DNA from: Tridacna crocea
Taxonomy: Eukaryota; Mollusca; Bivalvia; Cardiida; Cardiidae
DNA length: 64,000 nt
Direction: 5' to 3'
Assembly (NCBI GenBank): GCA_943736015.1
Contig: OX031057.1
Coordinates: forward strand, 56,373,001-56,437,000
Of this stretch, positions 1 through 64,000 are shown piece after piece. The notes below the pieces were generated by a model. The model saw only the letters and a list, made by a program, of their open reading frames with translations, was not told the origin of the DNA and did no database searches. The first letter of the stretch is position 1, and every line of letters begins with the position of its first letter. Made by a program: the position numbers and the translations under genes.

Positions 1-460
1 CTTATTTTTTGCAGACATTGCAAAAACCTTAGTTCGGTTTTGATTGTTTTATCAGACACCGATTTTTAAACAAGTTCTTGACGTGGGGAGTTCCAAAGGT
101 TTCACTTGACTCGAACCTGGAACTTTTTACGTGACAGGCTGACATTCTACCTTTCTTGCTACTCCAAGCTTATTCAGATTATTTTCGATAAACTATACAT
201 GTATATGAATCTCCGGTAGGGCACTGCTCGATAAGTTATACTTTACGCCGTTTCATTCCTCAAGTTTCAAATGGTACGTACAACCTTTTGGTAGATCGAA
301 ACTATTGGTCTATACCTGATGTAGCATAAAACATTTTTGTTTGTACCACTTACGATATTTGAACACGGACATGAACTGTTGTAGGTCGGGGGTGAAAGGC
401 AATATACACTGTACAGTTTCTTTATTAAGTCTCTCTTTCTCTCTCTCTCTCTCTAGTGCT
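1..460. other. no gene seen; intron or intergenic, with (CT)n
   Basis: No coding region is recognisable. A (CT)n microsatellite of about 25 bases lies at 431-456, directly before a family A hairpin element. The stretch may be intron upstream of the exon at 786. Confidence 0.5.
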
Positions 461-689
461 TTAACTCTTTACCACACAACAAAATTTTAGACTGGTCCAA
501 ATTGAAAGCATTTGCAGACGACAAAATAAAGGTGACTGAAAAATTGAAATTTGTTCTGGGAAGGGTAGTAAACACTGTGGGAAAAGGAGAAAATGCTGGT
601 TACCAGCATTTTCTCCTTTTCCTACAGTGTTTTCAAAAGGCTTCTTTCTCTGGGGCGTCAAAATTAGGGATTGTGTGGTAATGTGTTAA
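461..689 (-). mobile_element. family A TTAA hairpin MITE, reverse copy
   Basis: TTAA lies at both ends (461-464, 686-689). Ends read TTAACTCTTTACCAC and GTGGTAATGTGTTAA. The centre is a hairpin of about 65 bases at 567-632. Both arms carry the CACTGTG variant instead of the common CATTGTG, so the two arms changed together. Confidence 0.85.
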
Positions 690-785
690 AGAAACAAGCT
701 ATACATGCACATGTGGGACCACAATTTGTCATTTCCCTTTAGTAATATACATTTACTTTTGTACTTTATTTTCTACTTGACACAG

Positions 786-1126
786 ATGATACACAGAAAT
801 TTCAAAATTTAGAAACCGATACTACGAACCAACAGAAAGATGAAGATACTATCGATCAGAACACAGTTAATGAATCTAACCCAAAAGTTGCATCCCATCA
901 TCGTACAAGACGAAGTAACGCCGATCACGTCATGCAACATATATTAGACCAGATCAATAAAGGTCACATGACATCAGAATCCATGTCTCATTGGATGGGA
1001 CAACTTCACACTCTGTACCACCAGGGAAAGATAGACAGCGATGACCTCAGGGATTTTATAAATGACATGCACCAATCGCTTGCTCATTCGCCTTTTGAAG
1101 GAGCTTGTTGCCCTTTTGGAAAATAA
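786..1126 (+). CDS. last coding exon of a putative secreted peptide precursor
   Basis: The reading frame opens after a pyrimidine-rich acceptor ending CAG at 783-785 and runs 113 codons to TAA at 1124-1126. The first two exon bases complete a codon begun upstream. The protein starts acidic and polar (TQKFQNLETD, QQKDEDTIDQ), then has HHRTRR, a furin-type R-X-R-R site. A 69-residue tail follows with helix-like spacing and ends GACCPFGK. Cleavage after RTRR and removal of the final K would leave a glycine that could be amidated, giving a CCPF-amide end; this is inference from how neuropeptide precursors mature. The upstream exons and signal peptide are not in view, and I do not recognise the family. 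An AATAAA at 1122-1127 overlaps the stop codon. It could instead be the end of an ordinary secreted protein. Confidence 0.55.
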
Positions 1127-1187
1127 ATGGAACATCTATATATCTTAAATCGTGGTTATTATTGCTACATGTAGCTTTGCCAGGTTT

Positions 1188-1414
1188 TTAATTCATTAGC
1201 AAACGAAAATATTTTAGACTGGTCCAAATCGAAAGCATTTGCAGACCACAAAATAAAAGTGACTGAAAATCTGAATTTGTTTTGTAAAGGGTAGAAAACA
1301 TTGTGGGAAAAGGAGAAAATGCTGGTTACCACCATTTTTTCCTTTTCCAACATTGTTTTCTGAAGGCTACTTTCTCAGGGTCGTTAAAAGTAGGGATTGT
1401 GTGGTAATGGTTAA
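1188..1414 (-). mobile_element. family A TTAA hairpin MITE, reverse copy
   Basis: Bounded by TTAA at 1188-1191 and 1411-1414, with the central hairpin near 1297-1362. It starts about 60 bases after the stop of the peptide-precursor exon. It carries an AATAAA near 1251 that could serve as a downstream polyadenylation signal. Confidence 0.85.
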
Positions 1415-1435
1415 AACATTGATATACCTTTACAT

Positions 1436-1625
1436 CATTCTGCTGCTAAGCGCGTATTAAGGACCTTTTGCGGACAATGTAGATTAATACCAGACTGCGC
1501 ATTATGCGCAGTCAGATTTTGGATTTACAGTGTCCAATAAGGAGATGTTTCTCCTTAAAACAACCGAGAATCAGGAATTTTTACTACAGGTTTGAGAGTT
1601 TCATTTCATTTGACTTAAATGTAGA
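1436..1625 (+). mobile_element. family B hairpin MITE, diverged copy
   Basis: Shows the family B layout: CTGCTAAGCGCG near the left end, AAGGACCTTTTGC, then an imperfect hairpin around CAGACTGCGCATTATGCGCAGTC and a mirrored TAGATT/GGATTTACAGTGTCC pair. The right end has decayed. Confidence 0.6.
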
Positions 1626-1784
1626 TCAAGCAGGTTTAGGGTTTAAAAAACACACACACACATACGCAATATTAAATCACGTGGCCGGTTTTTTTTTTAT
1701 TGTCCACACTGATCGTTTCAAGATTGTGAAAAGGGTGTTGATCTACACTCTCAGTTTTGAGTATCAGATTATCTAAAAAAGCAG

Positions 1785-2640
1785 CTAAAGATCAGACAGT
1801 TTGTACGTGTAGATTAATCTCATTCGATTCACTTCGCACAGGACACAAACAGTTGTGAACCGCAGGAAAGACATAAGTCTTAATAAACTCTTTCGCTGCT
1901 GACTAAATTAAAAAACTAGAATTGTTCACTGCCATTGTAGTCTAGATCTATATGATTTTGGACACAGATCTACTTTGACATCAAATATTTATAGGAGGAT
2001 GTGAATCAAAGATCACACATACTCTGGTCCTAATCCATTACAAAAAAAGACAACGATGATAGATATGCTTTCATCTCCCCATTTTTTTTTTTAATTCAAA
2101 TCTTTTTAACAACAACAACAACAACAACAACAACATATCAGAGGTAGACAGTTGACACTGAGCTTCACCAAAATTTATGAGGTTAACTTACATTAGATAC
2201 AAGGGTGACAGCCTACATCATAACAGAGATGTCGGGATAACCGCCATTTTGTGCGCAAAGTGCAGATTAATTACTTAAAAAAGATATATGTATCAAAAAT
2301 TACTTAGAATACCTACTTCATCTGGTGACGGTAAATATATTTTTCCTATTCGTGAAATCAAAATGCCATGAAACAACGTTGTGGCTCTAAACACTTCAAC
2401 ACAATTATTCTTAAAACGGCATTGTATACGACATAGATCTATTTTTAAATCGCACATGTACCACCGGCTTCGAAAATTGTGCGGAGGTAATTGCAAAAAC
2501 AACGAAACTAATGAACAAAATATTAATTAATGTGTACTAACGAAGAAAATTGTCAGATACCATATACACTGTTTTGTTTGGACAGATCTTCAATAACAAT
2601 AATGTATAAGCTGAAAAACTTACCTTTTAAAACGAAAATG
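1785..2640. other. no gene seen
   Basis: Contains a fragment with GATCAGAC similarity to family B near 1785-1835 and an (AAC)n microsatellite at about 2108-2135. Short frames here show no protein features I recognise. Confidence 0.5.
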
Positions 2641-2689
2641 GTGGATTTAAAATGTCTCCGATGACGTATGCTATGGCGTAGGTTGTTAC

Positions 2690-3075
2690 CCCTGTTCTAA
2701 CATGACTCGCGAATTCGGCTCTATAAACACAGTGCAAGGAAAGCGTGGTAAAATCTCCGACAATCTATGTAGATTGACGTCACTCTGTATCGAGTGACGT
2801 CATTCAATGAGTGAGTTGAAATGGAATATAATCTTCATCCGCATTTTATTCTAAGTTTGAAATTGTTTTCCTTCCATTAAAAATTTGCCATGTTAGAATC
2901 GAAATAATCTTCTTTCTATCGCGGTTTATCGTTCGATAAACCACGCTGTGAGTTATGAGGGGCAATGAATAAACCACTCGGGCTATCACCCTCATGAATT
3001 ATTTTTTTAACCTCATAACTCACAACTGTGGTTTATTGAACGATAAACCACAATAGAAGAAGATTATTTCTTAAG
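2690..3075. repeat. unit 1 of a tandemly duplicated foldback repeat
   Basis: The stretch contains CGGCTCTATA, a GTGACGTCATT box and ends in an inverted repeat: 2915-2960 pairs with 3009-3057 (GGTTTATCGTTCGATAAACC type) around a loop of about 50 bases. A second copy of the whole unit follows at 3095-3985. A reverse fragment lies at about 56890-56990. Confidence 0.75.
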
Positions 3076-3374
3076 TTTATAATTTATTATTAGATCTATG
3101 ACAAGTGAATCCGGCTCTATACACACAGTACTTTTCAGGATCTTCAAGTATGTTAAAATCTGCGACATTCAATATCGAGTGGCGTCATTTTTTACAATGT
3201 AAGTGAGTGAACTTAATCTCCATCCGCGTCTTTACTCCAAGTATGAGCTTGTTTTCCTTTCATTAATAACTGGTCATGTTAGAATCGAAATAATCTTCTT
3301 TCAATCGTGGTTTATCGTTCAGTAAGCCACGTTGTGAGTTATGAGGCTAAATGAATAAACCACCCGGGCTATCG

Positions 3375-3582
3375 TCTTACGAACGAAGTCCGTAACAAAG
3401 AAACAAATGAATAAATGCATGGCAGAAATAAGGATCGGAGCGGGATTCGAACTCCGAACTCCCGGACGCAAAGCCAATACCCTAACCACTGAGCCAAAGA
3501 GATATCTCCCTGACGCAGTAGCCAGGTATTGTATTTAAATCGGGAGTATATGCCATGCAGGAAGGAGTGGTCTCCCGTAACA
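3375..3582 (-). repeat. TRIM 3' LTR with tRNA-like core
   Basis: Minus-strand LTR beginning TGTTACGGGAGACC and ending CGTTCGTAAGA. It has a TATA-like ATTTAAATAC, then an A box (TGGCTCAGTGG, 3496-3486) and a B box (GTTCGAATCC, 3452-3443). The spacing matches a tRNA D-arm to T-arm distance. Confidence 0.9.
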
Positions 3583-3593
3583 CACCCCCTCTT
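3583..3593 (-). other. TRIM polypurine tract
   Basis: AAGAGGGGGTG on the minus strand, immediately before the TG that opens the 3' LTR. Confidence 0.8.
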
Positions 3594-3680
3594 AAAGTCA
3601 TCATTTATTGATGACTCAAAGCCTTATTAGGCAGGAAGTCCGATTTTGGACAACAAATGGGATTAATGGCTCAATGGCCA

Positions 3681-3698
3681 ATCCCGGACGAGCCCCCA
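3681..3698 (-). other. TRIM primer-binding site, tRNA-Pro
   Basis: TGGGGGCTCGTCCGGGAT on the minus strand, complementary to the 3' end of tRNA-Pro, directly abutting the 5' LTR. Confidence 0.9.
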
Positions 3699-3906
3699 TC
3701 TTACGAACGAAGTCCGTAACAAAGAAACAAATGAATAAATGCATGGCAGAAATAAGGATCGGAGCGGGATTCGAACTCCAAACTCCCGGACGCAAAGCCA
3801 ATACCCTAACCACTGAGCCAAAGAGATATCTCCCTGACGCAGTAGCCAGGTATTGTATTTAAATCGGGAGTATATGCCATGCAGGAAGGAGTGGTCTCCC
3901 GTAACA
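3699..3906 (-). repeat. TRIM 5' LTR with tRNA-like core
   Basis: Same 208 bp as 3375-3582 with a single difference near 3780 (a for g). B box at 3776-3767, A box at 3820-3810 on the minus strand. Confidence 0.9.
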
Positions 3907-4189
3907 ATCGGCAACCGTGGTAACGATTGGTTTATTGAACGATAAACCACGATAGATCTAGAAAGAATATTATTTCTTAAGTAGCTCTAGGTAGTGGTAG
4001 ATGTGGATTGAGAATTGGAGCTTATGTCGGGGCAAACCCTGAAAAAATGTGAAAACCACTTAGTGCATTAGAATTCTTGGTAACCTAAGGACTGCCTTAT
4101 TCTGAACTGAAAACGACATTTTAAGAAGAATAAATGAACAAAAGAACATTTTTGGTCGGAACCATGTGAAATCATACACGAACTCCAGT

Positions 4190-4350
4190 ATCTTTAACCC
4201 TATACCAAACAACCCCTTGTTTTTACGACCTTGGGAAAGAAGGCTTTCGAAAACATTGTAGGAAAAGTAGAAAATGCTGGCAATTATAGTCATTTGTTTG
4301 CAGATGTTTTGAAATAGAAATTGTCCAAAATTTGACGTTAGGGAAGGGCT
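4190..4350 (+). mobile_element. family A MITE, decayed partial copy
   Basis: Left end TTAACCCTATACCAAACAA and one hairpin arm (GAAAATGCTGG near 4270) are recognisable; the second arm is lost. It abuts the next family A copy. Confidence 0.6.
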
Positions 4351-4359
4351 AAATCGCAT

Positions 4360-4587
4360 TTAACCCTTTACCACACAATGAAGACTTTTAACGCCACTGA
4401 GGAAGAAGCCTTGTGAAAACATTGTGGAAAAAGGAGAAAATGCTGGTAACCAGCATTTTCTCCTTTTCCCACAATGTTTTCTACCATTCACAAAACAAAT
4501 TTGAAACTTTCAGTCACTTTTATTTTGTTGTCTGCAAATGCTTTTGATTTGGACAAGCCTAAAATATTGTCGTTTGGTGACGAGTTA
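4360..4587 (+). mobile_element. family A TTAA hairpin MITE, forward copy
   Basis: Opens TTAACCCTTTACCACACAA at 4360 and ends GTGACGAGTTAG, a mutated TTAA. The hairpin at about 4412-4482 is almost perfect, with the forward-type centre GGTAACC. Confidence 0.85.
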
Positions 4588-4589
4588 GG

Positions 4590-5360
4590 CACCTGGAATT
4601 AGAACTGATTTAATTGACACAGACCCAAAACTGTCAGTGCTTTGATTTTACAACAGTTGGTTCTTAAATGTCAGTACTTTGTCTCCAAAGGTCCGTATAG
4701 ATAAGGAACAGTCGTAACAGTAAACTTAGTTTTGATTTTGATGTTTCGGGGGCCCAAGTGTTGTGCTTCACACGTATTGACGTAGTTTGACGTCATGTAA
4801 AAGACAGTCTCATTCATTGACCTAGTTTATTTGCCATTCATGAATACACAGGCCTGACACTGCCCTCCAAACGCTATATAGGCCTATAGAGTCTAGATCT
4901 ATAGTGAATGATCATTTTATCTATTTAATGAACGATGTTAAAAGGATCCTGAACAAAGAATCTATTGAAACAATGTGAGAAAAGGATAAATTGCTTGTGA
5001 CAACCAATTTCTCCTTTTTTCAACAATTTTTTCCAGCCTATCTCGGGTCATTTGAACTTCCTTCGATTTTTTTTTTTGTTTATAGATGGGTTCAGTCAAT
5101 TAAAGTCAAAATTTGCCGACAAGGGAAAGGGCTCAGCCAAATTTTTTGAGACAATTTTAAAAAGGCTGCCATTTTTTTTTCGTCCAAAGATCATCCCGCA
5201 TAGGAAAGTGTAAATCTTGCAAAGCCAAGATCAGACCTAATTTACTCTTATCTAGCACATAATTTGGGCATTCTCGGTACAGGAGCGGAGTAATTTTTCA
5301 GAACAACCATTACTTTGAATGTCAAATGAAATGTACGTTCACTCAATAAAATGCTATACC
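4590..5360. other. no gene seen; one decayed family A hairpin
   Basis: A degraded hairpin (GTGAGAAAAGGATAAATTGC / CAATTTCTCC) lies at about 4970-5035. A GACGTCA-type palindrome near 4780 resembles the box in the 2690 repeat. Nothing coding is evident. Confidence 0.5.
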
Positions 5361-5560
5361 AGGGCACGTATTCACCAACCATTCTCAAGATCGTTCTTTG
5401 TCTTATTCTCCAAAATTTTCTACATTTGTAAGAAACACAACTTCTGATTGGCTAAACCGAATGGTTTAGCCAATCAGAAGCTGTGTTACTTACAAATGTA
5501 GAAAAACTTGGAGAATAAGACTAAGAATATTCTCAAGAATGGTTGGTGAATACGGGCCCT
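5361..5560. mobile_element. foldback element C, complete copy
   Basis: Long inverted repeat: CGTATTCACCAACCATTCT at the left mirrors AATGGTTGGTGAATACG at the right, and GATTGGCTAAACC meets GGTTTAGCCAATC at the centre near 5460. Other copies lie at 37339, 60721 and, in decayed form, 29302, 29690, 55963 and 63806. Confidence 0.85.
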
Positions 5561-5649
5561 CGTCCCATTCATTCAGCTATGCTCGGCTAGCATGTAATCT
5601 ATGGACCTATCATTTATTTAAACAGTCCCTACATGCTTTTGTAATAGGT

Positions 5650-5932
5650 TAATAGCCTCCATCCTCGGATATCCCGGGGTCTCCCTATTTGCTACGCTAC
5701 ATCGACCCCTGGGACAAGTGACTAATAAAACTTTGAATCAGCCGCCGAAAATCGATACGAAACGTCATAGCTACAGTCCACTCGCCCACCACAAAATGAT
5801 GATGGAACCAATGAAAAGCCAGCATTCGGCCAGCGGTAAAGCGAGGGAAATTCAATTAATTGTCCCAGGGGTCGATGTAGCGTAGCAAATAGGGAGACCC
5901 CGGGGTATCCGAGGATGAATAGCCTCAGTATA
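5650..5932. repeat. inverted repeat with GC-rich arms
   Basis: Arms of about 65 bases at 5653-5717 and 5864-5930 (GGGGTCTCCCTATTTGC with its complement) enclose about 145 bases. The arms are much richer in GC than their surroundings. No transposon terminus is obvious. Confidence 0.75.
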
Positions 5933-6150
5933 AGCCCTACTTTTCCCGGCCAAGTATACGGGGGATGGGTTAGGATTAGCCTAACCCTAGGGGTGGGTGA
6001 TGCTTCATAGTAGACAGGTCGAACCTTCGAAGAACATGACATGTGCAGACACACTCTCTTGCACTCCGGATCATTACATTTACCTCTGTAGTGGGCTCAG
6101 AAAGTAGCCCGTCATTACGTCATATTTTTGTCACATGACCATAACTCAAA

Positions 6151-6297
6151 ATGGCTACACAAACGCCGGTAAAAGAAAGACCAATATCGATTGTTTCGTG
6201 TGCTGTTCGAACAGCATGGGACCAATCAGACTTAGTGATAGGAAATGAACAAAAGAGGGATTTTCTGAAAAGCCTAATTATCTTTAAAAGACGATAA
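6151..6297 (+). CDS. possible first exon or short ORF behind a CRE/E-box-like stretch
   Basis: A 48-codon frame starts at an ATG with AAAA before it and G after it, and runs to TAA at 6295-6297 (MATQTPVKERPISIVSC at its start). Just upstream are TTACGTCAT (about 6112-6120) and TCACATGACC (about 6131-6140), which resemble CREB and E-box sites. No family is recognised, no splice donor is certain and there is no second copy to compare. It may be chance. Confidence 0.2.
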   Translation: MATQTPVKERPISIVSCAVRTAWDQSDLVIGNEQKRDFLKSLIIFKRR

Positions 6298-6743
6298 CTT
6301 GATTTTTAATCGTACAAACTTAGATCCAGCGGTGTGTCAAATCAGTTGTCATCATTCATGGGCGCAGCCATTTTTGTTAAAATCGGCGTAAGATTCTGAA
6401 AAGTGAAGAGGCTCGAAAAAATTAGTTCCATTTTATACAGGTAAATTCATCAGTTTGAACGCACCTATAATGTATCCAGAATCATATTTCCTTTGTCTAA
6501 CTTACAATTTTACATATGAAACGGCTAAACAGTAACAAAACATCTTTTCCTCGGTTTGACAAGATTCTTGTCATTTAGCCCATCGCAGAGATGTATGTGA
6601 GGTAACGAACGACAACTCTGTTCGGAGATTGGTGCAGACAGCGTATTTGCTTCCGGAAAATTCACGATTGACTTGAGACAGAGCGGTGCACATTTTTCTG
6701 TCCGACTGTGAGAAGAAGCACGTACCGTAAACATTGTCGCGAC

Positions 6744-6970
6744 TTAACCCTTTCCCAAACGACAAATTTTGGACTCTTCCAAACTGAAAGAGTTTGCAGA
6801 CGACATTTTAGATTTTGAGAAAATGGCAGAAAGTTCTCAAAAATGGTAGAAAACACTGTGGGAAAAGGAGAAATTGCTCGTTACGAGCAATTTCTCCTTT
6901 TCCCACAGTGTTTTCAAAAGACTTTTACTGCAAACATGTAAAAACCAGGGCTTGTTTGGGAAAGGGTTAA
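6744..6970 (-). mobile_element. family A MITE, GCTCGT-hairpin subtype, reverse copy
   Basis: TTAA at 6744-6747 and 6967-6970. Ends are TTAACCCTTTCCCAAACGAC and TTTGGGAAAGGGTTAA. The hairpin tip reads ATTGCTCGTTACGAGCAAT in place of the usual ATGCTGGTTACCAGCAT, changed on both arms. Confidence 0.85.
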
Positions 6971-7012
6971 TAAGCTCTGCTCTATTAGTTAAATAAGAGT
7001 AAAGTCGGTCAG

Positions 7013-7150
7013 GGATACATAGATGATGCTATTTTAAAGTTATTTTTGATGAATTCATCGGAAAGTGAAGAGCCAAGATCAGACTGCACATCATGTGTAA
7101 GCTGATCTTGATTTACATAGTCCGGAAAAAGCCATGTTGAGTCGCACTTA
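7013..7150 (+). mobile_element. family B hairpin MITE, partial
   Basis: Central AAGATCAGACTGCACATC with mirrored AGCTGATCTTGATTTACAT and right-end CGCACTTAGCAGCCGAAGG. The left end is not clear. Confidence 0.6.
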
Positions 7151-7209
7151 GCAGCCGAAGGTAAACACTATCCAAAATCTGCATTCATACGGCCGTTCTC
7201 GACAACCTA

Positions 7210-7290
7210 GTTTTTAATCGTAACCAGCATTTTCTCCTTTTTCCACAATGTTTTCAAAAGTCCTTTTCCTTGAAGGTCGTCAAAATCGGT
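7210..7290 (-). mobile_element. family A MITE, single arm
   Basis: One hairpin arm (AGCATTTTCTCCTTTTTCC) plus ACAATGTTTTCAAAAG and GGTCGTCAAAA; the rest is missing. Confidence 0.6.
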
Positions 7291-7479
7291 ACATCTTTTT
7301 GAGGGGCTAGCCACACCCCTGACAGTGCATACATGTAAACTATACATACAGTAATAGGCTACGTGACAAAAAAATATATATATATACATGTATATTTACA
7401 AATATGATCTACATGTAATTGTTAAGATGTTAAGGCAGTGGACCCGTAATACTCGTACTTCCAGTGCAGCATGGCATAG

Positions 7480-7760
7480 AATTTCTTGACAGTTGATAAG
7501 ACAGATTTATACAGATACGATACTTTTGCACCGACCAGAAATTCCTTTCACATCTATCTTGAAATATTTTTTGAAACTTTTGTTAGTTTCCAGAAAAGGG
7601 AGGTCGTTATATCCATTTGTAATGAGAATATAGTGGTTTAGACTTATAAATGATAATTCTAGGAAGGACAAAAAGGAAAAAGTAGCTCGATGAAAGTAGT
7701 ACAAAAATACTCATGTTTAATCTTAGCAAATTTTGTAGGCTAATATTATAGTGAAAATAC
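7480..7760. repeat. dispersed repeat D
   Basis: Shares CAGAAATTCCTTT, CAGAAAAGGGAGGT and TTATAAATGATAATTC in order with 23640-24000 and 40265-40565. The three copies are well diverged. Class unknown; no coding frame is conserved. Confidence 0.65.
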
Positions 7761-8039
7761 ATGTATCTGTTACAAATATCGCATTTTTATTGTAACGCGA
7801 TCTTACAATGAATTCCAAATTCAAATATTGGCGGTTATAATTAACATGAAATAAACGGGAGACTACCTGCCGCCTGTTAAGAAAAATAAGTTTGACCGAT
7901 TTTTGTTTTGTCTGGTGGCATGTCGTTTTTAGAACGGTTAAAATTAACAAGTTGACCACATGAACTGGTTGATATCCGTTACACCTAGATGAAAATTTAT
8001 CGTTTGTCGAACGGATCGTCTCTACAGACGGTACCGTGT

Positions 8040-8162
8040 TTATTCGTCCTCGGTTTTATGCTTGCTCATAGCTGGCATTTTTTGTAAGGTGCACAGGCAT
8101 ATAAGGACCAGAGACAGGAAGAGGAGGTTCCATGTCCCGCCTACTGCACGTACTCTGCACAT
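8040..8162 (-). CDS. short hydrophobic ORF, kept in both duplicates
   Basis: A 40-codon minus-strand frame ends KHKTEDE-stop and contains LFLSLVLICLCTL, a membrane-span-like segment. The second duplicate (15239-15361) keeps the frame and length with changes mostly before the hydrophobic stretch. The DNA upstream of copy 1 includes an ETS-like CCGGAAGT near 8190. No family is recognised, and conservation may only reflect the age of the duplication. Confidence 0.2.
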   Translation of the reverse strand: MCRVRAVGGTWNLLFLSLVLICLCTLQKMPAMSKHKTEDE

Positions 8163-8884
8163 ACTATAGCCGCAGTAATTTAGCACCTCCGGAAGTAGCC
8201 AAAGCGAGGTTTTGGGCGGAGTCTTTGATTTGTAGGCGTACCATTCAATGGTATGCACGTACTCACAACGCGAAGCAGTCAGATATAAGCCTTTTCCATT
8301 CCAATAAGGGAGGCAACTGTAGCATTACTAATTCCAAAATTTTGTACGAGTTGTTTCCCTTCAACCATTAGTCGTTCATCATTCTCTTGCAAGACCCATA
8401 TATTTTGAATGAATATCAGCCCGGAATAAAAAGCAAAGCAAAAGCGCAGATAAAATGGACGGAAATAAGCGACAGTAGCAATAAATTAAACAAACTGAGG
8501 AGAAAAAGCAATGTAAATTGGTGTTACAAACAAAAATTGATGCGAAAGGAACAAACCGGAAATAGCAAATAAGCTTGGTAGAGAAGATATGACACTAGTT
8601 CCATGATTTCTTTACGATTCTATGGGTGTCAATGGTTGTTAGTCGCATGTTTCTTTTTTTAAAGTAAACACGTGTATATCTTTGCATATGAACCATATCA
8701 AACTCAAAGGCAATAAAATAGTAAACATGAATGAGATTCATCTGTTCAATATCCGGATAAAAGTTTGAATTGTAAGAAAAAATTGAAATTTATTCAATTC
8801 AACACTTTACGCTAGTTGAAAACAAAATAAAGAAAACAGCATTATTGAGAGCGGTAAGTATAAATACAGTTGTAAAAACTTGTT

Positions 8885-9005
8885 TCTATCGAATGGCAGT
8901 CATTTGAACACCCGGTAATTTCGACACCCAGTCATTTCGACACATTTTGGTCATTTCAATCCCCGGTGGAAAAATGTTTGCAAACTTTGGTCATATCGAC
9001 TTCTT
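8885..9005. repeat. short imperfect tandem repeat (GTCATTTCGACAC type)
   Basis: Variants of GTCATTTCGACACCC recur every 15-20 bases. The same block occurs at 16095-16215 in the other duplicate. Confidence 0.7.
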
Positions 9006-9511
9006 ATTTTTAGAGCACTTTTAAACTCGACTTTTTATTATCAAGTTACTTTAATTTCTTTTAAAGATGTCATATCAGTGTAATTTTGTGTTGGTGTGTG
9101 ACCAAAACATGTTTTTAAATGACTTTATTCAAGGGGAATTACTCCGAGTATGGGTATATTTGTACAATTTCATGTAGTCTACTCAGCCTTCTTAATAAAG
9201 AGATTAACATGCAGTATAATATTCATCACACCTTCACCTGTCTTTAACTGTGTCTGACTTCACATTTTTATCGATCGGAATAAATCATAATTAATGAAAA
9301 TCCTACAAAATATAACAAATGCCCAGACCACCTAAAAAAAGATTAAGAAAACATATATCCTTCACACATTCAAGATAAGAATGTATCTACATACAGTACG
9401 TCCATTTTACCGAATCTGTAATTTACATCTAAACCCTTTTACATTCAGCACAGCGGAGTTTTTTTTGTCATGCAGTGAGGTAACCTTTGAAAGCATTGTG
9501 GCAGTGAGAGC

Positions 9512-9615
9512 TTTTCTTAAACCCTTTACCACACAATCCCAACTTTTAACAACCCTGAAAAAGAAGCATTTTGAAAACATTTTGGGAAAAGGAGAAAATG
9601 CTGGTAACTACAAAC
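9512..9615 (+). mobile_element. family A MITE, left half
   Basis: Begins TTAAACCCTTTACCACACAATCCC and stops after one hairpin arm (GAAAATGCTGGTAAC). The following repeat at 9628 begins where the other half should be. The same junction is present at 17120-17215. Confidence 0.75.
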
Positions 9616-9627
9616 TACTTCTATATA

Positions 9628-9935
9628 AACTACCAAAAAAATGGGAAATTTTTGTACCCCCCACAAAATGAATGTTTTCGGGGTTGTACTTGAATCATCC
9701 ACTTTGTCTGTGTATCTGTCTGTGTGTCTGTCTATCTGTGTACAAAATACCAGTAATTTTGTGTCCCAAACTCCTCCTACAGTTTTCCTTCAACTGTGGT
9801 GAAACTTTGCACATATATTAATCATAATTATATAGAAGATTTGAAAGATGCACTTTTCAAGTGTCAACTCTTCCTAGTTGGAGAATTATCTCATCTTGAA
9901 TTTGACACTTTTTTTCTGTCAAAGGGCTGGCAGGG
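9628..9935 (+). repeat. GTACCCCCCAC-type repeat with CTGT run
   Basis: Contains TGTACCCCCCACAAAATG, then TGTCTGTGTATCTGTCTG, TCCTCCTACAGTTTTCC and GAAACTTTGCACA. Second copy at 17225-17545. Related layouts occur at 30043, 38930 and 39530. Confidence 0.65.
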
Positions 9936-9939
9936 GTAT

Positions 9940-10196
9940 TAAGTCACAGAAAGTCACAGCTTTAGTTCAACTTGCTGAAATAAAAAGGAATTGCAGACAA
10001 CAAATGAAATGTAGTTCAAGCAATGAGATTTGTCTCTGATAGTCAAAAACATATTGGGAATGTAGTTCAAAAATAGGTTAAGTGTTTGATAGAAAAAAAT
10101 ATTTGTTGGAAAAGGAGAAAATGCTAGTTCCCAATATTTTCTCATTTCCACATTATTTTCAAAATACATTTTCCTGGAGGTAATCAAGGGTTAATG
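9940..10196 (-). mobile_element. family A MITE, diverged copy
   Basis: TTAAGTCACA near 9940 and GGGTTAATG near 10190 mark the likely ends. One arm GGAAAAGGAGAAAATGCTAG near 10110 is intact while the other has drifted. Confidence 0.6.
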
Positions 10197-10289
10197 AACT
10201 TTTCTTTCCATCTTTGTAGTGTAAATATGGAAGGGAGGTGCAAAACGCAGAAACTAGTTTACCTCGTTGGAGAAGAGAGAAATGAAAAA

Positions 10290-10660
10290 CCATAATATTT
10301 TTAGGGAAGAAGTTGTGAAGTATTTAATGAAAAAGTGGGGCAAGAGTCTTCCACCATCCACACTCAGTGTTTTTTAAAAAAAAAAAATGGACCAGTGGTT
10401 TGGAAGATTACAGGGTTCAGACTAGCACACCAAAACACATGAACCTGGATGAGAGCCTTTATTGTTGGTACTCAGACTTAAGTTTAAGAAATATTGTTGT
10501 AAGTGGTAATATGCTTGTCAAAAAGGTGAAGAACTTGGCTGTGAGCTGGGGATTCAGGATTTATCTTATTCCAATGATTGGCTGGCCAGATTTAAGAAAT
10601 GCCATAGTATTAGAGCATGCAAACCTAAATGTAAGAATGTTTTTCAAGTCCAACCCAAGT
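10290..10660 (+). pseudogene. pogo/Tigger-type transposase DNA-binding region, copy 1, frameshifted
   Basis: Three consecutive frames together give the N-terminal layout of pogo/Tigger/CENP-B proteins. First comes EEVVKYLMKKWG...PPSTLS, a psq-like helix-turn-helix ending. Then DESLYCWYSD...VVSGNMLVKK (10460-10540), the second HTH of the Tc5/CENP-B type. A third frame holds NDWLARFKKCHSIR (10575-10615), the usual W-L-x-R-F-K-K-x-H close of that domain. Frame changes fall near 10370-10385, in a run of A, and near 10550. No catalytic DDE region follows. The same breaks occur in copy 2 (17870-18260), so they predate the duplication. Confidence 0.75.
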
Positions 10661-10699
10661 TTTTACTGGTTTTAATTCTTTATTTCGAGCAAATTCCTG

Positions 10700-10857
10700 T
10701 TGAATTTTTTTTCACCAGCAATTTCTCCTTTTCTCACACTGTTTTGTACTCTTTACAAAACAAATTTCAAATTTTTAGTCACCTTTATTTTGTCATCTGC
10801 AAATGCTTTTGATTTCGACAAACCTAAAATACTGTCGTTTGGTAATGAGTTAACTCT
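10700..10857 (+). mobile_element. family A MITE, right half, plus decayed arms to about 11030
   Basis: CAGCAATTTCTCCTTTTC, then CACAAAACAAATTTCAAA-like text, TCATCTGCAAATGCTTTTG and GGTAATGAGTTAA. A second decayed hairpin (GGAGAAGGAGAAATG / CATTTTCTCC) follows at 10940-11000. A long chance frame crosses both. Confidence 0.65.
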
Positions 10858-11027
10858 TTATTTCAACCAAAATCCTGTTGATTTTTTACAAGATGAAAAC
10901 CTTTTAGACTCAAACCAAAAGCATTTACAGACAAAGGTGAAAAAATATTGCAGGAGAAGGAGAAATGTTGTATATTTGCATTTTCTCCTTTTTTCAGTCT
11001 TTTTTTTTGTAGTTCTGTTTTTCCAGG

Positions 11028-11290
11028 GGATTAGCTCACCTGGGCAGCTCAGTGGTCAGCAAACTTGTGACCTGGCTGTGGTGAGTTTGATACCCACTGA
11101 GGCAAACTTTCTTTCCTGCCTCTTACGGCTGATGCATGTGAAAATGTATCGAGTGATCCTGAAAGAAAGTTATGTCAGGACAGGTGTGAGAAAGCCAGGA
11201 AATACATGCATAGGAGCACTGACTGCTATGATATGACCTCAGCTGTTAAAATGGCAATTAAATCAAATTCAATCAATCAATCAATCAATC
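11028..11290 (+). mobile_element. tRNA-derived SINE
   Basis: CAGCTCAGTGGTCAGC (A box) and GTGAGTTTGATACCC (B box) lie about 30 bases apart. A body follows with CTGATGCATGTG, GAAAGTTATGTC, GTGAGAAAGCCAGGAAA and TATGACCTCAGCTGTTAAA, then a (TCAA)n tail. Same family as 25392 and 52168. Confidence 0.85.
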
Positions 11291-11534
11291 AGTCATGAGA
11301 ATTGGAGGTATAAAGCTTTTGAAAAGATTATGGGAAAAGAGGAAAATGTACATGACCTACATGTTGTTTTTCCCCAAGTTTTCTCTTTAACAACTCAAAA
11401 CAGTAACCATCCCTTGACCTACATGTATATTTGTCAGTTGCATATGCTTTCAGTATTGTTTGTTAAAGTATTAGCTTCAGGTACAGGAAATAGTGAGAAG
11501 TGCTGAGAATGTAAACACTGATTTAAATTTTTAA

Positions 11535-11756
11535 ATCTTCACCAAACTATATAATTTTATACTTGTCCAAGTTGAAAGCATTTGCAGACAAGAAAATAAA
11601 TGTAACTCAAAAATTGAAATTTGTTTTCAGCAGGGTAGCAAACATTGTGGGAAAAAGAGAAAATGCTGGTTATCAGCATTTTCTTTTCCCATAATGTTTT
11701 CAAATTGCTCCTTTCATAGGGTTGTTAAAAGTTGGGATTTTGTGGTAAAAGTTTAA
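11535..11756 (-). mobile_element. family A TTAA hairpin MITE, reverse copy
   Basis: Contains TTGTCCAAGTTGAAAGCATTTGCAGAC, intact hairpin at about 11640-11702 and GTGGTAAAAGTTTAA at the right. The left terminus is eroded. Confidence 0.75.
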
Positions 11757-11802
11757 ACAGGAATATGAGTTTACTGACTTCACTTTGTTTTAATGATAAT
11801 TC

Positions 11803-12034
11803 TTAACCCTTTCACATACAATCCCTGGTTTTTATGACCCTGAGGGAGAAGCCTTTTGAAAACATTGTGGGAAAAGGAGAAAATGCTGATGACCAGCATT
11901 TTCTCCTTTTCCCACGATGTTTTCTACCCTGCTGGAAACAAATTTTAAATTTCTAGTTACAGTTATATTGTTGTCTGCAAGTGCTTTCAATTTGGACCAG
12001 TCTAAAAATTTTGTCGTTGGTGCAGAGTTCAGCA
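11803..12034 (+). mobile_element. family A TTAA hairpin MITE, forward copy
   Basis: TTAACCCTTTCACATACAATCC at 11803, perfect hairpin at 11857-11925, right end GTCGTTGGTGCAGAGTTCA with a mutated TTAA. Confidence 0.8.
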
Positions 12035-12199
12035 GTTCAGCAATTACACTCAGAATATTTTTGTAAAATACATGCATATAATATATATTTATGCACAGAA
12101 CTGCATTGTGAAATAAATAAGGTTTATTTGATGAATTTCTATCTTTTTATCTTGTCATCCCTTTTACCCCATTCCACACAATCCTGAGTTTTAACGACC

Positions 12200-12725
12200 C
12201 CAAATAGAGAAGGCTTTTGAAAACACTGTAGGCTTTCTAAAACATTGTAGGAAAAGAAAAAAATGTTGGTAACTAGACGGGATGTCTTTGAAGAAAAAGA
12301 AGGCTTTTTAACCCTTTACAACCCAATAATGACTTTTAACACGTTTGAGGAAGAAGCCTTTTGAAAGCACTGTGGGAAAAGGAGAAAATATTGGTAACCA
12401 GTATTTTCTCTTTTTCCGACAGTGTTTTCTACCCTATTAGGATCAAATTTCATTATTTGAGTCATTTAAATTGTTGTCTGCAAATACTTTCAAGTTGGGC
12501 AAGGTCAAAACTTTGCCGCCTGGTAAAGAGTTGAAATATTGGAGGTTTTTGGAAACATTGTGGGAAAAGAAGAAAATGCTGGTGACCAGAAGAGAAGTCT
12601 TTCAGAGAAAGAGAGGGCTTTTGAAAACATTGTCGGAAAAGAAGAAAATGCTTGTGACCAGAAAAGGAGAAGTCAGAAAAAGACAGCTTTTGAAAACATT
12701 GTGGGAAAAGATGAAAATGCTCTGT
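12200..12725 (+). mobile_element. cluster of family A copies with a run of single arms
   Basis: A full copy occupies 12308-12534. Before it is a partial copy (12175-12300). After it, the left arm alone repeats three times in the same direction at about 12545-12580, 12620-12655 and 12690-12722 (GAAAACATTGTxGGAAAAGA type), separated by AG-rich spacers. This looks like expansion of half a hairpin rather than three insertions. Confidence 0.75.
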
Positions 12726-12990
12726 AGCTCAGCTGGTAACAACATTTGAGTGAGCATGTGGCTGGTACAAAATTCCAGCTTGCCAATTTCTGTCAGAGAA
12801 TTTATAATAGTCATTGCAACAGGATACATTCCAATTTTGCTTCTGAATAACCTGTGTATGATGCCCTAGATGGTTATGTGGGAAAGCAGCCAATGACTTA
12901 GGAACACCATAGTGAGAAGTGCTAGAAAAAAAAGCTGGGAGAAAAGTATAGGTGAAGTGGTTGCAGCTGTGATATCATTGAAAATATTTG
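12722..12990 (+). mobile_element. decayed tRNA-derived SINE
   Basis: CTCTGTAGCTCAGCTGGTAAC resembles an A box. The downstream body keeps GTTATGTGGGAAAGCAGCCA and TGCAGCTGTGATATCA, as in the other SINEs. The B box is weak. Confidence 0.55.
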
Positions 12991-12997
12991 AATAGTA

Positions 12998-13222
12998 TCA
13001 ACTCTTAGGCTGTTAAGTGCAACTCAAGGACCTTTTGCAGACAGTGTTGATCAAGATCAGATTGCACAGAACATGTAGTCTGATCTTTGATCTACACTGT
13101 CCAATAAGAGCATGTCTAATCCTGAAAAAAATACCTTTGAAATAGCCAAATTTTGGTTTTTACTATATCAGTTTGAATTTTTCATCTCAAGTTACTTAGT
13201 AGGATAAGGGTTGAATTTTAAA
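12998..13222 (+). mobile_element. family B hairpin MITE, nearly full copy
   Basis: CTCTTAGGCTGTTAAGTGCAAC at the left, AAGGACCTTTTGCAGACAGTG, then ATCAAGATCAGATTGCAC mirrored by TAGTCTGATCTTTGATCTACACTGTCC, and AGTTACTTAGTAGGATAAGG at the right. Confidence 0.75.
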
Positions 13223-13224
13223 CG

Positions 13225-14250
13225 AACAAATCGACTAGAACTATAAAAGTTCTGTACTATTTAGTATTAATAACATTTACAGATAGTGTTTGATCGAAAG
13301 TTTCTCAAAAGAAGGACTTTGTGAAGGATATGAAATTATTGTGGCAAAAGGAAAATAGCATGTAACCAGCAGTTTTCCTCAAGATTCTCATCATGTTTTC
13401 CAAAAGCCTAAACAGTGTCCCTAAGTATAGGGACTGTCTTGTAAAGGATTAAAATGCATGAGAATTATTTGATTAAAATGTATAAGAAAGAGCCATATAC
13501 AAGCATACTGTTTGACAAAATTTTTCATTGATTTATATAAGCCACTGTGTAGTCTACATAATTATGTGCAGATATGATTTTCCTTGATTCGTATATGGCA
13601 AAAAAAATAGATAAATAGCCATTTTTCTCAATTAGATACAGTTTAATTACAATATCGAATTGTATCTTTTATCAATCAACCCAATAAATGATGCCCATAG
13701 ACTCGTACTGCAAAACTATCGCAGCCGGGATTTAAAAAAAAAAATTATGGTCTAGGGGAGAAAACTCGTACTGTCTAAGAGTAAGAGTAAAACAAGAGTA
13801 GTCTCCCTTATAATGATCCGCCCTTCATCATTTTCTCCTAGACGCTTGACGGATCAAAGTACTAAACACAACACTGAGAAATAGGTGACATGCATGTAAC
13901 GTTTTTAACCGTTTTTGATGAAGATTTCAATTAATTTTACCAAAAGAGTGTCACTGATATTGATTTTAATACAAAACACTAGAATCTAAGTTTTAAATAA
14001 GATTATTTCCTGTTTTTTCTACTTGAAAGTCGATTGGGATCACCGAGACGGGTTTTAATCTTTGAAAATCGCCATTTGCAAAGGTATGAGGTTTGCGGAC
14101 GGCATAGTTTAAAATGACGCTTCACAGAATGTACGATCTGATTCCGGGTCTACATAATTAACTTGTTTCGTAAACCTTTCAGTGCTAAATAAATAGATTC
14201 AAATTCCAGCGGACGGCTCTAAACACATTCTATTGAAACTTACAAAGATT
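13225..14250. other. no gene seen
   Basis: One decayed family A pair (GGCAAAAGGAAAATAGC / GTTTTCCTC) lies near 13340-13400. The rest has no feature I can name. Confidence 0.5.
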
Positions 14251-14254
14251 TTGT

Positions 14255-14600
14255 TTGTATAGGCTTGACTACACCAGCGGATGACATAGATCACAGAGCA
14301 GATTGAACGTTCTGTGCAGTCTGATCTTGATTTATGCCGTCCGCATAAGTCTCTGCTTTCGCCTATGGCGCCGACAGGGTAAAGCCTATTTGGATAGAGT
14401 TAAAATCTTAATCAGATAGATATAGTTCCGGTACACTGTTCAAATCGTCGACAGAGGTTTGATGTCTAAGGCGCGTAAAAACGAAAACTTCAAAGTGCCA
14501 TATATAATAAAAGTTGCCTTTACAGTCTTTGTAGATCATGATCAGACTGCACAGAACGTGCAGTCTGATCTTTGATCTACACCGTCCACTTTCCTCAGAC
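14255..14600 (+). mobile_element. two family B hairpins
   Basis: Hairpins at about 14290-14350 (CACAGAGCAGATTGAACG with GTGCAGTCTGATCTTGATT) and 14528-14590 (GATCATGATCAGACTGCAC with GTGCAGTCTGATCTTTGATC). Flanking ends are decayed. Confidence 0.65.
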
Positions 14601-16324
14601 TTTCTGTACAATTTTATGCGACTTTAAAACCTTAATTTATATTTATTTGTTTGGATAGCCTTTTTTAGACTGAAGTTATCTCTTGTTTATTTGGTGCTCT
14701 ATGGGTTTGTAACGGGAGCGGTTTGATATCCATTGGGATTAATTTTACTGACTAAACATTATCTTCCTACCGTGATAAGCCAACTTATGTTTTGAATTTG
14801 AGCTATAAAATGACCTTCCATATTTAGCGATATATGTCGATATCGTCATTGAATGAAAACATAGTTTTGTTTGTAAGTTTGCGTTAAGTTGTCGTAGTGG
14901 TTATCATAACTCATTAATTTCATTTATTGAACATCTATTACCTCAATGATATCTGTTACCAAATGTTGCAGTTTTATTGTAGCGCGATCTTACATTGAAT
15001 TCCAAATTCAAATATTGGCGGTTATAATTAACATGAAATAAACGGGAGACTACCTTCCGCCTGTTAAGAAAAATTACAAGTTTTACCTTTTTTTTTTTTT
15101 GTGGCATGTCGTTTTTAGAACGGTTAAAATTAACAATTTGACCTTATGAACTGATTGAAATTCGTTACACCTCTAGATGAAAAATTATCGTTCGTCAACG
15201 GATCGACTCTACAGACGTAACCGTGTTTATTCGTCCTCGGTTTTATGCTTGCTCTTGGCTGGCATTTTTTGTAAGGTGCACAGGCATATAAGGACCAGAG
15301 ACAGGAAGAGGCGGTTCCATGTCCCGCCATCTGCACATACTATGCGCATACTTTAGCCGCAGTAATTAAGCACCTCCGAAAGTACCCAAAGCGAGGTTTT
15401 GGGCGGAGTCTTTGTTTTGTCGGCGTACCATTCAATGGTATGCACGTACTCGTGACGTGAAGCAGTTTGAAATAAGCCCTTTCCTCTTCAATAAGGGAGG
15501 CAACTGTAGCATTACTAATTACAAAATTTTGTACGAGTTGTTTCCCTTTGACCATTAGTCGTTCATCATTCTCTTGCAAGACCCTTGTACTTCGAATGAA
15601 TATCAGCCCGGAACAAAAAGCCAAGCAAAATTGCAGATGAAATTGACGAAAATAAGCGATAGTAGCAACAAATTAAACAAATTGAGGAGAAAAAGCGATG
15701 TAAATTGGTGTTACAAACTAAAATTGATGCAAAAGGAACAAACCGGAAATAGCCAATAATTAAGCTTGGTAGAGAAGACATAACACTATTTCCTTGATTT
15801 CTTTACGATTCTACATGTGCCAAGGGTTTATAAGTCGCATGTTTCTTTTTTTAAGTAAACACGTGTATACCTTTGCATATGAACTATATCGAAGACAATA
15901 AAACAGTAAACGTGAACGGGAATTATCTGTACAGTATCCGAACTGTAGATATATTCGGATAAAAGTTTGAGTTTTGAGAAAAATTTGAAATTTGTTCAAT
16001 ACAACACTTTACGTTAGTTGGAAAGAAAATAAAGAAAATAGCATAATTGAGAGAGGTTGGTATAAATACAGTTGTAAAAACCTGTTTAGAGAACTATCGA
16101 ATGGCAGTCATTTGAACACCCGGTAATTTCGACACCCTGTCATTTCGACACATTTTGGTCATTTCGATCCCCGGTGGAAAAATGTTTGCAAACTTTGGTC
16201 ATATCGACACCTTATTTTTTAGAGCACTTTTTAAACTCGACCTTTTATTATCAAGTTACTTTAATTTCTTTTAAAGATGTCATATCATTATAATTTTTTG
16301 TTGGTGTGTGATCAAAACAGATTT

Positions 16325-16622
16325 TTAACCCTTTCCCAAGCGACAAACTTTTGGACTAGACCAAATTGAAAGCATTTGCAGACGACAATTCAACTCTTGC
16401 TGAAAAGATGATTACTGTCTACGATAGGGTAGAAAACATTGTGGGAAAAGGAGAAAATGCTGGTTACCAGCATTTTCTCCTTTTCCCACAATGTTTTCAA
16501 AAGGCTACCATTCCAGAGCGGAAGATAGTTGCTGGTTAGCATTTTCTCCTTTTCCCACAATGTTTTCAAAAGGCTACTATGCCAGACCTGTAAAAACCAG
16601 GGATTGTTAGGGAAAGGGTTAA
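16325..16622 (-). mobile_element. family A MITE with a duplicated arm; site known from the empty copy
   Basis: TTAA at 16325-16328 and 16619-16622. The unoccupied allele-like site in copy 1 (near 9115) has the same flanks joined at one TTAA. Inside, the right arm (GCATTTTCTCCTTTTCCC) appears twice, at about 16470 and 16540, making it 298 bp instead of about 228. Confidence 0.9.
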
Positions 16623-17119
16623 ATAACTTTATTCAAGGGGAATTACTCCGAGTATGGGTATATCTGTACAATTTTCTATATTCTACTCGGCCTTCTTAAT
16701 AAAGAGATTAATATGCAGTATAATATTCATCACACCTTCACCTGTCTTTAACTGTGTTTGACTTCAAGTTTTTATCAATCAGAATAAATCATAATTTAAA
16801 TAATGAAAATCCTACAAAATATAACAAATGCTAAAACTAGACCACCTAAAAAAAGGTTAAGAAAACATATATCCTTCACACATTCAAGATAAGAATGTAT
16901 CTACATACAGTATGTCCATTTTACCGAATCTGTAATTTACAGAAACCCTTTTACGTCCATCACAGCGGAGTTTTTTGTCATGCAGTGAGGTAACCTTTGA
17001 AAGCATTGTGGCAGTGAGATTTTTTTATACGAGGAAATGCCAATGCAGACTTTGTGAGCCATTTGGACCACATGCCAAACGGTAAGTTAAAGAATGTTTG
17101 ATTAATAATTGAGTTCTTC

Positions 17120-17215
17120 TTAAACCTTTTACCACACAATCCCAACTTTTAACAACCCTGAAAAAGAAACCTTTTGAAGACATTTTGGAAAAAGGAGAAA
17201 ATGCTGGTAAGTACA
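17120..17215 (+). mobile_element. family A MITE, left half (copy 2 of 9512-9615)
   Basis: TTAAACCTTTTACCACACAATCCC to GAAAATGCTGGTAAG, truncated at the same place as its duplicate, so the truncation predates the duplication. Confidence 0.75.
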
Positions 17216-17869
17216 AACTACTTCTATATAAACTACAAAAAAAATGAGAAATTCTTGTAAAAACTCCCCCCCCAACAAAATGAATGTTTTCGTGGTATAC
17301 TGGAATCATCCTGTTTGTCTGTGTGTCAGTCTGTGTGTCTGTCCGTCTGTGTACAAAACACCAGTAATTTTGTGTCGCGAACTCCTCCTACAGTTTTCCT
17401 ACAACTGTATTGAAACTTTGCACATATATTAATCATATATCGAAGATTGCAAGATGCACTTTTCAAGTGTCAACTCTTCCTTGCTGAAGAATTATCTCCC
17501 CTTGAATTTGACACTTTTTTCTGTCAAAGGGCTGGCAGGGGTATTAAGTCACATTAAGTCACAGCTCTAGGTCGACTTGCTGAAATAAAAAGGATCTGCA
17601 GACAACAGATGAAATGTAGTTCAAGCAATGAGATTTGTCTTTGACAGTCAAAAACATATTGGGAATGTAGTTCAAAAATAGGTTAAGTATTTGATAGAAA
17701 AAAAACATTCCAATATTTTCTTGTTTCCACATTATTTTCAAAATACATTTTCGTGGAGGTAATCAAGGGTTAATGAACTTTTTTTCCATTTTTGTAGTGT
17801 AAATATGGAAGGGAGGTGCAAAATGCAGAAACTAGTTTACCTCGTCGGAGAAGAGAGAAATCACCAAGC

Positions 17870-18260
17870 ATGTGACAGAAAACCTTAATATTTTTCGGGA
17901 AGAAGTTGTGAAGTATTTAACCAAAAAATGGGGCGAGAGTCTTCCACCATCCACACTCAGTGGTTTATTTGAAAAACAAAGAGAAATGGACCAGTGATTC
18001 GAAAGATTACAGGGTTCAGACTAGCACACCAAAACACATGAGCCTGGATGAGACCCTTTATCGTTGGTACTCAGACTTAAATTCAAGAAATATTGTTGTA
18101 AGTGGTAATATGCTTGTCAAAAAGGTGAAGAACTTGGCTGTGAGCTGGGGATTCAGGATTTATCTTATTCCAATGGATGGCCGGCCAGATTTAAGAAAAG
18201 GCATAGTATTCGAGCATGCAAACCTAAATGTAAGTATGTTTTTCGATTCCAACCCAAGAT
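17870..18260 (+). pseudogene. pogo/Tigger-type transposase DNA-binding region, copy 2, frameshifted
   Basis: Same three-part layout as 10290-10660: EEVVKYLTKKWG, then LKNKEKWTSD and DETLYRWYSD...VVSGNMLVKK in the next frame, then NGWPARFKKRHSIR in a third. KNKEKW and the FKKRH close are nearer to active pogo-like proteins than in copy 1. Shared breaks near 17960 and 18150. No catalytic region follows; a family A element (18271) begins directly after it. Confidence 0.75.
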
Positions 18261-18270
18261 TTTACTGGTT

Positions 18271-18508
18271 TTAACCCATTACCACACAATCCCTACTTTT
18301 GACAACCCTGAGAAAGAAGCCTTTGGAAAATATTGTGTGAAAAGGAGAAAGGCAAAAGATTAATGCTGGTAACCAGCATTTTCTTCTTTTCTCACGTTTT
18401 CAACACTTCACAAAACAAATTTCAAATATTTCGTTACTTTTATTTTGTCGTCTGCAAATGCTTTTGATTTTGACAAGCCTAAAATATTGTCGTTTGGTAA
18501 TGAGTTAA
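18271..18508 (+). mobile_element. family A MITE, forward copy; site known from the empty copy
   Basis: TTAACCCATTACCACACAATCCC at 18271 to GGTAATGAGTTAA at 18508. Copy 1 of the duplication reads TACTGGTTTTAATTCTTTATTTCGA (10663-10687) without the element. Copy 2 has the same flanks with TTAA on both sides of it. Confidence 0.92.
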
Positions 18509-18964
18509 TTCGTTATTTCGACCAAATTCCTGTTTTTTTTAATGCATATATATTTTTGTATATATAATATCTTCCAATCAGTTGTGTTATCTTTTATTTT
18601 ACCTTTATCTTCTTTAGTTCAATAGATCTACTGGACTACTCATTAGTAATACGATTGCATTATGGCCTATCGAATTCGGTGAATTCTGAAAGATTTCTTG
18701 AAACAAATGGCAGCTGCGAAATTATTTTTTCGCCTTACTTTTACCCATTTTGCTGCATCTTTGCAGCAACTTTTGTACTTGTTTGGTAATGGGTTTAAAA
18801 ATAGCAACACTTGTGTATTGATGCCATGAATGGGCCCGCAAATAGGTCCGCAGATTAAAAGTGTATACATTATAAACCAATCACGATTTGCTGTTTTCTT
18901 CGTTGGAAACTATTACCCAGAAGTTGGTCAAAAGTAAGCTTTTATAGCTACGCCGATGATTATT
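18509..18964. other. no gene seen
   Basis: AT-rich DNA past the end of duplication 1. Short frames only. Confidence 0.5.
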
Positions 18965-19195
18965 TTAACTCTGTCTCAAACAAGCCCTGGTTTTTACGTG
19001 TCTGCAATACAATTAAATCTTTAGAAAACACGGTGGGAAAAGGAGAAATTGCTCATAACGAGCAATTTCTCCTTTTCCCACAGTGTATTCTGGCTTATCG
19101 GAAAACTTCCTGACATTCTCATCAAATTCAAAATTGTCATCTGCAAACACTTTGAGTTTGGAACAGTCTAAAATATGTCATTAGGAAAGGGTTAA
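18965..19195 (+). mobile_element. family A MITE, GCTCATAACGAGC subtype
   Basis: TTAA at both ends; hairpin arms ATTGCTCAT / ACGAGCAAT at 19030-19085. Ends TTAACTCTGTCTCAAACAAG and TTAGGAAAGGGTTAA. Confidence 0.8.
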
Positions 19196-20080
19196 GAGTT
19201 CTCTGTCGCAAAGATTGTGTGCAAACAATTTTGAACATACTCTGTAAAAAGCGTTGCAATGCATTTGCGAAAAGCCGTGGACCTATCTGTCCATGTCAGC
19301 ATGCACAATACGCATAGGCTGGCATTAGTCGAAATCTTCTCATCTTTGTAAATTTTCTGCATGTCATAGGACCATACTACCTCATGATTCAGGTGGTTGT
19401 TGGACAAAACGGTTTTCAAAAACCCTTAAAAAGCAGAGTTTGGGTTTAAAAATGATGACTTGAAATTTTAATTTCACTTACTTAGCAGGATAAGGGAAAA
19501 CTTCGATTAATTCTAACAGTTTAAGCTTCATGAAATTATCTTGACAGGGTAAAATTAGTGAAATAAAATGTTCAAAAGGACAACCTGGAGAAATTGTAAA
19601 GATAATTATATGGTCCTCAAGCCCTGCATTCTTTAACCCTGTAATTTTAGAGGTGGAAATGGTCGAAAATCTCCGACATTTAGCTCGCAAACCAATATTC
19701 TATTATCGAATGGGTGAGTAAGTACAATACAGTCACTGGTTACCGAAATTCACACAGGTGAAATAGACATGTGTTGATCGGTGGCGAACTTACGCAGGCA
19801 ACCAACCAAGGTGAGTCAAATTGTAAACACGGAAATGTATGAGTAGTGTACAGAAGGGAAACATTTGTCGTTTGCTAAACTATTTTCTGCTTGCGATGTT
19901 GCTGATGGATAAAGTAAGATGAACTGTATTTAGAATGGTAATCCAGGTATTCAATATTATTTAATTTTAAGTACTATATCGGGATTGAAATTTTTCTGTC
20001 AAAGTATTTTGCGCAAGTTTCATTTTCTTTCCACTATCCAAATCGAAAGCGGTTCGCGGAAACGTTGTATTCAGCATTTT
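19196..20080. other. no gene seen; family B end fragment
   Basis: CACTTACTTAGCAGGATAAGG near 19475 and a mirrored fragment near 19425 are family B ends without the hairpin. An AACCAACCAAGGTGAGTC near 19800 resembles a splice donor but has no coding context. Confidence 0.4.
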
Positions 20081-20094
20081 TAGTTTTTACCAAA

Positions 20095-20290
20095 CAATCA
20101 CGTGTTCTAAATAACACCCCCCCCTCCCTCGACATAGGAGAATTTTCGAAACACTAAGGGAAAAGGAGTAACCAGCATTTTCTCCATTGCCCGCGTTATA
20201 TCCTATTTTTCCCAAGACAATTTTAATACTTTTAGCCACGTTCAATCTTTCATCTGCAATTTTTTTCAAAAAGGAAGCTTAAAAATTTTG
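20095..20290 (-). mobile_element. family A MITE, decayed copy
   Basis: AAGGGAAAAGGAGTAACCAGCATTTTCTCC preserves only the hairpin tip (20157-20186). A CATCTGCAATTTTTTTCAA end follows. Confidence 0.5.
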
Positions 20291-20308
20291 GTGTCGGTTG
20301 GTGTCTTT

Positions 20309-20534
20309 TTAACTCTACCAAACCACAAAATTTTACGCTGGTCCAAATTGAAAGCACTTGCAGACGACAAAATAAGCATAACTCAAAACTGAAATTTGTT
20401 TCCAGTTGGGTAGAAAACATTGTGGGAAAAGGAGAAAATGCTGGTTATCAGCATTTTCTCCTTTTCCCACAATGATTTCAAAAGGCTTCTTTCTCAAGGT
20501 CATAAAATCCAGGGATTGCATGGTAAAGGGTTAA
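20309..20534 (-). mobile_element. family A TTAA hairpin MITE, reverse copy
   Basis: TTAACTCTACCAAACCAC at 20309, perfect hairpin at 20414-20478, GGTAAAGGGTTAA at 20534. Confidence 0.88.
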
Positions 20535-20566
20535 CCCAACAAAGTAGTATTTATTGGCTGTTTCTA

Positions 20567-20788
20567 TTAACTCTTTACCACACAATGATGATTTCTAATG
20601 ACCCCGAGGAAGAGGCCTTTTGAAAACTTTGTGGGGAAAGGAGAAAATGCTGATATCCAGCATTTTCTCCTTTTCCCACAAAGTTTCCTACTCTGTCAAA
20701 GAAAATAAAATGAATCATTTGAGCCACTGTGAAATTATCGCCTACAAATGCTTTTGATTTGGATAGGTCTAAAATTCTGCATGCTAAT
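20567..20788 (+). mobile_element. family A TTAA hairpin MITE, forward copy
   Basis: TTAACTCTTTACCACACAATG at 20567. Both arms carry CTTTGTGGG / CCCACAAAG instead of CATTGTGGG / CCCACAATG, a matched change. The right TTAA is lost. Confidence 0.82.
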
Positions 20789-20929
20789 ACTGTACCTCAT
20801 ATACGTGTATATAGGCATAGATTTGCAAGCATGTACAATATTTTCTGATCAGTTTGATTAATTTCTGTATAAATCCAGAGTTGCAGTAGTAACACAACTG
20901 ACAAGTATATCTCAACTGACAAGACTTTG

Positions 20930-21260
20930 TCTATTTCATGGCAAAATACATTGAAGAAAAAGAAGAAATTGATGTTTTCACACATTTTCCTTTTCACTGC
21001 TACGTTTCCAAAAAAAATATTTTCTGCATGTCTGCAGGTGGCAAATGTGAAAGAGAGAGAGAGAGAGCCTCAGAGGACAGTAACCATAGTGGGAAAAGTT
21101 GTTGGTGTTGAAAGCTTATGTAGATAACAAATTGAATGTGGTAAAAGAAAGACACAGTTTATATTCAGAAGAGTGGAAAGCATTGTTGGAAAAAGCAGTT
21201 CTAATGCTAGTAATCAGCATTTTCTCATTCTTCCACAATGTTTTAATCCTTGTCATGCTA
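20930..21260. mobile_element. decayed family A fragments
   Basis: Arm remnants at 20940-21000 and 21175-21245 (TTGGAAAAAGCAG / CAGCATTTTCTCATTCTTCC). A (GA)n run lies at 21049-21066. Confidence 0.5.
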
Positions 21261-21344
21261 AGGAACTACAATAAATTTTTTAATTCAATAATAAAAGAAA
21301 CAAAAATTGCTTTTTCAAAGTTGTATTTTGGGGAAATATATCTC

Positions 21345-21460
21345 CTAATCGGATAGTGTAGATTCAAGATCAGACTGCATGTTCTGTGCAGTGTGATCTT
21401 GATCTACACTATCTGCAAAAGGTCAGAGATGTCGTGCTTAGCAGTCTAAGGGTTAAGAGG
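21345..21460 (+). mobile_element. family B hairpin MITE
   Basis: GATAGTGTAGATTCAAGATC, CAGACTGCATGTTCTGTGCAGTGTG, GATCTTGATCTACACTATC, then GTGCTTAGCAGTCTAAGGGTTAA, an intact right end with TTAA. Confidence 0.75.
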
Positions 21461-21554
21461 CCTTTTTCCTCTGAGTCATTTATTAAAAAAATACCAAATA
21501 TTGTACAATTGCATACAATTTGAAAAATGTTCTGGTTACAATATTTAACAATAT

Positions 21555-21885
21555 ACAAGGAGATTAAGATCAAAGATCAGACCCTAAATTCTGTGCTGTT
21601 TGATCTTGACTTACATTCTCCTTTTAAAAAAACATAAGCTGTGTTTGGTGCTCACAGGGATAAAACACTTTATCTAGCAATCTCAATATTTTAATAGCCC
21701 TAAGGAAGGGTTTTGTAAACATTGTTGGAAAAGGAGAAAATGCTGGTAACCAGCATTTTCTCCATTTCCAACAATGTTTTTATGCCCATTCCAAGACATT
21801 TAACAATTTTTGAGAAATATCTTAATTGTCGTCTGCAAATACTTCAAATTTGGATAAGACTGCAATTTTCTTGTCTGGTTAATAG
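21555..21885 (+). mobile_element. family B fragment followed by a family A copy
   Basis: Family B hairpin at 21565-21615. The family A copy from about 21690 has arms with TTGTTGGAAAAGG / CCATTTCCAACAA, again a matched change, and ends TCTGGTTAATAG. Confidence 0.7.
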
Positions 21886-21999
21886 CAGAGATATTTACAG
21901 TTTTATGATCTTTTGTACCCAAACAAAATGTTTATTCGGGCATTCCCAATTTTTTTCTTTTCTAAATAGCAATGAAATATTTTTCTTTTTAAATCCTTT

Positions 22000-22495
22000 A
22001 CAAAGGAACAGATAGCTTTTGAAAACTCTGTAGGGAAAAGGAGAAAATCTGCTTGTAAATGGCATTTACTTCTTCTCACATAAAGTTTCCAATGAGGCCT
22101 TTTGAATCAATTTTAAAATTTCTGTGTACAGATACTTTCAATTTGAAGGGGTAGAATTTATCCTGCTTGACTGGGTTAAATACTTGTTTTACTTCTTTAA
22201 AAACTTGAAGAAAAAAATGAAAACTGTCTAAAAGTATGGAAAATCAAAGTGAGAGAAAGTTTAACACTTTACAATACAAACAGGAGATTTGTTGACCATG
22301 ACAGAGTAGGCTAATGAAAACACTGTGGGAAAAGAAAAAAAAATGCTGCTTACCAGAATTTTCCATTTTCCCGCAATATTTTTCACCTTTTCAGAGAAAC
22401 AAATTGTTTATTGCAACAACACTTAATTTGTCATCAGTGCTTGCAATTGCTTTAAAATTGGTCGTGACGAAAATTTTGTTGTATGGTAAAGAGTT
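22000..22495 (+). mobile_element. two family A copies, second one complete
   Basis: A diverged copy lies at 22000-22180. The second opens TTAACACTTTACAATACAAAC at 22260 and closes TGGTAAAGAGTTAA at 22495; its arms are partly decayed. Confidence 0.65.
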
Positions 22496-22829
22496 AATGT
22501 TGGAATACATTATACATTTGAAAACAGTGTGACAAGAGGGCTCATTCCTAATAAGCGTTTTCTCGCCACATTTTTTCCTAAATTTAGTCTGCTTTCAGAG
22601 GGAAAAAATTCTACAGTTGGTCAGATTATTACTAATTAATTGATTGAGCAGTTTTATGCAGATTACAGTTACTTGTATCACTCTCTTTCCATAAAATAGT
22701 TTGAAGTAAATCAAATGTCATGTTGAACACTATATTGTTTATTGCTATTCTGTAAAATGTACATTGTTTACATTGGAGCAAATAAGATGTATTGTATTGC
22801 TTACAACATTGTCAGTCATGTGACATGTG

Positions 22830-23000
22830 ATGGTAGGCTTGGGCTCTGAAGTGTCTTGCCCAAGGACACCTCTCAAAAACCCTAACTAGTGCTTCTACTT
22901 AGGCCGGAACTGGGAGTCTCCAATTTACAATACTTACATGTCACAACTGGGCTAGACAGGAACCCCATATTGTTAAGCTTTGAAATTTTCCTGTGAAGCT
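22830..23000. repeat. fragment with CTTGCCCAAGGACACC, LINE- or SINE-like
   Basis: GGGCTCTGAAGTGTCTTGCCCAAGG and ACTGGGAGTCTCC resemble text at 56385-56470. This motif is common in invertebrate non-LTR element remnants; the exact class is uncertain. Confidence 0.4.
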
Positions 23001-23045
23001 GGCTTTGTAAATTTTGGTTGCTAGGTAACCTGTTCTCTTTAATCC

Positions 23046-23460
23046 TTTAACCCTTTATCACACAGCAAAATTTGATACTTGTCCATATTGAAGGAATTTA
23101 TAGTACGATTCAAATGCTTTTCAATTGATAGTATTTCACTCCGTTATCGGATACTGTTTTCAATCATGTTTTCAAAAGCTTTTTTTATTAGGTCTGTTAA
23201 AAGTCTGGATTCTATGGTAAAGGGTTAACAAAAAATATTCTATGCTTTTAAACAATTCCAAGGTAAAAACCCTTTCTTGAAAAAAAAATATGAGAAAAGA
23301 ATTTTTCAACTTTTTAAAGAAAAAGATCACCATAGGAGACACAAAGAATTTATTCTCTGCTATGATGAAGTCAGCATTTTCTCCTTTACCAGCAAATTTT
23401 TTTCAAAAGCCTTCTTCTTTAGGGTCGTTAAAAATCAGGTTTGTGTTGTAAAGAGTTAAG
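23046..23460. mobile_element. two decayed family A copies
   Basis: TTAACCCTTTATCACACAGC at 23046 to GGTAAAGGGTTAA at 23228, hairpin largely lost. A second set of arms lies at 23275-23460 (AGCATTTTCTCCTTTACC and GTTGTAAAGAGTTAA). Confidence 0.6.
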
Positions 23461-23639
23461 GAATTTTATTTGGTAAACATATACAGGTGAGAATGATAGG
23501 AATCGCTTTGATACTTGTACTAGTACATAGGTAAACCTACTTTTTGTAGGTCAGTCATCACCTGTTTCCTCTTTACAAATGATGTAGTCCTCATTTTCAT
23601 GTTTGATTTTCTTAAGGTTTTACCATCCTAACGCTTCTA

Positions 23640-23998
23640 GTGCAACATGAAATGAAACTTCTTATTAGCTGAAAAATAAGGATTTATACCGACATAATAT
23701 TTTTGCACATTTCTAACTGGCCAGAAATTCCTTTGATGTCCATTTTGAAATTATTTGTTGATATTTTTGATAGTTTTCAGAAAAGGGAGGTAATGATTAT
23801 CTCCCTTTGTAAAGAGAATAGAGTGGCCCTAGATTTATAAATGATAATTCTAAGAAGGAACAAAAACAAAAGTCTTAAGAGGTGGCTTGGTCAAAGTAGT
23901 ACATGTACAATAATACTCATTTTCAATCATAGCAATTTTTTTAGGATAATATTATAGTGGAAATAGTTATTTTCCATTAGAATGGTACTACCTGTGCC
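23640..23998. repeat. dispersed repeat D, second copy
   Basis: Shares ordered blocks with 7480-7760 and 40265-40565, including CCAGAAATTCCTTTG, CAGAAAAGGGAGGTAAT and ATAATATTATAGTGG. Confidence 0.65.
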
Positions 23999-24215
23999 TT
24001 AACCCACTACCACACAATCCCTACTTTTGACGCCCCTGAAAAAGAAGCCTTCAGAAAACATTATGGGAAAAGGAGAAAATGCTGGTAACCAGCATTTTCT
24101 CCTTTTCCCACAATGTTTTCTACCCTTAACAAAACAAATTTCAAATTTTCAGTCGCTTTTATGTTGTCAGCAAATTTGGACAAGCCTAAAATATTGTTGT
24201 TTGGTAATGAGTTAA
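23999..24215 (+). mobile_element. family A TTAA hairpin MITE, forward copy
   Basis: TTAACCCACTACCACACAATCCC at 23999, near-perfect hairpin at 24055-24122, GGTAATGAGTTAA at 24215. Inserted right at the edge of repeat D. Confidence 0.88.
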
Positions 24216-25130
24216 AGATACATCTCTGTTACTCTCACTGATAAACGTTTCTTGTCAGTTTATATTATTGTTTGTGTTTGGGATAACAAGTTTAAAATCA
24301 CATACCATGACAAGATAATTTAAAAGCCCAACTCAATAATGTTTATATTATTTCATTATGGTTCTCGGTTTTAAAGCTTTATTCCCAAAATAAGCAATAA
24401 TATAAATTGTAAATGAAAGGTTTATGGAGTTAAACTTATGCAACTAGAGAGGGGGAAAAAAAAGCAGTTAAAGGTGGGTATTTAGAATCTTTACATCTCA
24501 CTAAATTAAAAATTATATGTATAACTGCAATTCATATGAAAAAAAGAATGCAAATCATCAATAATTAAGACTCATAAAATTGCAAAAAAAAATTTTTTTG
24601 ATGGTGTTCCCTTAAAAGGCTATGTAGCCTCTGAAGGTATTTTTAGATTTCATGCCAAAAATCAATAATGCATTGTGGGAATGTCCAGTGACTGGCACGT
24701 GACTCATAACGCTTAAGGTCCATTACATAACAAACATGTAATAAGTATTTTCCATAATGTCTTCTTCGGACGCTATTTTTGAAACTTCTTCTTTGTATTC
24801 CTGTATGTAAATGAGCAAATTGATCATCTAAAAATAGAATGTGTCTCCCGTTGGTGTCAACCTGGGACATAGTAAATCTCTAATTCCTCGCTTTGTCGGA
24901 CGGTTTTTGACTACTGGGGTTTTATGAATGGAAATTAAAAGGCGTTGGGAGTATTAGGATGATTTCTTTGCATTTTTGTAAAATTTTCGTCCCAACATCT
25001 GAAGGGCCACCTTTAAAAATTTACATTGTGCTTTGTATAATGGTTCAGATATTGGTCAGCTGTGTAAACATAGGTATATAATCGATAGATATGATGCACA
25101 GGATAAAGAAACTGTGGCTCATATCGAATG
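24216..25130. other. no gene seen
   Basis: AT-rich DNA with short chance frames; no repeat recognised from elsewhere in the window. Confidence 0.5.
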
Positions 25131-25139
25131 TTTTTTCTT

Positions 25140-25720
25140 TGATAGGGTAGAAAACATAGTGGGTAAAGGAGAAAGTGCTGGTTACCAGCATTTTCTCCTT
25201 TTCCCACAATGTTTTCTGAAGGCTCCTTTCCTAAATCAGCATTGTGTGGTAATGGGTTAAAATCATAATTGTTTGGTAAAGGGCTAACCAAACTAAGCCC
25301 TGTTTCCTCAAACCTAAAGAAATATATGTTCCCTGTCAAAGATAGTCGTTGGAGCCAAATTCACTTTGTTGTTTGCAAATGCTTTCAGTCCAAGTCTGAC
25401 TAGGAAGTTCAGTGGTTAGGGTATCGGACTGGTGATCCGGAAGTCGTGGGTTCCTTACCATGTTGAGGTAATCCTTCTGTCAAGTTTTTACCTCTCACGA
25501 ATCTGATGCATGCGGGAAAAGCAGTCACTGGCTTGGAAACAAAGTTGTGTCAATACTGGCATGAGAGAACCAGGAAACACTTGCATGCATAGATACACTG
25601 ACTGCAGTGATATGACCTAAGCTGTTTAAACGTTGTGAAACACTTATACTTGTAAATAAACAAACAGTTTGAACAAGTCTAAAGTTTTGTCATCTGGTAA
25701 AGAGAAAATGATTACATGTG
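25140..25720. mobile_element. family A copies, one split by a SINE
   Basis: A hairpin with intact arms lies at 25145-25212. Next to it a right half stops at GCAAATGCTTTCAGTC near 25391 and resumes at GTTTGAACAAGTCTAAAG near 25668. The SINE at 25392-25665 sits between these two pieces. Confidence 0.7.
25392..25668 (+). mobile_element. tRNA-derived SINE inserted in a family A copy
   Basis: AAGTTCAGTGGTTAGGGTA (A box), tRNA-like CGGACTGGTGATCCGGAAG (anticodon stem region) and GTCGTGGGTTCC (partial B box). The body has TGATGCATGCGGGAAAAGC, AAGTTGTGTC, GAGAACCAGGAAACAC and TATGACCTAAGCTG. Confidence 0.85.
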
Positions 25721-25754
25721 TACCTAGTCTAGACAATGACTCATACAGGCCACA

Positions 25755-26243
25755 TTAACTCTTTACAACACACAAGAAAATTAGTGATCAGTCCAAAATT
25801 GAAAGCATTAGCAGACAGCAAAATAAATGTGAGTGAAAAATTGAAAATTGGTTTTGGAACGGTAGAAAACATTATGGCAAAAGGAGAAAATGCTGGTTAC
25901 CAGTATTTTCTCCTTTTCCCACAATGTTTTAAAAAGGCTTCTTTCTCAAGGTTGTTAAATGTCAGGATGTTGTGGTAAGGTGTCAAAGCTTACACCTTTA
26001 CGTTATTACTTAATCCCTTCCAAAAGAACAAATTTTAGACTCATGTGTTCAGAACATTAATTTTGGAGATGACAGATTCAGAATTGGTAGAAATGAGCTT
26101 AAGCTTGCTGATGGTAAGAAAACATGGGGGGAAAAGGAGAAAAATTAATGCTGGTTACCAGTATTTTCTACTTTTCCCACAATGTTTTAAAAGTCTTCTT
26201 TCCCAGAGTTGTGAAAACATGGGACTATTTGGTAAAGGGTTAA
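25755..26243 (-). mobile_element. two family A reverse copies
   Basis: First copy 25755-25985 (TTAACTCTTTACAACACAC, hairpin 25868-25930). Second copy 26010-26243 (TTAATCCCTTCCAAAAG to GGTAAAGGGTTAA) with a five-base insertion in one arm. Confidence 0.8.
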
Positions 26244-26395
26244 AATCTTGTTGCTGTTTAGATTTATTTTCTGAGCTTAGTGTAGATTGGAATCAGTGTA
26301 GTTTAAATACAGTCTGATCTTAGATCAATTATGTTGTTCTGTAGTTTACGACAAAGTCTGGCCAAAGAGTCCAATAAGGTTTTCATTTGTTTGAG

Positions 26396-26624
26396 TTAAC
26401 TCTTTACCACACAATCCTTCCTTTTGACGACCCAGGGAAAGAAGCCTTCAGAAGACATTGTGGAAAAAGGAGAAAATGCTGGTAACCAGCATTTTCTCCT
26501 TTTCACACAATGTTTTCTACCCTTCACAGAACAAATTTCAAATTTTCAGTCACTTTTATTTTGTCGTCTGCAAGTACTTTCGATTTGGACAAACCTAAAA
26601 TTTTGTCATTTGGTAATGAGTTAA
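26396..26624 (+). mobile_element. family A TTAA hairpin MITE, forward copy
   Basis: TTAACTCTTTACCACACAATCC at 26396, GGTAATGAGTTAA at 26624. Arms near perfect (26455-26520). Close to the family consensus. Confidence 0.9.
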
Positions 26625-26902
26625 TGGTATTTTATAATGCACTTTTTTCATTATTATTCTGTTATATTGCTTGTCCAGTGCAGCAATCTATGCTTCCATG
26701 GATTTTTTTCATAGTTCTTTACACAATATTTTTCCCAAGCCAATGCCTGATTTGTTACTCTTTCACATAACTATGGTAATTGGCAGTAAGAGAGGAATGA
26801 ACCCTGTCCCAATGACTATCATCAAACTATCTAAATGAGATGTGGCATAGTTAGGGATTCAAACCAGCAAGTACCTGGTTTCAAGCCATGTATGTTACCA
26901 TG

Positions 26903-27036
26903 CACCAAGCTACAAAGATTGTACCTTCAGTCTGAAGCTGGTCCGATGCTATTTTTGTTATTTGGGTATGCGGTTCCAAATAACAGAAATAACATCAGAG
27001 CAAGCCTTCAGACTGAAGGAACAAAGCTTGGTACCA
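26903..27036. repeat. foldback hairpin, arms about 60 bp
   Basis: ACCAAGCTACAAAG...TTCAGTCTGAAG...GTTATTTGG (26903-26964) mirrors CCAAATAAC...CTTCAGACTGAAGG...CAAAGCTTGGT (26976-27036) around 12 bases. About 85% arm identity by eye. Confidence 0.7.
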
Positions 27037-27297
27037 GCAGAGATTTAAGAACAGTCAGGCCTTTTTCTGTAAAGTTTTCTGCAAATTCTTTCATTAGAAC
27101 ACAAGATTGTCTGGTAAAGGGTTATAACTATAGGGTTGAGAAAGCTTTTAAGAAAAGAGTTTACATCAAAATTAATGGGAAAGTCAAATCTTTAATTTCC
27201 AGTTTAATATCCACTCCTCTTTATGGTGTGGGTTTCATAAAATTAAACCCTTTACTTGAACTATTATGAGTTTGAACTATCCTATGTAAGAAGCTTT

Positions 27298-27700
27298 TTA
27301 ACTCTTTACCAAATGACAAAATTTTGGACCAGTCTAAATTGAAAACACTTGCAGACGACAAAATAAATGTGAATCAAAAATTGAAAATTGATTTTGAAAG
27401 GGTAGAAAACATTGATGAAAAAGGAGAAAATGCTGGTTACTAGCATTTTCTTCTTTTCCCACAATGTTTTCAAAGGCTTTCTTTCTCAGGGTCGTTTAAA
27501 ATCAGGATTGTGTGGTAAAGAGTTAAAAACATTGTGGGAATAGAAGAAAATACTGGTAACTAGCATTTTCTTCTTTTCCCACAATGTTTCCTAACTTTTC
27601 ACAGGAAGTTCTGCCATCCTAGCCACATTTAAATTGTGCTCTGCAAGGGTTTGCAATCAATTTAGACAAGTCTAGAATTTTGTCCTGCATAGAATATAGA
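27298..27700 (-). mobile_element. family A reverse copy plus a right half
   Basis: Full copy 27298-27526 (TTAACTCTTTACCAAATGAC to GGTAAAGAGTTAA). The following hairpin and right half at 27530-27690 share the boundary TTAA. Confidence 0.82.
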
Positions 27701-27703
27701 GTT

Positions 27704-28100
27704 GACCCATTACCACACAATCCCTACTTTTGACGACTCTGAGATAGAAACCTTTAGAAAACATTGTGGGAAAAGGAGAAAATACTGGTAACCCGCATTT
27801 TCTTCTCTTCCCACAATATATAATAAACTTTTCACAGGAAATTCTAGAATTTTGTCCTACATAGAATAATTATAGAGTTAACCCAATTACCACAAAATCC
27901 CTACTTTTGATGACCCAGAGAAAGAAATCTTTAGAAAACATTGTGGGAAAAGGAGAAAATGGTGGTAACCTGCATTTTCTCCTTTCCCTACAATGTTTTC
28001 TACCCTTCACAAAAGAAATTTCAAATTTTCAGTCACATTTATTTTCTCGTCTGCAAATACTTTCAATTTGGACGAGCGAAAAATGTTGTTGTTTGGTAAG
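27704..28100 (+). mobile_element. two forward family A copies, first truncated
   Basis: 27704-27880 keeps the left end and hairpin but ends early at TTTGTCCTACATAG. 27884-28097 opens TTAACCCAATTACCACAAAATCC and has the full right half. Confidence 0.78.
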
Positions 28101-28235
28101 GTCACTTATTTGTTACCACTCCTCTTTGTTGTTGGGCTTTTGAAGTCATCCAAATTGAAAGAAATTGAATACTGTAGGTATCATTAAAGATGGTCCATCC
28201 TGTACCACATGATCCAGAGTAATAAGAATCCCTCA

Positions 28236-28597
28236 CCCTTTACCACATGACAAAATTTTAGACCTATCCAAATTTAAAGCATTTGCAGATTACAATTTCA
28301 TAGTGACTTAACCTTTTCCCAAACGACAAACTTTTGGACTAGACCAAATTGAAAGCATTTGTAGACAACAATTCAACTTTTGCTGAAAAGATGATTTCTG
28401 TCAATGATAGGGTAGAAACATTGTGGGAAAAGGAGAAAATGCTGGTTACCAGCATTTTCTCCTTTCCCCACAATGTTATCTTTCTCTGAGGGGTGTCAAA
28501 AGTAGGGGTTGTGTGGTAATGGGTTAAAATTGTCCTCTGCGTATGCTTTCAATTTGGACCGGTCTAAAATTTTGATGTTTGGTAAACAGTTGAATAA
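28236..28597. mobile_element. family A element nested inside another family A element
   Basis: Outer ends ACCCTTTACCACATGACAAAA (28236) and ATGTTTGGTAAACAGTTGAA (28597) flank an inner reverse-type copy at 28311-28527. The inner copy reads TTAACCTTTTCCCAAACGAC to GTAATGGGTTAA and has the hairpin at 28417-28475. Both outer flanks are the same (right-hand) end type. Confidence 0.7.
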
Positions 28598-28812
28598 TGG
28601 ACTTCATCATTGAAGAACTTTGTGGGAAAAGGAGAAAAAGCTGATAACCATCATTTTCTTGTTTTACCACAAATATGCCCTCTCACAAAAACAATCACCA
28701 TGATTTCAGTTACATTTAATTTGTTATCTATAAATGCTTTCAGTTTAGACATGTGTAAATTTTGTTCATTTGTTGAAGTGGTAAATTAGCCAAATTTTTC
28801 ATGTATTTTACA

Positions 28813-28937
28813 GAGACAGAAAGGATATCATCTAGCCAGTAGCCATCGACAATGAGGATGAGACATGAAGTTCCTGTCGCCATGGGAACAAATTTTCTTT
28901 GTGCTGATCTTCACTTTGGTTCATAAGAAATTAACAG
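28813..28937 (+). CDS. EGF/FN3 membrane protein, exon with start codon (coding from 28865)
   Basis: The exon opens after TATTTTACAG at 28803-28812. Coding begins at ATG 28865 and runs 73 bases to the donor CAG-GTAGGA at 28937/28938, leaving phase 1. It encodes MKFLSPWEQIFFVLIF, a short charged start and a hydrophobic core, as in a signal peptide. An upstream ATG at 28852 in another frame stops within the exon. The phase fits exactly with the exon at 30562, which starts with the EGF-like domain. The acceptor implies at least one untranslated exon upstream that I could not place. Confidence 0.75.
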
Positions 28938-29816
28938 GTAGGATATAATTCTTTTTGTAAGACAGATGAATCTAATTGTAAACATATTTTAATTTTTAAC
29001 TATATTATGCTTTTTTGAAGAAATTAAATTCTGATTCTTATTGGTAATTATGGATACTAGTAAAAAAGAACAGTCCAACTCAACTGGCATGTAGTTTGGT
29101 GGTACAGTCCATACATTGGGTAGCCAGTACTGCAATAAAGCTGAAGCTCAGGCCCAAAAACTAAATATCTTTGGGAGTCAGGATGGGCCATGTACATGTC
29201 CCTGCTGCTTCACAATATATTGAATGTATATTAGAGATCGAAATGCCTATTAGCTGCCAGGGCTAGTACTCAATAATAACTCATAATAACAGTCATAATC
29301 TAATTTTCAAGAAATTTCAGCAATTTAAAGTTACACAATTTCTGATTGGCTTAACTATTGGCTGTACATTTTGATTTAACCAATCAGACATTTTGTTACT
29401 TTCTAAATCCAGAATAAGACTAATAATACAATTTAGAATAGTTGTTGAATATCATATAACTCTCTACCAACGAGAATAAATTAGGCTGGGCCAAATTGAA
29501 AACAACTGAAGGCGACAAATTAAAGGTAGGTCTAATGATGAAATTTGTCTTTGATAGTGTAGAAAACATAATGGAAAAGGGGTAAAATACTGGCTACCGG
29601 CATTTTATCCTTTTCCCTTAATGTTTTCAAAAGATTTATTCCTTTTTCATGGTCGTTAAAATACGGGTTTGTATGGGTCCTGGATCCGTTTTCACCAACC
29701 ATTCTTAACAAAATTCTTTGTCTTATTTTTCAAGATTTTCAAAATTGGAAAGTACCACAACTGCTGATTGGGTAAACCAAATGGTTTAGCGAATCAGGAG
29801 TTGTGATACTTTCCAA

Positions 29817-30042
29817 TTAACTCATTACCAAATGACAAAATTCTACATTTGTCTAAATCCAAAGCATTTGCAGGCGACAAAATAAAAGTGAAAATTTGAA
29901 ATTTTTGGGGCTAAGGGAAGAAAACTTTGTGGGAAAAGAAAAAAATGCTAGTTACCAGCATTTTCTTCTTTTTTCCACAATGTTTTCAGATGGCTTCTTT
30001 CTCAGGGTTGTTAAAAGTTGGGATTATGTGGTAAAGGGTTAA
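29817..30042 (-). mobile_element. family A MITE inserted in foldback C
   Basis: TTAACTCATTACCAAATGAC at 29817 to GGTAAAGGGTTAA at 30042. The foldback C sequence to its left stops at CTTTCCAA, so the other half was lost or displaced. Confidence 0.82.
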
Positions 30043-30440
30043 GGGGGGGCGCACATATAGTCACCACGCGGTGCATATGTCCGTTTGTATGTCCGTTTGT
30101 CCGTCATGAGCCATTTCTCCACAACCCCTAGACCAAATTTTATGAAACTTCATATCTGAACTCTTGGAACAATGCGCAAATAGCTCTTTCTGATTTTCTC
30201 AATTTGAGGCTGTGTCAGGGAAAAAGGGGGCTTCATGTAAAAAATTGTTTTTCACAAATATCTCCTGCATCAGTGCTCAGATCTTTGTGAAATTTCAAAC
30301 TTGAACTCGTTGGATCGTTGCCCAGATACATCTTTCCCGGTTTCTCATTTACAGTCTGCGTCGTGGAGAAAGGGGGCTTCATGTAAAAAATTGTTTTTCT
30401 CTAATATCTCCTACATCAGTGCTCAAAAGTTACTATCATT
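30043..30440 (+). repeat. GGGGGGGCGCAC repeat with two 150 bp units
   Basis: GTCCGTTTGTATGTCCGTTTG near 30080. Then GGGCTTCATGTAAAAAATTG and TATCTCCTxCATCAGTGCTC occur twice, at 30227-30285 and 30375-30423. This resembles the 3' arrays of other GTATACCCCC-type repeats in the window. Confidence 0.7.
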
Positions 30441-30561
30441 TTTAGACTTATCTCCCATTGTTTCTTTGGTACTTAAATATATATTTGGAATCCACTGGGT
30501 CTGCAATTACACAGAATATAGCTCCAATCATGCTAAGAGTTTATACTATCTGTTCTTTCAG

Positions 30562-31538
30562 CTAAAACCAGCAGGAAGTGTGAAGATATACAGTGCTTTA
30601 ATGGTAGTCCATGTCGGGTCATCTCAGATGGACATGCGACCAGGGCTGAATGTGTTTGTCAGCAAGGCTTCGTAGGTCACACTTGTCAAACACAAGTGAC
30701 CTTGGTTGTCACTCATGTTACTGAGGCATCAGTCACATTAAAGGTGAAAAAGATGGAAAATGAAAGTTATCCCAGAGCAGTTTCAGAGAATTATAACATC
30801 AGTGAAGTTCAACCAATAATTGATGAAAGAGAATCATTAGCAATAGAGAATTTTAACTATTCACTATATTATTGGAAAGGGAACTTTTCGAACATGTGCA
30901 ATATCGTTTCCGTGGTGATGACCTCTGTGGTGACTGTGCCTGGGTTACGCAGTAATACAGAATACACATTTTGTTTAATAACAGATAAATCTTTATTGTG
31001 CAATTTAGATGTAGTCTACCATGATAATATCTATTGTACTACTGCAAGGACTATTGACTCCAGTGTATCCAAGATGACTGGTTCTGTATCTCCTGAAGTA
31101 TTTTATACAGTGATAGTTGCTTGTGTTGTTGTTGTAGCTTTAGTGATATTGATTGCAGTTGTGATAATTTCAGTGAGAAAAAAATATTTCACACATTTAA
31201 TAGGTGCTAGGAAACAAAACCGAAAACGCAGTCAGACCAAACAAAGTACGACCTTGGATGAGTCTGTCACCCAGGAAACATTTTTATTGACAACTCCAAC
31301 AACTAATCAAAGAATATCTCTGAACCCACCTTCAAGTCCAGGTAAACCAAAGAATCCGTTAGTTAATGCCAAAGTTCGTGGTTATGCCCCCTTTTCTGCC
31401 AAAGCAGACCAGACAATAGCTTTATCTACTGTGATAGAATATGCAGACGATGATGGTCAGTCAGATGATAGTTTCTATGACAACCAAGATGACCAACAGC
31501 AGGTTACATTTTTGAGAAGAGATCATCCTCCAACTTGA
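30562..31538 (+). CDS. EGF/FN3 single-pass membrane protein, main exon
   Basis: The exon opens after TGTTCTTTCAG and continues the phase left by 28937, giving a 349-residue protein ending at TGA 31536-31538. After the signal peptide comes one EGF-like domain with six cysteines: KCEDIQCFNGSPC, then AECVC and GFVGHTC. Next is a stretch of about 100 residues with FN3 character (NYSLYYWKG, TVPGLRSNTEYTFCL). The transmembrane helix is VIVACVVVVALVILIAVV, followed by RKKYF as a stop-transfer. The tail of about 125 residues is rich in S, T, P and Q. An EGF-FN3-TM order recalls the membrane-proximal part of vasorin, but there are no leucine-rich repeats here. Orthology is not claimed. It is likely a cell-surface adhesion or receptor-like protein. 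Confidence 0.85.
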
Positions 31539-31651
31539 GTTACTGTATTTTTCCTTGGATGATGATAGGGGCCCACACCTTTATCACAGGAGAATTTACT
31601 TAGTGGCTGAAATTTATCTTGAGAGCAAAATTGTGTGATTTGTCAAATTCA

Positions 31652-31879
31652 TTAACCCTTTACCACACATTCCTAAATTTTGACAATCATGACAAAGAGG
31701 GCTTTTGAAAATGTTGAAAAGAGAGAAAGTGCTGGTAACCAGCATTTTTTTCTTTTTCCCACATGTTTTCTACCCCTGCTCAGACAAATCCAATAGTTTG
31801 AGCCACATTAAATTTGTCATTCACATTATGCATTCACTCAGGTCAAGTTTAAGATATTTGTTGTATGGTAAAAAGTTAA
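31652..31879 (+). mobile_element. family A TTAA MITE, forward copy, about 110 bp after the EGF/FN3 stop
   Basis: TTAACCCTTTACCACACATTCC at 31652, GGTAAAAAGTTAA at 31879. It probably lies in the 3' UTR or just beyond it. I see no AATAAA between the stop codon and the element. Confidence 0.85.
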
Positions 31880-32507
31880 GTGTAGAGGTTTTTACCGCAG
31901 GAATAGGCCTTTTTGGTTGCCTATTGTAACGGTGTGACAATAACATTTTTGTTGACTGTAATATAAACTTCTTAAACTGGACCATTTTGCAATCCAGGAA
32001 AGTTGAAGTGCAAAATAAGTGTTTGTTTCACTTTGTAAGTTGTATCCTCATTCCAGAAAGCTGATTCGGAACCTGAAGAAGCCAGGATCATTAGTCATCT
32101 TATTGAAATGGATGAGGGTCCCTTGTGAAACTGTACGCAATTGTAGCTTAAGGCTGATTGTGGAAATTTTGCATAACAGAAAGAATGGCTATATAATTTT
32201 ACTAAAAAATGATGTTTCAGTTAGATCTCTATACATTGTCCCCTGGGCCCCCACGGTTCTTAAAAATCTCCCAATTTTTTAAAAAGCATGCGGTCAAATC
32301 TCTCATTTTGTTTGCGAATCATGCATGAAACACTGTTATTGTTTCTTCAAATGACAGTATCATTTTTAAAACTATATTTTACATGTCTCAGATCAAAAGC
32401 CCAAGAATGCATGTTTTTTTTTTTAACAAGCATAATCATTTTTATCCAGAAAATATTTTTGAGAACTTTTATATATGCATACACATAATGAATTATATAT
32501 TACAAGT
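31880..32507. other. no gene seen
   Basis: AT-rich. Could include the 3' UTR of the EGF/FN3 gene. Short frames show no recognisable domain. Confidence 0.5.
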
Positions 32508-32735
32508 TTAACCCATTACCACACAATCCCTACTTTTGACACCCATGTGAAAGAAGCCTTTTGAAAACACTGTAGGAAAAGGAGAAAATGCTGGTAACCA
32601 GCATTTTCTCCTTTTCCCACAGTGTTTTCTACCCTTCCCAGAACAATTTTCAGTTTTTCAGTCACCTTTGTTTTGTCGTCTGCAAATGCTTTCAACTTGA
32701 ACCAGTCTAAACTTTTCTCATATGGTAAAGGGTTA
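32508..32735 (+). mobile_element. family A MITE, forward copy
   Basis: TTAACCCATTACCACACAATCCC at 32508. Arms AACACTGT / ACAGTGTT show the matched T-to-C and A-to-G variant. The right end reads GGTAAAGGGTTAT. Confidence 0.87.
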
Positions 32736-32758
32736 TATATGATAATACATGTATCAAA

Positions 32759-33025
32759 TATGGAGTGCAACACGCGAAAAGGTGCATTCGGACATTTGCG
32801 TAAAGTGTCGTCCCGGATTAGCCTGCGCAGTCCGCGCAGGCTAATCCGAGACGGCACTTTACGACTGCATTAGATTTTGTGTTACAGTAAAGTTGCGTAA
32901 AACAGAAAATCACACAAAATCGGAAAGTGTCGTTTCGGATTAGCCTGTGCGGAGTGCACACGCTGATCAGAGACGACACTTTACGCAAATGTCCGAATGA
33001 CCCTTTTCGCGTGTTGCACTCCATA
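32759..33025. mobile_element. non-autonomous DNA element E with long terminal inverted repeats
   Basis: TATGGAGTGCAACACGCGAAAAGG opens and its complement closes the element; the arms continue through CATTCGGACATTTGCGTAAAGTGTCGT. Inside the left half is a smaller GC-rich hairpin, GATTAGCCTGCGCAGTCC / GCGCAGGCTAATC. Partial relatives lie at about 35845-35910 and 36300-36370. Confidence 0.85.
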
Positions 33026-33179
33026 TACAATTGTATAACTAAATACAGTATATGTAAACACTCATTTTAGATCTAACAAAGGAATCAAGTGAGAGAACAT
33101 GATCCGAAAGAACTCTTTTTATGATTTTTATGGAAAAACTTGTCGGAAAAGGAGTTTTTACTTCTTACCAGCAGACTCC

Positions 33180-33367
33180 AAAAAAGAAAGCTTTTGAAAA
33201 CATTGTGTGAAAAAGAGAAAATGCTGGTAACCAGCATTTTCTCCTTTTCCCACAATATTTTCAATACTTTCAAAGACAAGTTTCACTTTTTGAGTTACAT
33301 TTAATTTTTTATCTGCAAATGCTTTCAATTTGGACAGGCTTAAAATTTTATTGTTTGGTAGAGTTAA
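33180..33367 (+). mobile_element. family A MITE, left end lost
   Basis: Hairpin at 33195-33262 and right half to TTGTTTGGTAGAGTTAA. Confidence 0.75.
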
Positions 33368-33428
33368 AAAAAAAACTGTCAACTGCTGATAGTTCAATGT
33401 ATCATAAAGATGTAATTACATGTATAAT

Positions 33429-34754
33429 TACAGTCGAAACTGTCTGAAGCAGCCAACCAAGGGACAAGTCAAAAGTGGCTGCATACGACAGTTGGCTGCT
33501 TAACAGAGATCAGATTAGCAAAAATATTTTCCATTCTTTCACAACAAATTTAAAATTTTCAGTCACATTTATGATTTACATTGTTGTCTGCAAAAGCTTT
33601 CAATTTGGACAAGTCCATTTTTTTTTTTTTTTTCTAATTCCACTGCCGATGATAACTGTTGAAAACATTGTGGAATGAAAATAGAAATCATTCCTCATGA
33701 GCACTTTCACCTCTTCCAGTCTTTCTCTGCTATACATTTTTATTGTAATCAGTAGATTTCCTTCGTTTTCCAAGACCCATAACGTGTATATGTGAACATC
33801 CGAAGTTGACAGAGTTGACACGCGTGTACTTTAGTCAATCGAGTTCATTGTTTATAAATAGAAATAAAGGTACACAGTTTTACCCAAGGTCAATCGATCG
33901 ATTTGAAAACGGTCCGAGCAGGAAGGCTACTTGTCAGAGTGGAATTAACGTTGTTCACCTGACGTAGATGTAAGCAGGTAAATTATGTTGTGAATTTTAT
34001 CTACAAACGCAAAATAACATACTCATCGCGATCCCATGATGCAGACAATATTGAGCGAAAAGTTAATAATCAACGAAAACGATGAGAAAAAGCGAAGTTT
34101 TAAACTCTTGTGCTCAAACTGATCGGTGGAATTCCAATCAATCTAAAAATAGACAACCTGCAAACCTGACATCACTGACGTTCAACGTCGGCAATATTCG
34201 ACGGGTTAGCCAGTAACTTTCAGTATGACAGATTGCCTTGTTTGATCATATTTTTTCTTGTAGACCACAGTATTGGGACACGAAAAAGAAAATTTACGCA
34301 AATTAGGGTACTCGACGCCATTTTGGAAATTGGTAACCTCGTTTTCAATAGTAATGTAAAGCATTGCAGGGAAGCAGCGTCTATCTGCCGATCGAATAGC
34401 AAAGAATACCCCGCTATATAACACCGTTTATGCAAAGTGTACACCTACACTATGAAGTTCAACTGTTTATCACACATGTTGATTGGTATAGCGTCGCGGT
34501 GTATGCACACGGAGCCAGACGTGTTACTTAATTTTTCACACCACCTGTTAGCAATTAGTCGGGTCGCGTGACCACTTTATGGGATATGCTTTAAGTGCAA
34601 TTAAGATCTTTAAATGTGACCGCTGGCCACATATCACAGTTTACCGTTAATTAAAGGACTTTAAAGAGTTAATTTGCACGGGCGGGCCTGAACTGACCGT
34701 TAATCACAGATTGGCCGCTACGCACGTATGACCGCTAACTCAGATTCGACTGTA
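33429..34754. mobile_element. DNA transposon remnant with TACAGTCGAA ends
   Basis: TACAGTCGAA at 33429-33438 mirrors TTCGACTGTA at 34745-34754. Subterminal GCAGCCAACC / GGCTGC and GGCCGCTACGCAC / GACCGCTAAC boxes are loosely mirrored. A partial family A copy lies inside (about 33530-33700). No transposase frame is seen. Confidence 0.55.
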
Positions 34755-34899
34755 TATGCTTTGTATACTAGAGCAATATCCATACTGTTTAAAACCTGGG
34801 TTTATTTTTAACTGGTTTTCTCTGAATCTTACGGTTTGACTTGTCTATTAGCTAATGGCATACCGGTAATTTGACATTTGGATTTTAGGTTGTAAAGAA

Positions 34900-35330
34900 T
34901 GTTATGGGAGACCACTCCTTCATGCATGGCGTTGTCCCTATTTAAATACAGTACCTAACAACTGCTTTAGGGAGGTATCTCTCTAGCTCAGTGGTTAAGG
35001 TATTGGTCATTTAACTCATTACCAAACGACAATATTTTAGGCTTGTCCAAATCGAAAGCATTTGCAGACGACAAAATAAAAGTGACTGAAAATTTTAAAT
35101 TTGTTTCGTGAAGGGTAGAAAACATTGTGGGTAAAGGAGAAAATGCTGGTTACCAGCATTTTCTCCTTTTCCAACTATGTTTTCTAAAGGCTTCTTTCTC
35201 AGGGGCGTCAAAAGTAGGGATTGAGTGGTAATGGGTTAAACCTCAAAAAACAAGGATCTTGTCTGCCAGGGGTTTAAATCCCCTGTACTGTGGGGATGAC
35301 AGGATTATGCCTGCCTACCGCATGACTTAC
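34900..35330 (+). mobile_element. older relative of the TRIM LTR, split by a family A MITE
   Basis: TGTTATGGGAGACCACTCC at 34900 matches the TRIM LTR start, as do TATTTAAATACAGTACCT and GGGAGGTATCTCT. The A box AGCTCAGTGGTTAAGG is followed by the MITE (35011-35239) and then by a B-box-like AGGGGTTTAAATCCCC near 35270. The 3' third does not match the TRIM. No second LTR is nearby, so it may be a solo LTR or a chimera. Confidence 0.7.
35011..35239 (-). mobile_element. family A MITE inside the tRNA-like core of an LTR
   Basis: TTAA at 35011-35014 and 35236-35239; intact hairpin at 35117-35180. Inserted between the A and B boxes. Confidence 0.9.
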
Positions 35331-35480
35331 AGATCCCATTGAGTGAGTGTGTGTGTGTAATGATATAAGCCATGCTCTTACATAAGGGGGCTTGATGAAT
35401 CTCCATAGTGCATGATACTTAGCAAGTCATCACATGTTCATAAATCCATAAAAATGGAACCATTTTGTCCAACAGTCGAC
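35331..35480. repeat. dispersed repeat F (GGGGGCTTGATG...CATGATAC)
   Basis: GGGGGCTTGATGAATC, CATGATACTTAGCAAGTCATCACAT and ATCCATAAAA occur in the same order at about 56500-56620, 57640-57740 and 63950-63997. Class unknown. Confidence 0.6.
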
Positions 35481-35913
35481 AAAGCCATGAGGTCAAGCGC
35501 GGATCCAGATATCTTTCTCAGGGGGGGTCCCACCGAAAACGCATGAGTTCGTCGTGTTATATGACACTTTGATTTCCGGATTTCAGTGGATGTAAGCTAT
35601 TTACAAAAAAAAGCCAATGTTTCTGAGTTCTAACCATGAGGAGGTCTCCACATTTAGAACTCTTTTTAAATTTATGACTGTATTTTACATAAATGCTGTG
35701 CAATATCAAACCAGTCCCATTCACGAATCCGATAACCATATTTTGCCAAAATTCCAGGGGGGATCCGGACCCCCGGTCCCCCCCTCTGGATCCACCAATG
35801 GAGGTAGACTGGTCCATGAACATGCACAAAAGACCAATAGTGAAGTTTCCGTCCAGGTCACCCTGTGTGGACTGTGCAGGCTGATCTTGCTTGATACTTT
35901 TTCGCAGATGCAT

Positions 35914-36140
35914 TTAAACCCATTACCACACAATCCCTACTTTTGACGACCCTTAGAAAGAAGCCTTTTGAAAACATTGTGGGAAAAGGAGAAAATGCTG
36001 GTAACCAGCATTTTTCCTTTTCCCACAGTGTTTTCTCTCCTGTTTGATACAGATTTTAAAAATTCAATCACTTTCATTTTGACATCTGCAAATGCTCTCA
36101 ATTTGGACCCATCTAAATTTTGTCGTTTGGTAAAGAGTTA
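35914..36140 (+). mobile_element. family A MITE, forward copy
   Basis: TTAAACCCATTACCACACAATCCC at 35914. Hairpin 35967-36032 with a few lost bases in one arm; ends GGTAAAGAGTTA. Confidence 0.82.
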
Positions 36141-36479
36141 TGTCCCCTTTTCACAGAGCATGGCTCATATATTTGAGGAGGGTGTATACTAAGTAAGTAA
36201 AAGGCAACACATAATTGTGGATCCAACAAATGACTGATTCCAAAGGCCATCTTGTCCTTTTACACAGAATATTTAACAATTGCAAAAATGATTAGACCCA
36301 TATCAACCTGCACAAACCACACAGGCTTACCTGACTTTATACTTATAGCAGATGCATTAAACCCCCTGTTCAAAAAGCATGGCCAATATTTGACCCTTTA
36401 CCCGATAAGGCATTTCTATGGTATCTCTAACTGACCCTAAATAACAGCAAGGATGAAGCCATTTCTTATGTGTAAATGA

Positions 36480-36835
36480 CAGCTTTTGATAGTGTAGTAA
36501 ACATTGTGGCAAGAGGTGAAATTGCTCGTCATGAGCAATTTCACCATTTGCAAAAATGTTTTCCAAAGGATCCAACAAGCAATGCGTAGGAATGAGTATC
36601 TATGGAGTAAAAGGTTAACAATCCCTACTTTTGAAACCACTGAGAAAGAAGACTTTTGAAAACACTGGGAAAAGGAGAAAATGCTGGTAACAAGCATTTT
36701 CTCCTTTTCCCAGAGTGTTTTCTACCCAGAACAAATTTCTATTTTTCAGTCACCTTTTTTTTTTTTTGTCGTCTGCAAATGCTTTCAATTTGGACCAGTC
36801 TAAAATTTTCTTGGGTGGTAAAGATTTAAAAACTA
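36480..36835 (+). mobile_element. GCTCGTCATGAGC hairpin fragment and a forward family A copy
   Basis: A lone hairpin (GAAATTGCTCGTCATGAGCAATTTC) lies near 36510-36560. A family A copy starts at about 36613 (TTAACAATCCCTAC) with a shortened arm, AACACTGGGAAAAGG, matched by CTTTTCCCAGAGTGTT. Confidence 0.75.
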
Positions 36836-36839
36836 TATC

Positions 36840-37310
36840 CAAATATGCCATGACTCTGTCAATCTAAATTAATTTCTGATACTCATGAAACTTGGTGATA
36901 TCTTGGCCAAACCTGAAATTAGGTCACGTCAGGTCAAAAAGTAGGTCACTTTGCGTGCACTCTGTAGGCCACATTTTCAGCCTGATGCTCATGATTTTGT
37001 TCGAGTATTTCGTTTTGATGACAAGTTTCAGAAATTGGGTCACGTCCATTCATAAAGTACCGTACATCTTGGACCTTGTGTTCACGGTACAGGCCATATT
37101 TTCAATCTGATATCCACAAAACTTGGTTAGAATGTTTGTCTTGAAGATATCGTAGACAATTTTGAAATTGGGTCATGTAGTGTAAACAAGTAGGTCACTG
37201 GGCCAAGTCTAAGAAAAGCGTTTTGTGTACTTTGGAGGACTAACTTTCAACCAGATATTTACAAAAAATGTTCAGACTATTTGTCTTGTTGATATAAAAG
37301 TAGGTCGCTA
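36840..37310 (+). repeat. diverged tandem repeat (GGTCACTT/CAAACTTGG type)
   Basis: Units of roughly 130 bases share AAACTTGGT, GAAATTGGGTCAC, AAAGTAGGTCAC and GGCCACATTTTCA. No coding signal. Confidence 0.65.
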
Positions 37311-37338
37311 ACGCTCGTGTTTTACATCATCACAACCA

Positions 37339-37540
37339 GGGGCCGTATTCACCAACCATTCTTGAGAATATTCTCAGTCTTGTTCTCCAAGGTTTTCTAA
37401 ATTTGTAAGTAACACAACTTCTGATTGGCTAAACCGAATGGTTTAGCCAATCAGAAGTTGTGTTTACTTACAAATGTAGAAAATTCTGGAGAATAAGAAT
37501 ATGAACAGTTCTTAAGAATGATTGGTGAACAGGGACCCTG
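37339..37540. mobile_element. foldback element C, complete copy
   Basis: CCGTATTCACCAACCATTCT pairs with AATGATTGGTGAACAGG. Centre CTGATTGGCTAAACC / GGTTTAGCCAATCAG. Confidence 0.85.
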
Positions 37541-37935
37541 GATCTTTTCTGCTTTAATTATCTTAGATAACTTTACTCATGTGAGTGCATTAGGGCTAAT
37601 GGCCCTCTTAATTGTTACCTTTATGTATATTTATGTGGTACACTTAGGCTTAATTCCTGTGGGTTATATTGTTAGGTTGCTGTGTGCTGTGAATTTGTTT
37701 TGGGAGGTGATGAGTTAAATAGTGGATTTGTTTTGTTTGAGCAGCACAGGGTATCAGTCTATCTCTATGATGCATTTCACCAAAAATAAGATCATGGATC
37801 CTTCGAACATGTCCTTTCTAACAACTGACCAATCAAAAGGTGCAATTAAAAATTCAATATAGCAGAAAGTTTCGACCCATAGCTGCCTGCTCAGACTGCA
37901 CAGGTTGTGATGGCTTGACACTTTTTACAGGCCCA

Positions 37936-38163
37936 TTAACCCAATACAACGCAATCCCTACTTTTGATGACCCTGAGAAGGAAGCCTATAGAAAACATTG
38001 TGGGAAAAGGAAAATGCTGGTATCCAGCATTTTCTCCTTTTCCCACAATGGCTTCTAACTTTCACAAAACATTTTTCGTATTTTCAGTCACTTTTATTTT
38101 GTAGTCTGCAAATGCTTTTGATTTGAACTAGCCAAAATTTTATTTTGTATGGTAACAAGTTAA
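37936..38163 (+). mobile_element. family A MITE, forward copy
   Basis: TTAACCCAATACAACGCAATCCC at 37936, hairpin 37985-38055, GGTAACAAGTTAA at 38163. Confidence 0.85.
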
Positions 38164-38401
38164 ATTTTTTTTTTTCACAGAGGATGACTAGATTTGTATG
38201 GTATTTTTGTATAACTTTAAAACAAATGCTTTACTTAAGATTTAAAAGCATTATAGGATTAAAAACCATGAAAGATGCATGTGTTTTCTGTAGATTTTTT
38301 TATCCCTCTACCCGCATTCAGATTGTACAGAGACCGCATCTGTTTTCCCCAAAAACTGGCTCTACAGACAGGGGTGTAGCTAGCACCCAAAAAGGTGTAC
38401 G

Positions 38402-38810
38402 CTTAAGCCATTACCACACAATCCCTACTTTTGACCCCCCTGAGAAAGAAGCCTTAAGAAAACATTGTGGGAAAAAGAGAAAATGCTGGTAACCACTTTT
38501 AATTTGTCGTCTTCGAATGCTTTCAATTTGGACAAGTCTATAATGTTGTTTGGTAATGAGTTAAGTAATAGCGATGGTATTAATAATTTACCACACATTC
38601 CCGATTTTGACGACTTTCAAGGAAAAGGACTTTTGAAAACATTGTGGGAAAAGAAGGAAATGCTGGTTACCAGCATTTTCTCCTTTTCCCACAATATTTT
38701 TTGTCATGTCGAAGAAAAATTTTCTAATTTCTGTAACATGTAGTATGTCATCTGCAAATATTTTCACTTTTCATTTAGGCTAAAATTCTGTAATGTGGTA
38801 AACAGCGTTA
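38402..38810 (+). mobile_element. two forward family A copies, first missing one arm
   Basis: 38402-38564 goes from the left arm (GAAAATGCTGGTAACCAC) straight to TTTTAATTTGTCGTC, so the second arm and its flank are deleted. 38582-38800 is fuller but has a decayed right end. Confidence 0.75.
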
Positions 38811-38929
38811 CAAAGGGTGGGCAGAAGGGTGGAAAATTTTAGAGGAAAGTGTGAAGGATTTTATCCCCAGAAAATTATTGAATTTCAGAAGCTATTAGGT
38901 GGCCTCTGGTGACGTTCCTTCTTTTTTTA

Positions 38930-39080
38930 TACCCCTCACAACGTAGTGGAGGGGGATATACTGGAATTGCCATGGCTGTCTGTCCGACCTTCAGTCCATC
39001 TGTCCCTAGACTCAAATTTATCTGGAGCAATACACCTACAGTTTTTCTCACACTGAACTCAAATTTACATACAAGGTTGC

Positions 39081-39142
<62 letters not shown>

Positions 39143-40262
39143 GTTGTGCATGTGCAATTTTGATGACCCTGCTGCGATTTGTTACAGAATTATGAGACCG
39201 CGCTTGTACTTTTTTCAACTCTTACTTTTGTACTAAATCATACTACACTCTGTGACAAAGACCTTTTTTGTGACAAGGAGCTGATGTAAAGGTAAAATCA
39301 TGTTTAATGATAGCTTTAGTTTGAAAAGTGTATGCAACTACGTTTTTGCGTACATGCAGCTATGCCCCTGGAAGAAATCAGGTATCGGGTCTTGTCTAGA
39401 GTGTGATACCTGCATATACAAAGTTTTTAGTGTAACTGTTTAAATTACGAAAACAGTGAGGTGTTGTCTTGCCATTATCATCGTCATCTTCTTCATGCAG
39501 AAACTTGGATTATTTCTCATATCTGTTTTATTATACTCCCCACAAACGAAGTTTGGGGGGGGGGCATACTGGAGTCGCCCTGTCCGTCCGTCAAGAAATC
39601 TTGTCCGGAGCATAACTTCCAAAGTATAATAGCCAGTGACTTCAAACTTCACACACAGGTAAATCACATTGAGGAGAAGTGCAGTGTATAAGAACCATAA
39701 CTCTATTCCAGCTGTTTTTTGAGTTATTGCCCATTGTAGATTTTAACTTTGGATTTTTGTCCGGAGTATAACTTCAAAACCAAGGAAGCTAGTAACTTCA
39801 AACTTCACACACAGATAGATCACATGAGGAGAAGTGCAGTGTACAAAAACCATTACTCTATTCCAACTATTGAGTTATTGTCCTTTGTAAATTTTAACTT
39901 TCCAAAGTAAAGAAACTAGTAACTTCAAATTTCACACCTTGCTAGATCACATTTCGGACAAGTGCAGTATACAAGAACCATCAGTCTATTCCAACTATCT
40001 TTTTAGTTATTGCCCTTTGTCAGTTTTAACTTTGGATTTTTGTCTGGAGCATAACTTCCATAGTAAGAAAGCTAGTGACTTCAAACTTCATATACAGCTA
40101 GGTCACATTGAGGAGAAGAATTGTAACTATATACAAACAATTTTTCAAGTTATTGCCCTTTGTAAATTTTCACTTTGGACTTTAGTCCGGGGCATAACTT
40201 CCAAAGTAAAACAGCTAGTAACTTCAAACTATACACACAACAAGATCACTTAAGTTAAGACC
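38930..40262 (+). repeat. GTATACxCCC repeats with diverged tandem units
   Basis: A first block begins TATACCCCTCACAACG at 38930 and holds (AT)n and (GT)n runs at 39081-39140. A second begins ATACTCCCCACAAACG near 39533 with TGTCCGTCCGTC. Units of about 160 bases follow (GCATAACTTCCAAAGTA, AACTTCAAACTTCACAC, GATCACATTGAGGAGAAG, TTATTGCCCTTTGTAAAT). The array resumes at 40560 and 47209. Confidence 0.75.
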
Positions 40263-40264
40263 TG

Positions 40265-40565
40265 TGTAATGTACCGTCCGGTGAAAATTCTTTTTGGTTG
40301 ATAAATAAGGATAAGACTAAGGATTTATGCAGAAAAAATATCTTGAAATTATTTTTTATACTTCTGTTAGTTTTCTGAAAAGGGAGGTAATTATTACCTC
40401 TTTTTGAATTGAGAATATAATGGCTTTAGATTTATAAATGATAATTCAAAGAAGGACAAAATGCAAAAATAATGAATCAGTGAAAGTAGTTCAATAGTAA
40501 TCATTTTTTGCAGGATGATATTTTAGTGGAAATAGCAGTTTTCCATTACACAGGTCTTACCTTAA
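40265..40565. repeat. dispersed repeat D, third copy
   Basis: CTGAAAAGGGAGGTAAT and TTATAAATGATAATTC match 7480 and 23640. It interrupts the tandem array. Confidence 0.65.
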
Positions 40566-40712
40566 AGGAGAAGTATAAGAACCATAACTATATTCCAACC
40601 TTTTTGGGGATTATTGCCCTTTGTAAATTTTAACTTTAGATTTTTTTCTGGAGCATAACTTGAAAAGTAAAGAAGCTAGGAACTTCAAAGTTCACACACA
40701 GCTAGATCACAT

Positions 40713-41277
40713 TGTTACGAGCTAGGCGTAACTAGAAAGTAGAAGCCAGCAACAAACGATAACAATTAACAGAATTTATTAACAAAAATATCAAATAATC
40801 AGTGACAATGTTACAATAGTACAAAACAATACCTTAGATGTTAAATACAGAAGACAAATTATTCCAGTCTTAATTCCAGTCTGATCCTGATCCAAACTGA
40901 ATGTAATCCAAGCACACGAAATAATCCCCACTTTAGTCTAGTCTGATCCTAATCCAAACTGAATGTAATCCAAACACTAATTATATGACACAAACACAAA
41001 ATAATCCCCACTGTACATAGTCTGGCAATCATGTATTAACTAGTGAACACCGAGATGTAAAAAGCTTTTCCTTTTATAATAACAGGGAAACTTCCAGAAA
41101 ATTCATGTAAAAATTAGTTGCATAATTTCTAGTAATCAGATTGTAAAAAGGCCAGGAAACTTCTAGAACAATATTCCACAAGAGAGAATCCAGTTCTAAA
41201 AATAGCAACAGGGGAAAACCATTCAAAATAAATACACACATGAACAAAGCTAAGAATAACTGGGCATGTACATAACA
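40713..41277 (-). repeat. 3' LTR of the Gmr1-like element
   Basis: Reads TGTTATGTACATGCCC to CTCGTAACA on the minus strand; 565 bp. Confidence 0.9.
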
Positions 41278-41288
41278 CTTCCCCCCTT
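41278..41288 (-). other. polypurine tract
   Basis: AAGGGGGGAAG on the minus strand, one base from the TG of the 3' LTR. Confidence 0.8.
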
Positions 41289-41536
41289 GAAAAGAAAAAG
41301 AAAGGTTTATGAAATAAATCTTTCTTTTTTGCAATATTATTTATATACATGTATATAACACTTTTCTTTTTTGTAATATTATTTATATACATGTATATAA
41401 CACTTTAACTGAAGTATTACAGAGGAAGTCACAAACTCAAATATTTATTTTAGACTAATGAAAATAGTCAAGGTAATGAAAGTACAATTTGAAAATCCAG
41501 TTTGAACATGATTTAGATAAAATGACTATTTGAATT

Positions 41537-44500
41537 TCAAACTCTTGAAAGAGCATCTGGTATGATGTTATCTTTCCCTTTTATGTGTCTTATATCAAGA
41601 TTAAACTCTTGAAGCAATAAACTCCACCTCAGTAATCTTTGATTCTTATTCTTAAGTTTGTGTAGAAAACTTAAAGGGTTATGATCACTGAATACAACAA
41701 TTGGTGACGTTGAAGAGGTTAAATAAACTTCGAACTGCTGGATTGCCAGAATTAAAGCAAGACACTCTTTTTCTATGGTAGAGTAATTTTTCTGATGCTC
41801 GTTAAATTTCTTAGAAAAGTAACAAACTGGGTGATTAATACCATTATCATCTTCTTGTAAAAGAACAGCACCGATACCAACATCACCTGCATCAACAGCT
41901 AATTTGAAATATTTGTCAAAATCAGGTGCCAAGAGAACTGGTGTGCTCTTTAGTATGGCTTTTAGACGATCAAATGCATCTTGACATTTGTCATTCCATT
42001 TGAACTTTGTGCTTTTCTTAAGTAAATTTGTTAAAGATTCAGCAATACCTGAGAAATTTTTACAGAATTTCCTATAGTAGCCAGCCATACCAAGAAATCG
42101 CATCAGCTGTCTTTTATATTTAGGCACAGGAAACTCAGAGATAGCACTGACCTTAGCTTCTAAAGGTTTAACTTGACCCTGTCCCACAAGATGTCCTAGA
42201 AATGTTACAGTAGCATGACAAAATTCAGTTTTTGCAAGATTCACAGTCAGTTTCGCTTCACTGAGTCGGTCGAAGAACTTCCTGATTCTTTGAAGGTGGT
42301 CACTCCAACTGTCTGAATAGATGATCACGTCGTCAATATATGCATCACAGCCATCTAATCCACATATAACGTTGTTTACAAGTCGCTGAAACGTTGCAGG
42401 AGAATTTTTCATCCCAAACGGCATAACTTTGTACTGGTACAGACCGTTTGGAGTAGCAAAGGCTGATACTTCTTTTGCTTTATCAGTCAGTGGAACTTGC
42501 CAGAATCCTTTTAGCAGGTCAAATTTGGTGACATATTTAGAATTTTCAACTTTGTCAATACAGTCATCAATTCTTGGTATTGGAAAAGAGTCTATTTTTG
42601 TCACAGAGTTCACTTTACGATAGTCAGTACACATTCTATAAGTTCCATTCGATTTGGGTACTAATATACATAGTGAACTGTAATTACTCTGGCTAGGTTC
42701 AATAAAGTCATTTTCCAGTAAGTGTTTTATTTCATCTTGGAGGTATTTCTGTTTCAAAGGATTCATTCTATATGGATGTTGCTTTATTTGTTTAGAATCT
42801 TCCACAATGACATCATGATAGATTTTATCAGTTCTTGTGGGGATATCAGGAAATAAATGTTCATATTCATGTATCAACTGTTTCAGCTCTTCCTGTTGTG
42901 ATGGTTCTAAGTGAGAAAGGAGGTATTTCTGTTTCAAAGGATTCATTCTATATGGATGTTGCTTTATTTGTTTAGAATCTTCCACAATGACATCATGATA
43001 GATTTTATCAGTTCTTGTGGGGATATCAGGAAATAAATGTTCATATTCATGTATCAACTGTTTCAGCTCTTCCTGTTGTGATAGTTCTAAGTGAGAAAGT
43101 TTGTTGTCAAAGTTTCTCAAAATATCAGAATTCTCAAGTTTAGATGGACCAGGATCAGATTTATCAATAAAGTCAGAATTTACTTCTAGTTCAAATACAT
43201 TTGATTCTTGTGGGACAGTGTTTACAACTGTAATTGGTTTTGAAATATAGCCATCTCTGTTAAAGTATTCCTTTAACATATTTACATGACACATTTGTTT
43301 GTTTTTACGCCTTCCTGGAGTATTAATTATATAGTTTAAATCACTTGTTTTCTTGTCAATAGTGTAGGGTCCAAAATATCTTGCCTGTAGAGGTCTGCAA
43401 GGTATTGGCAAAAGAGCAAGGACTTTGTCACCTGGTTTAACTTTTCTATCAATAACATGGTTGTCATATCTTGCTTTCATTTTGCCCTGAGACGCTTTAA
43501 GATTAGACCTAGCAACCTCACATGCCCTAGACAGTTTATTTCTGAAGTCAGAAACATACTGTAGTAAATTCAAAGGTGTTTCATCATTTGAGAGAAATTT
43601 CTCTTTCAAAAGTTTCAAAGGTCCACGAACAGAATGGCCAAAAACTAATTCAAAAGGACTGAAACCAAGAGATTCTTGTACAGATTCTCTGACTGCAAAT
43701 AGTAACAAATGGATGCCCTCATCCCAATCTTTTTCAGTGTCAAAGCAATATGACCTTATCATATTTTTTAATGTCTGGTGAAATCTTTCTAAAGCACCTT
43801 GACTTTCAGGGTGATAGGCAGATGACCTGTATTGCTTGATCCCTAATTCATGCATAACCTGTTGGAATATACCAGACATAAAATTTGACCCTTGATCAGA
43901 CTGAACTGATTTTGGAAGACCAACAAATGTGAAAAAATTTATAAGAGCTTTGACTATTGACTTTGTTTTGATGTTCCTTAAAGGAATAGCTTCAGGAAAA
44001 CGTGTAGAAGTACACATGATTGTTAAGAGATACTCATTTCCTGACTTGGTTCGAGGTAAAGGACCAACACAATCTATAAGTATCCTACTGAAAGGTTCAT
44101 CAAAAGCAGGAATAGGTTGTAATTGAGCTTTGGGAATGGTTTGGTTGGGTTTACCTACCATTTGACATGTATGGCAAGTTTTACAATATTTAGAGACATC
44201 TTATTTGAGACCAGGCCAATAAAAATGATTAATAATTTTATGATAGGTCTTGTTTATACCTAGATGACCTGACATAGGACTTTCATGAGCTATACTTAGT
44301 ATTTCATGAAGATATGACTTTGGAACCACAATTTGGTGGGAAACAGCCCATTCATCATCCGCTGGGACATCAAATGGTCGCCATTTTCTCATAAGAATTC
44401 CATTCTTTATATAGTAACACATTGGGACCTGTGAAATTTCATCTTCAGGTAAAGCCCTAAAAATTAATTTTGAAATCTCAGGATCAGTTTGCTGTTCCTG

Positions 44501-45268
44501 GATGGGCTGTGACTTTGACAGCGTGTCGTGACCTTGGTCAATAGACCGTGGTAGTGAATGACAAGACATTGACGAGTCTGTCTGAGTATCAGACAAACTG
44601 GGATCAAGAGACTTTTTAATCTCATTATTAAAATATTGACCGATAAAAGTATCCGTCAAGTCAATGTCAGAGTTTGAGTTTTTCAAAATGGCCTTTTTAG
44701 CCATAGCTCGGGTAACTGCAAAAGAAGGATACAAGTCAAGAATTTCCTGCTCGATAGGGTCATCTGTTTGACCTATATTTGGTGTGTCAGTTACAAGTGG
44801 ATTAACCACAACCTTATCTCCAGCTAAGTCATTGCCTATTAGTAAATGGACACCTTTAAATGGTAAGGAAGGTTTAATACCAATAACCACAAGCCCAGTA
44901 ACCAAATCTGATGACAAATTAACGTAATGGAGAGGGATATTAACAGTTCCACACTCTACACCCTGAATGAGGACACTAGTACCGGAAGAAGTCTTCTCAG
45001 AAAAAGGCAGTATATCTGCTAAAATAAGAGATTGAGAAGCTCCTGTGTCTCTTAAAATTTTAATAGGGGTAGGTGGGCAATTATCACCTGAAAGTGATAC
45101 AAAACCATTCAACATAAATGGTTCAAAAATCTCTATAGTAGAATCAGACTTGGGTTTTGTGACTATGTCAATTGTATTGGTTTTAATAGAAGACTGTGGC
45201 CTTGGCCTAAGAGTGGTGAGCCCTGTTAGTTTGGCTTCATCACTTTCTAACTTCCTTTTTATTTTCAA
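41537..45268 (-). pseudogene. pol: Gmr1-like pol: protease, integrase, RT, RNase H; one in-frame stop
   Basis: One frame of about 1,240 codons is broken by TAA at 44203-44201. Upstream of the stop are the aspartic protease motif DTGAS and the first part of the integrase zinc finger (HESPMSGHLGINKTYH). Beyond it come the finger cysteines (CKTCHTC), the integrase core with D, D and E all present (LIDCVGP, QSDQGSNF, HPESQGALERF), and the GPY module (RYFGPYTI). Reverse transcriptase follows with FDLLKGFWQV and YIDD (42340-42329), and then RNase H with LAVDAGDVG, EKECLAL and FSDHNPL. Nothing follows RNase H, confirming the IN-before-RT order. A perfect 60-codon repeat lies between IN and RT. Catalytic residues are intact, so decay is recent. 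Confidence 0.9.
42739..43098 (-). repeat. in-frame 180 bp tandem duplication within pol
   Basis: 42739-42918 and 42919-43098 are the same except at 42903/43083. The unit is exactly 60 codons (SQQEELKQLIHEYEHLFPD...) and sits in the linker just before the RT fingers. Confidence 0.95.
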
Positions 45269-46397
45269 ACATTCAGAAACAAGGTGACCAGGTTTCTTAC
45301 AATAGTTACAAGTGGGTCGAGATAAGGGATATTGACTTTTGGTTTCACTATTAGAATTGGGTTTGGGTGTATTGGATTGAGTGGCATGCCAGATGAATTA
45401 CCAGACATAGATTTATTTTGGGGATGTGAGGAAGTAGGTTTTGGTTTAGCAATAAAAGAAACTTTATGTGTAAGGTAGTAATTATCAGCCAGACGAGCTG
45501 CTTCTTCTAAAGTTTCAACTTGTTTGTCGTCTAAGAATGTCTTAACATCAGATTGAATACAACGTTTGAATTCTTCAACTAACATAAGTTGTCTTAGTTT
45601 ATCATAATTTTGGTCTATTTTCTTAGAACAGCACCATCTATCAAATAACTGTTCCTTGTTTCTGGCAAATTCAACATGAGTCTAGTTAGAATCTTTTTTA
45701 CAATTTCTAAATTTTTGTCTATATGCTTCTGGGACCAGCTCATAACCTTTGAGAATAAGTTCTTTAACAGTCTCATAATGATGACTTTGTTCAACACCTA
45801 GTTGTGTATAAATTTCACGAGCTTTGCCCATCAAAACACTTTGCAGAAGTAAAGTCTAGTGCTCTTTTGGCTAATTTAAATTTTCTGCAACTTTTTCAAA
45901 GTGTAGGAAGTATTTATCAACTTCTTTTTCTTGAAATGGAGGAACAAGCCTAATATGTTTTGTAACATCGAAATTGTATTCAATCTTTTGCTTCGGCTGA
46001 TTTGCTCTTTCTTGCATTTCTATTTCCCTCATTCTTAATTGAAATTCTCTCTCCTTCTCTCTCTCTTCCCTTTCTCTTTCCTTCTCTCTCTCTCTTCCCA
46101 TTCTCTTTCTTTCTCTCTTTCCTGAATTTCTAATTGTCTGATCTGCAATTTTAATTCAAGTTCTTTCGAACTTGAAACTGATTGAACGTCAACTATCACG
46201 GAAAGAGCATTTTCATTAAAAATCTCCTCATCAACAAAATATTGTACCAAAATATTCTTAATGTCATGTTTACGCATTGAAGATTTTATTTCAGACAATT
46301 TATAGTGTTTAGCAAGATTAAGCAAATCAGTCTTTTTACCTAAATTCAATAACTCCACAGACGGTTCAGCCGTAAATTTATCCAAGTCAAAGGACAT
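45265..46397 (-). pseudogene. gag: Gmr1-like gag with SCAN-like capsid region, several breaks
   Basis: Starts at ATG 46397. An N-terminal stretch of about 60 residues is followed by a highly charged E/R/K coiled coil encoded by a CT/GA-rich tract (46035-46125). Then comes FDVTKHIRLVPPF and a capsid region with EAYRQKFRN and HVEFARNKEQLFDRWC, which resembles the SCAN domain, known to derive from Gmr1-like gag. The C-terminal zinc knuckle is CNYCKKPGHLVSEC (45305-45264). Stops fall near 45873, 45857 and 45682, with frame changes near 46100 and before the knuckle. Confidence 0.82.
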
Positions 46398-46625
46398 GTT
46401 TGTTTGTTGCTGGATTCAAGTACAAAATTGTACTATAATTACTGATTAGTAAAAATGTAGGCAAAAAAACATTTCAATAAGTGAAAACTAGACTGTCTGT
46501 AAGAAATTTTGACTAACAGGATGTATTAGATTTTATTAAAATTGTGAATAGCAAACGCCTATGTCTTATTTTCCAATCGATGGTTAATCCCAAAAGGAAA
46601 ACGAATGCGTTAGTCTTATTTTCCT

Positions 46626-46643
46626 ATTCCGGACGAGCCCCCA
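46626..46643 (-). other. primer-binding site, tRNA-Pro type
   Basis: TGGGGGCTCGTCCGGAAT on the minus strand, one mismatch from the exact tRNA-Pro primer site seen in the TRIM at 3681-3698. Confidence 0.88.
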
Positions 46644-46648
46644 ATTTC

Positions 46649-47208
46649 TTTTACGAGCTAGGCGTAACTAGAAAGTAGAAGCCAGCAACAAACGATAACA
46701 ATTAACAGAATTTATTAATAAAAATATCAAATAATCAGTGACAATTTTGCAATCGTACAAAACAATACCTTAGATGTTAAATACAGAAGACAAATTATTC
46801 CAGTCTTAATTCCAGTCTGATCCTGATCCAAACTGAATGTAATCCAAGCACACGAAATAATCCCCACTTTAGTCTAGTCTGATCCTAATCCAAACTGAAT
46901 GTAATCCAAACACCAATTATATGACACAAACACAAAATAATCCCACTGTAGTCTGGCAATCATGTATTAACTAGTGAACACCGAGATGTAAAAAGCTTTT
47001 CCTTTTATAATAACAGGGAAACTTCCAGAAAATTCATGTAAAAATTAGTTGCATAATTTCTAGTAATCAGATTGTAAAAAGGCCAGGAAACTTCTAGAAC
47101 AATATTCCACAAGAGAGAATCCAGTTCTAAAAATAGCAACAGGGGAAAACTATTCAAAATAAATACACACATGAACAAAGCTAAGAATAACTGGGCATGT
47201 ACATAACA
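46649..47208 (-). repeat. 5' LTR of the Gmr1-like element
   Basis: 560 bp, about 1% different from 40713-41277, with a five-base indel at the CCCACTG(TACA)TAGTCTGG site. Its inner end has lost the CA (reads AA). Confidence 0.9.
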
Positions 47209-47212
47209 ACAT

Positions 47213-47700
47213 TAAGGGGAAGTGTATTGTTTAAGAACCATATCTCTAATCCAACAATTTTTTGAGTTATTGCCCTTTGCAAATTTCAACTTTGGATCTT
47301 ATCTGGGCATAACTTGCAAAGTACCAAAACTAGTAACTTCAAACTTTATGTAGAATAAGATCATCATAAAGCAAAGTGCACTTTAGAAGAACTATAACTT
47401 TATTCCTACTATTTTAAGAGATATTTCCCTTTGTAGAATATAATTTTTCAATTTTTGTCAGGGGCATAACTTCCACAGCATAAAAGCTAGTGACCTCAAA
47501 CTTCATAATACAGATAGACCACATTAAGGTGAAATGCAGAGTACAAGATCCATAAACTTGTATATTCCCCCTAGTTATTTTTTTCAATTTCATTTTTTTT
47601 TTTTTTTTTGTACTAAGCCATTCTGCATTCTGTTTCAAGGAGCATTTTTGTGACAAGGAGCTGGTGGGGGTATGATCACGTTTAGTGATAGATCTAGTAT
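47213..47700 (+). repeat. continuation of the GTATACxCCC tandem array
   Basis: Resumes with CATTAAGGGGAAGTG directly after the retroelement, with further GCATAACTTGCAAAGTA and AACTTCAAACTTTATG units. Confidence 0.7.
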
Positions 47701-47708
47701 AATTCTAC

Positions 47709-47932
47709 TTTAACTCTTTACCACACGAGAGAATTTTAGACTGGTCCAAATTGAAAGCATTTGCAGACGACAAAATAAAGGTGAGTAAAAAATAGAAATT
47801 TGTTCTTGGAAGGGTAGAAAATACTGTGGGAAAAGGAGAAAATGCTGGTAACCAGCATTTTCTCCTTTCCCATAGGGGTTTCAAAAGGCTTCTTTCTCGG
47901 GCATCAAAAGTAGGGATTGTGTGGTAATGGGG
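47709..47932 (-). mobile_element. family A MITE, reverse copy
   Basis: TTAACTCTTTACCACACGAG at 47709. Hairpin 47820-47885 with the CACTGTG-like arm on one side only; right end GTGGTAATGGGGTA. Confidence 0.82.
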
Positions 47933-47959
47933 TATCTATAAATTTCTACGAGCGTCTAC

Positions 47960-48720
47960 AACAAATTGGTCAAATTTCCATCTTCATTATGCCCCCTTTC
48001 AAAGAAGTGGAGGTATATTGCCTTGCTAATGTCGGTCAGTTGGTTGGTTAGTAGGTCCGTCGGTCGGTCAGTGGACTGACCTTACCTTGTCCGGATCATA
48101 ACTACACACAGAATTGACCTGGCCTTGGTCACATTTAGCACAGACATGTGTCTTGGAGTGCAGATGGTATTTATTTTGAGGTCAATTGGTTAAAGGTCAA
48201 GGTCACAGTGACGTCAACATGTTGATATATAGACCAAACCGTGTCCGGATGATAACTAGACACAGAATTAACTTACATGTAGGTTCCTCAAATTTGGCAC
48301 AGTCTCGGAATGTAGATGATCCTACTTGATTTTGACATGAATCTGTCAAAGGTCAAGGTCACAGTGAATGCCAACATGTTGATATATAGACCAAACCTTG
48401 TCCGGATAACTAGATACAAAATTGACCCAGGTTTGTCAAATTTGGCAGAGGCGCGTGTCTTAGAGTTCAAATGTTCCCTATTTTGATTTTGAGGTCAATC
48501 GGTTAAAGGTCAAGGTCACAGTGACCATCAACATGCTGATGAATAAACCAAACGTTGTCCAGATTGCAACTAGACACAGAATCAACCTAGGTTCCTCAAA
48601 TTTGGCAGAGACATGCATCTCGGAGTGTAGATGATCTCTTTTAACTTTAGATTTTACAGGGCTCATAAGGTAGATGTTCCATGTAACAAAAATCCATTGG
48701 GCTAAAGTGTTGACGAAGGG
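47960..48720 (+). repeat. diverged tandem array (AAGGTCAAGGTCACAGTGA units)
   Basis: Begins TGCCCCCTTTCAAAGAAG and GGTCGGTCAG, then repeats roughly every 125 bases: TTGTCCGGATxATAACTA, ACACAGAATTGACC, TTGGCACAG, GTTAAAGGTCAAGGTCACAGTGA. Confidence 0.75.
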
Positions 48721-48989
48721 AAGAAAAAAAAGGTTATCTTTTCAATGAGTATTCTATAAAATGCTGACGTAGACTCCTCTTTCTTCTTCTATACGTTGAT
48801 CAAAGTTTAACCGCCATTTTATCCTTCACAGATTAAGATTAGACGAAAACCCTGTACATAAAATTGCTTCTGATTATAATATTTTACGATGCTTTCTATA
48901 TCATAACTATTATTATTTTGTTTTGTAATCAAAGCGTTGAGAACGCTGATGTGGCATTTGTCAAGAAAGCCATTGTGTGGAATTAATAA

Positions 48990-49735
48990 TTTGAAAACAA
49001 CGGTGCCATAATGGCCCTGGATCTCTCACCTGAATCAATAGGCGAAATTCACTCCTCGTGTGTAATTCAATTTCTGACCATTTGTCCGGTCAATCGAGCA
49101 TAAAATGTAGCCCGTAGAGCGACCACAAGGAATTTCCTAAAGTTCACCTAATTTATCACCCGACTGACCCAATTTAGAACTCATCAAAAAATTATCAAGA
49201 CAAACATTCTGAACAAGTTTTCAACTTAATAAAGCAATAAATGTGGCCTCTAGAATGCCAACAAGGTATTTCTTAATTTGACCAAGCGACCTGGTTCATG
49301 ACCCCAGGTGACCCAATTCTACCCTCACTCAACATCTCATCAAGACAAACATTCTGACCAATTTTCTTATTTCCTAAAGTTGACCTAATTTGTAACCCGA
49401 CTGACCCAATTTAGAACTCATTAAAAAATTATAAGGATAATTAGTATGAACAGTTTTCAAGTTCATTGAGAAAGAAATGTAGCCTCTAGACTGCCCACAA
49501 GGAATTTCTTTAATTTGACCTAGTGACCTAGATTATGATCACAGGTGACCCAATTTTGACCTCATCTTAAATATTATCAAGACAAACATCCTGATCAATT
49601 TTCAAGTCAATTGAGCTAAATATTTGGCCTCTAGAGTACCCACAAGGTATAACTTGAACTTGACCTCGAGACCTAGTTTATGACCCCAGGTGACCAAATT
49701 TTAAACTGAGTTAAAATGTCGTGCTCAGGTGGGCT
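48990..49735 (+). repeat. diverged tandem array (GTGACCCAATTTTGAxCTCATC units)
   Basis: Units of about 120-125 bases: CCACAAGGxATTTCTT, TTTGACCTAGTGACCTAG, GTGACCCAATTT, ATTATCAAGACAAACAT. Confidence 0.75.
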
Positions 49736-51950
49736 AAAAAGATTTAAACAGGTTCACTACATACCTAATTACAAAGCTATATACTTTCCAATTTTATAAA
49801 AGAAGAACTTAAAAGTTTTCTTTTTTTGTTCCTTTGTTCGAACTTGTGATCTCCGGAGCGGGGCCAGTTTTGACCCCCAGCGAACAAGCTTGGTAGAGGT
49901 CCACTAGGAGATGCTACATACCAAATATAAAAGCTCAACACCTTCCAGTTTTAGAACCTCCTTTGTCTGTATGTTTGATTTTGTGACCCCTGGGCTGGGG
50001 CCAGTTTTGATCCCAGAGGTATCATATGAACAAAACTGGTAGTGATCCTTTAGGAGATGCTAAATGCCAAGCTCTACGCCTTCAAATTTCAGAGAAAAGG
50101 AATTTTAAAGTTTTCCTTTTTTATTCCTATGTTCGAACTTGTGACCCTGAGGCGTGGCCAGCTTTGACCCAGGGATCAAATGAACAAAATTGGCAGAGGT
50201 CCACTAAGAGATGCTACGTACCAAAAATCACAGCTTTACGCCTTCTAGTTTCAGAAAATATTTTCAAAGATTTTGCTATTTTCAGCTCACCTGAGCCCGA
50301 AGTGCTCATGGTGAGTTTTTGTGATCGCCCAATGTCCGTCGTCCGTCGACCGTCGTCCGTCGTCCACAATTTCTTTAAACATCTTCTCCTCCCAAACCAC
50401 TGGGCCACTCTTGATGAAACTTGGCAGGGATGTTCCTTGGGTAAGGTTCTACCAAATTTGTTCGAGAGATTGAATTCCAGCCATAACTCTGGTTGCCAGT
50501 GCAACCACAAGGAAAAAAAATAGCAAAATCTTTGAAAATCTTCTTCTATGAAACTAGCAGGCGTAGAGCTTTGATATTTGGTATGTAGCATCTCTTAGTA
50601 GCCCTCTACCAAGATTGTTCATATGATGGCCCAGTGCTTTGATATTTGGTATGTAGCATCTCCTAGTGGACCTCTACCAAGAGTGTTCGTATGATGCCCT
50701 TGGGGTCAAAACTGGCCCCGCCCTGGGGTCACAAGTTTGAAACATGGGAATAAAGAAGGAAAACTTTAAAAATCTTCTTCTCTGAAACAAGAAGGAGTAG
50801 CGCTTTGATATTTGGTATGAAGCATCTACTAGTTGACCTCTACCAAGTTTATTCACGTGATGTCCCTGGGTTCCAAACTGGCCCAGCCTCAGGGGTCACA
50901 AGTTCGAAACATAGGAACAAAGAAGGAAAACTTTAAAATTCTTCTCTGAAACTAGGAGAGGCAGAGCTTTGATATTTGGTATGTAGCATTTTCTAGTGGA
51001 CATCCACCAAGATTGTTCGTATGATCCCCATAGGTACAAAACTGGCCCCGCCCCGAGGGTCACAAGTTTGAAACATAGGATCAAAGAAGGAAAACTTTAA
51101 AATTCTTCTTCTATGAAACTAGAAAGGGCAGAGCTTTGATATTTATTATGTAGCATCTCCTAGTGGACCTCTATCAAGATTGTTCATATGATGCCCTTGT
51201 GGTCAAAACTGGCCCCTCCCCGGGGGTCACAAGTTTGGAACATATGAACAAAGAAGGAAAACTTTAAAAATCTTCTTCTCTGAAACTAGAAGGTGCAGAG
51301 CTTTGATATTTGGTAATGTAGTATCTCCTAGTAGACGTCTACGCAGATTATTCATATGATGCCCTTGGGAAAAATACTGATCCCGCCCCGGGGGTCACAA
51401 GTTTGAAACATATGAACAAAGAAGGAAAACTTTAAAATTCTTCTTCTATGAAACTAGAAGAGGCAGAGCTTTGATATTTAGTATGTAGCATCTCCTAGTG
51501 GACCTCTAGCAAGACTGTACATATGATGCCCCTGGGGTCCAAACTGGCCCAGCCTCGGGGGTCACAAGTTTGAAACATAGGAACAAAGAATGAAAAACTT
51601 TTAAAATCTTCTTCTCTGAAACAAGAAGGAGTAGCGCTTTGATATTTGGTATGAAGCATCTGCTAGTTGACCTCTACCAAGTTTGTTCACATGATGTCCC
51701 TGGGGTCCAAACTGGCCAAGCCTCGGGGGTCACAAGTTGGAAACACAGGAACAAAGAAGGAAAACTTTAAAAATATTTTTGTCTGAAACTGGAAATCGTA
51801 GACCTTTGATATTTCATTATGTAGCATCCTTCAGTGGGCCTCTACCAAATACGATACGATGATCTTTTCGGAAAAGAAGAATTTTCATTGTAGACCTTTA
51901 CTGCTTAGTACTCAGGTGAGCGATATAGGACCATCATGGTCCTCTTGTTT
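49736..51950. repeat. head-to-head tandem array of about 175 bp units bounded by GCTCAGGTGxGC
   Basis: Units carry GTAGCATCTCCTAGTGGACC, CTACCAAGATTGTTC, GGCCCCGCCC, GGTCACAAGTTTGAAACAT, AAAACTTTAAAAATCTTC and GCTTTGATATTTGG. From about 49800 to 50270 they are inverted; from 50535 to 51870 there are about eight in the forward direction. Between the two lies a block with AGCTCACCTGAGC and repeated GTCCGTCG (50280-50530). TGCTCAGGTGGGCTAAAAA at 49732 and CTCAGGTGAGCGATATAGG at 51912 bracket the whole. Confidence 0.75.
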
Positions 51951-52167
51951 TCCTTTCTGTTGCTATGGCAACGAGAGTTCAGGGTGGAATTCAATCTATT
52001 GAACACGTTTAGTAGAACTTCACTAAAGGAACATGTTTTGGACAGACGGACAAATATATGCCGGACAATAACCAATTATAATTCCTCACCTTGGCACTAA
52101 GTGCTCAGGTGAACAAAACAAAGAGAAATGTTATTTAAATATTAACTTGAAAATCAACCTCCTATGC

Positions 52168-52430
52168 AAATTGTCCGCCCGGGTGGCTCAGTGGTGAGCG
52201 TGTTGGACTCATGACCTGGTGTTTGTGAGTTCGATACCCGATTGAGGCGAACTTTTTTTTCGGCGTATTTTCGCCTCTCACCTCTGATGAAGCATGTGAG
52301 TAAAGTACTCGGTGGCTTTGGATAGAAAGTTGTGTTAGTTCCGGTGTGAGAAAGCCAGGAAACATGTGTGCGTCACCAACCGCCATGGTATGACCTTAGC
52401 TGTTAAAGTGCCCACCAACCAACCTATGCA
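52168..52430 (+). mobile_element. tRNA-derived SINE
   Basis: GGTGGCTCAGTGGTGAGC (A box), TTGGACTCATGACCTGGTG (anticodon region) and GTGAGTTCGATACCC (B box). The body has GAAAGTTGTGTTAG and GTGAGAAAGCCAGGAAAC, and the end TATGACCTTAGCTGTTAAA. Confidence 0.88.
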
Positions 52431-53340
52431 AATTAATATGTCTCTTTGGTTGAAGGGAGATTACTGATGCCTAAGTTTTCATAATTTGTGCTTTTGTGGT
52501 CTCCCTTTGATCTTTCAAGAGGAGTCAGGATGAACGTCCCTTGACGGAAGGATGCATGATGGGTAGATAGAGAAGCCATGCAATTACAATAAATTCTATT
52601 AATTCTTTACCTGGATACTGTGATTTTGGATGTCTTTGGCCGCCAGGATTTAATTCCCAACATCATAATCAAGTTTTGTACCTGAAAATATTCATTCACA
52701 ATCAAATTGGTAGCATGCAATCATGGGATGAATAAGCCCAGGGACGAATTGGTTTTGGAACGAACAACTCCGGAAGCAAAGTAGATAGAAGACAAATTTT
52801 GTGCATATCATTGCGCCAGTAGGAGGCTATGAATAGGTGAAGCTATTTTCAATCAAAAAGAAATATTATTTCAACGATCGATGGCCTTTTGCAGTATATT
52901 TCAAACCGCCATTTCCAATTAAATATATGAGTGCTTTTGAAAAAAAAATTGTCTAGAACAAGTGCGTTTAATTGGGTTTATTTCCTTCGGTTTTGCACAA
53001 AATACCTTACATGATCTTCAGAATTCAATATTGAACATTTATTATTGACCTCATAGTGGCATTGTCTTCGACAAATGCCCAAAAAAGTAGACAATTGCGA
53101 AAACCATTTAGAGGTTGGAAAGCTTGTGATAAACGGAAAGCATAAAAACTTCGTTTGGGAAAATAGAAGGAATCCTGGAAGTTTGACAATTTCGGGGAAC
53201 TAGCCTATTAAAAGATGTTTATTCTTCTGCATTTTTATTGCTATTTGGGAATGATCTATATACTGCAAAAAACCCAGGCTTGATTTTCAAGTAGGTCTGT
53301 TGGAATATTTGAGAAATAGTCACGTGGAGTAATTCTGTCA
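52431..53340. other. no gene seen
   Basis: No coding frame or repeat recognised between the SINE and the lectin-bearing duplication. It may hold a distal promoter or an untranslated exon for the lectin. Confidence 0.4.
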
Positions 53341-53474
53341 CAACAATACGACATTATTCTGGATGAGCTAAATATTTGTCATCTTCCAAAGAGTGGTGGT
53401 GTTTACAAGTGGTCGTCAAATCAAGTAATGTAGTGATAAGTGTAGATGGAGTTTCCTTTTCAAATATTATATGA

Positions 53475-54255
53475 ACCCTTTTTCTGCCAACGTACCTTAA
53501 AAGCCTTTTGTATACAATGTAGATCAAGAAAAGACTGCACTGAACTTGCAGGCTCATTTTGGATCTCCACTGTCCGATCAAATGAGTATTTTTTTATGGT
53601 TTTAATTTCTTTGAAATGGTAATGCTGGAGAAAATTATATATATATATTTTTTTTTTTCGATTTGAAATGTTTATTTGGATGATGCAGCAGTTTAACTCT
53701 CTTCCATACAATCCCGAGTTTTGAAACCCTGTTAAAGATGGATTTTGAAACCATTGTGGGCAAAGGAGAAAATGCCGGAAACCAGCAATTTCTCTTCCCA
53801 CAGTGTTTTCAATCCTATCCCACAAACAGAAATAGTAATATGAGACACATCTCCAAATGCTTCAAATTTGGTGTGGTCCAAAATGTTTTCGTTTTATGGG
53901 TGGGGTTAAGGGTAAATTCACTCTTGAGATTGGAATGTTGTTGTTCAAGAGGGGTCCTTCCTTTCCAAACCATTACAGAGTGGTTGACTTACCAGTCAAT
54001 CGTCAACAAGAAGATTTTTTATTTTAACTCTTTACCCGCCGAGAAAAAAACTTGCAAACTTGTCCGAATTGGAAACTGTAGCAGATGTCAAATTAAATGT
54101 GGCTCAAATCATGAGATTTGTCTTTTGAAAAGATTGAAAGCATTTAGGAAAAAGGAGAAAAAGCTTGTAACCAGCACTTTATCTTTTTCCCGGTCGGTTT
54201 CCACAAGCTTCTCTGCCTCAGCTATCGCCAAAACTCGGGTTTGTTTAAAAGGTTA
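53475..54255 (+). mobile_element. family B copy and two diverged family A copies upstream of lectin 1
   Basis: Family B hairpin at 53513-53575. Family A copies at about 53693-53905 (TTAACTCTCTTCCATACAATCCC) and 54027-54255 (TTAACTCTTTACCCGCC to AAAAGGTTAA). All three have counterparts at the same places upstream of lectin 2, so they predate the duplication. Confidence 0.7.
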
Positions 54256-54280
54256 AACTTCTCACTCACGATTTCACTTG

Positions 54281-54505
54281 CAGTACCGTGGAGCAACGAT
54301 ACGTTTAAAATGTTCAAGGCTGTAACAAGTATGTATGTGTTGTTGTCACTGGCCATGGGTCAGTGTTCTGGCCTGGGTCAGGAAGGCATGGAACCTAGAT
54401 GTACATCAATGTTCGACTGGGATTACAAGGTCCTTCAAAAGCTTTCTGATCTGGAGTCAGAGATTAAGATATTGAAATCAAAGACTGCACTTTTGCCATC
54501 CCAAG
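54281..54505 (+). CDS. C-type lectin 1, exon with start codon (coding from 54310)
   Basis: ATG at 54310 with AAA before it starts 196 coding bases ending at CAAG-GTAAGG (phase 1). It encodes a signal peptide (MFKAVTSMYVLLSLAMG), then QCSGLG, a Cys, and a short coiled coil with heptad-like spacing (LQKLSDLESEIKILKSK) that could drive oligomers. TTTCACTTGCAG just before 54281 fits an acceptor, which would make 54281-54309 part of a 5' UTR with an upstream exon. The second paralogue is the same here apart from three residues. Confidence 0.85.
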
Positions 54506-55847
54506 GTAAGGATTTAATTTTTTTGAACTCTCGTTACGCACATAAAAGCAAGAATGCTGCTATTTTAAAGTTATTATTGAGGGAAAATATCTCCTTAGTA
54601 CACAATGTAGATCCAAAATCAGACGGCAACTTCTGTGCGGTCTAATCTTGATCTGCACTGTCTGGCAACGGCCACTGGGTCTCACTTAGGAAGTTAGCAG
54701 CCTTAAGACTCAATTTAGGGAAAAATGTAAAATCCTTAGAATGGTTAGAGATCTTTTTTTTTTCCCGATGATTGATGATAGTAATTTGAAATGGGATTCA
54801 TTCCTTCCACACCGTTGATCATTGTTTCGACGATGGCTATGTAGGAAAGCAGCCAGTGGCTTTGAAAACAAAAATACATGAAAGTATGGATAGGTTGCTT
54901 TTGCTGCAACGGTATGACTAAAATAATGAAAACGGCTTTAAACACCATACATATAATACAAGCGAATTGAATTCTTTATTGCCACAATGGTTGACATGTA
55001 AAATAGCTTTGGTGGACGAAGTAGATCTAGATTAGTCTTCACAAAATGCATTGTCGGATGGGCATACAATGTGCGCTACTTCACCAGAATTACATGTCTT
55101 GAACAAGAGATTTTATTTAAAAGGGTATAAAGCGTCGCTGGAATACAAGAAAACACTGGTAACCAACATTTCCTTCTTTTCCCACGGTTTCTGTAAAAGC
55201 CCTCATCTTCTTGGTCGTAAAATACGGTAAAGTTTGATCAAGGTCCGAGTCAGCAGTAAAGTCTTGAGTGTTACGTTTTCAGGACTGTTTTCACTAGATC
55301 ATCTTCATTCTTAATTAACAATAGGCGAAGGGATGAGGGGCAGGGGGCAAGGACCAGGCACCTAATGTTTGTCGGGGCACAGGCTATCCCCCATTTACGA
55401 TTTTTGTAGTATTTTTGATTGCATTATTATTTAACAGATTCTTTTTAACCCGAAAGACATTTTTTCCCATTTATTTGTTTATCTATCTATCTATCTATCT
55501 TATTGTATTCATTTATTTATTTGAATAAAATCTCCTTTTGATTTTTTTAGCGGCTTTAAGTGTTTAGCGTTTTACCACACAATCTCCTGTATTTAACAAT
55601 GCTAGCGATTATACAGGTTTTGAGAAAACCGTGCAAATAGCAGAAAAGGCTGATAACCAACATTTTCTATTTCATCCTCTATGATTTCTTCTTGTTCAAA
55701 CAAATAATAATTTTCTGTCACTATTACATTTTCCTACAAAAACTATCAATTCGGACAAGTCTAAAATTTTGTTGTCGGTTAAAGAATAACTGCTGCAGTG
55801 CTGTCAGAACTTTGATTTTTGCTTGTTCTCTATTTTCTTGTATGAAG
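54506..55847 (+). other. lectin 1 intron 1
   Basis: 1,342 bases. Contains a family B hairpin (about 54590-54665), a SINE remnant (54760-54960), an (ATCT)n run near 55480 and a decayed family A copy (55560-55790). All are shared with intron 1 of lectin 2. Confidence 0.8.
54760..54960 (+). mobile_element. decayed SINE in lectin 1 intron 1
   Basis: Body motifs ATGTAGGAAAGCAGCCAGTGG and GCTGCAACGGTATGAC match the other SINEs. The tRNA part is gone. Counterpart at 62575-62765. Confidence 0.6.
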
Positions 55848-55939
55848 GTGACGATAGCAATTGCAAAGATGGGTGGATTTCCTTCAAAGGAAAATGTTAC
55901 TTCTTCTTGACAGAGAAGAAAACTTACTATGAGGCACAG
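55848..55939 (+). CDS. C-type lectin 1, exon 2 (start of lectin fold)
   Basis: 92 bases between TTGTATGAAG and GCACAG-GTATGA; enters in phase 1, leaves in phase 0. Encodes DDSNCKDGWISFKGKCYFF and YYEAQ: the paired N-terminal cysteines of a long-form C-type lectin domain, the GW, and the EAQ before the first core strand. Confidence 0.92.
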
Positions 55940-55962
55940 GTATGAAGTTCAATTTTCAGGTC

Positions 55963-56160
55963 GTATTCACCAATCTTCCTATACTGCTCTCTAATTCTAC
56001 ATTTAGCAAGTGACGCAGATTTTGATTGGCTAAACTATTTTGTTGAGCCAGTCAGAAATCGCAATACTTACCTGAAGCATTTGGTTCACCAATCAGTAAT
56101 TGCCGTACTTTGAAATTTATTCATGCTTTCTTCTTGAAACTAAGCGTGTTATCACGAGAA
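55963..56160. mobile_element. foldback C, decayed copy in lectin 1 intron 2
   Basis: TCGTATTCACCAATCTTCC and GATTGGCTAAACTATTTTGTTGAGCCAGTC keep the layout. A matching copy begins at 63806. Confidence 0.6.
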
Positions 56161-56384
56161 GTTGGTGCAAACGGACCTCTGGTTTCCTGCCCTAGCCCAT
56201 ATCACCATTCGTTTTCGATTATTACGCAACTTCATTTCGGTGGTGAATCAGGGCTTTATTTCGATTGATAGATTGATTGATTCATTCATTCATTGCTGTT
56301 TTACTCCGCTTCAACTTCATTATAACGTTAGTCATATCAGGGCGATATTTCACCTACTTATGTATGCTACTGTATCACATGTAC

Positions 56385-56620
56385 TCTGATACCGAGCTAG
56401 GCTCTGAAGTGCCTTGTCCATACGACCAGGTTTTGCAAATAAGGATCGAACAACTTCACCACTGAACCACGCAGGATCCTATGGCTCGATTTATAGATTA
56501 AAGGCCTATGAGCCATGTTCTGGCAAAAGGGGGTTTGATGCATCACCGTGATGTATTATACCAAGCAAGTCATCACATAATTATGGATCCATAAAATCCG
56601 TTTGGTCGAACAACCGACTG
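56385..56620. repeat. LINE- or SINE-like fragment and repeat F in lectin 1 intron 2
   Basis: GGCTCTGAAGTGCCTTG resembles the 22830 fragment. GGGGGTTTGATGCATCACC and AAGCAAGTCATCACATAATTATGG belong to repeat F. Confidence 0.5.
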
Positions 56621-57027
56621 AATTTGGAGAAAGAAAAGTCCTTTGACATGCAGAATATTGACCGACAGCAAAAGCTAAAGGTGTCTATCCAGGACTGTCT
56701 GCAAGAATGTGCAGGCTAACAACAGCCGATACTTTTTGCAGATAGATAAAATACCATTTCAATAATACCTGAGGCAGAACAAAAAGAAACTGCAACGTTT
56801 TTACTATTTTATTGTCTCCCTGTCAAACCACAGGTGCCTGGTCACATGTCTGGTATCATATAACCCCTCTATATAAATGTAATATATTTCCGCTTCGGCC
56901 CAGATTAAAAGTGACGTCACTTTAGATAGAATGATGTCGATTTTACCACGCTTTCGTCATACTGTGTTATATAAAACTGAATTCACGTATCATGATAGAA
57001 TCTATCTTCTTCTATTTCAATTTACAG

Positions 57028-57118
57028 ACCTTCTGCGCAGTCCAAGGTGGTAAACTGGCAGAACCATTGACCTTCTGTGAAAACGAATTCATCAAGAGTA
57101 TGGCACGTAAATTCAAAA
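57028..57118 (+). CDS. C-type lectin 1, exon 3
   Basis: 91 bases between TTCAATTTACAG and AAA-GTAATT, from phase 0 to phase 1. Encodes TFCAVQGGKLAEP and ENEFIKSMARKF: the core Cys of the fold, the GGKLAEP turn and the helix that follows. FCENE adds a Cys not part of the standard pairing. Confidence 0.88.
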
Positions 57119-57199
57119 GTAATTATCATTTACTAAATGCCAAATACTTAAGAACTAATTATGATAGTAACAATAATAAAAAAAGAATGAATGAAAACA

Positions 57200-57750
57200 A
57201 GGCAATAATGTTTGTGTGTGTGTGGGGGGGGGGGGGGTGTTCATAGAAGATTGTAAAACGTTAGCCCAGTTCTTACATAAACCTTTTACTATACTATCCC
57301 ACGTTTTAAAGACACTGACAGATAACGCTTTTGAAAAAAAATGAGGAAAAAGGAAAAAAAAATGCTAATAACTAGCACTTTGTCCCTTTCTCACAATGTT
57401 TTCAAACTTTTACAAATAAATTTCACAATCACATTAAACTTGTATTATGCAAGTACTTTCAATACAAACAAGTAAAAAAATTTATAAGCTGGGAAAGGAC
57501 AATGACACTGGAGCACATAAAGTACTTATACAATCATAATACAAAATCAGACTGCACAGAATATGCATTCTGATCTCGGATCAACACCTTATTTAATATT
57601 TGAAGATATTCTGACAGAAAGTTTCCTGTTATCGAAATATGTATGAGCTACAGTCTGGTTAAAGACGGTTTAATGCCGTGATGCATGATACCAAACAAAT
57701 CCTCACATAATTAAGGATCCATAACAACCATTTCGTCAGACAGCCTACTG
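57200..57750. other. lectin 1 intron 3 repeats
   Basis: A (GT)/(G)n tract near 57210-57240, a decayed family A copy at about 57275-57490, a family B hairpin near 57540-57585 and repeat F at 57640-57740. Confidence 0.65.
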
Positions 57751-58071
57751 ATCCATGAAGTAGAATGATCCTGTAACATGCAAAATAGTGACCTGAAGCA
57801 AACGCATTCGAACCAGGTCAACCTGAGCGTGCATTACTCCCCCTATTAACAGAGCATAATTCATGAATCTTTTTGTTTTTTGTGTCTGGAAATCCTTCTT
57901 GCATAAGAAACCCGATTGAAATAGATCTAGGGTTTCTTTTTCCGGAACAAGGTTTAAAAAAGTCAACGAGGCTATATGTTTTCTTAGTCATTCTAAAAAC
58001 TCTGAGAGAAAAAGATTAATGGAAGTTATAGAACTGCACTCTGACGAAACAAACGGTTGTGTTTTTCACAG

Positions 58072-58283
58072 GTGACAACTGGTGGATTGGTCTGAGCGAT
58101 GAAGCAGCTGAAGGCAATTGGGTGTGGCTTAGTTCCGGGGATTCGCCTTCTTACAAGGACTGGAAACAATCGGAGCCAAACCAAGGGAGATCTGCTAATT
58201 GTGCTGGCCTGTGGAACAGTCATAATTATGGCTGGATGGATGAGCCTTGCACGAAGACTTATTACGCAATTTGTGAGATTTGA
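58072..58283 (+). CDS. C-type lectin 1, last exon
   Basis: 212 bases from GTTTTTCACAG to TGA at 58281-58283, entering in phase 1, so the four exons give 196 residues. Encodes NWWIGLSDEAAEGNWVW, DWKQSEPNQG, NCAGL, GWMDEPC and YYAICEI. WIGL, the C2-C3 pair and the final ICE Cys are standard for the fold. EPN at the calcium-site loop is the mannose-type motif. WMD stands where WND is usual, so one calcium and sugar ligand is replaced by Met. Likely a secreted soluble pattern-recognition lectin. AATAAA lies at 58341-58346. Confidence 0.93.
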
Positions 58284-58340
58284 CTCAGTAAACTAATGCT
58301 GTAAACTAAACTGATTAATTTCATCGGTAATTTATCGGGA

Positions 58341-58346
58341 AATAAA
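58341..58346 (+). terminator. polyadenylation signal of lectin 1
   Basis: AATAAA 58 bases after the stop codon. Confidence 0.65.
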
Positions 58347-58875
58347 GGTAGATTATGCTTTATAATTTCATCGTTTCGACCAGTGAATTTTCCGTTTCGA
58401 TGACTTATTCTCATGAAACATGATAAAAAATGAAAGTTTTCCATCTGTATTTTATCGCTTTGCTTCATTTCGCCTCGTAGTTCCATGTTTAAAGTTACCG
58501 AATTTACATTTCACAAGCTTTAAACCCATTTTTATGAAATTTTACCTACGTTTATCTATATGTATATATATACATGCATTATCATTTCTACTTGATGTTA
58601 AAGAACTACTACTGCACAGAATAGAAGCCGCTTTCCAGGTCACAGGTTAATCAGTTTTGGACAATTTGGAATGTTTTGTAATAATGTTGATAAAATTTTC
58701 AGGTCGATTGTTATCATATAATGTGTGTATGTTACCATGAGAAATATTCACTATGATGGATTTAAAAAGAATATATATTACAATGAAAATGAAACTTCAA
58801 ATGCTTGAAAACTATTCTGTTCTTCTTCACGAAATACGTTAAAACTATTCTTATTTTTTTAATTTTTCCCATGCT

Positions 58876-59170
58876 TTAAACCTTTCCCACACAAGCCCTG
58901 GTTTTTACGTGTCTGCAGTAAAAGTCTTTTGAAAACACTGTGGGAAAAGGAGAAATTGCTCATAACCCTCCTTTTTCCCACAGTGTTTTCTAGTCTTTTG
59001 AAAACACTGGGGGAAAAGGAGAAATTGCTCATAACGAGCAATTTCTCCTTTTCCCAGTGTTTTCTACCCTTTTTGAGAACTTTTTGCCATTTTTTCCAAA
59101 TCTAAAATTGTCGTCTGCAAACTCTTTCGGATTGGAAGGGTCCAAAATTTGTCGTTTGGGAAAGGGTTAC
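58876..59170 (+). mobile_element. family A MITE, GCTCATAACGAGC subtype with duplicated hairpin
   Basis: AACCTTTCCCACACAAGCCC left end and GTCGTTTGGGAAAGGGTTA right end enclose two hairpins in a row, at 58935-58995 and 58998-59067. The first has lost its tip. Confidence 0.78.
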
Positions 59171-59274
59171 TGATCATAGCATCCACGTCATTGAGCGACC
59201 AGTAATGCAGCTCAAATTTTGTCATGCATTTTGTAGAATAATTTTGAATCCTCCAACTCATAATTCTGTACTGT

Positions 59275-59700
59275 AACTCTTTACCGAACCTCAAATTTTA
59301 GAATGAACCAAAGTGAAAGTATTTTCAGACACTAAATTGATAGCTAAAATTGGCACTTTTCTTATGAAATAGGGTGGAAATCATTGTGGGAAAAGAAAAA
59401 AAAAAAAAATACCAGCAAAATTCTCCTTTTCCCACAATGTTTTTAAAAGCTTTCTCTCTTAGGGTCGTTAAAACTCGCGATTATATGGTAAAAGGGTGAA
59501 GGACCCTGGAGGGAGAAGACTTTTGAAAACGTTGGAGGAAATGGATAAAATGCTGGTAACAAGATTTTTTTTCCGTTTCTTACAATGTTTTCTGCCCTTT
59601 CAAAAAATAAATCCTAAAAACTGAGCTACAACTGAAGTCTCGTCTGCAAATGCTCTCAATTTCAACAGGTCTGAAATTCTGTCGTCTGTTGAAGAGGAAA
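59275..59700. mobile_element. two diverged family A copies
   Basis: 59277-59500 (TTTACCGAACCTCAAA to TATGGTAAAAGGG) and 59510-59700; arms imperfect. Confidence 0.6.
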
Positions 59701-59814
59701 AAATTATTGTAAGATATCTTAACCATTATCCTGCCGAATAGAAATTGTTGACGATTACACACAAACATTTTGCGAGATGTAGGGCCATTGGGTTGAGCTT
59801 ATATGACCCAAACT

Positions 59815-60132
59815 ACAGATAAAGCAGCAGTGGGTGTAGAGCAAGATCAGACTGCACGTATGTGCAGGCTGATCTTGCTGTACACTCTCCGCAAAAGTTA
59901 TCCATGGTCGCGAACGGCAGGATAAGGGTTAAGCCTTATCCTGCTATATAACTAAAATTAAAGTTTTAATTCGATATTAATTACCCAAATATTGTTGTTT
60001 CAAACTTGGGTTTCGATATCTCCTTATCGGACAGCGTAGATCAAAGATCAGACTGCAGGTTCTGTGCAGTCTGATCTTGATCTACACTGTCCGCAAAACT
60101 TCAGCTAGTCGCGCTTAGCAGACAAGGGTTAA
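59815..60132 (+). mobile_element. two family B elements sharing one TTAA
   Basis: The first ends CGGCAGGATAAGGGTTAA at 59932. The second starts at that TTAA (59929) as TTAAGCCTTATCCTGC and ends GCAGACAAGGGTTAA at 60132, 204 bases in all. Its hairpin (60040-60095) reads GATCAGACTGCAGGTTCTGTGCAGTCTGATC. This is the best full-length family B copy. Confidence 0.82.
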
Positions 60133-60389
60133 TGAAGATTTCACATAGAAGGCCCAAATAGCATCCAAAAAGACAGTGCAGGTGTCGAAATGCATTAAAT
60201 CTTAACCACACTATTCAAAAGAATGGAAAATATTGAATGACTGTATGAACGAATGAATGAATTTATTTGACTTAAAGGCCTAGTAAAGGCCGAAATAGCC
60301 ATACATTTTAATTTGAATAATCTCATTTAAAAGTATGGGAAAATTGTGGAGATAACAGTCTGTTATCGTGTGGTTGGGCCATATGTTAG

Positions 60390-60580
60390 TCGCTGGCAGA
60401 AAAAAAAGAATTTTAAAATCAGACAAGTATTTGCAGACAACAAATAAAGTGTAAATCAAATGACCAGCTTTGTCTGAGCAAGAGTAGAAAACACTGTGGT
60501 AAAAGGAGAAAATGCTAATTACTAGCACTTTGTCCATGTCCTACAATGTCTTCAAAAGGCTTCTTTTCTCTTTGACAAGA
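60390..60580 (-). mobile_element. family A MITE, decayed copy
   Basis: TATTTGCAGACAACAAATAAAG, arms AAACACTGTGGTAAAAGGAG / TGTCCATGTCCTACAATGT. Confidence 0.6.
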
Positions 60581-60720
60581 CCGATGTAGTTACGGAATCG
60601 GCTGAGTTGTGACGGGTACCTTTCTAGGCCATTCTTGTTTGCACGCACAGAGGATCCCACACAACTCTATGTTAACACAAGGGATGCGGTGATTGTAGAC
60701 CAAGATCAAACTAGACCTAG

Positions 60721-60930
60721 TCCCGTATTTACCAACCATTCTTAAGAATGTTCTTTGTCTTATTCTCCAGAACTTTCTGACATTTGTAAGTAATGCAACT
60801 TCTGGTTGGCTAAACCATTCGGTTTAGCCAATCAGAAGTTGTGTTACTTACAAAATGTTCTTTCAAATGTACAATACCTTGGAGAATAAGACTAAGAATA
60901 CTCTCAAGAATGGTTGGTGAATACGGGCCC
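60721..60930. mobile_element. foldback element C, complete copy
   Basis: CCCGTATTTACCAACCATTCT pairs with AGAATGGTTGGTGAATACGGG. Centre GGTTGGCTAAACCATTCGGTTTAGCCAATC. Confidence 0.87.
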
Positions 60931-62097
60931 TAGTCACATGTGCAGGTTCATCTCGTTGACACCCGTCAAAAAGACATTAGTGATGGCTTATGGATAGTTA
61001 AACATGTACCAAGCAGGTCGAGTTTTCACGACCCTGGAATAAAAGATTTTTGAAAAAAAAAAAAAATGAAAAAGAAGAAATGCTGGTAACCAACGTTGTA
61101 TCCCTTCTCCTACAATGTTTTTGACTCTTTCTTGACCGAATTTCATCTTTTGTTCGACATAAATGATGTCAATCGTGGACGAGCTACATTGTAAATATTT
61201 GTCCTCTTCTAAAGAGTGGTGGTGTTTACAAGTGGTCGTCAACATCAAGTAATGGTAGGGAAAAAATGTAGGTGTAGTTTCTTTTTAAAAGAAAATGAAC
61301 CCTTTTCTGCCAACATAGCATAAAGGCCTTTTGTGTACAATGTAGACCAAGAAAAGACTGCACTGAACTTGCAGTCTCATTTCTGATCTACACTGTCAGA
61401 TCAAATGAGTATTTTTTTATGGTTTGAATTTCTTTGAAATGGCAATGCTCGGAAAAATTTCAATTCTTTTTTTCTTCCGATTCGAAATGTTTATTTGAAT
61501 CATGCAGCAGTTTAACTCTCTTCCACACAATCCTGAGTGTTGAAACCCTGTTTAAGATAGCTTTTGCAACCATTATGGGAAAAGGAGAAAATGCTGGTAA
61601 CCACAATGTTTACAATCCTATCCCACAATGTTTTTAATCCTATCAAAAACGGAAATAGTAATAAGGGCCACATCTCCAAATGCTTCAAATTTGGTATGGT
61701 CCAAAAATGTTTTCGTTTGATAGGGGTTTAACGCTAAATTCTCTCTTGAGATTGGAATGTTGTTGTTCAAGAGGGGTCCTTCATTTCCAACCCATTACTG
61801 AGTAGTTGACTTACCAGTCAATCGCCGACAAGAAGACTCTTTATTTCAACTCTTTACCCGCCGACAAACTTGTAAACCTCTCCGAATTGAAAACTTTAGA
61901 AGATGTCACATTAAATGTGGCTCAAATGTTGACATTTGTCTTTTGAAAGGATTGAAAGCATTTAGGAAAAAGGAGAAAAAGCTTTAACCAGCATTTTATC
62001 TTTTTCCGTCTAGGTTTCCACAAGCTTCTCTGCCTCAGCGATCGCCGAAACTCGCAATTGTTTAAAAGGTTTAACTTCTCACTCTTGATTTCACTTG

Positions 62098-62322
62098 CAG
62101 TACCGTGGAGCAACGATACGTTTAAAATGTTCAAGGCTGTAACAAGTGTTTATGTGTTGTTGTCACTGGCCATGGGTCAGTGTTCTGGCCTGGGTCACGA
62201 TGGCATGGAACCTAGATGTACGTCAATGTTCGACTGGGATTATAAGGTCCTTCAAAAGCTTTCTGATCTGGAGTCAGAGATTAAGATATTGAAATCAAAG
62301 ACTGCACTTTTGCCATCCCAAG
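62098..62322 (+). CDS. C-type lectin 2, exon with start codon (coding from 62127)
   Basis: ATG at 62127, 196 coding bases to CAAG-GTACGG (phase 1), the same length and layout as lectin 1. Signal peptide MFKAVTSVYVLLSLAMG, then the coiled coil LQKLSDLESEIKILKSK. Three residues differ from lectin 1: M8V, Q24H and E25D. The donor is GTACGG rather than GTAAGG. Confidence 0.85.
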
Positions 62323-62574
62323 GTACGGATTACTTATTGTTTTATTCTCTAATAAAAGCCAGAATGCTGCTATTTTAAAGTTATTGTTGAGAGAAAATAT
62401 CTCCTTTGTAGACAATGTAGATCCAAAATCAGACAGCAACTTCTGTGCGATCTGATCTTGATCTGCACAGTCTGTCAAATGCCACTGGGTCTCACTTAGG
62501 AAGTTAGCAGCCATAAGGTTCAATTTAGAAAAAAAAGCAAAATCCTTAGAATGCTCAGAGATCATATTTTCCCT

Positions 62575-62765
62575 AGGATTCATGATAGTCATTTGAAATG
62601 GGATTCATTCCTTTCACACCGTTGATCATTGTTTCGACGATGGCTATGTAGGAAAGCAGCCATTGGCTTTGAAAACAAAAATACATGAAAGTATGGATAG
62701 GTTGCTTTTGCTGCAACGGTATGACTAAAATAATGAAAACGGCTTTAAACACCATACATATAAAT
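62575..62765 (+). mobile_element. decayed SINE in lectin 2 intron 1
   Basis: Counterpart of 54760-54960, with ATGTAGGAAAGCAGCCATTGG and GCTGCAACGGTATGAC. Confidence 0.6.
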
Positions 62766-63689
62766 ACAAGCAAATGTAACTCTTTATTGCCACAATGGTT
62801 GACATGCAAAATAGCTTTGGTGGACGAAGTAGATCGAGATTAGTCTTCACAAAATGCATTGTCGGATGGACATGCAATATGCGCTACTTCTCCAAAATTA
62901 CATACATTGTATATTGACAAAGAGATTTTATTTAAAAGTGTATAAACAATAAAGCTGGAATACAAGAAAACAGTGCTAACCAACATTTTCTTCTTGTCCC
63001 ATGGTTTCTGTAAAAGCCTTCATCTTCTTCGGCGTAAAATATGGCAAAGTTTGATCAAGGTCTGAGTCGACAGTAAAGACCCGAGTGTGACGTTTTCAGG
63101 ACTGTTTTCACTACTTGATTGTTTTCACTAGATCATCTTTCTTAATCAATAATAGGCGCAGGAGTGAGGGGCAGGGGGCAGGGGGCAAGGCCAGGCACCC
63201 AATGTTTGTCGTGGAACAGGCTATCCCCCATTCACGATTTTTGAAGTAATTTTGTTTGTATTATTATTTAACAGATTCTTTTTAACCCGAAATACATTTT
63301 TTCCCATTTATGTGTTTATCTATTTATCTATCTATCTTATTGTATTCATTTATTTTTTTGAATAAAATCTCCCTTTCATTTTTTAGCGGCTTTAAGTGTT
63401 TAGCTTTTTACCACACAATCTCCAGTATTTAGCAATGCTAGGGATTATATAGCTTTTGAAAAAACCGTGCAAATAGGAGAAAAGGCTGATAACCAACACT
63501 CTCTATTTCATCCACTATGATTTCTTCTTGTTCAAACAAATAATAATTTTTAGTCACTATTATATTTTCTTTACAGAGGCTATCAATTCGGACAAGTCTA
63601 AAATTTTGTTGTCGGTTAAAGAATAACTGCTGCAGTGCCGTCAGAGCTTTGATTTTTGTTTGTTCTCTTTTTTTTTTTCATGTATGAAG

Positions 63690-63781
63690 GTGACGATTGC
63701 AATTGCAAAGATGGGTGGATTTCCTTCAAAGGAAAGTGTTACTTCTTCGTGACTGAGAAGAAAAGTTACTATAAAGCACAG
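63690..63781 (+). CDS. C-type lectin 2, exon 2
   Basis: 92 bases between TGTATGAAG and GCACAG-GTATGA. Encodes DDCNCKDGWISFKGKCYFF and YYKAQ. Four residues differ from lectin 1, one being Ser to Cys next to the first lectin-domain Cys (CNC). The remaining exons would lie beyond 63997. Confidence 0.92.
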
Positions 63782-64000
63782 GTATGAAGTTCAATTTTCA
63801 GGTTGTATTCACTGATCTTCCTATACTGCCCTCTAATTCTACATTTAGCAAATAACGCCGATTTTGATTGGCTAAACTATTTGGTTGAGCCAGTCAGAAA
63901 TCGCAATACTTACCTGAAGCAGTTGGTTCAGTCGATTTATAGATTAAAGGCCTATGAGCTATGTTCTGGCCAAAGGGGGTTTGATGCATCAGCGTGATGT

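Follow-up and report, generated by a model that had tools for sequence, protein, structure and literature searches.

A Helenus-kind TRIM of Tridacna crocea with palindromic copies that resemble integrated strong-stop DNA and with junctions to a Gmr1-like Gypsy family

Introduction

The 64-kb stretch of Tridacna crocea DNA analysed here (the window) contains a short element with two nearly identical repeats, each carrying motifs spaced like the A and B boxes of a tRNA. The initial annotation described it as a TRIM whose LTRs hold a tRNA-like promoter core, in parallel to Cassandra of plants. The locus thus raises the question whether we see one retroelement or two neighbouring tRNA-derived units, and, if it is a retroelement, where its RNA would begin, which polymerase would make it and which enzymes would copy it. 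The structural part of the earlier description stood up to analysis, whereas its novelty did not, because elements of this kind have been published as Helenus (Kojima 2024). New are palindromes that resemble integrated strong-stop DNA, junctions between TRIM and Gypsy sequences, and an inverted repeat around the putative RNA start.

Results

Anatomy of the element

The TRIM and its target site duplications (TSDs) were read directly from the sequence; positions are those of the window.

3375-3906, minus strand: TRIM, whole element, 532 bp
3371-3374, no strand: TSD ATCG, left
3907-3910, no strand: TSD ATCG, right
3699-3906, minus strand: 5' LTR, 208 bp, TGTTACG...CGTAAGA
3375-3582, minus strand: 3' LTR, 208 bp, one mismatch to the 5' LTR
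3583-3698, minus strand: internal region, 116 bp, non-coding
3681-3698, minus strand: primer binding site (PBS) TGGGGGCTCGTCCGGGAT, adjoining the 5' LTR
3583-3593, minus strand: polypurine tract (PPT) AAGAGGGGGTG, adjoining the 3' LTR
3596-3616, minus strand: perfect 8-bp hairpin AGTCATCA-ATAAA-TGATGACT directly ahead of the PPT, with AATAAA across the loop
3856-3863, minus strand: TATA-like box TTTAAATA (LTR 44-51)
3810-3820, minus strand: A box TGGCTCAGTGG in the 5' LTR (LTR 87-97)
3767-3776, minus strand: B box GTTCGAATCC in the 5' LTR (LTR 131-140)
3486-3496, minus strand: A box in the 3' LTR
3443-3452, minus strand: B box in the 3' LTR

The details given in the initial annotation were thereby confirmed: the LTR pair with its single difference (T in the 5' LTR and C in the 3' LTR, at position 127), the primer site and polypurine tract abutting the LTRs, the ATCG duplication and the two boxes in each LTR. 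The claimed tRNA-Pro primer site can pair at 18 of 18 positions with the 3' end of host tRNA-Pro, CCA included. A tRNA-Pro pattern located the corresponding genes at four places; the letters were compared for three of these, and all agree. Lack of evident coding capacity also held, since the only overlapping stop-to-stop frame of at least 90 amino acids (107 aa) extends beyond the element. With two short LTRs, a PBS, a PPT, no evident coding capacity and a length under about 1 kb, the element is a TRIM. Folding of the internal region as a whole gave a z of -2.0.

A strict regular expression running from A to B box matched only the two TRIM LTRs on both strands of the window. A tRNA in the LTR core was recognised by neither ARAGORN nor Rfam, so the promoter boxes were kept while the cloverleaf was not, and the core is not a functional tRNA gene.

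Two further repeats were seen in the window. Beside the TRIM insertion lies a MITE-like inverted repeat (3013-3060 and 3300-3350), and a tandem array with a period of 167 bp, 7.3 copies and 83% matches occupies 50632-51848.

The family in the host genome

We searched the host genome (1.05 Gb, 31 contigs), in which the window is C2:56373001-56437000, for further copies. A 540-bp query returned 1307 candidates at first look, 40 of which were scored and are 99-100% identical, in a best-match set that favours young copies by design. The 27-base A-box core has 2683 exact genomic copies (reversed control, 0), and the exact LTR/PBS junction has 1262. For a closer view we took the first 100 A-box core sites among the matches listed, all on contig C1, which group into 65 clusters with one (32), two (32) or four (1) cores. 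Twenty of the 32 single-core clusters and 20 of the 33 others were fetched for inspection. The fetched singles comprise eight solo LTRs with their own TSDs, 11 loci where additional whole LTRs had escaped the exact search word, and one palindromic copy (L030). Arrays with three or four LTRs occur at L038, L053 and L060. All three forms that the initial annotation had proposed to count, with two LTRs, one or many, are therefore present.

Exact 4-bp TSDs flank 57 of 61 parsed copies. Two of the four exceptions, L030 and L019, also have exact TSDs once their true ends are used, leaving L018 (ACTA/CTAC) and L050 (one mismatch). In 28 two-LTR copies from C1 the LTRs diverge by a median of 1.0% and at most 5.8%, and in eight copies they are identical. 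The TRIM family is young and high-copy. LTR/PBS ends that lack the following T were found at 174 places, of which 20 were fetched: 18 are TRIM copies that either differ by a base change or have additional copies close by, L076 is degraded, and L081 is a junction with Gypsy sequence. A search with one pattern for relatives in viral contig and genome contig collections gave 0 and 0. The molluscan hemocyanin domain was found neither in the host genome nor in the control genomes, so that its absence is uninformative about the host.

At L019 (G000:C9:47365905-47366837), 13 bases of the PBS and then another U5 end lie between the 3' LTR and the TSD ATTT. It is apparently another by-product of reverse transcription.

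A chance pair of tRNA-derived SINEs could mimic a TRIM, and SINE-like units of tRNA origin do lie elsewhere in the window, at 52184-52240 and 25409-25427, with partial similarity to the tRNA-like region of the TRIM. This explanation, which the initial annotation had itself proposed as its refutation should most copies prove to be single units, would have to account for 1262 exact LTR/PBS junctions and for sampled copies that share the order LTR, PBS, internal region, PPT, LTR inside one outer TSD. Moreover, 33 of the 65 sampled clusters have at least two exact cores, 11 of the 20 fetched single-core clusters hold further whole LTRs, and the eight true single units are solo LTRs, each with a TSD. 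We consider a chance pair of SINEs to have a negligible probability; independent units without PBS or shared TSD are ruled out by the cluster forms and the shared outer TSDs.

Palindromic copies

L030, the only palindrome among the 40 loci fetched from the C1 sample, begins with an inverted LTR piece (from the U5 end to LTR 80), continues with the same piece in sense and then with PBS, internal region and LTR. The TSD TTTT flanks this entire compound insert. The centre of the palindrome is a motif of the native LTR, GAGAT|ATCTC, which ends 2 bp ahead of the A box.

3823-3832, minus strand: palindrome GAGATATCTC (LTR 75-84), midpoint shared by the snapback copies in the genome, with the putative RNA start at its 5' edge

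The 26-base palindrome centred on it occurs at 39 genomic sites, all of which were analysed. Seven sites are bare U5-R::R-U5 palindromes, 258 or 259 bp long, whose arms differ at 1 to 5 positions and whose 4-bp TSDs are exact (L121, L129, L130, L131, L138, L140, L152). Nine continue into PBS, internal region and LTR, again each with exact 4-bp TSDs (L030, L122, L139, L143, L144, L146, L147, L150, L154); in L147 the left arm is longer (155 vs 129). Three pass through the PBS into Gypsy sequence (L081, L127, L132). The other 20 are degraded or compound or lack a resolved TSD, and L136 was left out of the TSD-bearing set by hand, since its right end is not U5 despite a script-tagged TSD. In the palindromic copy L128 (G000:C4:2619462-2620403), the PBS jumps to an inverted LTR at a shared GGGATTCGAA, which looks like a micro-homology template switch.

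A looser search, allowing 2-32 bases between inverted A-box ends, found 65 sites (reversed control, 6). Among the 50 head-to-head sites listed, the gap is 10 bases in 42, 8 in four, 6 in one and 14 in one; two with a gap of 29 look unrelated. Both this search and that for the 26-base palindrome required nearly perfect centres, so that products with a different start would have escaped them. No snapback beginning near LTR 52 was seen, as 197 of 197 LTR-52 segments (from 157 loci, some overlapping) keep their normal TATA-like flank.

The 16 palindromes with TSDs might best be understood as integrated, self-primed minus-strand strong-stop DNA. Their centre would then mark the place where reverse transcription ran off the 5' end of the RNA.

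An inverted repeat around the palindrome centre

The LTR itself contains an inverted repeat around the same point.

3799-3855, minus strand: imperfect inverted repeat LTR 52-79 / 80-108, with the same centre as GAGATATCTC

Here 21 of 29 aligned columns are identical, and none of 5000 shuffles was as good. Among five older relatives, four show 22 identical columns of 29-31 and one (L117) shows 17 of 29. The native LTR is hence a long imperfect palindrome around the snapback centre. An Rfam match to MIR1031 reflects this repeat at LTR 79/80 and was discarded, being below threshold at 18.7 bits (cutoff 100).

The inverted repeat may explain the snapback site or represent the relic of an earlier snapback; alternatively, it may favour a route at the DNA level. 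On the last reading the palindromes are DNA-level inverted duplications that arose at a natural inverted repeat and are silent on the RNA start. GAGATATCTC is indeed the strongest perfect palindrome of the LTR, and because an imperfect repeat extends for about 28 bp on either side of its midpoint, such a route would have more substrate than the 5-bp core suggests. Nevertheless, 16 of the 39 sites speak against inverted duplication, since on the outside they terminate in U5 and are flanked by exact 4-bp TSDs. The inverted arm of the perfect palindromes copies the A-box side, that is R-U5, and not native LTR 52-79, and L081 carries a PBS with 18 tRNA-type bases ahead of its switch to Gypsy. Two other palindrome centres of the LTR gave 0 and 0 copies in a genome-wide search with the same type of pattern, although with arms of 4 and 3 bp they are weaker centres and weak controls. 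We therefore regard an origin by DNA-level duplication as improbable. Finding the inverted repeat nonetheless made it slightly more credible than before and lowered our probability for the joint reading discussed below from 0.72 to 0.68.

A Gypsy element with a related primer site

The window also holds a candidate for the source of the missing enzymes.

40713-47208, minus strand: Gmr1-like Gypsy element, TSD ATGT, LTR TGTTATG...CGTAACA
46623-46643, minus strand: its tRNA-Pro-type PBS, 21 bp, 90% identical to the TRIM PBS

The LTR ends read TGTTATG...CGTAACA in Gypsy vs TGTTACG...CGTAAGA in the TRIM, and the Gypsy PPT is G-rich. Pfam places an rve piece (43202-44200) before an RVT_1/RNaseH piece (41540-42760) on the minus strand. 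Integrase before reverse transcriptase is what we take to be the Gmr1-like order, and the family name given to this element rests on it. The gag piece has a SCAN match in Pfam just over the cutoff. Its coding region includes a 181-bp tandem duplication (42739-42919/42919-43099, 99.4%). Repeats of about 70-85% identity flank the insertion at 39601-40714 and 47209-47555, and the element seems to have landed in a repeat array.

The three palindromes with Gypsy sequence connect this family to the TRIM. In L081 the palindrome leads into a PBS with 18 tRNA-type bases, then into a Gypsy-like leader (83%) and gag (91%). In L127 the palindrome is flanked by a TRIM at one end and by PBS and Gypsy leader at the other, and L132 runs from the PBS through a Gypsy LTR piece to a gag start whose letters are the same as those of the gag start in the L081 alignment. 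The chimera pattern with Gypsy leader has one exact genomic place, L081 itself (also cut out as L119); the L127 and L132 junctions were found among palindromes only. L120, in which we looked for the far 3' end of this chimera, gave no Gypsy LTR, Gypsy RT or TRIM match. Such junctions would most simply arise when both RNAs are copied in one particle. The Gmr1-like Gypsy family is the likely helper; as the window Gypsy is 83-91% identical to the chimeric part of L081, the exact helper may belong to a related family.

Older relatives of the LTR

A second, older LTR lies elsewhere in the window.

34900-35006, plus strand: LTR of the same superfamily, interrupted downstream of the A box by a 230-bp repeat of high abundance

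We had considered it a family that shares just the first 109 bp, and rejected this, since the 230-bp repeat interrupts the LTR in the window. That repeat, with an inner palindrome GGAGAAAATGCTGGT/ACCAGCATTTTCTCC, has dozens of matches in the 64 kb, many of them partial (e.g., 35011-35240 and 1187-1417).

At 29 other loci, many of them older whole LTRs, the downstream half differs. Of these loci, 24 retain TTTAAATA, 20 have a strict A box and 17 have a B box with at most two changes; as the query contained TTTAAATA and the A box, only the B-box figure is unbiased. A tRNA-Lys-like loop, CTTTTAA, is found in 14 of the 29, a motif that ordinary tRNA-Lys genes contain as well. Given this loop, capture of the promoter core from a SINE or a tRNA is plausible.

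Start and polymerase of the RNA

If the palindromes are self-primed strong-stop DNA, the 5' end of the RNA would lie at or near LTR 75, about 12 nt ahead of the A box and some 5 bp upstream of the position equivalent to base 1 of a tRNA. RNA polymerase III on tRNA-type promoters is expected to start at this distance upstream of the A box. The TATA-like TTTAAATA, however, is situated about 31 bp upstream of the putative start, and polymerase II is hence predicted to start at the same place. The start position alone thus does not discriminate between the two polymerases.

The sense strand of the TRIM contains no TTTT. Among 2000 dinucleotide shuffles of one LTR together with the internal region, 1% were equally free of TTTT (mean 4.9); for the whole element this was true of 0 of 2000, a figure that counts the LTR twice. 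TTTT is absent from 21 of 21 window-like copies, the window's own included, and from 28 of 31 parsed C1 copies, all of which are kin rather than independent tests. An internal terminator would be unnecessary for the element, because read-through RNA would still carry R. The putative start and the missing TTTT are compatible with polymerase III, and say no more than this. With no tRNA recognised by ARAGORN or Rfam, it is the boxes that support polymerase III, by which the TRIM is likely transcribed.

Alternatively, polymerase II could transcribe the TRIM from the TATA-like box, the tRNA-like core being a passenger kept by descent. Such a role would fit the distance of TTTAAATA from the start and its presence in 24 of the 29 divergent relatives, as well as the TTTT between the boxes in 14 of these 29. 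It would leave unexplained why A and B boxes persist in relatives with differing loops between them and why the young family lacks TTTT in sense. In addition, AATAAA in the internal region, ahead of the 3' LTR, could shorten a polymerase II transcript, and an upstream TATA box serves polymerase III, too, in some organisms. We hence view transcription by polymerase II as unlikely, though as an alternative to be taken seriously.

Discussion

Proposed mechanism

Taken together, we favour the reading of the element as a Helenus-kind TRIM with a likely polymerase III RNA, copied with Gypsy help and giving rise to self-primed strong-stop palindromes, and we put its probability at roughly 0.7. The tRNA-derived core of each LTR, with TATA-like box, start site, A box and B box, would yield an RNA, most likely made by polymerase III, whose 5' end lies about 12 nt ahead of the A box and which extends through the element. 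Enzymes of the Gmr1-like Gypsy, which would likewise be primed by tRNA-Pro, could package and copy this RNA. Minus-strand strong-stop DNA would end at the 5' end of the RNA and normally transfer to R of the 3' LTR. Sometimes, however, its palindromic 3' end GAGATATCTC might fold back and prime itself, copying R-U5 and then 18 bases of the tRNA primer. The outer end of such a hairpin would be the U5 terminus, which integrase could recognise.

Two routes may lead on from the hairpin. Direct integration would give the 258-259-bp U5-R::R-U5 palindrome of the seven bare forms. For the extended forms, the new PBS end could anneal to the complementary PBS sequence that terminates a minus strand and prime synthesis there. 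The template would be minus-strand DNA from another TRIM in the nine forms that continue into TRIM sequence, or else from the Gypsy helper. The more specific claim, that a polymerase III TRIM carries a palindrome exactly at its RNA 5' end and that a Gmr1-like helper integrates the resulting self-primed, LTR-less palindromes of 258-259 bp, we hold with even odds. The inverted repeat at LTR 52-108 might itself be the fossil of an older event of this type.

If this mechanism holds, the palindromes constitute a new class of retroelement insertion, with A and B boxes facing outward in both directions, and record RNA start and helper in the genome. A single genome seems to provide a natural record of an RNA 5' end and of particles shared with one helper lineage, and the polymerase III hypothesis hence becomes testable by one 5'-end mapping experiment. 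Integration of self-primed strong-stop DNA would furthermore mean that a product of reverse transcription regarded as a dead end can give rise to palindromes in the genome.

Comparison with known systems

Cassandra of plants, a TRIM with a 5S rRNA-derived promoter in its LTRs according to the passages of PMC10886601 that treat it, resembles the window TRIM in carrying a polymerase III-type promoter inside the LTRs. Its promoter source differs, as Rfam gave no 5S rRNA match in the window TRIM at E up to 5. The biv-TRIM of bivalves has similar repeats of 202-218 bp and likewise solo and tandem forms, but is described in parts of PMC6934838 as having a 77-80-bp internal domain, a PPT that is mostly GGGGAGA, no unambiguous PBS and no helper found. 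PbTRIM of the harvester ant is also an animal TRIM with 4-bp TSD, PBS and PPT; in the passages of PMC3532108 considered here, it has a tRNA-Leu PBS and a TATA-type promoter, and a tRNA-like core is not mentioned.

By its sequence the window TRIM belongs to the published Helenus kind. Helenus comprises TRIMs whose LTRs include a tRNA-like region and which, in animals, have 4-bp TSDs; the PBS of animal families corresponds to a tRNA 3' end, with tRNA-Pro listed for bivalves, and Gypsy is the suggested helper (Kojima 2024; relevant passages of PMC10886601). In the window TRIM we find tRNA-like A (TRGCY...YGG) and B boxes in both LTRs, a 4-bp TSD (57 of 61 exact across the family), a PBS for a tRNA 3' end (18 of 18) and, as far as sequence can tell, a Gypsy helper candidate with the same PBS type and three junctions. 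Boxes in the LTRs, tRNA PBS, PPT and TSD length are thus shared with the descriptions in PMC10886601, and the length lies within the 311-1263 bp given there. Box B differs, reading AGTTC (AGTTCGAATCC) here vs the conserved GGTTC in that account of Helenus; in the relatives L092, L110, L111 and L113 it is GGTTCGAATCC. The same source, in the passages at hand, proposes Helenus, polymerase use included, on sequence alone and deduces contact with the helper from shared primer sites, and these passages do not mention the palindromic strong-stop inserts and TRIM-Gypsy junctions described here. For the literature since 2023, our search for Helenus found Kojima 2024 alone. Six sequence words of the TRIM, compared with published text, gave one match, in an unrelated paper.

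A search by title and abstract, a scope that proves little, found no report of integrated self-primed strong-stop DNA, and passages of PMC5445492, the one paper with all relevant terms, deal with other matters. The closest analogy is minus strong-stop DNA of HIV, which undergoes TAR-dependent self-priming according to passages of PMC4668388, a paper that cites Guo 1997. There, strong-stop cDNA folds back and primes itself, as it would in the TRIM. For HIV, the product is described there as an aberrant by-product; in contrast, the self-primed product of the TRIM has apparently been integrated, with TSDs.
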